Of a stretch of 64,000 nt of DNA, positions 1 to 64,000 are shown piece by piece. The stretch comes from Spraguea lophii. Lineage: Eukaryota > Microsporidia > Spragueidae. Position 1 is the stretch's first letter; each line of letters starts with the position of its first letter. Made by a program: the position numbers and the translations under genes. The stretch covers positions 54,309 to 118,308 of the forward strand of contig LDOQ01000129.1 in the NCBI GenBank assembly GCA_001887945.1, given 5' to 3'. Below the pieces are notes generated by a model. That model ran no database searches, was not told the origin of the DNA, and saw only the letters and a program-made list of their open reading frames with translations.

Positions 1-215
1 AGATGGTTAAAAGAATATATAAAAATAAGAAACCCAAAGTCTAAACGAGGCGTTTTGGAAGTGATTTCAGAATATTTTTTTTAAAAGGATCATAATTTCG
101 ATTTTGTGCAAATTTTGCTCGAGCTAAAATGCTTAAAAGGTCTTAAAAATAATTAAAATCCTCTTTTTATTTGAATTTAAGGCTGTTTTTTGGGGTCGTT
201 AATATTCATTAATGC
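1..215 (+). pseudogene. Merlin/IS1595-type transposase, C-terminal end and 3' flank
   Basis: The first 84 bases read as the last 27 codons of a transposase (RWLKEYIKIRNPKSK then a stop at 82-84). This matches the C-terminus of the better preserved copy at 312-1116 (RYLKEYIKIRKPKSK). The gene is cut by the window edge, so its catalytic part is not visible. The untranslated stretch after the stop, to about 215, resembles the stretch at about 22680-22800 behind the relic at 21990, so those two copies form one subfamily. The copy at 265-1236 has a different 3' end. Confidence 0.75.
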
Positions 216-264
216 CCATATATGTTAGATTATAAATCTGATAATAATAACTTTGACATTTTTA

Positions 265-292
265 ACTTTGGGTATCCCGAAAAAACAATATT
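265..292 (+). repeat. Left terminal inverted repeat of the 972-bp Merlin element
   Basis: It pairs with the reverse complement of 1209-1236 with one mismatch. The repeat lies inside the longer open frame that begins at 222, which is why I place the transposase start downstream at 312. Confidence 0.85.
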
Positions 293-311
293 AAAAAAAG
301 AACCCGTGACT

Positions 312-1116
312 ATGTATAGACGTCAATTGAACTCAGTAATTTACTCACCGTGCAAAATTGTTGAATATCTACAGAACCTTGGTGTATTAAAAAAATCATT
401 TAATTATAAAAAATGCAAAAAAAGAATGAATTTAGTGGCCGTCAAGAAGAATGACGGATATATTTGGAAGTGTATGATGAATAAATGCAAAAAACCAACC
501 ATTTCAATAAGAAAAGGTTCTGTTTTTTATAAAGTTAAAATAGAATTATCAAAAATTTTAGAAGTAATATACGAATGGATACAGAAAAGAAGCTTAAAAG
601 AAATTAAAAAAGAAATAAATATAAGTTATAAAGGAATCAATACAATAATAAATTGTTTCAATTCAAAAAAACACGAATATTAATAACAACAAAATTGGAG
701 GATATAATAAGTGGGTTGAAATAGACGAGAGCGCAGTATCTAGAAGAAAATATAATATCGGTAGACTAGTTAAGACGATATGGGTTGTTGGAGGAATAGA
801 AAGAGGTTCTAATAATATGTTTTTTAGAGTTACCAAATCAAGAAATTCAGATTTCTTAAGAAGTACAATTAAAAAACATATCAAGTCCAAATCAATCGTT
901 GTCACTGATTGTTGGAAAGAATACGGAAATCTTGAATCACTCGACTTACAGCATTTTAAAATTAATCATTCGAAAAAATTTGTAGACCCTACAAATAAAC
1001 AAATACATACACAAACAATAGAATCTGTATGGAGATATCTAAAAGAATACATTAAAATTCGCAAACCAAAAAGCAAAAAATCTTTGATAAAAATTATTGA
1101 TCATTATTTTTTTTAA
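312..1116 (+). pseudogene. Merlin/IS1595-type transposase with one frameshift
   Basis: The enzyme would cut and rejoin the element's ends with a DDE active site. The N-terminal part (312-683) has a zinc-ribbon-like stretch ending in IWKCMMNKCKK and then SIRKGSVF, the usual lead-in of this family. The frame breaks in an A-run near 665-671. The catalytic part continues in the next frame and shows VEIDES (first Asp, about 715), VTDCWKEY (second Asp, about 901) and QTIESVW (Glu, about 1015). All three catalytic residues are therefore present and one indel is the only visible lesion. The ATG at 312 is preferred because the upstream ATG at 222 lies outside the inverted repeat. I infer it is dead unless the frameshift is a sequencing error or is bypassed. 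Confidence 0.8.
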
Positions 1117-1208
1117 AAAAAATAATTTTAACTTTGAACAAGTCTTGCACGGTGTAGCCATAAAACAACATTAAATTAACTTATTTGGTACATTTATTTT
1201 CGTTTTTT

Positions 1209-1236
1209 AACATTGTTTTTTCGGGATACCCAAAGT
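1209..1236 (-). repeat. Right terminal inverted repeat of the 972-bp Merlin element
   Basis: It is the reverse complement of 265-292 with one mismatch, and follows the transposase stop after about 90 bp of AT-rich sequence. Confidence 0.85.
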
Positions 1237-1259
1237 CAATAATCCCATAACTTTAAATA

Positions 1260-1700
1260 TATTTTAATTATGATTGATTGTACAACATAATTTGCATTGT
1301 GTCTCCATGCATTAATAAAACTGCAGAAGAAGTGTATATCCATTTAGAAAATCTTTTTTTAAAGTGTATTATCCATAGAGAAATACACACTGATAATGAC
1401 AGAGAATTTAATAATAGATTAATAAATTCGATATGTAATAAATATAATATAAGACATATATTTGGACGCCCATATCACCCATAGTCACAGGGTCAATCAA
1501 ATTGAAAGATTTAATTTTACAATTAAAGAAATTTAATATCTGTAATGTTATACAGAAATACAAGACAATGGGGGAATATTATTGACGAGGTAACATATCA
1601 ATATAATATAAAAAAACATAGAGCTGTGAATGGAACACCAGCAAGTTATTTCTAAATACAGCTGGTTTTAATAATAGTAGTAATGTTTATGATAGAAATG
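1260..1700 (+). pseudogene. Retroviral-type integrase relic (Ty3/gypsy-like)
   Basis: The frame at 1278-1484 reads TAEEVYIHLENLFLKCII, then HTDNDREFNN and HIFGRPYHP. These are the second catalytic Asp region and the conserved block before the Glu helix of an rve integrase core. The reading goes on in shifted frames as SQGQSN and later KKHRAVNGTPASYF, the usual tail of this family. The copy at 9730-10480 gives the same blocks in the same order. Stops and frameshifts make it non-functional. The zinc-binding N-terminus and the first Asp are not visible. Confidence 0.7.
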
Positions 1701-1889
1701 ACCATAATTCCCAAATATTATGAATGAGAAGGAAATACTTGCATAAGAAAATATAGAATGAGATATTTTAATGAAATAGTAACATAAATAGAATAACAAT
1801 TAGAAGGGTGGGTAATAATATTCCTAATAATGTTAACAATAATGATTAAAGAATATTTAATAAAAGTTGTTTGAAGACATCTTTTTTTT

Positions 1890-2720
1890 AAATTTATTTA
1901 AAACATAAGCCGTATTTACAAATCAAAACTGGACGAATACCTAATTTATCGTATAAAAATTTTAATTTCTGCTCCAATTTAGGAGTAATTTATAAAATAG
2001 AAAATGTAAAAATACAAAAAAAGGATGTATTTAAAGAATAAAAAGGTATCAGCTGGATTAATCTGGGTTTGTAAAACCAAAAGATGTAATAAAGCATCTA
2101 TTTCAATACGAGATAATTCTATATTTTCAGGTATACGGACATCACTAAAAAATATAATTTTAATAATATATGAATGGTTTCGTGAAACACGAATAAAAGA
2201 CATTAAACATAAAATAGGAGTCGACTACAAACTAATTAACAAAGTTATGGGTCTTATAAAACTTGTTATTAATAAAACTGAATATGAAAAATAGGTGGGT
2301 ATAAAGACATAGTGGAAGTTGATGAAAGTTGCTTCAGTAAAAGAAAATATAACGCCGGACTATGTTTTAAACAATTATGTGCATTACTGGAATATCGCGA
2401 ACTTCCAAACGATGTTTTTTTGAAATAGTACATACAAGAAACCATGAAACCATCGAAAATATGGTTTTAAAAAATATAAATAAAGACTCTACGATAATGA
2501 CAGATGATTAGAGAGGCTACTTTAATCTCAAAAATATATGATTTAAACATTTTGGATAAAGCATAAAATAAATTTAGCGTTCCCATAAAATAAAGAGATA
2601 CACATTCAGAACACTGAAAATATGTGGTGTAAGCTGAAAAATATATTAAAACACGAGGAACTAATATTAAAAAAACCTTTCCAGGCATATTCGGATTTTA
2701 AACGAATTATAAAATAAATA
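1890..2720 (+). pseudogene. Merlin/IS1595-type transposase relic
   Basis: The reading starts with LGVIYKIENVKIQKKD, continues at 2025-2294 with IWVCKTKRCNKASISIRDNS (zinc-ribbon tail and the family's IR motif), then shifts frame to GGYKDIVEVDESCFSKRKYN near 2295 (first Asp) and IMTDD plus RGYFN near 2500, where the codon after the second Asp region has become a stop. Further stops break the C-terminus. Order and spacing match the copy at 312-1116, but decay is much stronger. Confidence 0.7.
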
Positions 2721-2729
2721 AAGGCGTTT

Positions 2730-3680
2730 TCGGGATTTTAAAGCATGTGAAAAAATAACCCTTATGAATGAAATGATTGTTACAACATGAGCCTAATTAC
2801 TTAGTAAATGTGCTGATAGTTTTACATTTGTTAATTGGCTGATGAACATAGGTATATTAAAAAATCAGGTTAGATGTTCAAAAGCAAAAAACTTATGGTT
2901 TTGATAACTAAAAACTGTTCAGATGGATATATTTGGAGATATTATAGATAACTGCAGAAATAAATCGAGTTCGACTAGAAAAAATTCGTTATTTGAAAAA
3001 AATAAAATACTTCTTACAATAATCATAAAAATAATATACGAAATTTGTACCTTTTCATCGTATAAGAATATAATAAACGAATATAATATTGATTATTCAT
3101 CAATTATAAAACAGTTATTAAAATTTTAGTCAATACTTTTGATAATAAATATAATAAGAAAATATGAGGTGATGGGATTTGGGTAGAAATAGATGAATCA
3201 TGTATTTCTAAAAGAAAGTACAGCAAAGATGTGTTCTTAAAAACCTTATGGCTTATAAGGGGTATAGATAGAGAAAGTTCAGAAACGTTTTTCGAGGTTG
3301 GTCGAATAAGAAATTCAACAACACTTAATAAAATTATAGAAAAACATGTAAACGAAGGCAGCAAAGTAGTAACAGATAATTGGAAAGGCTACGATAATAT
3401 TAATAAAAACAAATATGTGCATTTTATGGCAAATCCGAAAAAAATATTCCGTGGATCGGGAAAATAGTGATATTAACACACAAAAGATTGAATCACATGG
3501 TCTTGGTTCAAAAAATACTTAAAAAAACAACATTGAAAATCAGAAAGCCGATAACAGAGCATATTAAAAGATAAAATAATAAATTTTCAATAGACTTTTA
3601 TACATCCCTTCTAATTTGTCATACTTTCTTCATATGCCTTAAAACTCAACACTGCGAAACAAATAACGAGGGCGTGGAAA
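2730..3680 (+). mobile_element. Merlin/IS1595-type transposon relic with full catalytic domain
   Basis: The transposase reads NWLMNIGILKNQVRCSK near 2840, NKSSSTRKNSLFEKNK near 2955, then in another frame IWVEIDESCISKRKYS near 3178 (first Asp) and KVVTDNWKGYDN near 3365 (second Asp). The C-terminus is split, with TQKIES near 3484. The left end (GGGATTTTAAAGCATGTGAA, about 2732) is roughly inverted at the right end near 3640-3660, which suggests short inverted repeats. The element at 28480-29090 is a close relative that has lost the catalytic core. Several stops show this copy is dead. Confidence 0.7.
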
Positions 3681-3739
3681 TGTCGATAAAAGGGGTACCG
3701 GGATGGGAACAAAAAAAATATATTATTAAAAACAGAATG

Positions 3740-4560
3740 TTTTAAAACATCTGGTCCAGAATACATTATCTTTTAGTACTTTTTTACGAGAAGAAGGTAT
3801 AATTGTAAAAAATAAAAATGTTATAAATGTAGAAATATATTAAATACTTATGTTGGCGAAACGTTTGAATCGTCATATTTTTATTATAGAAAAGTTTATA
3901 TATTAAAAAACGATATCCATTTAAAATAAATTCTTTTTTATGATTTACGTATACCTATGAGCAAAATCCTAAAAATAATTTATGAACTTCCTGAAAAAAT
4001 AAAATTAAAAAACAATTAAAGAAACAGGTTTAAATAAGAAGATGTTAAAAAAATAAGAAGTATATATTGGTAGGGATTATATAATCTCCTCAAAATACGA
4101 ATTGGTGATAGGCAACATAGAATTGAAATAGATGAATCTTTCGTTGCTAAGAAAAATACAATAGGGGTAGAATAACAAAACCGATTTGAGTTATAGTAGC
4201 GTATGTAGAAAAAATAATGATGTATTCTTTGCAATAACAACAAAAAGGAGTTCAGATAGATTCTAAAAAATTATATATGAATGTAAGATCAAAGACGACC
4301 ATAATTACAGATTGTTGGAAAGGATATGTTTTTAAAAGATTCAACACATAAACACTTAATTATTAATCACAAAAGATTCTTTGTTGATCCAAAAATCCTG
4401 AAATAAATACTCAAAAAATTGAAAACAAATGGAAACACTTAAAAGATTATTTAAAATCAAAAGGGACTAACAAATATAAAAATATGCGGAATTTTATTAA
4501 TAATTTTTATACTTCAGAAAACAAACAGAGGGGTTTTCGGAATTATTAATCTTATTTAAA
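3740..4560 (+). pseudogene. Merlin/IS1595-type transposase relic, heavily decayed
   Basis: The recognisable blocks lie in different frames: ILKIIYELPEKIK near 3965, IEIDESFVAKK near 4126 (first Asp), TIITDCWKGY near 4300 (second Asp) and INTQKIENKWKHLKDYLK near 4400 (Glu helix). All three catalytic positions can be traced. Many stops and shifts separate them. This is the fourth Merlin copy in tandem order within the first 4.6 kb, all on the same strand. Confidence 0.65.
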
Positions 4561-4884
4561 CTAAATTCAAGTTTTTTTACTTACCAATCTCTTCTTTTAA
4601 TAATACACTTTTGTGCCCATCTTAATAGTTCTTTTACTGAAATATCAGTAATAAATGAAAATTATAGACAAAACTACAATATGAGTATAATAAGAAATTT
4701 AGAGTCCAATTATAAAACAACGCGAACTATTAGAGAGAAAGAAGCTGTTAGTCTGCAGCAATCAAAATAATTATAACTACGGCCACTTATCTTAAGTTTA
4801 CGATATTTATAAGACATTATATATTAAACGACAGGATATTACGCTCCAGTAATCCTGATATTCAAAGTGACCATGGAACAAATT

Positions 4885-4980
4885 AAAAAACCGTAGTAAA
4901 ATTTATATATCTCCAAGAACTAAAGGTCACAAACCATGGTAGGACGCAACTAGCCCGATCAAGATTTATTAATAGATTCC
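4885..4980 (+). repeat. SINE family relic, 3' part
   Basis: Bases 4917-4955 match the SINE copy at 29111-29602 (its positions 29524-29562) at 32 of 39 bases by hand alignment, centred on ACCATGGTAGG. Most differences are C to T or G to A, as expected from decay. The match thins out on both sides. It shows that the family was present long enough to leave old, nearly erased copies. Confidence 0.55.
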
Positions 4981-6100
4981 TTAGAAAAGCAGATTTATCA
5001 GATTGGAAGTTGAATTAAAGAATAAGAAAATATAATTAATAATGTTATAATAACAAAAACGTATCTTAAATAAATTTTCTTATGTTTTAAAAAAATAAAC
5101 AACGAGTTTAATGTTGTTAAAAAAGATTTCGACATAAACATAAAAACACAGAAAAAATTTTTAGGAACCGTACACGAAAAAAACCCTTATTCCATAAAAG
5201 AAATAATTAATATAGGTTGATATTAAAAAACGATAAATATAAAATAACCATCTTAAATCTATCATAATATTTTGAACATATAATATGTAGTAAACATGTA
5301 ATATCAATAACTTTAAAAAACATATTTCTTACTATAATTCCATGGATCAATTAGTCTAATTAACCAATCATAAGAAATTGAGGGTAAAATAAAAAAAAAT
5401 TAAAAAATTAAAAAATAAAAAATATTATTTTTTTCGAAATATCTAAATAAAGCGGATAAAATGGATATATAAATAATATGTAAAACCAATCAATAAACAG
5501 TATTCTGTTGTGTGTTTTTAAACATTTTATTAGTAACTATTATATATAATATCGATTCTTCATTGTAAAACAGGTTGTGGTATTCACTCTTTTTTATACC
5601 CATTCTCAAATAGCTGGTCTTTATGTTACTTTTCGTAGCTTATAATGTTATATTCAAGACCGACCAGTATATTATACGTAAAGAAGTCTTATTTATTATA
5701 ATTTACTAATTTTTATAAAAAAAGAAAAAGATTGAACAATATCATAAGAAAGAAATATTACCTTTTATAAAAAAGACAATAAAAGTTGTATTTTATGTAA
5801 ATATTAAAATCGCCCTTCTTTCCCCTCCATCTTAGTACAAATATTGAATAGATTCTTAATCCCATGTGTTTTGAATGCATTATCATCGAATTAATTATTT
5901 TAGAAAAACTTACAAAACTTAAGAATCTTTTGAATAAAAAAGATGTAATTGCCCGTGACAATTATTATTATCTCGATTAAATTTATTTAATTTAAGTACT
6001 AAAATATTCGATCTATTTATTGTATTTCTACTAATATCAGTTGTTTTTTATAATATTGTCTTCTATGTCCCATCTATTTTTCAGAAATTCAATATTTTGA
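4980..6100. other. AT-rich region without recognisable gene
   Basis: I see only short chance frames. The longest (about 67 codons, minus strand, 5758-5961) has no recognisable motif. The stretch lies between element relics and is probably older element debris. Confidence 0.5.
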
Positions 6101-6109
6101 GATCAAGTA

Positions 6110-6660
6110 AAAGATCAATGTTATCACGGAACATGTTTTCATTTGAATTAGATCTAGATGTACTTAAGAATAATTCTGCTGGGATTTATCAGTTCTTTTG
6201 TGTTTTTTTAATATTATACCTATACGTCGTTCTATTAAGCATATCTAACCATTTCATTGTTCTATTTGTATATATTGCGAAAAAACATATTTTCAAGGTT
6301 TTATTAAATTTTCCAATTTGACCCTGTGTTTGCGGATGCTTATGAGTACAAAACATTTATCTAATATTAAATTTTTGACATACGAACACAACCTTTTGCT
6401 TTTAAATTCAGGAACTTTATCATTAAGCTCTTTAGGTATAATGATTGTAAAAATCGCGTTTTTAAATGTGAACATATTTCGTTTACATTTTTATTTAAAT
6501 AAGAAAATGATTCTGTCAACTTTTGTGATATAATCCATTACACTTAAAATATATTTAAAATTATTATTATTAGCAATGCAATCTAACATATAAATTATAA
6601 TAATCTGTGACCTAACCTGCTTTTTTTCTATTAAACATCACTCGTATTGAATAAGCACAC
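6110..6660 (-). pseudogene. Retroviral-type integrase relic (Ty3/gypsy-like), minus strand
   Basis: Read from high to low coordinates the minus strand gives NNNNFKYILSVMDY near 6550, then IIPKELNDKVPEFKSKRL (6380-6440), matching the PKELHSDNGLEFKNK block of the copy at 9730-10480, then HPQTQGQIGKFNKT near 6300-6345 and YRYNIKKTQK near 6200. The first Asp of the SDNG block is changed to N-D-K. Frameshifts lie between the blocks. It is a dead copy of the same integrase family, inverted relative to its relatives. Confidence 0.7.
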
Positions 6661-7290
6661 AATCTTTAATAACATCTTCATTCTTCCTCTATTTTATATT
6701 ATAATATTTATTACTAATTTATTGTATATTGAATTTACATCTATATGCAAATATCTATAAAGATATTCATTATATTGCTTTTTAAATTTAGGAAATAAGG
6801 AACATATTCGAACCTTTTTTTCTTGGTTCTCTTACCAAAAATCTTATTGTTTAATATTTCAATTCTATTTAATTTCTTTAAATGTTAATTTCTTAAGCTG
6901 TTGGTTAAAATATCAAATGAAATTTTATTGATTTTTAAACCCCTAGAAATTGATATTATTCTTCTCATTCTGCATTTATATTATTTTTCAATGATAAATA
7001 ATTCCCATAAAAAATCATTCATAAATACCAAACCATTATTATCAATGCTTATTTTCTTACCTCTTTTTTCATTTTTTAATATAATTATTTAATACTATAA
7101 AAAAGTTGATTCCATACCGCGTCACTCAAAAAACGACAAGAATAGTTATTTTCTGATAAAATTTAATTTATAGAAACGAGTTCCCTAGAATATGAAATAA
7201 CAAACAAATACTATAATAGTTAATAACGATTATACACTATTTATTTTTTTCTATACATTGTAAAATGTAATGCAACTTGATTTTATGAAA
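6660..7290. other. AT-rich region, no gene seen; possible element end
   Basis: There is no coding signal I can support. Bases 7228-7290 resemble 10560-10620 (shared TACATTGTAAA and the T-rich run before it), which lies behind another integrase relic. That could be a remnant of a retroelement's terminal region. Confidence 0.35.
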
Positions 7291-7294
7291 ACTT

Positions 7295-7515
7295 AATTCT
7301 ATAGAACATCATTGGCCAAATAACAAATCAATACAAAAATTATAACTACACCAATCAAACGCCATTTTAATCTACCAGTGTAACGTAATACAGATTATAA
7401 CCAATGTTATGTTATCGCATCCTCATCAACGCAAACACATTTTTTCTTCTCTCTTCCGCTTTTTTTAAAAAATCCTTCGGTGTATAGGTTTTGAACCCAC
7501 CCACCGGGCATTTAA
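7295..7515 (-). repeat. SINE family relic, 5' (tRNA-like) half, minus orientation
   Basis: The stretch matches the minus-orientation SINE copy at 27200-27692: a TTGGCC start then ACAAATCAATAC, the block around ATTTTAATCTA, then TTTTTCTTCTCT and the T-loop-like GAACCC at 7494-7499. Many C to T type changes and small gaps make it an old copy. The 3' half of the element is missing. Confidence 0.6.
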
Positions 7516-7639
7516 TTAACATTCTACAATTACTCAGCAAATGGGATTAAAATAAACATTTTTTCAGTAAAAAGCACATATAGATATCATTACAAAGTTT
7601 TCAAAAAAATTAACCTTAATGGGTTTTTTAATAATATAT

Positions 7640-8520
7640 TTCTACCTATTTTCAATGATTTTGTAGATTTATAGATTCAGATTTTAAGGAATAAAGGACT
7701 TTAAAATCATATACGGTTTGTAATTTATGCAACCAAAATATATTTAATGTTAAAAAAATAAAATTTATATAAAAATGCATGGAAATGCAAAAATTCATCC
7801 TGTGTGAAAAAGACCATAAAATCAATAAGGTCTAGAAGTATTTTACAAAATTTTCATAGTTTGTTGAAATCTGTAATAATATTTATTTACTGTTTTTATA
7901 ATGATTATACCGTAGAAAATCCCATGGATATGGCAAATATTAGTCAGGGACTGTAATATCTTTTTTTTGCAAAATTAAGAATAAGAATAAAAACCTTCAT
8001 AGATTCTGAAAGAACTCTTTAAGTGCATTGGATAACACTTCAAACAGATGAAAGTATGTTTTACCCCAAATCTAAATATCATAGGGGTAGAGCGACAGAA
8101 ACAGGAAAAGGATATTTGATATTGTGGACATTAGCTATACGCCCGTGCGAAAGTTTTATGTATATAATTGAAGATAGGTCACAAGAAACTCTATTGCTAA
8201 TAATAAATGAGATATGTTTAGCGGGTCGTATTATTTGGCGTGATCAATGGTTTGGATATAAAAATATACAAGAAAAGATATTTATACAACACAAAACTGT
8301 TAACCATAAAGAAATCTTGTTGTCCAAAAACTGGTGTCAGTACATAATCTATTGAACCGTATTGGAATAAACAAAAAAAAGGAATAAATATAAAAGTGGA
8401 ATAAAAAAGAGTTATTGGAAGTATATATTAAAGAATGGATGTTTAGGGATAATATTATGAGGAAGGTTATTAATAAATTATTTGAAATATTTAGATATGA
8501 AAATAATGATAATTAAATTT
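7640..8520 (+). pseudogene. Merlin/IS1595-type transposase relic (second family)
   Basis: The frame at 8023-8355 holds ITLQTDESMFYPKSKYHRGR (first Asp in QTDES), EDRSQETLLLIINEIC, IIWRDQWFGYKN (second Asp) and QHKTVNHKEIL, the order seen in ISXO2-like transposases. The zinc-binding N-terminal part can be traced in broken frames from about 7690 by comparison with the minus-strand relic at 26160-26540, and the C-terminus (VYIKEWMFRDNIM, near 8418) also matches that relic. The Glu helix is broken. It differs clearly from the copies at 1-4.6 kb, so it is a separate family. Confidence 0.65.
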
Positions 8521-8600
8521 TATTATTAACAATTTATCTGATCCTTTTTCTGGAGCAATATTTATACAAGATCCCAAAAATTAAATAAAATAACAGGAAC

Positions 8601-8870
8601 TCGGATACCTACAATTTATCTTTTTGAAAGAAATTAAATTTTTTTTACTTTTGTGACGACAAAAAAAAAGAAATAACATTAGAGTGTTTTAAGACGATAT
8701 TCCTAGAAGAAAAAGAAAAAAAAACAATTAAGATGATGTGTAAACATTGCCTCGGTAAGATGAACATCGTAAAACATGTTAAAATTTTAATAAAATGCAC
8801 AAAAAAAGGAGTAGAAAAACTGAAAGTTTAGAAAAGCAAAATAATTTTTTTTATCCTAACATGGTTTTTT
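8601..8870 (+). mobile_element. Left end of a third Merlin-type family
   Basis: Bases 8601-8640 match the reverse complement of 11531-11570 at 30 of 40 positions, so they look like a left inverted repeat. The coding start follows: the ATG seen in the relative at 10658 is ACG here. The zinc-ribbon-like MCKHCLGKMNIVKH follows near 8739. Bases 8637-8840 form a near-copy of 10643-10840. Homology to the family stops near 8860, where a different transposase begins. Confidence 0.6.
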
Positions 8871-9678
8871 TAATAACCGATAAGGTATTCAAATTCATAG
8901 AAGACTTTAAAACATCCTTAATAGATGAAGAGATATTATTAGAATTTTATGTTTGTTCAACCTATGGATTTAATTCCAAGTTAATGATATATACCCAAGG
9001 AGAAAAGTTATATTTAATACAAATATTAGTATTTTAAATTATTTTTTAGCGGTATATTTTATAATGTCTAGTACCAATTATTGCCAATTAAAGTGTTGTT
9101 GGATATTTCAGATGTTACAATCTCATCAATCAAACACAAATTAAGAGGTGTATAATATATATTTGGAGAGAAATCCAATAGTCTTAGATGGAATAGGTGT
9201 GATTTTAGAAGTGGATGAAACAGTTATCTCTAGGAGAGGAATAATTGTTAATCCAACAACATTATCTGATGAAGTTGCTGATATGGTATGGATATTAGGA
9301 GTTGTAGATCAAACAAATATCAGATTTTTTTTTATAAAAAGAGTGGAAAATAGACAATCTAATGCATTGGCACGAGTTTTAGACGGCATTATTAGAGTTG
9401 GAAGTGTTTTATGTGGCGATGGGTATCCATCGTACCCCGCGGTTGCTGTAAACTTAAACTTATCTCATATTATTGTAAACCATAGTCATGGTTTTGTTAA
9501 TGAAGAAAGTGACAACACAAATACCATTGAAAGCTTTTGATCACATCTTAAGTCTTCGATGAGAAAAGAAAACGGGGTTATGAGGCAAAACATCGATTTA
9601 TGGTTAGGTGAATATATATTTAAAAGAAGGTATTTGACAGGAACAAGCAATGAAGAGTTCATAAGAATATTTATTTAG
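8870..9678 (+). pseudogene. Merlin/IS1595-type transposase (fourth family), single nonsense codon in catalytic domain
   Basis: The catalytic domain (9148-9678) is well kept: VILEVDETVISRRG with the first Asp, VLCGDGYPSYP with the second Asp, and NTNTIESF with the Glu. Directly after IESF comes TGA (9538-9540) where relatives have a Trp codon (IESFW). The same frame then continues as SHLKSSMRKENGV and YIFKRRYL to a stop at 9676-9678. The frame opens with a GTG at 9148 that is not a real start. The N-terminal part lies in other frames (DISDVTISSIKHKLRG near 9100). The protein resembles animal-type Merlin transposases more than the neighbouring families do. Confidence 0.75.
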
Positions 9679-9729
9679 ACAATAAAAATACTAATTGATA
9701 TTTAAAATTAAATAATTTTTACCAAATAT

Positions 9730-10480
9730 CTTTCAATGTTGTTTTGTGGTGTAAACGCAATATATAATGAAATAAGTAACAAATATTATAATATAAAAAA
9801 AGAAGTTAAAAATATAATTAAAAATTGCGAACTTTGTTCAATAAGAACTACAATTGTACAAGTAATACAGATCCAACCAATAATTATAGTTAAAAAGTTG
9901 GATAGATTGCAAATAGATATAACTTATATGTTAGATTATGCAAATAGTAATAACAATTTTAAGTATATATTAAATATAATAGACTGTGCACAAATTTGTA
10001 TGGTCATTCCCCTGCTTAAATCGAACTGCAGATGAAATATATTTACATTTAGAAACATTATTTTTACAGTGTATTATTCCCAAGGAATTGCACAGTGATA
10101 ATGGACTTGAATTTAAAAATAAAAAAATAGCATTTTTATGCCAAAGATTTAGTATTAAGCAAGTATTTGGCTCTCCTAATCATCTGCAACCACAGGAGCA
10201 AATAGAAAGATTTAATAACACATTAAAGAATATTCTTTTTTCTGTAATATATACAAATACCATAATGATGTGGATGATGACTCGATAGAACGATATATGA
10301 GTATAATATAAAAAGACACAGAGGAACCGGTAAATCATCGGTAGAATTATTTCTAAATGTACCTGGATATAATTCAAATGAAAATATTTTTCGTGAAGGT
10401 ATTAACCTTTCATTTAATCTTTCTGATATCGAACTCCAAGAGATAGACAGATACAGAAGCAATATTATAGAAAAATAGGA
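9730..10480 (+). pseudogene. Retroviral-type integrase relic (Ty3/gypsy-like), best preserved copy
   Basis: Domains in order: a zinc-binding remnant with KNCELC near 9824, LDRLQIDITYML near 9898 (first Asp), FKYILNIIDCAQICMVIPL near 9959, a frame change near 10020, KELHSDNGLEFKN near 10083 (second Asp), GSPNHLQPQEQIERFNN near 10170 (Glu helix) and, after a further shift, RHRGTGKSSVELFL near 10316. All core residues of an rve integrase are traceable. At least two frameshifts kill it. I did not find reverse transcriptase directly upstream, so only the 3' part of a pol gene survives. Confidence 0.75.
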
Positions 10481-10634
10481 GATATGAGTAGAAGTAGCAT
10501 AAATTGATTGGGTAATACAATACCTAGATTAGATAGATTTAATAGAAATAAATAATATAAAGCTTAATAACAATATTGCACTGTTTATTTTTTCCCCGTA
10601 CATTGTAAATGGGGTGGGACTCAATTCCTTATAA

Positions 10635-11570
10635 CATTAAATTTTTTTACCTTTGTGATGACAAAAAAAAAAGAAATAACATTAGAGCGTTTTAAGACGA
10701 TATTCATAGAAGAAAAAGAAAAAAAGACACTTAAGATGATGTTTTAAACGTTGCCTTAGTAAGATGAGCATTGTAAAACATCTTAAAAATTCAATAAAAT
10801 GCCGAAAAAAAGGTGTAGAAAAACTGAAACTTTTCTTACTGGAAAACCTTTTTTTAATTCGAAGTTAGATTGGGACAAAATTGTTTCAATAATATATAAC
10901 ATTTTGGTAGGTGCCAAAAAGAAGAATATTAAATTATTATACAATGTGAACACGAGAACAATAAGAAAAATAACTAAAATAATAGGGAAAATTGTATTAA
11001 AATACAATAAAAATATTAAATTAGGTGGGAAAAGAGTCATTGTAGAAATTGATGAATCTAAATTTGGAAAGAGGAAATATAATAGAGGCCATAGGGTAGA
11101 GGGAACTTGGATTTTAGGAGCTGTAGAAAGAACAGGTAAAAGAAAAATAGTATTACAACCTGTTATTAAAAGAAATAAAGAGGTAATAAACAAATTCTGT
11201 GAAAAACATATTATAAAAGACAGCATTATTTATACAGATTGTTGGAAAAATTATAATGATGTTCATGAAAACTACTTCCATTCAACTGTGAACCATTCTA
11301 TATCTTCATTGATATAATTTCAGGAGTACACATAAATAATATAGAAGGAACATTATGTGGAATAAAGCAATATATAAAAAAAAAGCGTATAACTCATCGT
11401 TATTAAAATATTACCTAGCATTGTTTATTTTTTTAAGAAATGAAGGTAAAGAAATGTATTATATTTTAATACAATTACTAAGTTATTAATCTTTTTAATA
11501 TTTATTTATTGACATCACAAGGATATAAAAAAATTAATTTCTTTCAAAAGAGTACGGTATAGGTATCTCA
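10635..11570 (+). mobile_element. Merlin-type transposon of the third family, left end truncated
   Basis: The transposase starts at the ATG at 10658 (MTKKKEITLERFKTIF), stops at 10747, and resumes in shifted frames (CLSKMSIVKH, then CRKTETFLTGKPFFNSKLDW from 10799). The catalytic part is intact within 10799-11317: VEIDESKFGKRKYNRGH (first Asp), DSIIYTDCWKNY (second Asp) and STVNHS. After the stop at 11317 the Glu helix follows in another frame (HINNIEGTLCGIK near 11330). The right inverted repeat lies at 11531-11570; the matching left repeat is missing and is found instead at 8601-8640. At least three frameshifts separate the parts. Confidence 0.75.
11531..11570 (-). repeat. Right terminal inverted repeat of the third Merlin family
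   Basis: Its reverse complement matches 8601-8640 at 30 of 40 bases without gaps, including GATACCT and TTTTGAAAGAAATTAA. The two repeats bracket almost 3 kb of nested material. Confidence 0.6.
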
Positions 11571-14500
11571 CAGACAAATTACAATGTCGATAATATAACA
11601 AATTTTATGGTATAGACATATATAAACATTATTTTATATAAAATATATAATAGAGTTAAGAAAATTTATAATTCGATTTTGGTTTCATCATACAATCTAA
11701 TTTGTATTTATTTTACACTATTATTATTTCTAAATATATTTTATATCCAACTTTTATAATAAAAGTTTAAATAATTTTAGAATGGGGTTATAATAATTTT
11801 TTTTTATTTTCAAAAAAAAAATAATTAAAAATTAAATTTTAAAAATTTTAATTATTCAACAACCTTTTAAATGTTTACTTAACTACTATTCTTTCTTTTT
11901 TGTTTATAAAATACTTTAAACTCAAATTCCTTTTAAATACACCGGTTCCATGATGTGTTACATCATGTATTTCTCCTTTAAAATACCTAGATGTGTCCAA
12001 AAATATCATATTGTATTAATATGAATATTATCAATATTGGCGAATCTTGAGTTGTAATTTACAATATTATATGTATATTAGCTAGTTCAAAAATTATTAC
12101 ATAATTTTATTACAGTAATATAAGAAAAACGCTCATAACTTTTAATACTGTATATGATAAATTTTCAATTATTTGGTGTATCATATCACGATTAATTTCA
12201 TGTTCTATCATTTCATTAACAGCCCAACTAACTATATTATATCATAACCTTCAATACTTGTTAGATTTCCAATTAACTACCTTATACAAAAAGTCATCTT
12301 ATTTATTTGGATGAATTTTCCTGCACCATCTAATCTAATAAATTTTTAATTATATCATTTTTTAATATCTAAGAAAATTATATTTTTATAAATATATATG
12401 TTTTTTGATCAATCTAACAAATTGTATAAAGAATTAACTCTTGTATTTAAAACGAATAAATATATGGAAAATAGAATATTACATATGTTTAAATTCGAAC
12501 TTTTGAAAATAATCATTACCAATAGATCTCCTTTCTTTATATTCGGCATTATCCATTTATATACTACTCTTTCACCATATCTTGACTTTTATATCTCAAG
12601 ATTCATCAATCCATTATAAATACAAAAATATTGGTTGACATTATCTGTTAACCTTCTAATTATTTATAATTTCTTATATTTGCAATGAAAAATCTGATTT
12701 TTTTATGATTCTTTGATTTGCCATGGAATTATTTTTTCTGGTTTTTTTGTTTTATTTTAGAACGGGAACACATAATCTAGATTTACATTTTAGGATACCG
12801 CCGAAGATATATGTCTTACCGACTTACCACGAGCGCATAACATTCTGAAAATCCTCCTGAGCAATATCAAAAAGTTTCATACTAACATCTGTTTTAACCA
12901 TTTTAAGATAAAAAAATGTGTTGTGTTAAAAAAATCGGAAATATATTGTTTAGAAAATACAAGAATAGATCTACAAAAATAATTCTAAAGTGAATGGTTT
13001 ATATTTCCAGAGTAACGTTTCGGAAAGTAATAATATTATCTTTTTCTGTAAATATTTTGTTGTTTTATTTATTAAACTTTGAATTTATGTATTTTTTAAT
13101 AAAAATAGAGGATTATATCAAATTATGAATTTATGGTATCTCTTGGTCTTAGACTGTAAACGTTATTTTCTTAAATGATTTTTTTATAAAAAATAAGATA
13201 TATGTTTCGATAAAAATGTTTATTACATAAATCATGTGTTTTAATTGTTTTTGAGGTTTGCATTTTTATCGAATATATAAAATTTTAACATCTGGTTTAC
13301 ACATCTATATATAATTTTTATTTCTGTATTCCTAACGAATTTATAATTATATCCGTTATATTAATACATTCTTTATCACTCGGTACTTTTGATAATAAAT
13401 ATTTCATTATTCGTTAACACGAGTTTCCTATAATAATTTTTATTCATCACCAAAAAATTCACTTTTCCAAATTTTTTGGTTTAATTTAAGCAAAATTCAT
13501 AAATAAATCTGGGTCAGATCTTTCATTTTTAATAATATATATTTTTTGTTTTCATTTTTTATATTTAAAAGTCTTTTTCCTTGAATATATTTTATTTATG
13601 AATCAGTCAAATTATTTTTTATTGCTTTTTACATACCAGATCATTTTCTCGCATCTTTAGATACAATGTTTTATTTCTCTAATCTCTTTTTAAAAGTTTT
13701 AATTCATGAGTGCTGTAATTGTTTATATTAAAAAAATCCAACAAGTAAGACACAATGACATTTTCAATAAATAAAATAAAATAGTCTATAAATACGAGGT
13801 CGGTCATAAACTTTTAAAAAACATTAATAAGATATACTGGTATTTATATCGTTTTAAGAGTAGGTCATGTTTTTTTTGAAAATAGGTAATGATAATTTCG
13901 ATTGATATTCATTGGTTTCAAAGATGTATGAAATATATGATTAAAAAATAAATAACTCATTATTTGACTTTTGATAAGTTCAGTAATCAGAAAAAATATT
14001 TAATAAAAAACGAAGGCTGGTACCTCTTTCATAGATGACATTAGATAAAAGCTTACAAAAACAATATTATTTTTATTCGCTTATTTCGAATACCAAGTTT
14101 TTTATATAAACCTCCAAGATATAAAAACTGTTACCTAGAAATTTGATATATAAAAAGTATAAAAAAATCAAGAGCCCGTTCAGAATCAGAAAATTAGTTA
14201 TTCTAGATGCACTAATGGTAATTATAAAAAATATATGGAGATTTAACATATGGTACAATATTATTCATAAAGAATCATATTTAAATATTTTATAGTCAAT
14301 TTAGATGAATAAATTAAAAACGGTAATGTTAAATCATATTATAAAAATAATACAAAAGTGTCAAAAGTATTTATCTCCGCTTTTTTAAAACTGTTTAGAT
14401 TAGCTTTTAAAAAACAATAAGTAAAAAACAAAAAAATTAATAATCAAATGTGTGCAAAGCGATTATTCTATTATATATTAAAGGAACATGTTTTTCGAGA

Positions 14501-14700
14501 AGGAAAATTGGTAAATATTAAAAAAAAGTTTATAAATATATCCGATTATTGAAAACCGAACAATTTTAATTAGGTATATTGTTATTATATCTCAAACTAA
14601 ATTCTTTAAAAATTTTGTATATCCTCTAAATAAACAAAATACTCATAGAAAACATAAAATGGTGAGGTGTAGCATAAAAAAGTTACCGGAATTAAAGGAA
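11571..14700. other. Decayed AT-rich region; one weak minus-strand coding trace
   Basis: There are no frames longer than about 75 codons. On the minus strand about 50 codons are open at 11890-12010 (contains GEIHDVTHHGTGVF), and another stretch near 12120-12260 reads AVNEMIEHEINRDMIHQII. Both look more protein-like than their surroundings, but I cannot assign a family. The rest shows nothing I can support. Confidence 0.4.
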
Positions 14701-15299
14701 GAAACAACTGAATATATCATAATATCTGAAAATCGATTCCCAGAAAACAATATAAATCCATTTTAAAAACTCGTCAGATATATTAATAATATATTTGCGT
14801 TCTAACTGTTTGATTTACCTTTTTCTGTTTTTAACGGGCATCCATCTTCGTTTTCTAACCAAATATTCTTTATGTATAAGAGGTTTTAATTAAATTCATA
14901 CATTCCTTTTCACTTAAATAAAATATAAAAATCGTTATTTACATGACATAATCTTTTATATGAACAATCGGGAAAATGTATGGAATTACAAACTTAATTA
15001 GCCAATCAACCATAGAAAAATTTTAAAGAAAAGAAATACTTTTAATCGTGAAAAAAGAGGGATAAATATTCTAAGCTTAAAAATACGGAAAAGAATTATA
15101 ATTCAGATTTGGTAAATACAAATCCGATTATTACATTAAGTATATCTGAGCAAGGTAATGAAAATTTTAAATTACTATATCAATATTTGCAATTTTTAAA
15201 AACTTAAATAGTCTATATTTTTCACTAAATCCTTAACAGCTGTTCTCATTGATATGAATCCTGAAATTATAATTGAAAAACGGGAAATTTTATTCAGCC

Positions 15300-15680
15300 A
15301 TCGTATAGACATTTTCAATTCTTTGTTTTTATAGATGAGATTGGGTTTTCCTATTACAAGAATGAAACATACTCGCGATTTTATAAGAAAATTTGCATAT
15401 ATTGAAATAAGAAAATACGAATAAAAAATTGTATTTTGTTGTTGGTGTAAATAAAGATAACGTTTCCTATTATAAAAGCAATGTTAACGGAATTGATTTA
15501 AAACAGGGTTTTGAAAATCTATATAATATTATTATCATTAAAGAAATTCAAATTTTATATACATATTTGATAATGTAAAGATTCATTACTCTAATGATGT
15601 AAAGATCTGGTTAATAATTTGAACCTGTTTGTTATGTATTTACCGCATCCCCATATTCTTAAATAAAATTAATAATCGTC
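15300..15680 (+). pseudogene. Tc1/mariner-type transposase relic
   Basis: Broken frames give FIDEIGFSYYKNE near 15328 (first catalytic Asp), then NCILLLV, YYKSNVNGIDLKQGF near 15467 and NLFVMYLPHPHIL near 15626, the block before the third catalytic residue. The same blocks occur in the better copy at 24392-25627 (YYKSNVNNVNGIGFKEF). Stops and shifts occur every 20-30 codons. The N-terminal DNA-binding part and the ends are not recognisable. Confidence 0.6.
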
Positions 15681-15779
15681 TTAATAAATATAAAAGAGCA
15701 ATAAGAAAATCGATAATCAACACTTTGGTAAGCTATCACATAGATCAATGAAAGTTTTAACGTAATTATATTAAATAAT

Positions 15780-18290
15780 TTAACCAACTTTTTTAGAAAA
15801 ATTTTTATATACTCATAAAAATAATGAAATATGTATAAATAAGATTCAATTAAATAAAATATGTCTTTATCTAGTAATTCTAAAAGAGGATGTATTCTTT
15901 AAATTTAAATGAATAAAATTTATCAAAATTAAATAATCTTACTGTTTCCCAAGGTTTTTTATTTGTAACATATTTGTTTTATATGTGTTTTCAACAAACT
16001 CATATATTTTCTATTGATAATTAAAAAATATTAAGATTTATGAATCTTATGTTCTCTAATACTAATTTTTTATTATATCATCAAACAACTTACACATTTC
16101 AATACCTTGATGCAAATTAGAGAATGCGATAATCCTGTGTGTATTATAAATATAATATAAAACCATGGCCATAATTATTGCATGTATGTAAATTAAATCT
16201 ATATTTATCCAAGAAAATATGTGTTTTTTATTTTATCCCCAACAACATTGAGTAATAATAACGCGAATGTTAATTTATGGTCAATTGAAAGGACAACGTA
16301 AATCCATTTGCATTCGTTATTTTAACTAATATTGCTTATTTTCAGCATTCTTTGAATATTTGGTTGAGAAATAAATTATTTGTAGATATCTACCCGAATT
16401 AATAAATCGTCGCTGGTAAGAATTTCTCTAATAACACCACATTCATTTATCTTGTATACGAGTTTATATCTCTCCTCTTAATATAATCATCAAAACGTGA
16501 AAGAGGAAACCTTCTGAAAGCACATGATTTTATAGATATTACTTTCCCCTGTGTGTAATGATTCAATCGATTTATAAGTTTTGGAAAGTTTTCAGGCATT
16601 TTATCGTATTGAATTTATATTTGGCAAAATACCGTGTAGGCAAAGCTCAAAATATTACCCTGCTAATATATTAGAAGAGATCGAAAATATATGATATTAG
16701 GCATTCAGAAAAAAAAAGTAAATTTTCGTTTTTAAATGTTTTTATTTTATATATTATATTTTCACCATAATTGATGCACAAAAGAAGGCGTATATTGTTA
16801 TAACAAAATTTTTTTTTGAAAGTAAAATGCATAAGAATGAATATGATCCAATATCAATTATAGGATAACCAACCTGATCAAAATTATATTCATAATCTTT
16901 CAAGATTTATCGGTAAGAAACATTCTGCATTTTCGGGTTGTGAGTTGTATTTGTAAAAAAACAGAAAATCAAAGAATAGAGAGGCCGGGTTGTTGTTATT
17001 CAAGATATCTTTGAGGAGGATAACTCTTTAATCAAAATTACCGTATTGGAAAAATATATAACAATGGTTGATGTATCATAATTACCATATATATAACTGT
17101 TAAAGTTAGTGGCATTATTAGAAAGAGGTTGAAAAAGTGACTTCCATTTTCCTTTTAGGTGATTATGGAAGACATGTTATTGGCTATTGTTCTACATTTC
17201 TTGGGGTGAGGAATAAAACAGCATTGTTTTTAGATGAATATGTGGCCCGTTTCCACCTATAGTAATTCGTATAAGTATAGCCCTATAAACATTCCAGCCG
17301 TTGCCTATGTTACACATAATGGGTCAAAATATTTCATTGAATACATGTTTTCACCATATGATGTGGTGCATCATAAACTTTAAATGAAGTATATAATATG
17401 AAACGGTTTAAAATATTTATTAAAGAAATGTATGATAAAAACATTTTATAAAAAATCCGATTTAAATATTAGATAATCTTGATACATAAAATTGACTATA
17501 TTATCGTATTTAACAGTAAAAAATATGCCCTATTTATTTTTATCCGCTTACCCTCTCTTAGATTCAATCTTATAAGAATGCCTTTAATTGTCTTAAAAAT
17601 TATGTATCAAATAAAACCCAAAAGTAATTAGAAGGGATCTTTTAAAAAAAGAATATATTTTAGAACTTGTAAACAACTTTAATAGTAACAACGATTATTT
17701 TTTTAGAAGATTCTATACCCAAAAATATGAGAAAATAGACTGTGTTTTTAATGCTATATTCCTTATTTAATATATGGAAATAATTTTTAATTTTTCCCGA
17801 ATTACCCTGTAATTGGTTTCATATTTATAAATCGATTATAAATTATGGTCATTAACTACATTTACTGGTTATTATGTTTCGTCAGGTTATATATATTACA
17901 TTAATTATTATTCTTATTATCAATCATAATCTTCTTATTCATTCATTTAACTATATAGACCAACAAAAAAACGAGTTTTAGGTGTCAATTTTCATAATAT
18001 ATATGTATCTCTAAAAGCGAATAAAATAGAATTCCTTTTGAAGTTGATTAGGTATCAAGAATGGTGTAAGATTTTTAATATTTCATATGGAGAACAATTC
18101 GGTATGATATGTTTTTACTGGATTTTATCCTCTTTTTTACGGTTCCAAAGATAAAAAATTGAAAATACTTAATTAACTTCAGAATATTAAATAAAATAAA
18201 AGAGAAGACAATAACAAATCTTTAGTTGTAATTACAAATTTTAAAGGTACTAAATAATGTTGTTAAAAATAAAATAATTTAATTATTAAA
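15780..18290. other. Long AT-rich stretch without recognisable gene
   Basis: I read both strands and found no motif that holds over more than 20-30 codons. A slightly more GC-rich part at about 17130-17350 gives no consistent frame. It is probably fully decayed element DNA. Confidence 0.45.
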
Positions 18291-18445
18291 GCTTATTTAA
18301 TCTTCCTACAGTAATAATTTCTCAATATTTTATCTCTTTAGATTTAAGGGGTTTCGTTTCTTTCTTTTCACCTTTTAAGTCGCATAATTTCATTTTTTCT
18401 TAAGCACAATGACGCGTGTGTATGCAACAATTTTCTCTCTCGAGC

Positions 18446-20880
18446 CTAATCTTTTTCTGAACTTGTTATTAAATTGGTTACCACATCATCCCAGGTTAGT
18501 ATAAATGGTATAATTTCTACATTTGTTTTATAGACTGTGTTTAGCTCATTGACGAATAGTTTGTATTTCTTATACTTTTCTGCTTTTACACGTTTAAGAT
18601 TTCCTAAATATATAATGCCATTTCTACAATTTTTATATCATTCTTCTCCTTATCATAAATAAAAATATCAGGTCATTATGTTTAATTAGCAATGTGTTTT
18701 AATTGGAGTGTTTACTTTTATCTGGACCCTATTGTTTGTTAATACCGGTTCTATATAATGGTTCCTTGATTTCATATTCTTTTTCCCCTTGTATTTATTA
18801 CAAAGCTGGAGATGAATCGCCTTTAATATTTCATTGGTTCGTAATCATACAATGTCCACAGCATACGTCCACAGCTTGTTGCCATATGATATATTATTTT
18901 ACTAGCTTATTACAATTATTACATCTGTGCTCGTTGGTTCTAAGTATGACGTTCCGATCCTGGTATAATATAAATATGCCTTCTGCTTGCGGTGTTAAAT
19001 TCCCATTCCTCCACCACAGGACGAATGTTCTTTATTAAATACATTTGCGGTGCCGTGTAAAGTCTCATTTCTTATTGTAACCAACGTTCATCTCTCTATT
19101 TATGCCTGAAAGAATTGTTATATATTTGATTTATTTTGTATTTGTTGATTCGAAATCTGATATCAATCCTAACTTTGTACATTATTGGTTTTGTTTATTA
19201 TAGTTATTCTTTTCTTTTCGTCTCTTTCCTTTCGCAAAGTTAATTCTTAAACTTTTATAATATATGTTCATTCTTATGAACCCACTCCTTAATCCTCTTC
19301 CTAATTCTTTTCTATTTATATATATTTTTTCTTTACTGATGGTTGGAATGTTACTTTATCTTCTAATAAATTTTTTCTTATCACCAAATCTATATTCTCT
19401 AATTCTTTCTTTGAGAATTCAATTATTTCTATAAAATAGTTTAAAGCTCCAATCACAAATTCAGTAATTGCACGAAAAAGGGTTTTGAGTTTGATTTGGA
19501 GTCTAATATTTTTTTAATTCTTGTTTCTATTTTTTTAAGATCATTTTGTGATTTATATCACTAATTTATTTTTTACGATTTTCCACAATTCCGAGATATT
19601 TATACGTTCGGGTTTTTCAAGATATATTCCACATATATTTTTTCTATATATGGCTACTGGCAGATTTTTCGTCATTTGTTCCTAATCCTATCGTATTCAA
19701 AAGTTGCATGGTTTTCAAAGTAATATTTTTTAAGTTCTCTATGTCATTGATAAATAATTTAATATCACCAATAAAAATAAAATTATTAACTTCTTTATTA
19801 CTTATATTGTCATTAACCACAACTTGATTTTTCAATTTATTAAGGCCTACCTGAGGTTCTAATACTATTACGAATAATGTTAGGCCAGACTATCTTCTTG
19901 TAATATTTCCCTATCTATCTTTGCTTCTCCAATATTTTTTTATGTAGTTTATAGTTCTATTAGGAAATTAAATTTCTCAGGTATTCTATCAAATACTTAT
20001 GATTTATTGAATCATAACCTTTTTAATATCTATCCAGGTTGTTTCTAGCAATCCTTGTTGTTCCTATTTATTATTTTGTTAAAAGCGCCTGTCCTTAACT
20101 CCTTGGGAATCCTACCGGTTCCTATTTGGTTCTATGGTATATCTTATTTAGTTCATGCGTCCTCTAAAAATATTATTTATTACCATATTCATCAATTTGT
20201 ATAGATTAGACATACAAGTTATGGGTCTCGGTCACCAGGATTATTTGTTGATTTTTGTGGTCTTAGATAAGTAATACCAGTAAAAAGCTAAGCTTCAAAT
20301 TCCAACTTCCGCTCTATGTATTTATTCATTATATCTTTTAGTTTATATATTTTTGTTAATTTTTTGAGAAAAAAAGTTATATATCTTATCCACTCCTGCA
20401 TTTCCAGTTTGGAAGTTTGCCAATGTCTTTCCAAGTTCTTTCCTTCTATTCAAAAAAAGTTTTATAGATATTGTCACTTTGAGTTCCTCTAGAGTTAGAC
20501 TCTAATTTTTCTTTATATTTTGGCCATATCTTACCCAGTATTTAATTACCTTTTCTGCATCTGCAGTTGAGTTATTATCATTATTCTCTAAATTTCTATA
20601 AAACATTTCTTTACTACACTCAAGATACTTGTTATCTTCTCTAAAATTTTTTTTAATTTCATATACTTCTAACCTTCTCTTCCTGGTTTTTATTTCTTCT
20701 TCAAATTTATCACGTTTGGTTGAGATTATTCATATCCCATTTTTTAATGTTCCCATTTCTTAAACGTTGTAAATTTCTTTAATTTTTAATGTTGTCTCTT
20801 CCCTTGTTAATCTTATCAATATATATTTTTAGGTTTTTCTATACATGTTCTAATCTTGTTACCCTACTATTTACGGTCTC
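18446..20880 (-). pseudogene. Non-LTR retrotransposon (LINE) ORF relic, R2/R4-type with restriction-like endonuclease
   Basis: Read on the minus strand the relic contains, in order: a pre-RT region (EEIKTRKRRLEVYEIKKNF, DNKYLECSKEMFYRNL, near 20590-20710), WKDIGKLPNWKCRSGVDKIY (near 20400), GITYLRPQKSTNN and DPITCMSNLYKLMN (20200-20290), the palm box NNFIFIGDIKLFINDIENL (19740-19800) where the usual xxDD has become F-I-G-D, and GLGTNDEKSA. At the C-terminus come IIYHMATSCGRMLWTLYDY (near 18860), PDIFIYDKEKNDIKIVEMA (18620-18680; the P-D and E of the restriction-like endonuclease) and YKTNVEIIPFILTWDDVVTN, with a stop at 18446-18448. The order fits R2/R4-clade LINEs, which use this endonuclease. 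Many frameshifts and stops show it is dead. The N-terminal zinc fingers were not identified. Confidence 0.75.
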
Positions 20881-21990
20881 ATACTAGTTTTTGACATTTA
20901 TTCTCTTTTGCCCTGTTTCTTCGTATGTTAATTAGGCGGTATATATTAGATCAGTTCTGGCTCCCGTTTTTTTGGTGGGTGTTCCTTTATATATATTCCA
21001 TACATTAGTTCAATATTTCAGGTTAGTATGGTTTATCTTCTGGCTATATATTTTCTTTATATTAATTCTATTTGTCATATTTTTATTTTTAATCTCCTCT
21101 ATGTTTAGCACATAGGCAGTGTATGTTTTACTCATGCGCATCTTAATAATGGGACAGGCATTTTTTCTTTGTCTTGGTTTGTTCGATAATTTTCTTTTTC
21201 TTCTTTATTTGCTCTAACATAATAATATTCTTGATATTAACAGATCTACTTCTTTATTAAATTTTTTGGAATATTTTTTTCTTATTACTCCTAGCCACCT
21301 TGTGGTATCCTTTTATATTTCTTCTTTATATTTCCATGCTTTCAGTTAGCCATCTTTTACTGTCTGTTTCATTATTATATCCAGAATTGTTTTGATAAAA
21401 ATTAATTCTCACACCTCTAGTTTTTGTACCTTGTTCGTTTTTTTGTATTTCTGGGATAACGGGTATAATTTTTTTACTACTATGTCGTCATTGTTTTTGT
21501 TCGTTGTTCTGTTTTATGAAATTTTATTCTTTTCCTTCCGAAGACGTTTTCCTTTCTTTAACCCCATTAATATGTTATTAATAAGATTTTCTCGGTTTAA
21601 AACTCACAACAGGTTTTTTGCCCTTTTTCAAAGTCAATATGGAGAAAATTTCAAACGGAAAGTTTAATTCGCTTTTATAAAATTAACGTAGTTTTTAAAG
21701 ATGTTATTTGGTTTTATTTCTTTTTTCAAATGAAAATTTATCATTCCAAATGTTTTCCGTTCATAATTTTCCATCGACATGAGGTTTAAAAATAATGTTT
21801 TAAAATATATTTTTTTAAGAAGAAAATAAAGTTTTCCTTTGTATATAATTATTTATTACAACATCCTACCTCTTCCTCAAAGAAACAAAAATTTAGATAA
21901 TGATTAAACATTAACTACCCCCGAAAACAACTTAAATATGAATATAACAATAAAAAATAAATAAATTTAGGGAAGAAGATAAATGGATTG
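20880..21990. other. Possible 5' part of the LINE relic; no clear gene
   Basis: On the minus strand this is where the LINE's N-terminal part and 5' flank would lie. Short readings such as RAKENKCQKLV near 20900 fit that idea but are not decisive. The plus-strand frame at 21392-21667 looks like a shadow, being rich in Phe and Leu. No zinc-finger spacing could be confirmed. Confidence 0.35.
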
Positions 21991-22800
21991 AGCAAGATTA
22001 TTTCCTTTTTTGTGGAATTTAGGAATTCTTAAACAAAATCGTAGATATCCTCTATGTAATAGCATATGAAAATTATAGAAGTAAATTTAATGATGATTTT
22101 ATTTTAAGATACCATAAGAAAGATGTAATAAAAAGACAATTTTGATAAGAGTTGGCAATGTTTTGAGTAATATATGAATGGACCAAAAGAAAGGATTCAA
22201 GGATATAATGAAGGAAATATAAATATCGGTCAATGGTCTGAAATCAATACTATCAATTTTTGAGTTGTAGATAATAAAAAGATAGACGGTAAAAATAAAT
22301 GGGTTTAAATGGACGAGTCGGTTGTTTCACAAATAAGGTATAATGTTGGAAGATTTAATAAACAAGTGTGAGTTATTAGATGTGTCGATAAGATAACAAA
22401 ACAATATTTTTTGATGTAACAATCACAAAAAATGCAAAATTCTTGAATGATATTATTAAAAACATGCTAAACAATTCATAATAGTAACAAATTGGTGAAG
22501 AGGATATAATAATCTTTAAAATTTAAATTATAGACATTATAGAATAAATTATCAAAGAAATTTTTTAGAACCAAGAAATAAACAATAGAAATATAAATTG
22601 GCGATGATTAAAAAAATTGTTTAAAAACAAAAAAATCGAAATTTAGCCATGTTCAGGGAGAAACGATTTCATAATGTTTTTAAAAAAATCATAATATCAG
22701 TTTCGTGAAATTATACCCGAATTAAAATATTTAAAATGCCTTTAAAATAATTAAAAAGACTTATTTGAATTTAATATTATTTTGAAGTAATTAATATACA
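21990..22800 (+). pseudogene. Merlin/IS1595-type transposase relic (first family)
   Basis: Traceable blocks are FLWNLGILKQNRRYPLCN near 22010 (start of the zinc-binding part), YEWTKRKDS near 22168, MDESVVSQIRYNVGRF near 22308 (first Asp, with stops before it), IIKNM and VTNW near 22480-22495 (second Asp lost: the usual T-D is T-N) and FLEPRNKQ near 22565. The non-coding end at 22680-22800 resembles bases 85-215 of the window. It is a dead, heavily decayed copy. Confidence 0.6.
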
Positions 22801-22809
22801 TTATTACCA

Positions 22810-24240
22810 AAATTTATATTTGATATTCATGTTCTTTTATATGCCATATCAATTCCGAGACTGTGTCATTGTTTTTCGGTTCTAGAATTTTTAATGGTTC
22901 GTCTTGTTGTTCTTCAGGTTTGTTGGCCTCATGTATATATATTTTTATTTCCTTTTCTATCGATATAATTTCCTTTATTTTATTGCATATTTTACCAAAA
23001 CCCATCTTAACTTTTCTTTTAACTGATTCCAAAACATTATATCCCAAAAATGTTTCTGAAGGAGCGCCTTAAATGATTTTGGTCTAACCAGTATTTGACT
23101 TATATTCAATGTTGTTTCCAAATATCTTATTTTATCATTTCTGTAGAAACTACAAACAAAGGCGATGGTTTCGTTTAATTATCAATTGCATCATTACCTT
23201 GCAGTTTGTAAGTTATTGTAAATAGATGTTTTATTTTATTTTTCTCTAAAATTCAGTATGTTAATTGAACGATATAATATGGCTTGGTCTGCCACAATCT
23301 TTCGGTAACCCCTAGAAAGTTATCAAATCACTTTAAAACTTTCTATCATCTCATAATCTACTATATTTTTTATTATTTTAACCTTGATAAATCTATTATA
23401 TAAATCTGAAAACTTTATTATTTGGTATTTTTTCATAAATAATATTATTGATATCAGCAACTTCTCATTTTTATGTTTGTTGTATTTCTTATATTTCTTG
23501 CGCTGGATGACAATTTTATTATTGTTTCTTTCGTTTTTTTACATTCTTAAATTGCTTAACTGTGTTATATCGTATATTTGCTCCGGAATATATAAGTTTC
23601 TTGTATAACTCGAGTAATATTTTTTATTTTCTTTTATATTCATTTAGTTTTTATTCTTTCAGCCTATCGTTATATTGATTTAATTGTGGCTGTAATAATC
23701 AGCTATTTCGTTTTCTTATTAATTATATTTTAATTTGAAAATTGAATTTCAAAAATAATATTTTCTCGGTTTTTATTCTACTTGACGATTTAAAGTTTAG
23801 AGTCATGCAATCTTGTTTCTGTTATTAAATGATTAATTTTCGAGATTAATAGTTTCTTACTGAATATTCAAATCATTTCATGTCCTTGAATTAATATCCC
23901 CGACAATCCCATTTCAGATGCGTCACAACTATATATCAGGGTTCTTGTTAAATTGACATGTTGTATCTTTTTATGTTCGTTCATGAATTCTATAACTTTA
24001 ACTCTTTCCTCTTCTCTTTTTAATCCAATTTAAACTTATCTTTGTTATTGACTTATCATTTAATTTATTTAAAAGTGTATTCGTTCTAGGTGTAAAATTT
24101 TTGACCTAATTCCTTAAACATAAAAAAACTTTTCAATTGTTTTAAAGACCTTGGTTCTATCTCTTATTTTTGGTTAATACTTTTTAACCTATATATTATC
24201 TTATTTGGATCTATTTAAAATCTTAAGCATTCTACTTAAT
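22810..24240 (-). pseudogene. Ty3/gypsy-type pol relic (RT end and RNase H), minus strand
   Basis: The minus strand reads LKQLKSFFMFKELGQKFYT near 24110-24160 (the block between reverse transcriptase and RNase H), then LTRTLIYSCDASEMGLSGIL near 23925-23975 (first RNase H Asp in DAS) followed by FSKKLLISKINHLITE near 23850. Further down the frame at 22814-23047 (77 codons, charged) may be a decayed integrase or tail, but I see no motif there. Stops interrupt all parts. It belongs to a different copy from the plus-strand pol relic at 26950-28440. Confidence 0.6.
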
Positions 24241-24394
24241 TTAGTCTGAATTTACTTTTATCAAAATCATTTTTTTTGTTTTCTATTCATTTAACAGTTA
24301 TTTGGCATGTTTTATATAATTTATGGTTGTCTTATATAAATTGATATATAATCTACAAATACTTTACAAAAAATTTATATCTTTTAATATAGGG

Positions 24395-24520
24395 TTTTCG
24401 ATCAATTTCGTACGATTTTTCAATCAAATTCGTACTGTGTCAAAACAACCAAAAATACTTTAAAATGAATGGAATTTTTTTCAATCAATTTCGTACGGGG
24501 TTTTCAACCAAATTTGTATG
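24395..24520 (+). repeat. Four copies of a 20-bp motif in the left end of the Tc1/mariner element
   Basis: Copies sit at 24395-24414, 24417-24436, 24478-24497 and 24501-24520, with the pattern TTTTC(A/G)A(T/C)CAA(T/A)TT(C/T)GTA. They come in two close pairs (starts 22 and 23 bp apart) separated by about 60 bp. Some Tc1 relatives have such direct repeats as transposase binding sites, so this is the likely role. Confidence 0.75.
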
Positions 24521-24530
24521 GCCCTAATAA

Positions 24531-25518
24531 ATGAAAAAAATACAAAAAATTGAAGTTGAGACAAGAGAACAAATCCTTTTTTTACATAATAAAGGTATGT
24601 CTTATAACGAAATAGGTGAGAAACCGGGATTGGCTAAATCTATTGACCAATCAATTATTCGAAAATTCAATAACAAAGATGTTTATCGATTGAAGGAAGA
24701 GGCGGGATAAATGGTATAAACTTGGTGATGTTGAAAGGACATTTATATCTGATATTGTTGATGGCAACCCAATAATCACTCTTAAAAAATAACAGAAAAT
24801 GGGAATGAAAAGTTTTTAATATCTGTTTTAACGTTTACGATTTTCCGTGACTTAAAAACTTATATTTATCGTTAAAATAACTAACCACTATTCCAGTGAA
24901 TCGAAACACCGACACAACAATCGAAAAAAGTATAGAATATGAAGAGAAATTCACCGCTTATCGTATAAAAATTTATTTGAATCATTCATATGTATAAACG
25001 AAACAGGATTGCAACGAGAGTCAAACGTAACAGAGCAATTATTGGCCAATCTGCATATGTAGAAGTTGAAGGTGTAAGATCAAAGAATTACACTTTTATA
25101 ACGACTGTGAATAAGAATACTGTAATATATTATAAAAGTAATGTTAATAATGTAAATGGCATTGGTTTTAAAGAGTTTTTAAGAGATCTACATATTATTA
25201 CTATTGGCAAATGAAGTAGCAATCAAATATATATTTTTGATAAACTAGGACACAACATTATAGTAATGTTGTCAATTTAATCTTGGAACTTAATCTTTCG
25301 ATTTTGTATCTTCCATTACATTCTCCATTTTTAAACATAATAGAGAATTGTTTTAGCAAATGCAAAAGCAGGAGAATGGTGAAGACACATTAGAGGAACT
25401 TTCTGGTCATATTGATGAGTGTTTTAATTGTATAACATCAGATGATATATCAAGATTTTTTAGGAAAATGTTGAGATATTTGACAAGGTGTAGGGATAAT
25501 GAAATTATATCTGAGTAA
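24531..25518 (+). pseudogene. Tc1/mariner-type transposase, broken
   Basis: The N-terminal helix-turn-helix part is open for 59 codons (24531-24710; REQILFLHNKGMSYNEIG and SIIRKFNN are visible) and then stops. A second DNA-binding block (ISDIVDGNPIITLKK) follows in another frame near 24750. The catalytic part reads FICINETGL near 24978, where the usual first Asp (IDETGF) is Asn, then TFITTVNKNTVIYYKSNV (25090-25145) and IFDKLGHN near 25230 (second Asp). The C-terminal end is open as EDTLEELSGHIDECFN to a stop at 25516-25518. Several frameshifts and the lost Asp show it is inactive. Confidence 0.7.
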
Positions 25519-25631
25519 ATTATTTATTCTACTAAAGTGGTTTTTTACACATATACTATCTTAAAAACTACATTTCTTTTAGTATAATTTATAATTTTTA
25601 AACCGTAGGAAATTGATCGAAAATCGCTATA

Positions 25632-26160
25632 AATATATTTTATTTAATTAAAAATAAAGAAAATGGCATCTGATAGGTTAAATACAAAATCCAGATATCG
25701 AGAAAAGAATTGTATAGTAAAAAAGATATTCTTTTAATATAATTACCGGAAAGAAAATGAAAGTAAAATAAGGAAAGACTTCATTGAACGGGTATGAAAT
25801 TTATTTTATTTTTGATTGCAAGCCCTCTATAAATCTAATAAAACCCGGGATTTAGACGTAATTAATTATAGCGGATATACCACTCAAAAGACAGATCAAT
25901 AAAAGGATAATAATTATAGTTAAATTTTAAAATATTAATTACAGTGAAATACAATGAAAATTCGATAAAAGGCTAGTTTTATACAACAGAAAAGAGCGCT
26001 GTATATGTTATATTCGGAAATGTATTAATAAATGAACAGAAAATAACAATATTATAAAACGTAATTATAGGATACCACGAAAAAATTTGAGAAATAAATA
26101 AAAAAATATGATCTTGTACAATTACTGCCCCAAAAAAAAGGTCGGGTAAATTCTTAGTAA
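25632..26160. other. AT-rich spacer between element relics
   Basis: I see no frame or motif that I can support on either strand. Confidence 0.45.
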
Positions 26161-26540
26161 TAAAATTTAATTATCATTATCTTCTTATCTAAATATTTTA
26201 AATAATTTCTCAATACCACTCTTCATAATATTATCTTTAAACATCTATTCTTTAATATATATTTCCAATATAGCTTTTTTTTCATTCGCATTTTATTTTT
26301 AATGTTTTTTTCTTTATTTCAATACGGTTTTATAGATTATGTATTGACACCGGTTTCTGGCTAAACAAAATTTCTTTTATAGTTAACAAAATTGTGTTGT
26401 ATAAATATCTTTTCCTACATAATTTTATTTTTTTTCTAACATTAAACATATTTTGGTCACAGGAATTACAAATCATATATGGTTTTAAAAGTTCTTTATT
26501 GCTTAAAAACTGAATCTGTGAATCCATAGAACAATTAAGA
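26160..26540 (-). mobile_element. Internally deleted Merlin element (second family), minus strand
   Basis: The frame at 26330-26527 (minus) holds a zinc-binding type start, YMICNSCDQNMFN, matching the broken N-terminus of the 7640-8520 relic. Directly after it the minus strand jumps to sequence matching 8415-8525 (C-terminal KEW region and the AATAATGATAATTAAATTTTA end). The whole catalytic domain, about 400 bp in the relative, is absent. It is therefore a deletion derivative that could only have moved with enzyme supplied by another copy. Confidence 0.6.
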
Positions 26541-26950
26541 ATAGGTAAGAATATATCATTTGAAAAAACATTAAATATAAAATTTCATTGTTTTTTTGAT
26601 TTTTATAAGTTTCTTGAAGAAAAATTATTAAACATGGATCAATATTTATTTATCATATCGTTTATGGTCGCAAACTACCTTTTCACTAGAAATATGATAT
26701 GTTATCTTTCTATAAATGTCATAGTATACCGTTGTTACTTATTTAACGTTACAAAATCCTTGGTGATATTATTATCCGACAATTTAATTTCCTTTTCAAT
26801 TTTTTTCGTGGCATCTTTGTATAATAAATCTTTCCAAATAAAATGCACAATCCACAATGGAAATGGAGTGGCTGTTTAATATAAAAATATCAAAAATTAA
26901 AAAAATAAAGAAATGTTTTAGAAATCGGGAAGAAATTTTTAAAAATTGTT
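26540..26950. other. AT-rich stretch, no gene recognised
   Basis: An open frame of 81 codons at 26634-26879 contains hydrophobic runs but no recognisable motif, no start signal and no relatives in the window. I treat it as chance. Confidence 0.35.
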
Positions 26951-27185
26951 AAGTAGAGAAAGACATGTCCTCCCGGCTAAACCTGATGGCTTTACAAAAT
27001 AAATCCGGTGAAAGTCTGAAATTTTGTTGCGATTTCCGAAAATTAAATAATTTGGTTAAACGTGATAAGTTCACCATCCAAACATTTATGACATAATAAT
27101 TCTTGCATAATATGAAACGTTTTTGATAAGAAATCTCTCGTATTGATATTTCCAATTAGAATTGGCGAATGGAATATGGAGAGAA

Positions 27186-27199
27186 GATGATCATTTTAC
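27186..27199. repeat. Target-site duplication, left copy (14 bp)
   Basis: GATGATCATTTTAC here is repeated exactly at 27693-27706. The two copies flank the SINE at 27200-27692. Confidence 0.85.
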
Positions 27200-27692
27200 T
27201 TTTTTTTTTACGAATGAAACTTTTATTTATCAAAGCTTCCTGGCCGGTTGCGGCCTACCATGGTCTGAGACCTTCGGTTCCTCGAGCGAAATTAAACTTG
27301 TACTAACTGGTTTCGTTACAGATATGCATTAATCTCATCTTACCTTATGCTCCAGAGTGTTAGGATTTTGCGTCTGGTGCGCGTCGCCGCCCCCACTTCC
27401 AGCTCTTAAGGAATTCCCAGCCTCTTTCGTTGCATAGTATTGGCCGAGTCACAAATCAATACAGGGATTGCAACTACATCAGCTGAACACTACTTTAATC
27501 TAGTAGCGGGGCCGTCATACAAGGCACAGCTATGCTGCGCTATCGAAACCTCACCCACTCAACAACCTTTTTCTTCTCTTCTGCGTTTATTATTATTTTT
27601 TTTTGTTTTGAAAATTTTTTCTGGATGAGGGATTCGAACCCGCCAGGCTTGGGGTTTGGTTACCACCCCACGACCACTGGGCCAGGCGGGAC
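27200..27692 (-). mobile_element. tRNA-derived SINE, full-length copy (493 bp)
   Basis: On the minus strand the element starts GTCCCGCCTGGCCCAGTGG, with a Pol III A box (TGGCCCAGTGG) and, 33 bp later, a perfect B box (GGTTCGAATCC). A body of about 400 bp with no coding capacity follows, and the 3' end reads AAAGTTTCATTCGTAAAAAA. It is flanked by an exact 14-bp direct repeat. By hand alignment it differs from the copy at 29111-29602 at only about five substitutions plus A-run length. Its G+C is far above the surrounding DNA. Head, tail and duplication are those of a SINE; it would need LINE enzymes in trans. Confidence 0.85.
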
Positions 27693-27706
27693 GATGATCA
27701 TTTTAC
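27693..27706. repeat. Target-site duplication, right copy (14 bp)
   Basis: It is an exact repeat of 27186-27199, next to the tRNA-like head of the SINE. Confidence 0.85.
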
Positions 27707-28479
27707 ACGCGCATTAATATCTATGTTAATTTGAAGTAATACCCCTGAGATTTAAAAATAATCCGTAATATTTCAGATGGATATGAATATGATATTAGAA
27801 ACCCTTCTGAAAGAATTTGTCATGTATATTTAGATTATGTCTTGGTTTTTGGTGAAATAAAAAGTATTTGGAATAAAAATTTTACTAAAATGATAACTTG
27901 TCTAAATGAATATAATTTAAACATAGTCAAAGAAACCTTAATATTCTGTTAAAATGATGCTACTTTCCTAGAATAATACTTAATAAAGTTTTCTACTATT
28001 AAAAACAAGAGAAACCCCATACCTCTGTCAAAAAGAAAATTATGAAGTTTTATAAGTAACGTTATAATTTATTGGGTGAAAATAATTATAAATGAACAGA
28101 ATTATAAGATAAGAATTCAAAAGATAAAAGAAAAAGATACAAACCCGCTAAAGTTCAATATATTACTGATGAGCGAAGAATATAAATTAGAAATAGATAT
28201 TTCATATATATATCTAAATTTTAAAAAGTTGTGAACGGAATTATAATATTTCAGAAAAAGAAATGTTAATAATTATATGAGCTTTTGAAAAGTTTAAATG
28301 TTTTTAATAAATAATAAAGTTAAATGTCGTAACACATAATAAAGATTTTAGTATAATTAAAGATAAGAAACATTTTATAGGTGATTTAAAAGTTGAGTAA
28401 TTATAAATACATTGTAATACTTAGAATTATTAATTAAAATTTAGAGGTAAATACGCTTAAAAAAGTTTGTTTGAATGTT

Positions 28480-29090
28480 TGGGGATTTTAAGACATGTGA
28501 AAAAATAACTTATATGAATGGAATGATTGTTGCAACAAGGTCTAATTACTTAATAAATGTACGGATAGTTTTATATTTGTTAATTGGCTAATGAACATAA
28601 GTATATTAAAAAATCAAGCTAGATGTTCAAAATGTAAAAAATTTATGGTTTCGGTGACTAAAAATTGTTTGGATAGATATATTTGGAAATGTTATAATTA
28701 TAAATGCAGAAATAAATCGGGTTCGATTGGAAAAAATTTGTTATTTGAGAGAATTAAAATATCTCTTACAATAATCATAAAAATAATATACGAAATTTTG
28801 TTTTTTCATTGTATAAGAATATAATAAATGAATACAATATTGATTATTCATCAATTAAAATAGTTATTGAAATTTTAGTTAATATTTTTGATAACTTAAA
28901 GAAACAACATTTAAAATCAGAAAAGTTGATAACAGAGCATATAAAAATATTTTTTTTTCTAAACATGAAAAATTTTAATTTTCATAAAATATTAACAGAT
29001 TTAAGGTAAAGCAATGAAGTTTTGAATCTATTTCTATACTTTTTTTCTAATTTATTTTACTTTTTTTACATGCCATAAAACTCCAAAAAA
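28480..29090 (+). mobile_element. Internally deleted Merlin element (relative of 2730-3680)
   Basis: The first 400 bp follow 2730-3130 closely, including NWLMNISILKNQARCSKCKK near 28577, IWKCYNYKCRNKSGS (zinc ribbon with both C-x-C pairs) and YKNIINEYNIDYSS. Near 28890 the sequence jumps to the C-terminal end (KKQHLKSEKLITEHI), which lies about 390 bp further on in the relative. The block with EIDES and VTDNW is gone. The ends are roughly inverted (GGGGATTTTAAGACATG at 28480 and CATGCCATAAAACTCC at 29069-29084). It is a non-autonomous derivative of about 600 bp. Confidence 0.7.
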
Positions 29091-29097
29091 GTTTTTT

Positions 29098-29110
29098 TTA
29101 CAATAGCAAA
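29098..29110. repeat. Target-site duplication, left copy (13 bp)
   Basis: TTACAATAGCAAA is repeated exactly at 29603-29615 and flanks the SINE at 29111-29602. Confidence 0.85.
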
Positions 29111-29118
29111 GTCCCGTC

Positions 29119-29129
29119 TGGCCCAGTGG
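29119..29129 (+). promoter_or_regulatory. Pol III A box in the SINE head
   Basis: TGGCCCAGTGG fits the tRNA A-box pattern TRGCNNAGYNGG. It is conserved in the 27.2 kb copy and, as TGACCCAGTGG, in the 50.4 kb copy. Confidence 0.75.
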
Positions 29130-29162
29130 TCGTGGGGTGGTAACCAAACCCCAAGCCTGGCG

Positions 29163-29173
29163 GGTTCGAATCC
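29163..29173 (+). promoter_or_regulatory. Pol III B box in the SINE head
   Basis: GGTTCGAATCC is an exact match to the B-box consensus GGTTCGANTCC. The same 11 bases occur in all four long copies, including the otherwise decayed one at 30.7 kb. Confidence 0.8.
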
Positions 29174-29602
29174 CTCATCCAGAAAAAAATTTTCAAAACA
29201 AAAAAAAATAATAATAAACGGAGAAGAGAAGAAAAAGGTTGTTGAGTGGGTGAGGTTTCGATAGCGCAGCATAGCTGTGCCTTGTATGACGGCCCCGCTA
29301 CTAGATTAAAGTAGTGTTTAGCTGATGTAGTTGCAATCCCTGTATTGATTTGTGACTCGGCCAATACTATGCAACGAAAGAGGCTGGGAATTCCTTAAGA
29401 GCTGGAAGTGGGGGCGGCGACGCGCACCAGACGCAAAATCCTAACACTCTGGAGCATAAGGTAAGATGAGATTAATGCATATCTGTAGCGAAACCAGTTA
29501 GTACAAGTTTAATTTCGCTCGAGGAACCGAAGGTCTCAGACCATGGTAGGCCGCAACCGGCCAGGAAGCTTTGATAAATAAAAGTTTCATTCATAAAAAA
29601 AA

Positions 29603-29615
29603 TTACAATAGCAAA
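29603..29615. repeat. Target-site duplication, right copy (13 bp)
   Basis: It is an exact repeat of 29098-29110 directly behind the SINE's A-rich tail. Confidence 0.85.
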
Positions 29616-29639
29616 AATAAAACAATAGATAAGTGTAAA

Positions 29640-30700
29640 GAAGTGAAGATTGGTTTTATTAAAAATCTATACATATTTATTATATAGAAAAAGAATTAAA
29701 AGAAATAACATAAAAATATCTAAAAAATACTAAAAAAACTTTAAATGGGTATGAAGTATGTAATAAAAACGAGAATAAGAAATACAAAGCGAAATATTTT
29801 GATCACATTTCTATTTTCGGGTAAAGGTTACAATAGTTATCCTTAAGTTTAAAAAAAGAGATTAAAAATAGTTACCATGATAAATTACATTTAAAAATAT
29901 ATATTTGTAAATGTAAAAAGAAATCATTCGAGGAAATAAAATTATCAGAAAATATTTATAAATTATTTAAATTTGATATGTCAATTCAGATAATGATACT
30001 AAATTTAAAATAAATAATTGTGGGTTCGTGTAAAATAAAGAAATATCGAACAGATATTTTGTATCCTTGATTTTTATGGAAATAATGGTTGAATGCAAAG
30101 AGATAAGAGAATAATAAGAAACATTTAAAAAACGAGAGGATATAAAAACCGTTAAAACATGTTAACTAATTATAACAAAATATTTTATTGAGGCATTTGA
30201 TATAATATTGCATTAAGTTATACAATGGAAAACCTTAAACAAATATTTGAATATCAAAAAAATTATATTTTTGAATTTGAAAAAAGGACCCTATTAATAA
30301 ATTTAAAATTGGTGATGATGTTTTATTAGAAATAAACAAAAGAAAGTAAGATGGATAAACAGTTTATAAATAAAAGATATATTATCGAGATATTATCAGT
30401 TGATAAATATAGCGCAAAGGATATTAAAAGTATAATACATTCTAAACACGAGAATTGGCAGAGGAATACGAAGGGATGCATAATATACCAATGTATCCTA
30501 TTTGAAATTAGGACGAACACAATCTGGGATTGGAAGTGTTCTCGTTTATGAGAACTAATCAGGTATTATGTATCCTTTCTAGTGTGACATTAACAGTCAA
30601 CGATGATTGATTGTTCAATAAATTGATAAAAGAAGCGTAAAAACATCCTCTGTCGTTATAAATAACAGGGATGCGACAAAATTTTGAAACTAATATTTAT
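29640..30700. other. AT-rich region without recognisable gene
   Basis: A plus-strand frame of 66 codons at 30351-30551 starts with ATG, but shows no motif and no start signal. I see nothing else that I can support. Confidence 0.4.
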
Positions 30701-31172
30701 TAACCTGCTTGATCCCGTGGTCGTGGGGCCGTAACCAAATCTCAAGTTTACCAGGTTCGAATCCCCTTCCCACAAGAATTTTCAAAAAAAAAGAATAAAA
30801 AAATAAAGGAGAAAGGTTGTGGAACGAGTGAGGGCTTGATAACATAGTATTGATTATGCCTTGTACACCGGTCCTATTATAGACTAAAATAGTGTTTAGC
30901 TGGTGTAATTGTAATCCCTGTATTGATTTGCGACTCGGCCAATATCATACTAATAAGAAAATCATTCATCATCTTTAATGGTAGAATGATTACTGTACCA
31001 TAAACGAAAAATCCTAACGCTCCGGAACATAATGTAAAATAAGGTTAATGAATATCTGTAGAAAACCAGTTAATACGAGTTTAGATATGTTTTAAAACCC
31101 AAAGGCATAGACTACAATAGATTGTAGCCAATCTGGAAACTTCTATAAACAAAAGTTTCATTAATAAAAAAA
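30701..31172 (+). mobile_element. tRNA-derived SINE, older full-length copy
   Basis: It has the same order of blocks as the two young copies: a head with GTGGTCGTGGGG, an intact B box (GGTTCGAATCC near 30753), CTGTATTGATTTG, GACTCGGCCAATA and a 3' end AAAAGTTTCATTAATAAAAA. Numerous C to T and G to A changes and a replaced stretch near 30955-31005 mark it as older. The A box is degraded and no clear target duplication remains. It lies at the edge of the gene island, about 150 bp before the first gene. Confidence 0.75.
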
Positions 31173-31319
31173 TACATCCTATTCAGTTCTTTTTGATTTT
31201 TTTCTAAATAAATAATTCGATCCTCTAATTTTATATTTGTTTATCATTCAAAACTAACTATATTACCCATTTCTTAACATTATTTTTTAACCACTTTTTA
31301 ACATAATTTTTAAACACTA

Positions 31320-31325
31320 CCCTTT
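31320..31325 (+). promoter_or_regulatory. CCC-type start motif
   Basis: ACCCTTT directly precedes the ATG at 31326. The same motif stands before several genes in this island, and C-rich motifs just before the start codon are known from microsporidia. It supports the start chosen. Confidence 0.6.
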
Positions 31326-31664
31326 ATGATTCACAAAGAAATTTTTTTTCTCAAACTTTTACAATACCGCTACAAAAACCAATACAAAAACTTCATGTTT
31401 TACAGAAAACTAGTAGAATTAAATAAAAGTATAAAAAATAATAACATAGAAAAAATTATAACTACTGCAGAACGCCTATATGAAATAATATCCAGTAATA
31501 TTCCAGATACATTTTACATACCACAAACATTAATATTGATGACACTTTCAGCAAAAATATTTTATTTTTATAAAAATAAATATAATAAAGAAATAGGTGA
31601 TAAAGTAGATGGTGAATTAGAAGATAAAGTAAATGATGAAATAGATGAGATTTTTAACATTTAA
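31326..31664 (+). CDS. Small RNase MRP (Rmp1)-like protein, tentative
   Basis: The protein has 112 residues. Near the N-terminus is YRYKNQYKNFMFYRKLVELN, which resembles the K-N-Q-H/Y-R signature helix of the RNase MRP subunit Rmp1 and its animal counterpart Nepro. A second helical part, IPDTFYIPQTLILMTLSAKI, fits the family's later hydrophobic helix. The C-terminal 30 residues are an acidic tail. RNase MRP processes ribosomal RNA in the nucleolus. The similarity is in pattern only and the protein is short, so this is a suggestion. The start is supported by the CCC motif directly before the ATG. The gene diverges from no neighbour; RRN3 converges on it from the right. Confidence 0.45.
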   Translation: MIHKEIFFLKLLQYRYKNQYKNFMFYRKLVELNKSIKNNNIEKIITTAERLYEIISSNIPDTFYIPQTLILMTLSAKIFYFYKNKYNKEIGDKVDGELEDKVNDEIDEIFNI

Positions 31665-32031
31665 AATATAAAAATACTATAGAAAAATATTATATAAAAG
31701 ATTATGTATAAATTAAAATAAAAAGATATTATCATAAATTTAAATATATTTCCTTATATAAAAATATTGATGATAAATTGAAATATAAAAATATTACCAC
31801 ATATAAAAATTAAATATATTTAATAAAATTATATTTTATAACAAAATAACATGGAATTTACTCTTTAAAGTTTTTTTCACAAATTTATTGTTTAAAAAAA
31901 ATAAATAATTAAAATATATAACCAACAATAATATAACCAACAACAATATACAATATATAAATACAATAATATAAATAAATTATATAATCAACAATAATAT
32001 TATGAATATAAATATAGTTAAAATAAATTAT
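31665..32031. other. AT-only spacer between convergent genes
   Basis: Apart from short repeats such as AACAATAATATAACCAACAA there is no signal. It must hold the 3' ends of both neighbouring transcripts. Confidence 0.5.
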
Positions 32032-33093
32032 TTATTTTTTAAATATTCTATAACTTTTCTTATACTTCTCTCCTATATCTTTTATTAATGTTGGATCAAA
32101 TGGAAAATAACACAAACTTTCATCCACAATATAATTATCAGAATTATATTCTTTTAAATTAATATTATGATTTAAATTAATACCATGGTTATTACCACAC
32201 GTTCTTATGAATGTATTTACTATATTCTTATTCATATATTTTATAATATTACTGTTAAAAATATTATATATTAATTTTTCATTTTCTAATAACAATTCCC
32301 TATGGAAACATAAAATATATAAAAATGTTTGAGACATAAGTATTATTTCTTTAGATATATTATTGTGTATATGATTGTTATTATCTTGTTTATTATTGTT
32401 ATGAATATTATTATCGCCATCATTATTATTATGCTTATCATCCCTTCCATCTCTATCACTGTCACCATCACTATTATTATGTTTATCATTATTATTATCA
32501 CCTTTTATATTACTATCATATATTTTTATTTTAAGAAAATTAGAAAAATGCTCTAAACTTTTCTTTACGATTTTCCTATCTGTTTTCAATCTCGCCAAAA
32601 GCGACCCCAAATATGAAATATATATTTTTTTATACGCACTATTATTTTGTATATTTGATAGAATATAAGTTATTACCAACTTAGGATACTTCACTGCCAT
32701 CTGAAACAACAAATACTGTGTATGTGTATTATGTGATTTGATTATTTCCTTATCGAATATTTTTATGAACATAGCAGGTTTTACATAACAAAGATTTTCT
32801 GCAACCATATTATATATTTCTGTATATTCTTGTATCGCCTCTCTTAATTTATTGGATTCTTCATCTTCTAATGGTGTACGAGATTGTATATTATTTATAT
32901 CTTCTTTTACCATCTGCATCTGTACATTTATCTTTATATCCAAATGGGATAACGATTTTAGAAAACGTTGTAATATTGCTCTATTAATAATTGGCTCTTT
33001 AAGATATATAATATAGTCGTTCGCAGTAGAAGAGGTTATTATACGTGGTAGTGTGTTTAGTAGGCATAGTTTGGTCTTGGTGGATAAACACAT
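32032..33093 (-). CDS. RRN3: RNA polymerase I initiation factor Rrn3
   Basis: Rrn3 (TIF-IA) bridges RNA polymerase I to the rDNA promoter in the nucleolus. The 353-residue product shows the family's C-terminal signature ESLCYFPFDPTLIKDIGEKY (residues about 320-340; FPFDP is the hallmark). Before it come repeated helices of the HEAT type (for example KYPKLVITYILSNIQ and LGSLLARLKTDRKIVKKSL). An Asp/Asn/His-rich low-complexity insert lies at about residues 198-247, where yeast Rrn3 also has an acidic loop. The protein is much shorter than yeast Rrn3 (about 630 residues), in line with microsporidian compaction. The ATG at 33093 is preceded by an ACCC motif about 17 bp upstream. The gene is convergent with the Rmp1-like gene and divergent from SEC27. 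Confidence 0.75.
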   Translation of the reverse strand: MCLSTKTKLCLLNTLPRIITSSTANDYIIYLKEPIINRAILQRFLKSLSHLDIKINVQMQMVKEDINNIQSRTPLEDEESNKLREAIQEYTEIYNMVAENLCYVKPAMFIKIFDKEIIKSHNTHTQYLLFQMAVKYPKLVITYILSNIQNNSAYKKIYISYLGSLLARLKTDRKIVKKSLEHFSNFLKIKIYDSNIKGDNNNDKHNNSDGDSDRDGRDDKHNNNDGDNNIHNNNKQDNNNHIHNNISKEIILMSQTFLYILCFHRELLLENEKLIYNIFNSNIIKYMNKNIVNTFIRTCGNNHGINLNHNINLKEYNSDNYIVDESLCYFPFDPTLIKDIGEKYKKSYRIFKK

Positions 33094-33511
33094 CTTCTAT
33101 ATTTTAATGGGTAAAAAAATATTAAAAAATTCATTTAGAAAAAAAATAGAAAAATATTAAATTTACGTAAATAATGATTTTAATATGGATTATATTGTAA
33201 TATGGATAATGACAATGATTGTGATATACATAATATGTAGATAACACGAAGATAATAAGGATAATGAATAATATATGTAATATTAATAAAGTTAATATAT
33301 GTAATAATACACGTGATAATATAATCATATTATCATAATAATATTATATACGTATGTAAACAGATAATAAAGTAAATAAAAATATTTATAGCATTACAAA
33401 TATAACAGTAATATTATATTTTAAAATATAAAATATATTTTTATTTGTAATGTTTTAATTACAATCAAAATAATTCTGATTATTTAAAACTATTTATATT
33501 ATGAGATTGTT

Positions 33512-33586
33512 TAATTATCTTATAATTTAAATATTTTTAAATAATTATCTTATAATTTAAATATTATTTAGATTATAAGATAATTA
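33512..33586. repeat. Direct repeat with inverted third copy
   Basis: TAATTATCTTATAATTTAAA starts both direct copies (33512 and 33542, 24 bp each, identical). The reverse complement of the first 15 bases follows at 33572-33586. The group lies in the gap between two divergent genes. Confidence 0.6.
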
Positions 33587-33898
33587 TATACTTATTTTAA
33601 GCATGATTCCATATTAACTAAATTATTCTTTTTATATTCTATTTCATTTATTTTTGTTTTTAAAATATTTTATTTTTATAATTTGTTTATCACAACCACT
33701 GAATCATCCTTTTTTATTAGAAGAATAAATATATTTATAATTTATATAAATTAATATATAAACTAATATTAATTTCTGTTACATTTAACTCTATACCCTA
33801 CTCTCAATCACATTTAACTATATATTTTATTCTTAATCATACTCTTAATTCTATATATTACCTAATTAATATTATTTTATATTTTATAATTTAATTTA

Positions 33899-33903
33899 CC
33901 CCT
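33899..33903 (+). promoter_or_regulatory. CCC-type start motif of SEC27
   Basis: ACCCCT directly precedes the ATG at 33904 and supports that start. Confidence 0.6.
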
Positions 33904-36900
33904 ATGTTTACAATACCTCTTCCAAGAGTAAAATCTTTATTAATGCATAAGAATGATATACTCTGTACTTTATATACAGGAGAAGTATACGTATACAGTA
34001 TAAATAGCATTAACAATTATAAAAATAATGATATACTAGATAGTAACAATAATAAATATACCAATACTAACAATAATATAAACAATACTAATAATACAAT
34101 ACAACCACATACTAAATTATCATTATTAGATCTACCCATACGTACATCTACTATAGCTAATAATCTTATACTCTTAGGTGCAGATAATGGTAGAATATAT
34201 ATTCTATCTAATGAATATAAAAAAGTAGGAGAATTAAATGTACATACAGATATCATTAGAAGGGTTATTTACAACAACAATATGATAGGTAATAGTAATA
34301 ATAATATGATGATAGGTAATAACGATACTAATAGCACGTACAACAATAACAATACTAACACATCTAACAGTAATATTAATAAAAATAATATATCGGTAGC
34401 ATCATGCAGTGATGATACAACCATAAAATTATACGCATTAGAAAATAACCACTTATCACTTATATCCACACTTACTGGTCATAATCATTATGTTATGGAT
34501 ATATCATTTATAAACAATAATACATTAGCATCATGTTCTATAGACACTACTATAAAGATATGGAATATATCTACAAATACAACTATAAGTACACTTAAAG
34601 GGCATATAGATTGTATTAATAGTATATTATATACTAACAATAGAATATATACAGCAGGAGATGATCATAGAATAAATGTATATGATTATAAGAAAGCTAA
34701 GATCATTAGCAGCTATGAGAATATAAGTAGTTATGATATCTATAAACTATACACTGTTGGTATAAATAGTAATAGTGATATAAGTAATAATATGAGTAAC
34801 AATATGAATAATTATACTACTACTAATATACCTAACAACCATATAAACAATACAAATAATATATACATAGGAACAGAGAATAGTTTAATGGTATATAAAG
34901 ATAATAAAATATATACTCTTATATCTAATACTACAAGAGTATGGGATATACTTATATATAATAGATATTTATTCTTAGCTACAGATGAAGGTATAAAGAT
35001 ACAAAAGAATAAAGAGAATAGAATAATAGCTATGCATAAGAATAAAATATATTATAATATAGATGATACATTCATAACATACAAGATTAAGATAAGTGAT
35101 ATAGGTATAGATGGTAATGCTGGTGTGATTGATAGTAATAAGGGTAATAAGAATATAGATAGGATAGGTGATAATAATACTACCAACCTTACTGACCCTA
35201 TTGCCAACAATATAACTAATAACAATAATAATACTACTAACAATATAACTAATAACAACAATATACCTACAACTAAAATAAACAATAATATAATAAATAT
35301 AATGAAAAGAGAAATAGATATCAATAATATAAATATAACTAATATTATAAATATTAAAATATCTAATAATGGTAGAATAATATTATTAATATTAAATAAT
35401 AAATCTATACTACTATCATCATTAGGATTAAGAATAATAAAAGAATATGAATATAATATTATAGATTTTATAGATGATAATATTTTAATAGCATATAAAG
35501 ATAATAGAATATATTATATTAATATAAATGATAGTAATAATAGTAGTAATAATAGTAGTATAGGTGATATAAATGATATAGATAGTAGTAATGATAAAAT
35601 AATAGATATTAAGGTTATACGTTGTGATAACAGTATGAGTAATATGAGTGATATTAACAATCATATCAATACTAACAATAACAATCATACTTATAATAAT
35701 ATTAAAATAATATTATTATTATTTAATAATAAAATAATATTTATACGTAATAATAAAATATATAATATTCTATACAAGAATATAGATTATAAATATAATA
35801 TCAATAAGATAATAGAATATAATAATTATTTATTATTAATAAGTAATAAAGATATTATTATATTTAATAGTAATGATAGTATGGATGATAATGTTATAGA
35901 TGGTAGTAGTATAGATGGTAATAATGATATAGATAATAGTAATATAACCTATACTAACCCTAATAAGAATATAAATAATATATTATTAAGAATAGAAGGT
36001 AATATAGAAAATGTAATAATTTATAATAATATATTATTAATTAAAGATAATAGTATATTATATTATTATATACTATATTATAATCATAGTAATAAGTATG
36101 ATATAGATGATAATAAGTATGGTAATAATATAGATAATACCAATAACCATACTACTACTACTACTAACCATACTATCAAAAATATAAAATATCATAAAGG
36201 AATATTAATTAATAATTTTAATGGTATTATATCTGGGATATTGGATAATAGATTATTTTATATAAAAGATAAAGAAGTATTAAATATAAATTTATTAGAT
36301 AATAATATTTCATATGAAGAATATATTCTAAGTAAGTGTGATATGTATGATAGTAAGTGTGATATAGATGATGGTAGTATAGATAATACCACTAACAATA
36401 CTAATACTAACAATACTACTACTAACCATACTAATATCACTAATATTAAAAAACCGTATAACACTGCTACGGCTATAAAATTCTTATTATCTTATAAATT
36501 ATACGATATAGCATTATCTCTCTGTGTGAATAATACTGATAGAATAAATATATTTTTATTGAAGGGTGATTTAGATGAATGTTATAAAATAATAAATAAT
36601 GGTATTAAGAATAAAGGTATTATTAAAAAGATAGTAGATGAGTATAATAGAAGAGGTATGTATGATAAGAGTATATGTTTATTAGATAATATAGGAGAGT
36701 ATAGTAGTTCTAAGATATTAAAATATTTAATCGATAATAATAATGATGATAGTAAGAGTGAGTATGAGGGTGTTGATAGGTGTGATGGTAGTGATAATAA
36801 CAATAATACTACTAACAATACTTATACCACTACTAACCATACTACTACTATCACCACTATCACCACTACTAATTATATATCATTTATTGATGAATATAAA

Positions 36901-36975
36901 AATAAGAGATATAATAATTGTATTGATATATTAGAAGGAACTGGATATGAAAATATTTTTAAGAAGTTTTATTAA
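33904..36975 (+). CDS. SEC27: COPI coat beta-prime subunit, asparagine-rich
   Basis: Beta-prime COP is part of the COPI coat for Golgi-to-ER transport. The N-terminal WD40 propeller follows the family pattern: RVKSLLMHKNDILCTLYTGE, LDLPIRTSTIANNLILLGAD, ASCSDDTTIKLY, LTGHNHYVMDISF, LASCSIDTTIKIWNIS and LKGHIDCINSI (residues about 8-260). A second, poorly kept propeller follows. The C-terminal solenoid is visible as FLLSYKLYDIALSLCV and IFLLKGDLDECYKII (from about residue 855). At 1023 residues it is longer than the yeast protein (889) because of many Asn-rich insertions encoded by AAT/AAC/ACT repeats (for example residues 43-65, 125-165 and 425-460). The core motifs are intact, so I consider it functional. 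Alpha-COP is less likely because no C-terminal zinc-type domain is present. Confidence 0.83.
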   Translation: MFTIPLPRVKSLLMHKNDILCTLYTGEVYVYSINSINNYKNNDILDSNNNKYTNTNNNINNTNNTIQPHTKLSLLDLPIRTSTIANNLILLGADNGRIYILSNEYKKVGELNVHTDIIRRVIYNNNMIGNSNNNMMIGNNDTNSTYNNNNTNTSNSNINKNNISVASCSDDTTIKLYALENNHLSLISTLTGHNHYVMDISFINNNTLASCSIDTTIKIWNISTNTTISTLKGHIDCINSILYTNNRIYTAGDDHRINVYDYKKAKIISSYENISSYDIYKLYTVGINSNSDISNNMSNNMNNYTTTNIPNNHINNTNNIYIGTENSLMVYKDNKIYTLISNTTRVWDILIYNRYLFLATDEGIKIQKNKENRIIAMHKNKIYYNIDDTFITYKIKISDIGIDGNAGVIDSNKGNKNIDRIGDNNTTNLTDPIANNITNNNNNTTNNITNNNNIPTTKINNNIINIMKREIDINNINITNIINIKISNNGRIILLILNNKSILLSSLGLRIIKEYEYNIIDFIDDNILIAYKDNRIYYININDSNNSSNNSSIGDINDIDSSNDKIIDIKVIRCDNSMSNMSDINNHINTNNNNHTYNNIKIILLLFNNKIIFIRNNKIYNILYKNIDYKYNINKIIEYNNYLLLISNKDIIIFNSNDSMDDNVIDGSSIDGNNDIDNSNITYTNPNKNINNILLRIEGNIENVIIYNNILLIKDNSILYYYILYYNHSNKYDIDDNKYGNNIDNTNNHTTTTTNHTIKNIKYHKGILINNFNGIISGILDNRLFYIKDKEVLNINLLDNNISYEEYILSKCDMYDSKCDIDDGSIDNTTNNTNTNNTTTNHTNITNIKKPYNTATAIKFLLSYKLYDIALSLCVNNTDRINIFLLKGDLDECYKIINNGIKNKGIIKKIVDEYNRRGMYDKSICLLDNIGEYSSSKILKYLIDNNNDDSKSEYEGVDRCDGSDNNNNTTNNTYTTTNHTTTITTITTTNYISFIDEYKNKRYNNCIDILEGTGYENIFKKFY

Positions 36976-38443
36976 AAGTTAATAATTGTATTAATATATT
37001 TAAGTGTTATTGATTTATGATTAAGAGTGATTGATTGGTAATAATTGTAGTTATTGATTGTTTATTTTATTTACTACTTTTAATTTCATTTATTTATTAT
37101 TTACTATATAATGATAATACTTTATTATATGAGTATTCTTTTATTTTATATTAAATTATTATAAGTATAAATATGAATATACTATATTATTTTTAAAATA
37201 CATATTTTATAAGAATATTATATTCTGTGCTACTAACACAGTATATCCTATTTTTATTCCACATCTTACTTCTACGTTAAAATTACTATTTATTATTATA
37301 AAGATAAGATATTAAATAGATGTGGTATATTTTCATATAATAGTGATTATAGGTTTTATATATGTATTATATTATACATTATATAATACATTATAATCTT
37401 ATGGTAAATAGTAAATGATAATTATATAATAAATAATAATCCAAGTAATATTGTTTTATATTTTATAACATATTTTAAAAGGTATAAAAAATATATTCAG
37501 GGTATTTGGATACGTATATTAGATGAGATAAAATATAATGATAGTAGTAATAATAGTGATATAATAAATGATACTAATACACATAATATAATATATGATA
37601 ATATAAATAATTATGCTATTAGTGTTGTAATGAAAAAATATATGAAAGATATTTTAATATTATTTAAAAAGTATATGGAAATAGAAATGGTAATAAAAAT
37701 ATTAAGCCGAAAAAATAATATATGTAATAAATGTAATATTACTGGATATAATACTATGTATATATATTAATATATATTCACTTGTATTGATATTGAAATT
37801 GCATTTGAAAAAATATCTTCTTATTTTATTGTTGAATATGATATTTATATTTCAGTGGATTATAATCTTTATAAAATATTTTATATTAAAGTATCTATAC
37901 GAATATATTTACTTGTATTGATATTATAGAAAAATAAAATATATATACGTAAAAATCATATATACGTAAATATATAGAATAATAAAAATATAATGGATAA
38001 ATATATATTTAATTGATAATGATATTTATAAAAGTGATATAAAATCTTATTTGGATAATATACTTATTATGGTTGAAAATGAAATGTGGAGGAAGAATAA
38101 TGTTTGTGAAATATTGGAAACTGGGATTGTAATATCGGATAGTGATAATTGGTTTTTTAAAAGATTGGGACACCGGATACAAAGTATATGTTTTTTAAAA
38201 AGGTTTGTAATATAAGATATTCTAATGAAGAAATAAAATAGTATTAAATTTAATATTTTTATAATGGTTTGTAATATCAAAATATAAGTGTTATATAGAA
38301 TTATAATATAAAAATAATCCTATTAAGATATATATTACAAAACAATTTTATATTATAATCCTATATAAATCACTCTATCTAAACATCTCTATATAAAAAT
38401 ATTATAAATTATTATATTTATAAAAAATATTTCTTATTATCCT
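36976..38443. other. Long AT-rich spacer with an ATG-less open frame
   Basis: The frame at about 37412-37770 (+) is open for some 120 codons without a start ATG near its beginning. It contains NDSSNNSDIINDTNTHN, similar in composition to the SEC27 inserts, and ends in CNKCNITGYN. A short plus-strand frame (38069-38218) reads WRKNNVCEILETGIV and DSDNWFFKRLGHR. Both could be gene remnants; neither is identified. Confidence 0.4.
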
Positions 38444-40024
38444 ATGAATGATTTACAACAAATATCTATGAATGTACATAAGAACAAAGAATTATATTCT
38501 AATGTTAAATCTATGTTAAAATATAATATAACAGTACACAATCTATATTTTCATGATAATGCTTCTATATATACAATAGATAGTTATAAAAATATCATTG
38601 TAACAGGTGGTGGTGATAAGAGTATAAGAATATGGAGAATATATAAAAATGATAAAGAAGAAGAATGTGATATAGAAAGTAAAGATAAGAGTGATATTAA
38701 TGATGTAAATTATAATGATGATATAAATGAAAATAATAAAAGTAATACAAATGATATTACTATTACTGATAATAATAGTATTACTGAAAATATTACTATT
38801 ACTAATAATAAAAATAAAGATAAAAATATAAAATTGAATTACTATACTGCTATCAATAGTTTTTTAAAATTGCAATATATCAGTACTTATACGTTTGCAT
38901 CTACTATAAACTGTGTAAGAATTAACAGTAAGGGAATAATTGCATGTACTGATGATAATGGATATTTAAATATAATAAGAAATAAATATATTGTTGATGG
39001 TGAAATGGAATATAGGGATAAAGATAATTATGATAATGTTATGGATAATAAAAATGTTATAACATATGCAACTACAGGTGAAGGTGGGGAAGTAGAATGG
39101 ATAAATCATAATATGATAGTCGTGGGATATAGTAATGGGAGAGTATGTTTATTTAAAGTAGAATATAATTGTAATGAAGAATGTGATAAAAGTAGTGTAA
39201 ATGATAAAAGTATAGATAATGGAGATAATAAGTTAATTGATGGTAATGGAGATAATAAATTAATTGATGGTAATAATAATATGAAGGATGGTGTAATAAA
39301 TCAAAAGAAGAAGATAAGACCTAGGATTGTAGAAAATAAAAATAAAATAATTTTATTGCATTCGTTGAAATTACATAGTAGTAATGTTGTAGGATTGGCG
39401 TATAATAAATATTTTTCTACGACTGAAAATAATCACAATAACATTGATAACAACAATAATAATACTCATACCACTAACACTAATACCAATACCAACAATG
39501 AAAATATCAATAATATCTTAAATAAAAATATATTGGTAACCGTTGGTAAAGATAGGATTATGAAAATATTGGAAATTAAAGAAAATAAGTTATCGCTACT
39601 ACATTCGATAAAAAATATAAAAGACGAAGATAGGATGTTTGTAGATGACAGTAGAGGTATATTATTTAGAAGATTAGGTTTTTCACCCTCATTAAAAAAT
39701 AGTATGTATAAACTATTATACGTATGTTCTACACTTTACAATAAAAAGAATAGTGTGTATATTTTACATTATCCTTATTACGCAGATTGTATTTTTGGCG
39801 TAGTTGAAGGATTTGATGGGCCTGTGGTTAAAGTGGTATTTGATAATGATTATGTTTATTATTTGTGTAGAACTTCTTTGTATGTGGGAAAAATAGGTAG
39901 TGATGTTATTAGTAAAATAGAAAATTTTACATTTAGAATGATGACAGATGCAACTATTGTTGATGGGGTGTTGTTATGTACTTCAGTAGATGGGTTTATT
40001 ACGTCGTTGGAATGTGTGAAATAA
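38444..40024 (+). CDS. CAC2: CAF-1 p60/Cac2-like WD40 protein
   Basis: CAF-1 deposits histones H3-H4 on newly replicated DNA. The 526-residue protein has WD40 blades with IIVTGGGDKSIRIWRIY (residues about 48-64), NCVRINSKGIIACTDDNGYL, EGGEVEWINHNMIVVGYSNG and ILVTVGKDRIMKILEI. The most telling part is the block FVDDSRGILFRRLGFSPSLK (about 401-420), matching the F-x-D...FFRRL-x-FSPDG motif of the Cac2/CAF-1 p60 and Hir1 group. Charged and Asn-rich inserts separate the blades. The C-terminus ends in a normal blade, without a long tail as in Hir1, so Cac2 is favoured. A CCTATG context stands at the start. Confidence 0.68.
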   Translation: MNDLQQISMNVHKNKELYSNVKSMLKYNITVHNLYFHDNASIYTIDSYKNIIVTGGGDKSIRIWRIYKNDKEEECDIESKDKSDINDVNYNDDINENNKSNTNDITITDNNSITENITITNNKNKDKNIKLNYYTAINSFLKLQYISTYTFASTINCVRINSKGIIACTDDNGYLNIIRNKYIVDGEMEYRDKDNYDNVMDNKNVITYATTGEGGEVEWINHNMIVVGYSNGRVCLFKVEYNCNEECDKSSVNDKSIDNGDNKLIDGNGDNKLIDGNNNMKDGVINQKKKIRPRIVENKNKIILLHSLKLHSSNVVGLAYNKYFSTTENNHNNIDNNNNNTHTTNTNTNTNNENINNILNKNILVTVGKDRIMKILEIKENKLSLLHSIKNIKDEDRMFVDDSRGILFRRLGFSPSLKNSMYKLLYVCSTLYNKKNSVYILHYPYYADCIFGVVEGFDGPVVKVVFDNDYVYYLCRTSLYVGKIGSDVISKIENFTFRMMTDATIVDGVLLCTSVDGFITSLECVK

Positions 40025-40343
40025 ATATTTTTAATTGTGATATAAATAAAAAGGAGTGTGTTTTTTATAACAAAAAAATATTATGAATAAATTATCTTCT
40101 TATTAAAATGTAAAAATTATTGTGATTTTTTTTTCATTAAAAATATTTTCTGCCTATTTATTATTAAGATTTTACTATTGTATATTATGATTTAAATATC
40201 ATATGCTTTATTTGTATTATTAATCTGAATATAATTCTAATATTCTTTATAAATATTTGTAATATTCTTTATTTGTATTATCATATGCTTTATTTGTATT
40301 ATTAATCTGAATATTTATATATTACATTTTTTTATTTTGATAA
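40025..40343. other. AT-rich spacer with a 35-bp direct repeat
   Basis: The only structure I see is the repeat listed at 40198-40314. No coding frame. Confidence 0.5.
40198..40314. repeat. Perfect 35-bp direct repeat upstream of a secreted-protein gene
   Basis: The 35-base stretch at 40198-40232 (starting ATCATATGCTTTATTTG) is repeated exactly at 40280-40314, 82 bp further on and about 30 bp before the ATG at 40344. Confidence 0.75.
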
Positions 40344-41528
40344 ATGAATTTTAATATATCCATGAAATTTTTTATATACATTATATTTTTTATATTATTT
40401 AAATATACGCTAATAGACTGTTTACGTTTAGATTTATTATCATTAGCCAAACTTTATAATAATATAGGTACATTTCATACTAAAATATATATAAAAGATA
40501 CCGAACAAATAGTTTTAAGTTTTAAAAATATTCGTATTATTACAAATTTATTGGATTTTTTGGAATTGGATATTTCTGATGAAATTAAAGATGGGATAAT
40601 GAAAAATCATGGTGTTTTACCATTTCATTATTTTCCAAGCAAAGATTTTAATGTGGTAATAAAGAAAATACATACAAATCCATTAAATACACCAAAGATA
40701 ATTGTAGAGTATGTTATTGAGTATTATGAAGGATATAAAAAATATATTAGTAAATTGCTTATTGAAATATTCGATGAAATAAAAAATGTAACACAATTAA
40801 AAATAAAGATATCAGATATACATAATATTAGATTTCATGATTATTTTCAAATTTTATATTTTTTAAAAGACGATGCAACAGGAAATATACAAAAAACAAT
40901 GCAAACACATATTTTAAAAATATTTACATTATTGAAAAAACTATCAGAAATAAATATTTCAATAAAACTTTTAAATTATGAAAAAGATGGAATACAACCA
41001 TCACCCTCTAATGCTATAAAAACTGATATTATAAAAGAATATTCTATGGCAAAATATCTTTTAAATGAACTTTTTAATATGTCGAGATATTTTGATAACC
41101 TTCAACTATATCATTTAGGAGAATATAAGATCATAACAAATAGCGTATATGGTATTATTGGTACATTCAATAAAGAATCTCTGATAAAAGTTCTTATGTT
41201 AATTTTTAGCGCACAAAAAGATAAAAATAATAAAATGACACCAAGAGAATATGAAATGGTTCGTGGTATTGCACAACTTACTGTTTGTTATTATGAATAT
41301 TATAGACTTCATATTCGTCCGTATTTAAATAAAAGTATGGGATTTTTAGATGATGGCATATATAAGGATGTCCATAATATAATAAAACAAAAAATAGATA
41401 TATTGAATGATATTATTCTAAATGATAATGAAGATATAAATAAAAAAATATTGTTTTTAAAAATGATATTAAGTGTTAAATATACAGGTAAGGCTATTTA
41501 TGATTGTAAATATAATAATACTCAATAG
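40344..41528 (+). CDS. Hypothetical secreted protein (394 aa)
   Basis: I do not recognise the family. The N-terminus MNFNISMKFFIYIIFFILFK, followed by YTLIDC, looks like a cleavable signal peptide (short polar start, hydrophobic run, small and polar residues with a Cys). The rest is a soluble, mostly helical sequence with few cysteines and no further membrane segment. A possible second start is Met7. No ER-retention signal is seen at the C-terminus (KYNNTQ). Secreted proteins of this type in microsporidia may act at the spore wall or in the host cell, but nothing in the sequence shows which. The gene ends before a Merlin relic on the other strand. Confidence 0.65.
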   Translation: MNFNISMKFFIYIIFFILFKYTLIDCLRLDLLSLAKLYNNIGTFHTKIYIKDTEQIVLSFKNIRIITNLLDFLELDISDEIKDGIMKNHGVLPFHYFPSKDFNVVIKKIHTNPLNTPKIIVEYVIEYYEGYKKYISKLLIEIFDEIKNVTQLKIKISDIHNIRFHDYFQILYFLKDDATGNIQKTMQTHILKIFTLLKKLSEINISIKLLNYEKDGIQPSPSNAIKTDIIKEYSMAKYLLNELFNMSRYFDNLQLYHLGEYKIITNSVYGIIGTFNKESLIKVLMLIFSAQKDKNNKMTPREYEMVRGIAQLTVCYYEYYRLHIRPYLNKSMGFLDDGIYKDVHNIIKQKIDILNDIILNDNEDINKKILFLKMILSVKYTGKAIYDCKYNNTQ

Positions 41529-41799
41529 AAATGATTGATTACTGGAATAGATTAAAGATAGGAACACGCCTTCTTAAAAATGATATGAAAAGGAAAATAA
41601 AAAATACCCAAAGCAATGTATTAAAATTTATTTATGTTTTCAAAATCAGAGATTGTTGTTTTATTATTTTTTTTAAAATATAATATTCTAAATTTTCTGT
41701 AATATTGTTAATCATCTTAATTCGTTTAACAAAGACTTATATTCAATATTTTGAATGTGTATTTACTTATTTGATGACTTACAAAATTTTTAGAAAGGT

Positions 41800-42440
41800 T
41801 TGTTTTTTTTGTGGTTGTACCCTGGATTTTTAAGTGAATTATATGATTCCTATGAATTTGATATAATTAAACCTTTTTTTGTGAATATAATTTCTATTTT
41901 CTTTTTCAAGAATCTCTCTTTTTCTGTTACTTACTTTTATTCAAAAATAATTACCAATTTCATGGCATAATTTGTTAAAAATCCATTATGGTATAATTCT
42001 TCTTTTTTTATTATATTTTGATCCTGTTATAGCCGATTTATCAATTTCAACCATGTTATCTGGACCGCCGATTTTTTTAGATTTTTTTCCAATTCATCAG
42101 TAACTATATTTCTAAAAACTTTATAAACAACATTTTTTGAAAGTTTAGTATTTTTTAAAAATTTTATCGTAATCCATATTTGTGAACCATCTATATGCTA
42201 ACATAAGAAAATTTTTAAGCGTAATTTTTTATTATATAATATTGAAGAATATTTCAAATCAATTTGTTTCATAATTCATTAATGATTATAACATTTAGAA
42301 TATCCTTTTCTTCTATTTTAAATTTAATAAATTTCATATTTTCATATTATAATTATTATAAATTATATTTGTAGAAAGAATATCTAATTCTTGAAGAAAT
42401 TTATAAATAAATAGTTTTTTCTATGATTTTTTATAAAAAT
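41800..42440 (-). pseudogene. Merlin/IS1595-type transposase relic inside the gene island
   Basis: The minus strand reads FLQELDILSTN near 42400, then LKIFLMLAYRWFT near 42205, NVVYKVFRNI near 42120, and the catalytic start IGGPDNMVEIDKSAITGSKY near 42035-42070 (first Asp, EIDKS instead of EIDES). Beyond that the frame dissolves and the second Asp is not recognisable. It resembles the first family (GGYNKWVEIDESAVSRRKY). It is the only DNA-transposon relic I found between 31 and 61 kb. Confidence 0.55.
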
Positions 42441-42732
42441 AAACACCATTCGTAGTGATTAATTCTTCTCACAAGATTATTTATTTTTTACCTAAAAATA
42501 ACAATACTTAATAGAAAATATTTATTAAATGAATATTTAAAATTAAAAAATATTTGTAATAAATAATTATAATAACATTATAATGACAGTATAATAATAA
42601 ATAACTATAATAACATTGTAACTATAAAAATAATATAAAATATCTATAATAAATAATTACAATAACAATATAACTATAAAAATAATAATAATATTTAAAA
42701 AAAAAGATATTTTAATATTCAAAATTTCACAA

Positions 42733-42737
42733 CCCAT
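42733..42737 (+). promoter_or_regulatory. CCC-type start motif
   Basis: ACCCAT directly precedes the ATG at 42738 and supports that start. Confidence 0.5.
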
Positions 42738-44234
42738 ATGAATGAAAATAAAACTGACAAAGATGAAACAAATATAAAAAAAATTGATCAAACAAATAAC
42801 CATATGGACGATGCTAATATAGAAAAAGATAAAGATATACAAAAACAAACATATGGATTTAATAGAAGAATATATGAAAATGCAAAAGAAACAAAAGGGT
42901 TTGGTAGCGCATTTAAAGATAATAAAGATTCAAAAGGTTATAATGATACTGATATAAGAAGATATAAAGAAAAATATTATAAAAATGGAGAAAATAAAAA
43001 ATATGGAGATAAAAGAGAAGGTAGGAGATATGATGATAATAAAAAATATGATGGTAGATATAAAGATGATAATAAAAAATATGATGGTAGATATAAAGAT
43101 GATAATAAAAAATATGATGGTAGGTATAAAGATGATAAAAAATACGACAGAGAAAGAGATAGTAAAAGATATGGTGATAAAAAAGAAGGTAGAGGATATA
43201 AAGACGATAAAAAATATGATGAACGAAGAGATAATAAAAGATATGGTGATAACAGAGAAAATAGAGGATATCATGAAAGAAGAGATAGAAATGATAATAC
43301 GAATGGATATAAAAATAATATTATTTCTATTGATGGTAAAATATGTAATAGTAATATAAAATTAAATGTAAAAATTAATTCATCTGATGTGTATAATTTT
43401 ATACAGGGTAATAATATACAGCTGACAAAATTGGAAAGTGCAGTAGCCAATATAGAAGAAAATTATATAATAAATTTATATTCTAAAGAAAGTGCGTCCG
43501 ATTTAATAGATACTATAGTAGGGTATGTACAACAAATAGAAAGTTTTTATCGAGTGGAGAGAATGGTTAATACAAAAATATTCATTGTAGGTAATAGAGC
43601 TAAAAATTTGTATTTAAAATATAAAGATGTTCTGAATAACAATAGGATAATATATTTAGATAATTGTAATGGGGGAAATAATGATATGACCCATGGTAAC
43701 CCTGATAAAAATGGTATAAAATTGGATGATGTGTTTAATTATGATATTGTAATAATGGAGAAAAAATATTTGAATGAAATAGATCAAAAATATTTAAAAT
43801 ATATAAAAATAATTGTTTTAGATTATGGATCAAATGCAAATGAGTATATGGATAAACTTTTAGATTGTGATATTTTGAAGAATGCACAAAAAATAAGAAT
43901 ATATGATAAAGATAGTAACAATAAAAATAATATGAAAGGTTATAAAATAATAAATTATGGTATTTCTATTTCAGTTGAAGAAGATGGTGCTTATACTTAT
44001 AATGATTTTGAAGAAAGATTTTTAGATGGTAATATAATGTTTAATATTAAAGAAATGGAGTGTAAGGATAAATTTGGTAGAAATCCTCAGCCTAATAATA
44101 AAGGAAAAATAGAAAAATTATTTAAAAATAATAATATTCCATTGCCTGATTGCTTTTTAAGTGATTTGGAAAGATTTGAGAGATTGAAATTAAGTGGAGA
44201 AAAAGAAATAAGTGATGATGAAGGATGGGAATAA
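42738..44234 (+). CDS. Hypothetical charged protein with 11-residue tandem repeats (498 aa)
   Basis: I do not recognise the family. The N-terminal 190 residues are extremely hydrophilic (Lys, Asp, Arg, Tyr, Asn) and include three perfect or near-perfect units DDNKKYDGRYK (residues about 99-131) plus degenerate units built on KKYDxRRDNKRYGD. The C-terminal part (about 195-498) is a compact-looking domain with alternating hydrophobic strands (NTKIFIVGNRAKNLYL, FNYDIVIMEKKYL, IKIIVLDYG), which suggests a Rossmann-like fold, and ends in an acidic DDEGWE. There is no signal peptide, so it is likely cytosolic or nuclear. An RG/RY-rich tail joined to a folded domain could bind RNA, but that is a guess. 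The frame is fully open and has a CCC motif at the start. Confidence 0.65.
   Translation: MNENKTDKDETNIKKIDQTNNHMDDANIEKDKDIQKQTYGFNRRIYENAKETKGFGSAFKDNKDSKGYNDTDIRRYKEKYYKNGENKKYGDKREGRRYDDNKKYDGRYKDDNKKYDGRYKDDNKKYDGRYKDDKKYDRERDSKRYGDKKEGRGYKDDKKYDERRDNKRYGDNRENRGYHERRDRNDNTNGYKNNIISIDGKICNSNIKLNVKINSSDVYNFIQGNNIQLTKLESAVANIEENYIINLYSKESASDLIDTIVGYVQQIESFYRVERMVNTKIFIVGNRAKNLYLKYKDVLNNNRIIYLDNCNGGNNDMTHGNPDKNGIKLDDVFNYDIVIMEKKYLNEIDQKYLKYIKIIVLDYGSNANEYMDKLLDCDILKNAQKIRIYDKDSNNKNNMKGYKIINYGISISVEEDGAYTYNDFEERFLDGNIMFNIKEMECKDKFGRNPQPNNKGKIEKLFKNNNIPLPDCFLSDLERFERLKLSGEKEISDDEGWE
43032..43130 (+). repeat. 33-bp coding tandem repeat, three units
   Basis: Units at 43032-43064, 43065-43097 and 43098-43130 begin GATGATAATAAAAAATATG and encode DDNKKYDGRYK. 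The third has one silent change. A fourth unit follows with a codon missing. The near identity shows recent expansion. Confidence 0.8.
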
Positions 44235-44479
44235 TTTATTAGATAAAATTTTATTAAACATAATAAAATACTTTTTATTTTTATTTCTTTCTATATAACA
44301 TATTTCTATAATAATATTTTTATATAACCTACCATAACCCTTTGATATTTTTTAATATAATTTTTATATGTAATTTCTATTACCAACTCTTTGTATATAA
44401 CTTATTGTTATAATAATATATTCATATAACACATACATATATCATTATTTTTATATAATTTATTATCTTATTAATATTT

Positions 44480-46834
44480 TTAAATACTTATATGATAATA
44501 AATTATAAAATTTAAAAGATATTCTATTGGTTTAAAATATAAAACAGTATATCTACGTGTAGTTAAAAAGTATGGAATATATAAAAATAATATTATAAGA
44601 GTTATAAAATAATTATATGTGTTATGTAATTTTATAGATATATCTCTTATTATAAATTTTATAATGTATGGTATATATTCATTGTTACTAAAACAATTAA
44701 TATATTTTTTACTGTCTTTTTCTGGTTTTTTATTCATTTTATTTTTATTTTCTATTTCTTCGCATTCTTCAATATATCGTTTATAAAAAATATAATTCAG
44801 TATAAGAATTATCATATATATTAATATCAATGGATATATAATTATAAATTCATATGGTTCTATTATTTTTAAATCTGCATTTGTGTTTTTTTTATTTATA
44901 TTTTTATTATAAAATTCTAATATTTTTGAAAATATATTAAGTGATGGATAATATAATACTTTTGTTATACTTTTATTTCTTAGATATTTAATTCTTTCAA
45001 TTTTAGTAATTAATTTCGTGTCATTGTTTTTATTTGCTTTTGCACGATTATATAATTCTATTTCTTTGTTATATAATACATTCATACTGTTTATATCATT
45101 TTTATTATCTTCTATATAAAAATATCTACTTTCTTTTATTGATTCTAAAGAATTGGATACTTCTATACCGGTATCTTTTTTATTGTTTATATTTATTTTT
45201 TGATTCGAATCTAAAATACGAAAACCTAAATATGTTCCTGTTACTTGGTGTTGAAGAACAATTTTGGATGTTCTGGCTTTTATATATTTTTTTGTGTTAT
45301 TAAAATAATCATTATTTTTGTACGTGTTTTGTATTCTTTCATTGGTGTCTTCTTCATTAGATTCTATTATTTTAATTGTCCAATAATCATTATCATCAGT
45401 AATATTGGTGCAACTAGTATCTTCGCAATATTTACCGTAGCATACAGTTTCATAAAAATGTTCATCTATTTTTATTGTATGGGAATGTAAATATGTACCA
45501 GTTTTGATATTTACCAACTTTATAATATCATTATCTTGTAAAAATATCTTTTCTTCTAAATTATACAAAACATTAGATCCATCTTTTATCTTGTTTTCTT
45601 CTTCGCTATTATCCTCGTCTTTATTTTCATTATCTGTAATCGAGCTATTTTCATTGTCTGTATTTTTCTCATCGCTTATATGTACTTTTAAAACCCTCCA
45701 TATACTATTTTCATCTTTACACCCACTATAAACTTTTTCTTGTCCTTCATTATCTACATCTACTTTCATATATAATTGTGTTCTTTCATTTATTAAAGTT
45801 ATTAATGATCTATCCATAATATATTTATCAACATATTCTGAATGTTGATTATTCTTATACTTTAAACTATACATTGTATTGTCATAACTATAATTAATAT
45901 TTTTGTGATGTTTTACATGTAAAAAATATATGATAAGAATAATAGAAACAGATATAATATAATAGAATACATTGGTAATATAATATTTTATAATATTCAT
46001 ATAGTTGTTATTGATATCTATAGAATATTTATAACAATTGTATAATGTATATATCATAAATATAGGTATAAAAAGTATATTGTGGTTATTTATAGTAATT
46101 GAAATAAATAATGAAATTAAAGACAATAAATTTAAACGATTGAATATAGAATGATTCTTTGAGATATTTTCAGTTTCGGGATTATTTTCATTTTTGAAAG
46201 TTAACAATAAAAAATATATTGCTAACAATACAAAAGTATAGGATACGTTGTTTATAGAACTATTTACTATAAATTCTGTATTTTCTTTATATCTGCTGAA
46301 TGAATTATCATCTACATAATAATGATATAAAAGATAGAATATTACCATATAATTGTGTGATTGGATCCCACGTGTAATGAATGATATTATTTTATCTATT
46401 ATGACAAGATTACTTGATATTAATATATGATATGTTATATATGCAATAATATTTTCAATATTGTATATTCTTTGATTTAAATCCGTGTTGTAACCTAAAA
46501 AGTTTAAAATAGATATCATATAATTGTTGGAACGGCATATTTCAAATAACGTATTACTTAAATTACTTATATAATATAAAATAATGAATATACCTGGATA
46601 ATAAGGCGTATGGAAAATATAGTTATTTCTGTAATTGTGGAAATAATGATCTAACACTTTTATGAATGATATATTTTTATGGTTATTGTAATATAACGAG
46701 ATTATAAATATAAATATTGAATAACTATTTTTACGTATAAAATTGTAAATCGTATTTCTATATTGTGTTGAAATGTTTTCTTTTTTCTGTCTGTGTGAAC
46801 ATTGTTGATTTAATTTTTCTTTTGTTATTTTCAT
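44480..46834 (-). CDS. Protein O-mannosyltransferase (PMT family), divergent
   Basis: PMTs transfer mannose from dolichol-phosphate mannose to Ser/Thr of proteins in the ER membrane. The 784-residue protein has the PMT layout: N-terminal membrane segments (residues about 30-320), a lumenal block with MIR-type repeats (SLITLINERTQLYMKV, DNDIIKLVNIKTGTYLHSH, KIVLQHQVTGTYLGF; about 355-580), and C-terminal membrane segments (from about 655). The usual first-loop motif, FDE..HF followed by D-V-H-P-P-L, is here VLDHYFHNYR followed by IFHTPYYPG, so the Glu and the HPPL motif are lost or strongly changed. The in-frame TTG codon at 46855 is not a start; the first ATG is at 46834. Long Asn- and acid-rich inserts separate the MIR repeats. 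I am confident of the family, less of catalytic activity. Confidence 0.72.
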   Translation of the reverse strand: MKITKEKLNQQCSHRQKKENISTQYRNTIYNFIRKNSYSIFIFIISLYYNNHKNISFIKVLDHYFHNYRNNYIFHTPYYPGIFIILYYISNLSNTLFEICRSNNYMISILNFLGYNTDLNQRIYNIENIIAYITYHILISSNLVIIDKIISFITRGIQSHNYMVIFYLLYHYYVDDNSFSRYKENTEFIVNSSINNVSYTFVLLAIYFLLLTFKNENNPETENISKNHSIFNRLNLLSLISLFISITINNHNILFIPIFMIYTLYNCYKYSIDINNNYMNIIKYYITNVFYYIISVSIILIIYFLHVKHHKNINYSYDNTMYSLKYKNNQHSEYVDKYIMDRSLITLINERTQLYMKVDVDNEGQEKVYSGCKDENSIWRVLKVHISDEKNTDNENSSITDNENKDEDNSEEENKIKDGSNVLYNLEEKIFLQDNDIIKLVNIKTGTYLHSHTIKIDEHFYETVCYGKYCEDTSCTNITDDNDYWTIKIIESNEEDTNERIQNTYKNNDYFNNTKKYIKARTSKIVLQHQVTGTYLGFRILDSNQKININNKKDTGIEVSNSLESIKESRYFYIEDNKNDINSMNVLYNKEIELYNRAKANKNNDTKLITKIERIKYLRNKSITKVLYYPSLNIFSKILEFYNKNINKKNTNADLKIIEPYEFIIIYPLILIYMIILILNYIFYKRYIEECEEIENKNKMNKKPEKDSKKYINCFSNNEYIPYIIKFIIRDISIKLHNTYNYFITLIILFLYIPYFLTTRRYTVLYFKPIEYLLNFIIYYHISI

Positions 46835-47730
46835 AATCTGTTTGTTGTAATTCAATTTATATCAAAAATTTTGATATATTTGTTTTATCAGTATTTTTTC
46901 TTGTATAAATATTATAGAAAATATATATAGAATAACATAATAGATTTCAAATATATAAGGTATTCTGTGATGAATTTTACAAATTTGATAAATCAAAACA
47001 TATGATATACAGGATTTTTATAAATACAAGAAAATTTTTAATAATATATTTCTATTTGAAAAATTTTATTATAGTAAAAATATTTTTGTAATTATAATGG
47101 TGAATAATATTTCATAAAGGAAAGCATGTATAACTATGATTAAGCATAGATTCTATTTAATAAAAAGATTTAAAAAAATGAGACTTTATTCTGAACTTAT
47201 AAGATTAACAAAACTAGATAAAAATTGTGTATAAAAACATTAACATTTTTATCTGATAATTATTTACAAAAAAGATAGGAAATGAATCAACAAAACAACG
47301 AATAAAAATATCTTTAGTGAATAATGTGTTCACAAAAAAGGGGAATTTCTAGATTATAACGATGAAACGTGTGAAGTTTTGTTGTTCATTTTGAACAAAA
47401 TGGTTAAATCTAATGGTTTCATAGAAAAAACGATAAAAAATAAATCATTGCTGTATTTAACGAAAAACATATACAAAATACAATTATAATAAGTAATTTA
47501 TTAAAAATTTACTATTTTTAAAAAAATCAAATTGTGAGAATTTTCCAATAAATCATTAAAACGAACACGCTCGTACAAAAAATATAAAATGGAAATGGAA
47601 ATTAATAAAAAAATTTATTAAAAAGAAAAGAACTAACAATCTAACTAAATATTTGGTAGAATGTATTTTTAAAAAGAATAATATTATATAAAAAATAAAT
47701 CAATAAAAACTTTTAATTTTAATATCTATT
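46835..47730. other. AT-rich spacer, no gene recognised
   Basis: A few readings near 47360-47600 (for example CVKFCCSF) look like a broken coding relic, but nothing can be assigned. Confidence 0.4.
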
Positions 47731-48879
47731 TTAACACTGAAACTTGTTTTTCATAATTTTTTGGTATTTATCTTCGTATTGAAAAACTAATACATCTTCA
47801 ATCAAATTAGCATAACTTTCAAACGTATTATCTATTCCAATAAGCCAATTTTCATTAAAAAATATTTCTCTTTTTAAAGAAACATCAAACATTTCTTTAT
47901 CTCCTATTATTTCATAAAACTCCTTTTCTAATTTGGCAATATGATATAATTGGTTGTTTAAATAAATATATCTTATAAAATCATAATAATCTAAAGCAGA
48001 CATACATTCATCACAAGCCTTTTGATAGTCATAATTGGGTGGTAATTCTATTATATCTTTCATATAACCCATTTTCACGTCCCGTAAAATTTTTTCAATA
48101 TTTTCAAAAAAGTAGACAAACTGTACGGCAAAGGTTTCTTGTTCCGAGAATATACTATTTTCTGCGGAATGAATGTTAAATAACGAAAAAACATCAACTC
48201 CCTTGTTATATTGTAACCATTTATTATACAATACTTCAAACTTAGTATTGATATGATTAATTTGTGATTGAGTAAACCCACTTTTTCTTGTTCTTATATT
48301 TTCTTCTTCGATTTCTAATAAAATTTTTGTTTTTTCTATTTGGTATAAACTATAATTTGCAATATATTCAATTCTTTTGATATTTTTACATATATTTTTA
48401 TCTTTCATATAACTCCATATATATGTTAAAAGAGATTTCCATTTCTTTTTTATTTGATTATTATACGCCTTTTCATTTTGTAATTTTATTTTCTTCCAAA
48501 ACCCAACCAAATTATCTATATGTTTTTTTATATTTATCAAAAGATTCATTATTTTATCACTGTTTATGATATCCATTTTACTTTTCAATAAAATTTCCAA
48601 TTTTTTTCTTAAAACTTTAGAATCCTCAACGTCTAATGTACTTAAAAAATCATTTATGACATTATAATCAATATTCAATTCAAAGAATTCGTTTGAAAAT
48701 GGTATAACATTTAATATAATACATGATCTATTAAAAGATAAATGTGTATTAGTATACATATTTTCTTCCCATAAATTTATAACGTTTCGTTCGAAACAAT
48801 TATTTCCTTCTATCTGCAGGAAATATATAAAAAATATAGATAAAGTTTGAATAGATTTTAATAATAAAATATTTAACAT
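47731..48879 (-). CDS. Hypothetical secreted protein (382 aa)
   Basis: I do not recognise the family. The N-terminus LLLKSIQTLSIFFIYFLQ, followed by IEGNNCF, is a good signal-peptide candidate with cleavage near residue 24. The mature part is helical and charged, with several possible coiled-coil stretches (for example KTKILLEIEEENIRTRK) and a few cysteines, including one as the last residue. No membrane segment follows. Size and layout resemble the secreted protein at 40344-41528, but I see no sequence similarity between them. The gene is tandem with the PMT gene on the minus strand and has a 900-bp gap behind it. Confidence 0.65.
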   Translation of the reverse strand: MLNILLLKSIQTLSIFFIYFLQIEGNNCFERNVINLWEENMYTNTHLSFNRSCIILNVIPFSNEFFELNIDYNVINDFLSTLDVEDSKVLRKKLEILLKSKMDIINSDKIMNLLINIKKHIDNLVGFWKKIKLQNEKAYNNQIKKKWKSLLTYIWSYMKDKNICKNIKRIEYIANYSLYQIEKTKILLEIEEENIRTRKSGFTQSQINHINTKFEVLYNKWLQYNKGVDVFSLFNIHSAENSIFSEQETFAVQFVYFFENIEKILRDVKMGYMKDIIELPPNYDYQKACDECMSALDYYDFIRYIYLNNQLYHIAKLEKEFYEIIGDKEMFDVSLKREIFFNENWLIGIDNTFESYANLIEDVLVFQYEDKYQKIMKNKFQC

Positions 48880-49375
48880 AAGAAATACAATTTGAACAAA
48901 TATATATTCTTTAAAATATGATTGACGTTTTTTTATTGGAGTTAATATGACAGTTTATAAATTTTAAAAAATATACAAATAAATTGATGCATTTTTGATT
49001 TTTACAATATATTATTTGGAAAATAGTATTTAACGATGTTCACTGTTTTTTTAAACATAAAATATATTTGACACTTTTTTTTAAAAAAAATTTAAATATT
49101 TTAAAAATCAAAAATGTCAAAAATTGATAATAATAAAATAATAAGTTAGATAATACAACGTTTATAAAAAGATTTTTTTAAAAATCACATATATTTAAAA
49201 AATGACATAAATATATAAACATTATGTGATATATTAAAATATAAATAAAATGTAACAGATGGTATATTCTTTTTATTTATAACGATTTAAAAACCATATT
49301 CGTCTTTGTTTGGTTATATATTTATCACAATTACTTATCGACAAATAATTCGCATCAACAGGATTTATTGCTTTT
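48880..49375. other. AT-rich spacer upstream of a secreted-protein gene
   Basis: Only A/T runs and short palindromes are visible; no coding frame or known signal. Confidence 0.45.
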
Positions 49376-49545
49376 TTGATAAAACTTTTATTTAAATGGA
49401 ATTTTCTGGCCGATCCGATCTATTATGGTCTATGGCATTTGGTCCCTTAAACACATTTAAATTTGTACCAATTAGTTTTGTTACAGCTATGTATTAACCT
49501 CATCTTATCTTTTATATTCCAGAACATTAGGATTTTAAAGTTTTA
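49376..49545 (-). repeat. SINE family relic, 3' part, minus orientation
   Basis: The plus strand reads GATAAAACTTTTATTTAAA, TTCTGGCC, GGTCTATGGCATTTGGT, TTTGTTACAGCTATG and ATTAGGATTTT in the same order as the minus-oriented copy at 27200. Many changes and loss of the tRNA-like head mark it as old. It lies about 190 bp behind the stop of the BIR gene, and a second, fuller copy lies in front of that gene. Confidence 0.6.
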
Positions 49546-49731
49546 ACATTTTATTACCAATAACAATCTCTAAGTTAAATGAGATGGTTTAAATAAATTA
49601 AATACTTTTTAAATCATTTTTTTTTGTTTTCCATTAGAGAAGGAAAAAACGTAATGCGATAACCACTCTGTCGTAATGATTTTTTAAAAAATAAAAAAAA
49701 ATCAAAAGTTTATAAAAATAATCAAATATTC

Positions 49732-50424
49732 CTATTCTAATAATTTATTGATATATCCAATATCTTCATCCATATTATCTTTTAATCCCTTTATATGATC
49801 TTCCGCATATTTTTCAATCATTTCTTTTACTGTCTTTAATTTATTAACATTTGTATTATTATACATATTATATAAAATATCATATGTTCTTATATTTAGA
49901 ATTAATTTATAATTTAATAGAATTAATATTTCATTATCATAACTTCCTTGCATTAAATCTTTATGGAAATTATAATTTTTACATATATGTTTTAATGAGG
50001 TTACACCACATTTATAACAGAAATACGTGTCATCGTCATTTTTTATTTTAAACCTAAAATAACTATCCACATTATTCTCTATTTTTATTCTTTTGATATT
50101 TCTTTGATAATTTTCTCTATCGATATTTGTTTTGTTGGTAAGACAATTTATTTTATGATTGGTAATATTATTATGAGTGCAAATTCTATTTCTTTTCTTT
50201 TGAAGATTCATCAGAGGACAATTAGGAGACTTGCTTCTATGTTCAATATATGATATTTCTGTTCCAGTCCACTTTTCTAATTCTATTCCACAGATATAAC
50301 ATCTTAGGGTTTGTGTTTCTTGACATGATACATATAATCCGCAGATAGATAATCTAATTGCGGAACAATTTCCTGAATGTTTCCAATTGTAAAATGTTTT
50401 TAATCTTTCTTGTACAGAATGCAT
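49732..50424 (-). CDS. Single-BIR-domain protein (Bir1/survivin-like)
   Basis: The BIR zinc fold occupies residues 7-72: R7, then CYICG (C42, C45), W52, EH (H62) and C69. The spacing C-x2-C-x16-H-x6-C is that of a canonical BIR domain. BIR proteins with one domain near the N-terminus, such as survivin and yeast Bir1, belong to the chromosomal passenger complex and act at centromeres during mitosis. Fungi lack caspase-type apoptosis, so this role is the most likely. A second cysteine pair (YFCYKCGVTSLKHIC, about 134-148) might bind another zinc. The 230-residue protein has no RING domain. The start ATG at 50424 lies only 17 bp from a SINE tail that fills its upstream region. Confidence 0.8.
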   Translation of the reverse strand: MHSVQERLKTFYNWKHSGNCSAIRLSICGLYVSCQETQTLRCYICGIELEKWTGTEISYIEHRSKSPNCPLMNLQKKRNRICTHNNITNHKINCLTNKTNIDRENYQRNIKRIKIENNVDSYFRFKIKNDDDTYFCYKCGVTSLKHICKNYNFHKDLMQGSYDNEILILLNYKLILNIRTYDILYNMYNNTNVNKLKTVKEMIEKYAEDHIKGLKDNMDEDIGYINKLLE

Positions 50425-50432
50425 AAATACAT

Positions 50433-50441
50433 TATTAAAAA
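50433..50441. repeat. Probable target-site duplication, left copy (9 bp)
   Basis: TATTAAAAA recurs at 50931-50939 and brackets the SINE. It is short and AT-rich, so weaker evidence than the duplications at 27 and 29 kb. Confidence 0.5.
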
Positions 50442-50930
50442 ATTATTTTTTAATAAAGAAACTTTTATTTATAGAAATCTCCAGACGGGTTGCAGCCTAC
50501 CATAATCTGTAGCCTTCGGTTCCTCAAGCATGTCTAAGCTTGTACTAACCGGTTCCACTATCTATATGCATTGATATCATCTTACCTTATACTCTAGAAT
50601 GTTAGGATTTTGCGAATGGTGCACGTCGCCGCCCCCCTCTGAGTTTTAAGGACTTCTAACCTCTTTGATTGCATAGTATTGGCCGAGTCACAAATCAATA
50701 CAGAGATTGCAACTACATCAGCTAAACACTACTTTAATCTAGTGGCAGGACCGTCATATACAAGGCACAGCTAATGCTGCGCTATCAAACCCTCACCCAC
50801 TCAACCACCTTTTTCTTCTCTTATGCCTTTTATTATTATTGTTTGTTTTGAAAATTCTTTTAGATGAGGGATTCGAACCTGCGAGACTCGGGGCTTGGTT
50901 ACCACCCACGACCACTGGGTCAAGCAGGAC
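50442..50930 (-). mobile_element. tRNA-derived SINE, full-length copy in a divergent promoter
   Basis: On the minus strand it starts GTCCTGCTTGACCCAGTGG, keeps the B box GGTTCGAATCC, the central block around GACTCGGCCAATACTATGC, and ends GAAACTTTTATTT-like (plus strand 50459-50471) before an A-run. Differences from the young copies are scattered through its length, so it is of intermediate age. It fills almost all of the 572 bp between the BIR start codon (50424) and the isoleucyl-tRNA synthetase start codon (50997). Both genes must therefore be expressed from sequence inside or immediately beside the SINE. Confidence 0.82.
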
Positions 50931-50939
50931 TATTAAAAA
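50931..50939. repeat. Probable target-site duplication, right copy (9 bp)
   Basis: It repeats 50433-50441 directly at the tRNA-like head of the SINE. Confidence 0.5.
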
Positions 50940-50996
50940 GTCATTTATATTAAAGATTTTTTTTAAATATAAATCAATATTTTTTTTATCCTAACA

Positions 50997-53900
50997 ATGA
51001 ATGACAAAGAATTTAATTTCATTAATGCGGAAGAAGAAATCTTTGCTTTATGGGAAAAGAATAAAGTATTTCATAAGTCTAATGAACTTAGTGCAGAGAA
51101 ACCAGAATATATATTTTATGATGGTCCTCCATTTGCTACAGGTCTACCACACTATGGTCATATACTCAGTGGTACTATAAAAGATACGGTTACAAGATTC
51201 TTTTATCAACAAGGATACAAAGTAGATAGGAGATTTGGATGGGATTGTCACGGATTGCCAGTAGAATATGAAATTGACAAGATGTTGGGTATAAATTCCA
51301 GACAAGATGTTTTAGAGATGGGAATAGACAAATATAATAAGGAATGTAGAAGTATTGTTATGAGGTATTCAGAAGAATGGGAAGTAATAGTAAAAAGATT
51401 AGGAAGATGGGTAAGCTTTGAAAATGGGTATAAAACCATGAATTTTGAATTTATGGAATCTGTTTGGTATATTTTTAAACAACTTTTTGATAAAGATTAC
51501 GTGTACAGAGGATTTAGAGTCATGCCATTTTCTACTGCATGTTCTACACCACTTAGTAACTTCGAATCAAATCAAAATTATAAAATGGTAAAAGATCCAT
51601 CATTAGTTGTAGCATTTGCCCTTGAAAATAAATTTAAAGGAAAAGATGCTAGCTTACTTGCATGGACAACAACACCATGGACATTACCTTCTAATTGTGG
51701 TTTGGCAGTCAAGAAAGAAAATAATTATGCATTATTTGAGAAAGAAGGAAAATTTTATATTATGGGAGAAAATAAAGTTACTGAGTATTTTGAAGATGCA
51801 ATTATTATAGAAAAATTTTTAGGGGAAGAATTAGTTGGACTAAAATATGTTCCACTGTTTAATTATTTTGCTGATGACAAAAGATTTTTCAAAATCCTAC
51901 ACGGTGATTTTATATCAGATGAAAGTGGTACAGGTGTTGTACACATGGCTCCTGGATTTGGTGAAGATGATTATGATACATTTGTAAAAAATGGAGTAAT
52001 TCAAGAAAATGAATCTGTACCATGTCCAGTAGATGATAAAGGATTGTATACAAAAGAAATAAAAGATTTTGAAGGAAAATATGTAAAAAATTGTGACAAG
52101 GAAATTATAAAATTACTTGGAGATAAAATATTGGTTAAGAAAGTAGAAGAGCATAAATATCCATTTTGTTGGAGATCAGATACTCCTCTTTTGTATAAAT
52201 TGGTACCAACGTGGTTTGTTAAAGTAAAACAATCAGTAGAAAATTTATTAAAAAATAATGAAGAAATCAAATGGATACCTGAGAACGTAAAATATAAGAA
52301 ATTTCACAATTGGTTAAAGAATGCAAGAGACTGGTCTATTTCTAGAAATAGATTTTGGGGAACCCCAATACCACTATGGGCAAATAAAGATTACAGTAAA
52401 ATTGTATGTATAGGCTCTGTAAAGGAATTGGAAGAGAAAATGGTTAAAAAAGAAAAAATTACAGATATCCACAGAGAATACATAGATCATATAACAATAA
52501 TGGAAGATGGTGAAGAACTTCATAGAATAGATGAAGTTTTAGATTGTTGGTTTGAAAGTGGTTCTATGCCTTATGCACAAAACCATTATCCATTTTCCAC
52601 TGATAATCTTAAACATCCAGCAGATTTTATAGGAGAAGGAGTTGATCAAACCAGAGGATGGTTTTATACTTTGCATGTAATTTCTACTCTTTTATACAAT
52701 AAACCGGCATTTAAAAATGTTATTGTCAATGGAATTGTCTTAGCAGAAGATGGAAAGAAGATGAGTAAAAGATTAAAAAATTACCCAGATCCTATGGTTG
52801 TCGTGAACAAATATGGTGCTGATTCATTGAGATTCTATCTTTTATCATCGCCTGTGGTATTAGCTGAAAATCTAAAATTTTCAGAAAATGGAGTAAAGAA
52901 TGTATTTAAGGATTTGTTAATAAGTTGGTATAACTCTTTGAAATTCTATTTAGAATGTAGTAAGAATGTAGATTCTATCGAAAATGATAAAGGAACACCT
53001 TTAGATAGTTGGATATTATCAGCATTGAATCATTTAACTTATAAGATTTCCTCGAAGGTAAAAAATTACGAGCTTAATATTTTAGCTGATGTCTTAAAAT
53101 TCATTGATGAATTATCTAATTATTATATCAGAATGAATAGAAAATTAATGAAACTCGGAAGAGTAAAAGTATTGAAGGAAGTGTTAATGAAATTTTCAAT
53201 GTTAATGGCCCCATTTACACCATTTTTCTCTGAATATTGTTATCAGAAACTTAAAAAAGATACTGAAGATTTTTATTCTGTGCATTTTGAAATGTATCCT
53301 AAGGTTGAGAAAATAGAAGAACATGTATTTGATTCTACAAAAATGGTAATAGAAGGAATAAGAACATTTAGAGATATGAAAACCATTACATTAAAAACAC
53401 CTCTAAAGAAAATAACTATTATATGCAATGATGAATTTAAAAACAAAATTAATAATTTTATTGAAGTAATACAAGATGAATGTAATATTCTTAAAATAGA
53501 CTTTGATTCAGAAGATAATTATAAATTTCTAGAAACAATTAAACCCAACTTTGCAGGTATAAATGAAAATTCATCCTCTAATGACGAGAAAAAACATAAA
53601 ATAGCAAAAATAAGAAATATTAAAGATTTTAACAATATCAGTGATATACTTAAAGAATTGGAAGTAAAAGAAAATGAGATTTTACTCACCAAAGAATTAA
53701 AAATACCTAATTCTAAATGTTTTGATGGCTTCAGTATCATATTTGATCTTGAAGTGGATGATGAAATTAAGAAATTAAAAGAATGTAGAGAAGTACATAG
53801 TTTTATACAAAAGATGAGAAAGAAAGTAGGATTGAAACCAGAAGATAATGTTAAGGTTAAAATTAATGATGAAGGATTAGAAGAACTTTTAAAAGAAAAA

Positions 53901-53999
53901 TACAAAGAAACAGTAATTATAGGAATAGGAAGTAAAATAATAGTAGAAGAATTATTTAAAAGAAAAGGAAATGATATCAAGGTAACTATTTATGAATAA
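50997..53999 (+). CDS. ILS1: Isoleucyl-tRNA synthetase, cytosolic
   Basis: This class I enzyme charges tRNA-Ile with isoleucine. The HIGH motif is HYGH at residues 52-55, the KMSKS loop is KMSKR at 588-592. The editing domain shows TTPWTLPSN (about 224-232) and GTGVVHMAPGFGEDD (about 311-325), which remove mischarged valine. The anticodon-binding part (from about 670) and a C-terminal domain follow. At 1000 residues it is slightly shorter than the yeast cytosolic enzyme (1072), and it resembles eukaryotic cytosolic rather than bacterial forms. Microsporidia lack mitochondrial translation, so one enzyme is expected. The start is preceded by TCCTAACA. A SINE head lies 66 bp upstream. Confidence 0.95.
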   Translation: MNDKEFNFINAEEEIFALWEKNKVFHKSNELSAEKPEYIFYDGPPFATGLPHYGHILSGTIKDTVTRFFYQQGYKVDRRFGWDCHGLPVEYEIDKMLGINSRQDVLEMGIDKYNKECRSIVMRYSEEWEVIVKRLGRWVSFENGYKTMNFEFMESVWYIFKQLFDKDYVYRGFRVMPFSTACSTPLSNFESNQNYKMVKDPSLVVAFALENKFKGKDASLLAWTTTPWTLPSNCGLAVKKENNYALFEKEGKFYIMGENKVTEYFEDAIIIEKFLGEELVGLKYVPLFNYFADDKRFFKILHGDFISDESGTGVVHMAPGFGEDDYDTFVKNGVIQENESVPCPVDDKGLYTKEIKDFEGKYVKNCDKEIIKLLGDKILVKKVEEHKYPFCWRSDTPLLYKLVPTWFVKVKQSVENLLKNNEEIKWIPENVKYKKFHNWLKNARDWSISRNRFWGTPIPLWANKDYSKIVCIGSVKELEEKMVKKEKITDIHREYIDHITIMEDGEELHRIDEVLDCWFESGSMPYAQNHYPFSTDNLKHPADFIGEGVDQTRGWFYTLHVISTLLYNKPAFKNVIVNGIVLAEDGKKMSKRLKNYPDPMVVVNKYGADSLRFYLLSSPVVLAENLKFSENGVKNVFKDLLISWYNSLKFYLECSKNVDSIENDKGTPLDSWILSALNHLTYKISSKVKNYELNILADVLKFIDELSNYYIRMNRKLMKLGRVKVLKEVLMKFSMLMAPFTPFFSEYCYQKLKKDTEDFYSVHFEMYPKVEKIEEHVFDSTKMVIEGIRTFRDMKTITLKTPLKKITIICNDEFKNKINNFIEVIQDECNILKIDFDSEDNYKFLETIKPNFAGINENSSSNDEKKHKIAKIRNIKDFNNISDILKELEVKENEILLTKELKIPNSKCFDGFSIIFDLEVDDEIKKLKECREVHSFIQKMRKKVGLKPEDNVKVKINDEGLEELLKEKYKETVIIGIGSKIIVEELFKRKGNDIKVTIYE

Positions 54000-54154
54000 A
54001 GATAATTATTTTATTCTTTAAAAAAACAAAAAGAATTACGTAATAACCGTTTATGAATAAAATAATTATTTAAAAAAACTTTTCATTATAAAATTTTAAA
54101 AACCATAAAAACAACAATAATATACTTTTTTACTCTCAATTAAAAAATCCTTCT

Positions 54155-54237
54155 TTTTTTAAAAACCAAATATCATAAACCATAATAAATTACAATTGGT
54201 CAAGAAATTTTTATAGATAAAAGTTTTATTAAAAAAA
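54155..54237 (+). repeat. SINE family relic, 3' end only
   Basis: The stretch reads ACCATAATAAATTACAATTG, GTCAAGAAA and AGATAAAAGTTTTATTAAAA, matching the last 80 bases of the young copies (ACCATGGTAGGCCGCAACCG, CCAGGAAG, GATAAATAAAAGTTTCATT). Nearly all differences are C to T or G to A. It lies about 80 bp before the EAF6 start. Confidence 0.55.
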
Positions 54238-54309
54238 ATCTTTCTTCTCTCAATATAAAACATATTTATATTTTGTTTTAAATTCTATTTATTTATTTTC
54301 CAAACAATA

Positions 54310-54316
54310 CCCCTTT
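54310..54316 (+). promoter_or_regulatory. CCC-type start motif of EAF6
   Basis: ACCCCTTT directly precedes the ATG at 54317, the same arrangement as at 31320. Confidence 0.6.
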
Positions 54317-54562
54317 ATGAATGAATATAAAAAAATATTAAAAGAAAAACTAACACGTAAACAAGAATTAGAATTAAAAATAAAAAAGATAGAAAATGAT
54401 ATATATAAATATGAAACATTGTTATTAGAAATATCCGATGGAAATCCTATTTCAAGATCATTAGAGAATTATCTCACACAGAGAACAGAAAAGAAAAAAA
54501 CAAATATAAAAGATAATGATAGATTATTTACAATTAATATGCCAAGGGTCAGTAGAAAGTGA
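54317..54562 (+). CDS. EAF6: NuA4 histone acetyltransferase subunit Eaf6
   Basis: Eaf6 is a small coiled-coil subunit of the NuA4 histone acetyltransferase complex. The 81-residue protein fits the family throughout: a helix of Leu/Lys heptads (ILKEKLTRKQELELKIKKIE), then DIYKYETLLLEIS and the short conserved turn DGNPISRSLENYL, which corresponds to the GN-x-x-x-G-x-x-x-Y motif. A basic tail ends the protein. It is shorter than yeast Eaf6 (113 residues) as usual for microsporidia. The start is well supported by the CCC motif. Confidence 0.78.
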   Translation: MNEYKKILKEKLTRKQELELKIKKIENDIYKYETLLLEISDGNPISRSLENYLTQRTEKKKTNIKDNDRLFTINMPRVSRK

Positions 54563-55566
54563 AATAACTATAATATAACACATATAAAATAATATAGAGG
54601 TATAAAAATATATATTTAATAATATTATAATTACGATTTCTGATAATTAACCTTAAAGAAAATATATTAATTAGAATAATACATCATTTTTAAAATATAT
54701 TATATTTGTATCAATCAGATTTTATTATCATTTAAATAAGAAAGTATTATTTTTATAATATAAATATTATCTTTCTAAAGTATTATTTATATTATTATAC
54801 GAAAAATTTAAATAAGAAAATATTTAAACGGTATTTTGATATAAAAATTATTTAATATAATTATAATATAGGATGTATTAAGCATTAATTAGTATTTTAA
54901 ATATAATTATGATATAAGATGTATTAAACATAGGTTAATATTTAATTAAATAAATCATTTTATTATGAAACAGTTGTTCATCTAAAAATATAAATAAATA
55001 TTATCAGAATGAATTAATTATATAATATTACATTAAGATGATAGGTAAAGAGAAAAATAAATATCTTTTTTTATATAATATTTTATTCTGGTATTATTGT
55101 TTTGTTTATAAAAATTTCTGGTTAGTTTTATTTTATTTTATTTAATTCCTACTAAATGTATAATAAACATTCTACGTAGATGATAAGAAATATTTAGTAT
55201 ATTTTTTTTAATAACAATCATATTTAAATATGTTTCATTATGTAATATATTATTAATATTTATATATTTTAAGAATGTTTATCTGATAAGTTTTATTTAA
55301 CGGATTTAATTGTCATCAAAATATTGGAAACTATGAAAATTTTATTGGAAGTAAATAAGTGTTTCTTTGATATATTTTCATTGTTATAGACAAGAAATTA
55401 TATAATATGAGTGTTACTTTATATAAAAATACTTTAATGAAATATATTTAACATATAATATCTTTCTTTTTATAAATATTATTTTAAATAAATCAAATGT
55501 TTGTATTGATAATACTGAAACATATGGTTATGTTATCTATAAATAAGGAAATCATTTTTTTAATAA
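54563..55566. other. 1-kb AT-rich spacer
   Basis: No coding frame, RNA gene or repeat family member is visible. Short near-repeats (ATATAATTATAATATAGGATGTATTAA and a variant near 54900) are probably chance in such AT-rich DNA. Confidence 0.45.
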
Positions 55567-56646
55567 ATGTTTGGGGAAAAAGGAGACAATAATACAAGAA
55601 ATGTGGATTTAACGGATATTTCGGTAATGCTCAATGATGGTAATGTTATGCCTAAATACGGGATGGGATTATGGCAGTTAACTGAATATAAAGATATTTC
55701 TACTGCTTTGGCAACAGGATTATTGAAATGTAATATACGGCATATAGATGGTGCGATGATATACGAGAATGAGAATATGCAAGGACAAGTAATACATGAT
55801 ATTTTAAATGGTAAAATTTTTATAAAAAATAATAATATTGAATGTAAAGCGAATAAAGGTATAGAGAGATATAGGGATATGTCGCGTAAGGATTTGTTTA
55901 TTACATCAAAAATATGGAATACCTATCATTGTAATCCAGAAAAGGCATTGGAAAAAACTTTAAAAGATTTACAAACCGATTATTTGGATTTATTATTAAT
56001 ACATTGGCCAGTTTCTTTTAAAGGTAAAAAAGAAGATTTCATGAAAACTGTTGATACGAAAAAACAACAAAATATCTTTTGTGGATATTTAGAAAATAAT
56101 CTATATGTTTTAGATTCTACACCGTTAATAGAAACATGGAAATCTTTGGAAAAAATGAAAATAGAAGGTAAAGTAAGATCTATAGGTGTAAGTAATTTTG
56201 GAATAGAAAATATGAAAATGTTAATTAACTATTACGAAGAAAAAATTAATATGAATGAAAACAATAAGAAGTTTTTACCTGCTGTTTTACAAATAGAATT
56301 ACATCCTTACCTTCAACAAAAAGAATTGATATCTTTTTGTAAAAAATATAATATAACCGTAGAAGCATATTCTTCTTTGGGTAGTAGTAAATTAAATCTT
56401 TTAGAAAATAAAATACTTAAAGAGATAGCAGAAAAACATAAAGCTTCAGTTCCAAATGTTATTCTTAATTATCTAGTAGATTATTTAGATGTTGTTGTAA
56501 TTTCAAAATCTAAAAATGAACAACATATAATTGATAATTGTAAAAAAATAGATTTAGATACAAATGATTGTAAGAAAATAGAAATGTTAGATAAAGGTGA
56601 AAAAGCAATAAATCCACATTCTTTTGGAGAAGATAGATTTAAATAA
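55567..56646 (+). CDS. Aldo-keto reductase
   Basis: NAD(P)H-dependent reductase of aldehydes or ketones with a TIM-barrel fold. The catalytic tetrad is visible: D61 and Y66 in HIDGAMIYENE, K115 in TSKIW and H146 in LIHWPV. Other family blocks are GMGLWQL, SIGVSNFGIE, LQIELHPYLQQKELI and VEAYSSLG, and the cofactor block VVISKSKNEQHI. The 359 residues are somewhat longer than usual (about 320) because of an insert of about 20 residues between Y66 and K115 and an N-terminal extension. The substrate cannot be told from sequence; aldose or xylose reductase-like enzymes are closest. No CCC motif precedes the ATG. Confidence 0.9.
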   Translation: MFGEKGDNNTRNVDLTDISVMLNDGNVMPKYGMGLWQLTEYKDISTALATGLLKCNIRHIDGAMIYENENMQGQVIHDILNGKIFIKNNNIECKANKGIERYRDMSRKDLFITSKIWNTYHCNPEKALEKTLKDLQTDYLDLLLIHWPVSFKGKKEDFMKTVDTKKQQNIFCGYLENNLYVLDSTPLIETWKSLEKMKIEGKVRSIGVSNFGIENMKMLINYYEEKINMNENNKKFLPAVLQIELHPYLQQKELISFCKKYNITVEAYSSLGSSKLNLLENKILKEIAEKHKASVPNVILNYLVDYLDVVVISKSKNEQHIIDNCKKIDLDTNDCKKIEMLDKGEKAINPHSFGEDRFK

Positions 56647-56937
56647 AAATAAAATATTTTTATTGTTATTTAAATTAATATGGCGATATATATTAAATAT
56701 GTTTCTATTCATTGGTTTATAAGAACGATTGTAATTATTATATTATTTGATTTTACAGGATATATAATATCATATTGTTATCTTTAGATTATTATACCTT
56801 TTTATTTTACGATTTTTAGGTTATTTTTTTGTTTCCTATTCTTATTTGAGAAAGATAAAATTTTTTATTCGCCTATTATTAAGGTTTCAGAATTTTAAAT
56901 TTAATTAAACAAAGAAATTAGTTTTATTGTAAAATTT

Positions 56938-58254
56938 TTATTTTTTAAAATTAATTCTTTCTTCGCCAAAATATCCTCTCAACGCTTCAGGAATAACAAT
57001 TCCATTTTCATCTTGATAATTTTCTACGATGCAACACAATGTTCTTTGTACTGCGCAAAGTGTTGCATTTAACATATGCACATATACTTTATCGTCTTTT
57101 ATTTTAGATAATCCATATCTTATATCTAATTCTCTACTCTGATAATCAGTACAATTTGAACACGATACCAATTCTCTAAATTTTCCTGCATTGGGAAACC
57201 ATGCTTCTAAATCATATTTTAATGATGCTGCATCATTCATTTCTCCTGATACAATAGAAACTACTCTAAATTTTAATTTAAGGCTTTTATAGAATTCTTC
57301 TGCTATTCCTACCATTGTATCAAACATTGTTTCGCTTTCATTTGGTGCACATATAACAAATTGTTCTATTTTCTCAAATTGATGCACTCTAAATATTCCT
57401 TGATTATCTTTTCCATGTGCTCCTGCCTCCTTTCTAAAACAAAGTGATTGTCCTGCAAACTTTTTGGGCAATTCTGATGGTTGTAATCTTTCATCCATGT
57501 AAAAAGCACTAATTGGTTGTTCTGATGTTGCTACTAAATAATGTTCATTTCCAACATTGTACAGTTGATCTTCAAATTCAGAAAGTTGACTTGTTTTCTT
57601 CAAAGCACTTCCATACATCATTACTGGCGGTTGTATTAATTTATATTCTCTTGCTCTTAAGAAATCGACAGCGTATTTTGATAAAGCAGTTGCAAGTAAA
57701 GCTAATTCTTCCATTAAATAATATCCTCTATGTCCAGTAATTTTTGCACCACGAAGCATATCTGCACCTTCTATTTTATCTATGATTTCTGCAAACCCCA
57801 ATTTTCCATTGTTTACAGTTTCAGGTGTAAATTCTCTAATTAACCCATTATCATCCTCTGTCTTTGAAACAGGGACTCTACTATTTAGAATATTTCCTAT
57901 ATTCTTAAGATTATCATTTATTTGTAAATCCAATTTAATTAATTCTTCTTCAAGCATTTTCTTTTCTTCCTTTATTTTTTGTAACTCATCCTTATTTTCT
58001 TCTATTTTCTTTTTTGTTTCTTCTATCGATAATTCCTCTACTTTTTTATTTAAACTCTTAAAAAGCTCCGAATTACTTTTATTTAATGCATTATATTTTT
58101 TATTTATTTGTTCTAAATTATAAAGTTTACTCTTTTTTTCTTTATCTGCTTCATAGATTAATTTTACTGTATCTGTAGGTTTAAACCTATCTTGTTCACT
58201 TTTAATAACTAATTTACGTTTATCATCATCTCTTATGAATTTAATATCTATCAT
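56938..58254 (-). CDS. SES1: Seryl-tRNA synthetase, cytosolic
   Basis: This class II enzyme charges tRNA-Ser. The N-terminal coiled-coil arm that grips the tRNA's long variable arm spans about residues 30-105 (heptads with Lys/Glu). Motif 2 is seen in LCFRKEAGAHGKDNQGIFRV, motif 3 region in ATLCAVQRTLCCIVENYQ and IPEALRGYFG near the end, and the serine-site block in KYDLEAWFPNAGKFREL. The frame opens at a TTG at 58305, but the ATG at 58254 is the start: it gives MIDIKFIRDD, typical for the family, and is preceded by ACCCTA. The length of 438 residues is close to the usual 450-460. Confidence 0.95.
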   Translation of the reverse strand: MIDIKFIRDDDKRKLVIKSEQDRFKPTDTVKLIYEADKEKKSKLYNLEQINKKYNALNKSNSELFKSLNKKVEELSIEETKKKIEENKDELQKIKEEKKMLEEELIKLDLQINDNLKNIGNILNSRVPVSKTEDDNGLIREFTPETVNNGKLGFAEIIDKIEGADMLRGAKITGHRGYYLMEELALLATALSKYAVDFLRAREYKLIQPPVMMYGSALKKTSQLSEFEDQLYNVGNEHYLVATSEQPISAFYMDERLQPSELPKKFAGQSLCFRKEAGAHGKDNQGIFRVHQFEKIEQFVICAPNESETMFDTMVGIAEEFYKSLKLKFRVVSIVSGEMNDAASLKYDLEAWFPNAGKFRELVSCSNCTDYQSRELDIRYGLSKIKDDKVYVHMLNATLCAVQRTLCCIVENYQDENGIVIPEALRGYFGEERINFKK

Positions 58255-58259
58255 TAGGG
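58255..58259 (-). promoter_or_regulatory. CCC-type start motif of the seryl-tRNA synthetase gene
   Basis: On the minus strand ACCCTA directly precedes the ATG at 58254. It decides between this ATG and two upstream in-frame codons. Confidence 0.6.
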
Positions 58260-59738
58260 TAAAAAAAAGCATCACATAAAATATAAAATTACTCAAATAA
58301 TCCAAAATAAATAAAATATTATTTTAAATTACGTATTACAACCAATCGTATATTACAAATACATTTAACAATAAATAACTTTCATTTTAAGCACATACCT
58401 CACATATATATTATATTTTATTATAAATATATCAACATATAAATTAAATCTTTTTTTTAACATATATTATCATAGACAACATATTGGTCCAAGAGTAATA
58501 TTTTTAAAAAAATTATATGAATTTTTTAAAGAATATTCAATTCTAACAATTCTATATAAGAAAATTCAATTTTAAAATATAAAAATTTACTAATAGAAAA
58601 AAGGTTTATATGCACAATAACAAGAAATAGATAATACTAAACTTTCTATAATAAATAATAAACATTTATGTGGAATCCTGTATTATTTTTTATATTAAAT
58701 GAACTTGACTAAAATTATTACGTCTGAATAATTCTAAATTTTTCAATTATTTCTTTAATCCTATAATGTAAATAATCTGTTAATAAAATAATATAATTAA
58801 TAATTTCTTAAAAAATATAATATTTAAAAACATAATAGAGTTTTTAGTTGAATCCGAGAAAAATATTATGGTTTTTACGATATTGTTATAAATACTCATC
58901 ATATGAAATGATGTTGATTAATAAAAAATACTTAAATCAATGAAATATGTACATTATAAAATTTGATTGTATAAAAGTATAACGATAAACCTAAAATTAA
59001 GATATTTAAAGTTATTATCTCAAAAACTATAAGTAAAAATAATATATAACAGAGAATTTCTCTATCTACTATATTGTAAATATGTAAATTATAAATTAAT
59101 TATTATATTAATGAATAAGTTGAAAAATACTTTTTAGTGATATAGTTTATAAATATTATATTGTAAAATATAAAATGAAATTAAAAAATTATGTAAGAAA
59201 GAATTGTATTTTATAATACGAAATTTATGTCCAGATATAATTTAACACAGAATATACAAATAAATTATTTTAATATTTCTTAATTTAATTATCATAACTT
59301 TAACCTAGGTAAATTTATATTTTATTCTTTTTGTAATATTTTGTAAAATATAAAATCTTTGAAGATATAAAAGAAATATTAAATAAAAGAAGTGAATATA
59401 CAGAATGTTTTTATTTGACTAATTTGATAATTTTTTAAAATATTAAAAAGAAAATAAATAAAATTTTATATTTTGATAACGACTAGATAACATTAAAATT
59501 ATTTTTATAAAAAAATAATTTTGCTGATTTGTTTTATTTAAATTTGTATTGTGAAATTTAAAAGATATGTCGACGAATTTCTATATAAAATACTTTTGTT
59601 GTAAAATATCTTTAAAGTTTTGGAAATATATACGATAATTTAGCTTATTGATAGTTGAATTTTATATTTCAGGATAATAATATAATGTTCTAAAATAAGA
59701 TTATATAATGGTATTAATAGTTGACTGTTTATGAAACC
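58260..59738. other. 1.5-kb AT-rich divergent promoter region
   Basis: No frames or known repeats. The gap lies between two divergent genes and must hold both promoters, but it is longer than needed. Old element decay is likely. Confidence 0.45.
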
Positions 59739-61478
59739 ATGCTTGTTTTAAAACATATGTATTTTTTATCTATGAGTTATTGCGCCCAAGGTATATATCG
59801 AAACAATACAAGTCCGTCATTGTCATCAAGTCGGAATCATCAAGAAAACAATAGTGATTTTGAAAATAAAGAGGCAGTTACTCAAGAATCGGGAGAAAAC
59901 GTGTCAGAACAATGTTATGAGAGATTTGATTCAATCGATTATATCATTAATTCAATGCAGAAGTCAGAACCTACGAGAATTCGTGACTTAAAATATGAAC
60001 TTGAATTTATCGAAAAAAATTTTGATGAACAATTACTTGATAATCTTATGGAAGGATTTCCTTTGATGAATAAAGAATCGAAATCATGTTTGAAACTTAT
60101 AATTGGAGAAATAAAGAAATATTTTACTCCCGTATTAAATCATTCACTTAATAATAATGAGGATGCCGTACTAGTAAAAAATATGGAGGATTTGTCTCTC
60201 GATACAAATTGTGATGTGAACGACTCCAAAATGATAAAATTCAAAAAGGAAATTATAAAAACAGAATTAATGTATGATTACTGTGGCAAATTGAAAATTA
60301 AAAAAAATATTTTTTTTCATTATCAAACAAAATATGCATTACCAAAAAATTTGATGACTTACAACGGAAAACATATTTCTGTTATAAAATTTTCACAAAC
60401 TTTGAATGAATATTTTAATTTACTTCAAATAACAATTTATAAAAGAAATAATCCTAAGAGTTCAATGGTATTTATTAGAGTATTAAGGCGTTACTTTCAA
60501 TATCATAAAGAAAGGATCTTATCAGAAACCATAGATATGAATGAAGAATGCGAAGCGCTTCAATATTGTAATACCTTTCTAATACAACTCAAAGCCATTC
60601 TCGGTACGCCCGAAATACATGATATCGGTTATAACTTAAATTCCTACATCTTGGATTTTAATGGTTTATTTTACCAAATTTCCTTAAGAATTGATTGTTT
60701 TATAAATCACATGACAATGAAATATGAACATTTTGATTCTCATAGAAGACATCATCTAAAAAACAATCTTTTTAATTTATCTGCTGTATTCATTGAATTG
60801 ATAAATAATTATTTGTATTTCAAGATAAAGTATAAAAATTATATTGTATCCTTGGTTGCTGATCCATCCATTTTATATACAGATACGTATGTGAAACAAT
60901 TGTTTGATTTTTCTTTGTTTGTTAAGTTTTTAAATACTATGTTACAAATAAAGGATTCCTTAAATGGATATGAAAATATAAACAAGCATTCAACCCGTGA
61001 TACAAATACAAAAAGAAAAGATATTGAAAATGATCTTTCTTTACTTGATGATATTAGTAATTTATTGCTTTATCACTATTTTAATATTTTTTCTACCGAA
61101 GAAAATTTTAATGTATGTATTTTAGTACCTCTTTTAGATATAAAATTTACATTACGGTATTTATACACTATCGTAATAAACAAGCTTTATTTCCAAAACC
61201 CCGAAGATATTCTTAATCTAGATAATCATCTTTACAAATATATACTGATACGCAATCAAATCAAATGTTATAAATACGATATTTATAACAAAATAAATGG
61301 TTTCAATAGCATTATAAAAGATTTGTTTATAATGATAAGCGAATTAAATTATTTTAAAAATAAGATTAATAGGATATCCATAATTATAGATGCCGTTATA
61401 AATATGGAAGGGTCTAATGCTTCGATACAAACTATGAAATCTTTGAAATTTTACATACAAAAAAATCTTAGGTTTTAA
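59739..61478 (+). CDS. Hypothetical protein, possibly secreted (579 aa)
   Basis: I do not recognise the family. The frame begins with a TTG at 59721, but the first in-frame ATG is at 59739. It gives MLVLKHMYFLSMSYCAQGIY, a short hydrophobic run ending in small residues that could be a weak signal peptide. A Ser/Asn-rich linker follows (to about residue 70). The remainder is helical with several cysteines and two stretches that look amphipathic (NYLYFKIKYKNYIVSLV, LLYHYFNIFST). The base composition and codons are less extreme than in SEC27, with fewer A/T homopolymers. No domain, no membrane span and no repeat stand out. Confidence 0.65.
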   Translation: MLVLKHMYFLSMSYCAQGIYRNNTSPSLSSSRNHQENNSDFENKEAVTQESGENVSEQCYERFDSIDYIINSMQKSEPTRIRDLKYELEFIEKNFDEQLLDNLMEGFPLMNKESKSCLKLIIGEIKKYFTPVLNHSLNNNEDAVLVKNMEDLSLDTNCDVNDSKMIKFKKEIIKTELMYDYCGKLKIKKNIFFHYQTKYALPKNLMTYNGKHISVIKFSQTLNEYFNLLQITIYKRNNPKSSMVFIRVLRRYFQYHKERILSETIDMNEECEALQYCNTFLIQLKAILGTPEIHDIGYNLNSYILDFNGLFYQISLRIDCFINHMTMKYEHFDSHRRHHLKNNLFNLSAVFIELINNYLYFKIKYKNYIVSLVADPSILYTDTYVKQLFDFSLFVKFLNTMLQIKDSLNGYENINKHSTRDTNTKRKDIENDLSLLDDISNLLLYHYFNIFSTEENFNVCILVPLLDIKFTLRYLYTIVINKLYFQNPEDILNLDNHLYKYILIRNQIKCYKYDIYNKINGFNSIIKDLFIMISELNYFKNKINRISIIIDAVINMEGSNASIQTMKSLKFYIQKNLRF

Positions 61479-63424
61479 AAAATGATTAAGTAAAAGTTGC
61501 AATTTAAAAATGTTATGAAATCATTCAAATGAATTTAAATCCTTTTTTTCTGGATTATGGTGTTTAAATTTTTATTTTATAAATTAATTTTAAATTATTG
61601 TTATATGAACAACGATGATGGCATTAGAATATAGAAAATCTTTATGTTAAATATTTTTATTACTACATATTTCTTGTATTATCTACATCAGATAGTGGTA
61701 ACAACCATATATCATTATTAAGTATACCATCTTTGATTTACAAATAAAAGGTTTTTTAATATCTCTTATAGACTTAAGTATCATACTCTTCTTTTAATAA
61801 AAAAAAACTTTAAGTAATACGTTTAATTGAACATGTCATTTTTATATTTTATAATTATAATTCCTTTAAAGGAGATTGTTAGAAATAAGCTATTCTAAAA
61901 TAAAATATCCTTGTTTCCCTATTTTATATTGATAAGACAATAACCAATAAAAAACCACATATGAAATACTGTTAAGTTTTAGAATAATAAAAAAGTTTTT
62001 AAAAAAAGTGAAATTATTATCAGATCGAAAATAAATTTTTTTAATTTATATATGAAAGGTACTTAAATAAAAGCGGTAACATTACAACATAAGTTTTTTT
62101 AAATTTTAAAATTACTTTAAATGAAATAATATCTCAATTAAGAATCGAAATAAATATCTTCATTCGAAAGTATCTTTATCCACATTCCACAAAGATTTTA
62201 CAAGACTAGTCCTAATATCGGAGAATGCCAGGGATATTGTATTTTATCTCCCAATAAAAATTGTTGGCTTATCAAAACATTTGTTGATATAAAAATAAAT
62301 ATTTATTTGTAAAAAATTCCTAACTGGGTGTTATCTGTGAATTTTGGCTTTTAAAGTCATGTATTTGTAATAGATACGTTGATTTCATATTATTATATAT
62401 TCTAGAAAATCGGATTTTGTGTATAATGTATTTCGTTGATTCTACTTCTATTGGATTTCTATTATCTTGCATGAAACAATGCTGCTAAGTTAGTAATAAG
62501 AAGACATAACTAACCAGTTATTTTTCTAATCCAACAAAAAGGGTTTATACAAACACGTAATAATTATATGCTAGTCTTCTGTATTTTTTATATTTAAATG
62601 GATTTTAAATTGTGATTTTCATATGTTTAAAAAACCTGTCGAGCAAAACGAAGTTATACATAAAATATTCCTTGTAAAAATGAAAAACATACGGAATTAA
62701 TGGTGATTATTGTAAATAATATTTCGAAAATTGAAATTGCACCTGTAAGATACAATTGAATGATTACGTTAGATTTCATCGATGGTGACAATATTGTTAG
62801 GCATATATCATTAATTCCTCATAACTTGTTTATATCTAAATTTTAAACCAAATAAAAATCGAATAAGGCATCCATATCTAAGAATAACATACTGTGATTA
62901 AAGCATTCGTAATATAATAATTGTCGTGGAAGTAAAATTTTCTTACTAATAAGAAAAAAATTTTACTTATCAATTTTTATTCTAGTCATTAAAACCTTTT
63001 TAACTTCTTAAAATTTAGTGTTTTCCATTTCAATAAAATTGTTTGCAAGAATCTTATTTCATATATATCATCTTCATAAAAACCATTTAGTTTTTCTTTG
63101 TTGGTATTTTTTTAGTATCAAAATCCTTTTTGATTAAAACTTATCTCCTATTTTTATTTCATCATGCGTTGATATTTGTGGATTACAACATCATCTATTC
63201 GTTTCTCATAAAAATAAATTCACTGGAAGACGGTTCAGAATTTTCATTATTACATTGTGTTATTATATTATTTTCTGATTATCGGTTATAAAATGGTTCA
63301 AACGGATTCTTTAATGTTACGGAATGAATAATTTTGTTATAATTAAATGTAATTTTAGAAATATATTTAAACTATTTGTTTTTATTATCTTTAAATGTTT
63401 CTTTATTTATCATTCTTATTAATG
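61479..63424. other. AT-rich region without recognisable gene
   Basis: The minus strand has one suggestive open run near 62150-62290 (QQFLLGDKIQYPWHSPILGL), which I cannot assign. Otherwise only short chance frames occur. The area resembles the decayed compartment at 11-18 kb. Confidence 0.4.
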
Positions 63425-63722
63425 TTTGACTAAAATAGCCACCTGTTCTTGTGTTTGAGGATATCTTGATTTGCCAAATATATGCAAAAGTTTCTAGTTT
63501 TTATATAATTCCTTCATATGTTGATTTTTAAATTCCAAGTCATTATCATTTCATATTATTTGTTGTGATCCGTTTAAATAAAATAAATTTTCTAATGCTT
63601 CAGTAACAAATTCAACTTTTTTATTTTTTAATGGATAACAAAAGGTAAATTTTGTGCAAATATCAACAATTGATAAAATTCATTTGCATTCTTCCTTTAT
63701 GTATATAGATAAATTTATTATT
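63425..63722 (-). pseudogene. Retroviral-type integrase relic, minus strand, three stops
   Basis: A single minus-strand frame runs through about 95 codons with only three internal stops: INLSIYIKEECK, stop, ILSIVDICTKFTFCYPLKNK (core strand after the first Asp), KVEFVTEALENLFYLNG, stop, NDNDLEFKNQHMKEL (second Asp), stop, then LLHIFGKSRYPQTQEQVAIL (Glu helix). There are no frameshifts, so the decay is recent compared with the other integrases. The blocks are more different from the 1.3, 6.1 and 9.7 kb copies than those are from each other, so this is a separate lineage. The rest of the element lies towards or beyond the window end. Confidence 0.72.
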
Positions 63723-64000
63723 TTTTATAATATAAACTGAAAAAATTAAAATTTTAATCTTTTTACCTAGAAAATTTCAAATTATCAAAGTTCGGATCCC
63801 TTTGACACAATAATGTGTAAATGAAAAATCTGAGATTCTCGGACAGGAACGGGTAGTGGCCTCTGCGCGCGACATTTAAGAAAAGGAATATGTCCAATTA
63901 ATCCAATTAAAACTAAGAAAAAGAAATTTAAAATAAAAGCAGATAAAAATGTTATTATTGAATTATAAAATTTTTATAAAAACAGATAATCATCCTTTGA
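63723..64000. other. Window end with a small GC-rich patch
   Basis: Bases about 63840-63875 (TAGTGGCCTCTGCGCGCGAC is part) are strikingly GC-rich for this window. They are not part of the SINE family as far as I can align. They could belong to the upstream part of the integrase element or to an unrelated insertion. Confidence 0.35.

Follow-up and report, generated by a model that had tools for sequence, protein, structure and literature searches.

The 64,000-nucleotide stretch of Spraguea lophii DNA that we analysed (the window) carries copies of what we consider, with a probability of roughly 0.93, to be a recently expanded SINE family of this microsporidian, partnered by a LINE that shares its tail. 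The evidence read from the DNA consists of the anatomy of the element, its copy number, its target duplications, a nested insertion, the tail held in common with the LINE, and the endonuclease and reverse transcriptase carried by LINEs of this kind; we infer that mobilisation of the SINE has been recent or is ongoing.

Copies in the window and across the genome

We scanned the window with a profile made from 49 SINE copies, using the reversed window as the control, and found six firm pieces of the family (each at E ≤5.3e-20), with zero profile matches at E 1 in the reversed window (Table 1). The profile matches span 27692-27204, 50930-50446, 49536-49375 and 7537-7310 on the - strand, and 29111-29600 and 30704-31171 on the + strand. 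An earlier sequence-only reading of the same DNA had counted at least eight pieces, including four full copies. The profile recovered all four full copies; however, the piece placed at 54155 is weak, and the piece at 4885 proved to be a LINE 3′ end, rejected as a SINE relic because its SINE likeness is confined to the tail common to both elements, and the surrounding segment aligns along its full length with the LINE coding end and 3′ UTR. The near identity claimed for the two youngest window copies also held, since their alignment over 492 positions shows 6 differences, including a single gap, and the exact target duplications ascribed to two of the full copies were present.

Table 1. SINE family pieces and the partner-LINE relic in the window (coordinates in the 64-kb stretch).
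Feature	Position	Strand	Remarks
Reference young full SINE copy	29111..29602	+	exact 13-bp target duplication TTACAATAGCAAA either side
Pol III A box (putative) TGGCCCAGTGG of reference copy	29119..29129	+	
Pol III B box (putative) GGTTCGAATCC of reference copy	29163..29173	+	33 bp past A box
LINE-shared tail of reference copy	29514..29602	+	3′ UTR similarity to partner LINE; conserved block ~29514-29573 with predicted double hairpin, then A-rich end
Young full SINE copy	27202..27692	-	98.8% identity to reference copy; exact 14-bp target duplication
Old full-length SINE copy	30704..31172	+	70% identity, GC 0.34; B box exact
Older full SINE copy	50445..50930	-	83.6% identity to reference copy
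SINE relic, 3′ third	49375..49536	-	profile match
SINE relic, 5′ half	7310..7537	-	profile match; B box exact
Weak candidate SINE tail relic	54164..54236	+	profile 9.2 bits, E 0.0056
Partner-LINE relic: coding end and 3′ UTR with shared tail	4733..5098	+	LINE alignment

Most of the 572 bp separating two divergent genes, a BIR-domain gene (start 50424, -) and the IleRS gene (start 50997, +), is taken up by the older full copy at 50445-50930; this copy lies ~20 bp from the start of the first gene and 66 bp from that of the second, and may have altered both promoters. The IleRS in question (50997-53999) supports the host identity, matching the IleRS of Spraguea lophii 42_110 at 100% against 58% for the second-best match.

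The genome searched comprises 5.27 Mb in 73 contigs, with the window on contig C5. Searching it with the 492-bp copy gave 46 matches (40 of 459 candidates scored): 40 span nearly the whole unit with 96-100% identity, and 6 are shorter, with 72-91%. A 28-bp core of the body (≤3 mismatches) occurs at 172 genome places (76 + 96; 0 for the backward control) and a 30-bp core of the tail at 143 (66 + 77; control 0). The DNA that we fetched holds 49 near full-length copies, of which 44 are young (≥96% identity), two of these in the window; the other 5 were excluded from the consensus and from the duplication counts. The consensus of the young set is 492 bp long with a GC of 0.46, and its members carry a mean of 5.3 substitutions each relative to it (range 1-10, n=44), in keeping with the young family that had been proposed; this low divergence, taken by itself, suggests recent activity. 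Markers of subfamilies were unsorted (36 haplotypes across the 44 young copies at 12 sites, without clean groups), and we therefore name no subfamilies. Five contigs (C3, C19, C35, C46 and C48) start at one point within the SINE, with the core at 113-140, and another five (C15, C25, C54, C56 and C60) at one point with the tail at 60-89. The SINE thus probably breaks the assembly of this genome, and given these contig starts the copy counts are lower bounds.

An exact target duplication of at least 12 bp flanks 34 of the 44 young copies, and all 34 are distinct; at a threshold of at least 10 bp the number rises to 36, with lengths of 10 to 17 bp. When the 5′ flank of one copy was paired with the 3′ flank of another, duplications of these two sizes were found in only 2 and 15 of 1892 combinations, respectively. 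Ten young copies have no exact 12-bp duplication, and 8 of those no 10-bp one (weaker or none). The search, consensus and duplication list that the sequence-only reading had suggested as a check thus yielded further copies with duplications of their own. Nesting was found at two loci: at L038 a young copy with a 7-bp duplication sits between two parts of an old one (profile positions 3-106 and 115-488), and at L052 a young copy with a 15-bp duplication lies inside the B box of an old one, whose downstream half was recognised by the profile and whose upstream half by eye only. The copies sit in AT-rich DNA, and the insertion sites display only a weak preference, a T preceding the duplication in 22 of 34. 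None of the 26 young copies with a 600-bp flank seems to break an open frame of at least 120 codons, in a test that removes a fixed 14 bp and might miss a frame.

Composition tracks divergence. The two young copies of the window have a GC of 0.46 and 0.45, a copy at 84% identity has 0.42 and one at 70% has 0.34, and two relics stand at 0.29 and 0.34; this fall agrees with the AT mutational bias stated for Spraguea in the available text of PMC4948709. From the old copies it is evident that this genome has housed the family for some time. The window as a whole has a GC of 0.24, against 0.46 for the young SINE and 0.41-0.43 for the LINE pieces, and the high GC of the young copies may reflect a recent arrival.

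Head and tail of the element

Each full copy had been described as bearing an A box and an exact B box 33 bp apart. The B box is indeed exact in all four full window copies, and also in the relic at 7537-7310, and the spacing was recovered in both young copies; the consensus A box, however, is exact in only two of the four (29111 and 27692). The pair of boxes at this spacing had a mean of 0 in 200 mononucleotide shuffles, and each of the 5 exact B boxes that the window contains falls in a family copy, whereas mononucleotide shuffles would lead one to expect 0.08 in all. Across 23 old copies the B box is also the best conserved of nine regions (0.85), with the core at 0.81, the A box at 0.80 and the tail block least conserved at 0.63. 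The young copies have one common 5′ end, and the TTTT at position 79 is the sole run of at least four T in the consensus. By its boxes, the head carries a putative internal Pol III promoter. The body is non-coding as claimed, with no ORF of at least 120 aa overlapping any of the four full window copies, and the copies do finish in a run of A.

How the head relates to tRNA is less direct. ARAGORN found no tRNA in the window, and Rfam no family there at gathering scores. A young copy compared with Rfam gave no tRNA match at E up to 10; its sole tRNA-clan match was a 13-nt T-arm-like piece of the tmRNA model (9.7 bits, E 0.094), an overlapping match that could mask a weaker tRNA one. The Rfam tRNA model likewise gave nothing at E 1 at six loci with old copies. 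A tRNA search of the genome (63 of 485 candidates scored) returned 57 genes above the cut-off and one match below it, and none of these coincided with the head of a young copy that we had fetched. Compared with 22 of the 57 tRNAs against mononucleotide shuffles, the head came closest to tRNA-Arg(TCG) (z 6.4), followed by tRNA-Lys (5.3), in a comparison whose choice of strand was automatic and in which one or more of the 22 tRNAs look misoriented. The boxes and this modest similarity to Spraguea tRNAs speak for the tRNA derivation that had been proposed, but the head is predicted to fold alone as a hairpin and goes unreported by the Rfam tRNA model; because the tRNA covariance model does not recognise it, 'tRNA-related' appears the safer term than 'tRNA-derived'. 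At locus L035, a 5S rRNA gene (7907-8025) is flanked by SINE copies of differing ages.

The tail adds to the first reading. SINE positions 369-463 align with a LINE 3′ UTR directly past the stop codon (70 of 97 columns, E 4e-11; piece L061), so that the SINE and a LINE resident in this genome have a tail in common. Used as a query (40 of 114 candidates scored), the LINE 3′ end returned 17 LINE copies as judged by extent, including the query itself and window 4733-5098, 19 matches confined to the common block, and a further 4 that cover only the first 44-46 bases, which belong to another element. Two adjacent hairpins are predicted alike in the SINE tail and the LINE 3′ UTR. Across 20 rows, 17 from the SINE (including one young fragment) and 3 from the LINE (including a partial one), standard pairs are preserved in 162 of 220 cells, against 13-39% for slid partners. 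Because the SINE consensus was the source of the hairpins, which in itself favours them over the slid controls, and because old copies vary more in the tail block than in any other region compared, this pairing is support rather than proof.

The partner LINE, mechanism and alternatives

The LINE is represented by pieces. One, at C72 (L017), runs to the contig end; another, at C21 (L061), contains the end of the LINE frame, the stop, the 3′ UTR and, by eye, a zinc-finger-like motif. A 1216-aa NCBI protein (P0141) aligns over residues 3-669 to the C72 piece (72-76%) and over residues 1008-1216 to the C21 piece (62-68%), the latter alignment stopping just before the shared tail. Being collinear with both, P0141 indicates that the two pieces come from opposite ends of a single kind of LINE; at C1, a degraded copy (L058) carries both in order. 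P0141 contains an RVT_1 domain (5.8e-40), a sub-threshold Exo_endo_phos match (6e-4; 20.1 bits vs. a cut-off of 24.5) and a weak resemblance to the endonuclease structures of L1 (E 6e-4). Judged on this protein, the partner LINE would encode both an endonuclease and a reverse transcriptase; a 479-aa LINE piece from the Spraguea genome by itself had no Pfam match at 0.001. The relatives of the partner LINE are distant and mostly unnamed. We found no intact LINE in the Spraguea assembly: the C72 copy leaves its contig and its frame is broken, and several LINE copies stop at contig ends. Among nine RVT_1 matches in the genome, which include C56 and C5, two are the partner LINE (C72 and a degraded copy at C48:24138); we set aside C73, C44 and C48:16630, which their domains or inspection by eye mark as Ty3/gypsy-like, and two C2 matches as telomerase.

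We propose that Pol III would transcribe the SINE from its internal A and B boxes, starting at or near its first base, into an RNA whose terminal tail is related to the resident LINE's 3′ UTR. The LINE reverse transcriptase would recognise this tail, probably via the two adjacent hairpins, and target-primed reverse transcription would insert a DNA copy at AT-rich sites, leaving an A-rich end and target duplications of mostly 12-17 bp. Retrotransposon transcripts have been reported for S. lophii (PMC3749934, available text); these fit an active partner, and their source may be an element other than the partner LINE.

Other origins for the family have to be weighed against this. DNA transposons make target duplications of fixed length, whereas those exact to at least 10 bp vary in length here among 36 of the 44 young copies, and both the A-rich 3′ end and the match of the tail to a LINE 3′ UTR also argue against a cut-and-paste, non-autonomous DNA transposon (MITE); such an origin is extremely unlikely, even with ISXO2-like transposase ORFs present in the window and MITEs described in Nosema (PMC4405373, available text). 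The LINE-like tail would equally suit a 5′-truncated or internally deleted LINE, but the young copies have their single 5′ end and Pol III boxes, and SINE positions 1 to ~368 match L061 only in A-rich low-complexity stretches, in a comparison that takes in the LINE middle and 5′ UTR incompletely; we hold it highly improbable that the element is no SINE but such a LINE derivative.

We give equally little credence to an assembly artefact or to anglerfish host DNA in the assembly, which might have accounted for the GC excess of the SINE over the window and for the contigs that start within it: the copies sit in AT-rich DNA, those of the window amid microsporidian genes, most copies have a duplication of their own, and some are nested in older, AT-decayed copies. 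It is possible, if rather doubtful, that the SINE-LINE pair itself came from outside, perhaps from the fish host or some other organism associated with a host, and that it has expanded ever since, a reading raised because the GC of the young SINE and LINE is far above that of the window and older copies drift AT-ward; were it true, one of the small genomes among eukaryotes would be in the course of being reshaped by a live SINE-LINE pair. A 23-bp exact SINE core had no match in viral contigs.

Related systems and other retroelements

Microsporidia are the textbook case of genome shrinkage, and despite this the SINE covers 2,322 bases, or 3.6%, of the window (matches at E 1e-3, the weak relic at 54164 excluded). 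The anatomy is ordinary for a SINE; what makes the family notable is that it occurs in this group of hosts, is paired with a LINE and is so abundant in a tiny genome. Entamoeba, an unrelated host, offers a parasite-genome SINE whose 3′ end is common to a resident LINE (EhSINE/EhLINE), and that pair probably differs from the Spraguea one in its 5′ ends and LINE clade. AfuSINE2 of Aspergillus fumigatus (available text of PMC5063351) is likewise fungal and tRNA-related with target duplications (4-14 bp), a likeness across species drawn by description alone. Stringent-type SINE/LINE pairs (available texts of PMC5135761 and PMC3747384) similarly have a LINE-related tail with a predicted hairpin, whereas the Spraguea tail has two adjacent predicted hairpins, and recognition by the LINE protein is putative here.

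The sequence-only reading was aware of no SINE of this type in microsporidia. This mostly agrees with the openly accessible journal papers that our searches listed, none of which describes a microsporidian SINE family in its title or at the start of its abstract, but a repeat table for Nosema bombycis does hold a bare 'SINE' row (28,669 bp, 0.18%; PMC3614468, available text). For Spraguea, one LINE family (PMC4202319), similarity clusters of non-LTR proteins (PMC4948709) and, in the same genus, non-LTR transcripts (PMC3749934) have been reported, and neither the main texts of these three papers nor the available text of PMC3486916 contain the word SINE. Spraguea infects goosefish and its populations are divided (PMC4948709, available text); whether a given young insertion is there or missing would serve as a clean population marker for this genus. 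A matched SINE and LINE in a small genome would also be a tractable setting for how a LINE enzyme recognises a SINE.

Several other elements were seen along the way. ISXO2/IS1595-like transposase ORFs, which we take to be Merlin-type, lie in the window at 9148-9540 (just below the Pfam cut-off) and 10799-11317, and in L061 at 3556-3885. The telomerase reverse transcriptase gene at L013 (C2:65028-68276) has an RNA-binding domain and, by eye, Asn-rich stretches. A degraded reverse transcriptase relic (window 19587-20228, -; RVT_1 23.6 bits, below the cut-off; 13 stops) had no match to P0141 or to two gypsy-like proteins at E 0.01. A second, distant LINE occupies L061 1-1155 (28% to P0141 over part) and has its own 3′ tail, the end of which recurs at five other places and is resembled by a window relic at 49604-49650 (-). 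Near a contig end, at L061 ~3549-3567, a telomere-like stretch, GGGTTAGGTTAGGTTAGGG, lies between LINE-like and transposase-like sequence.
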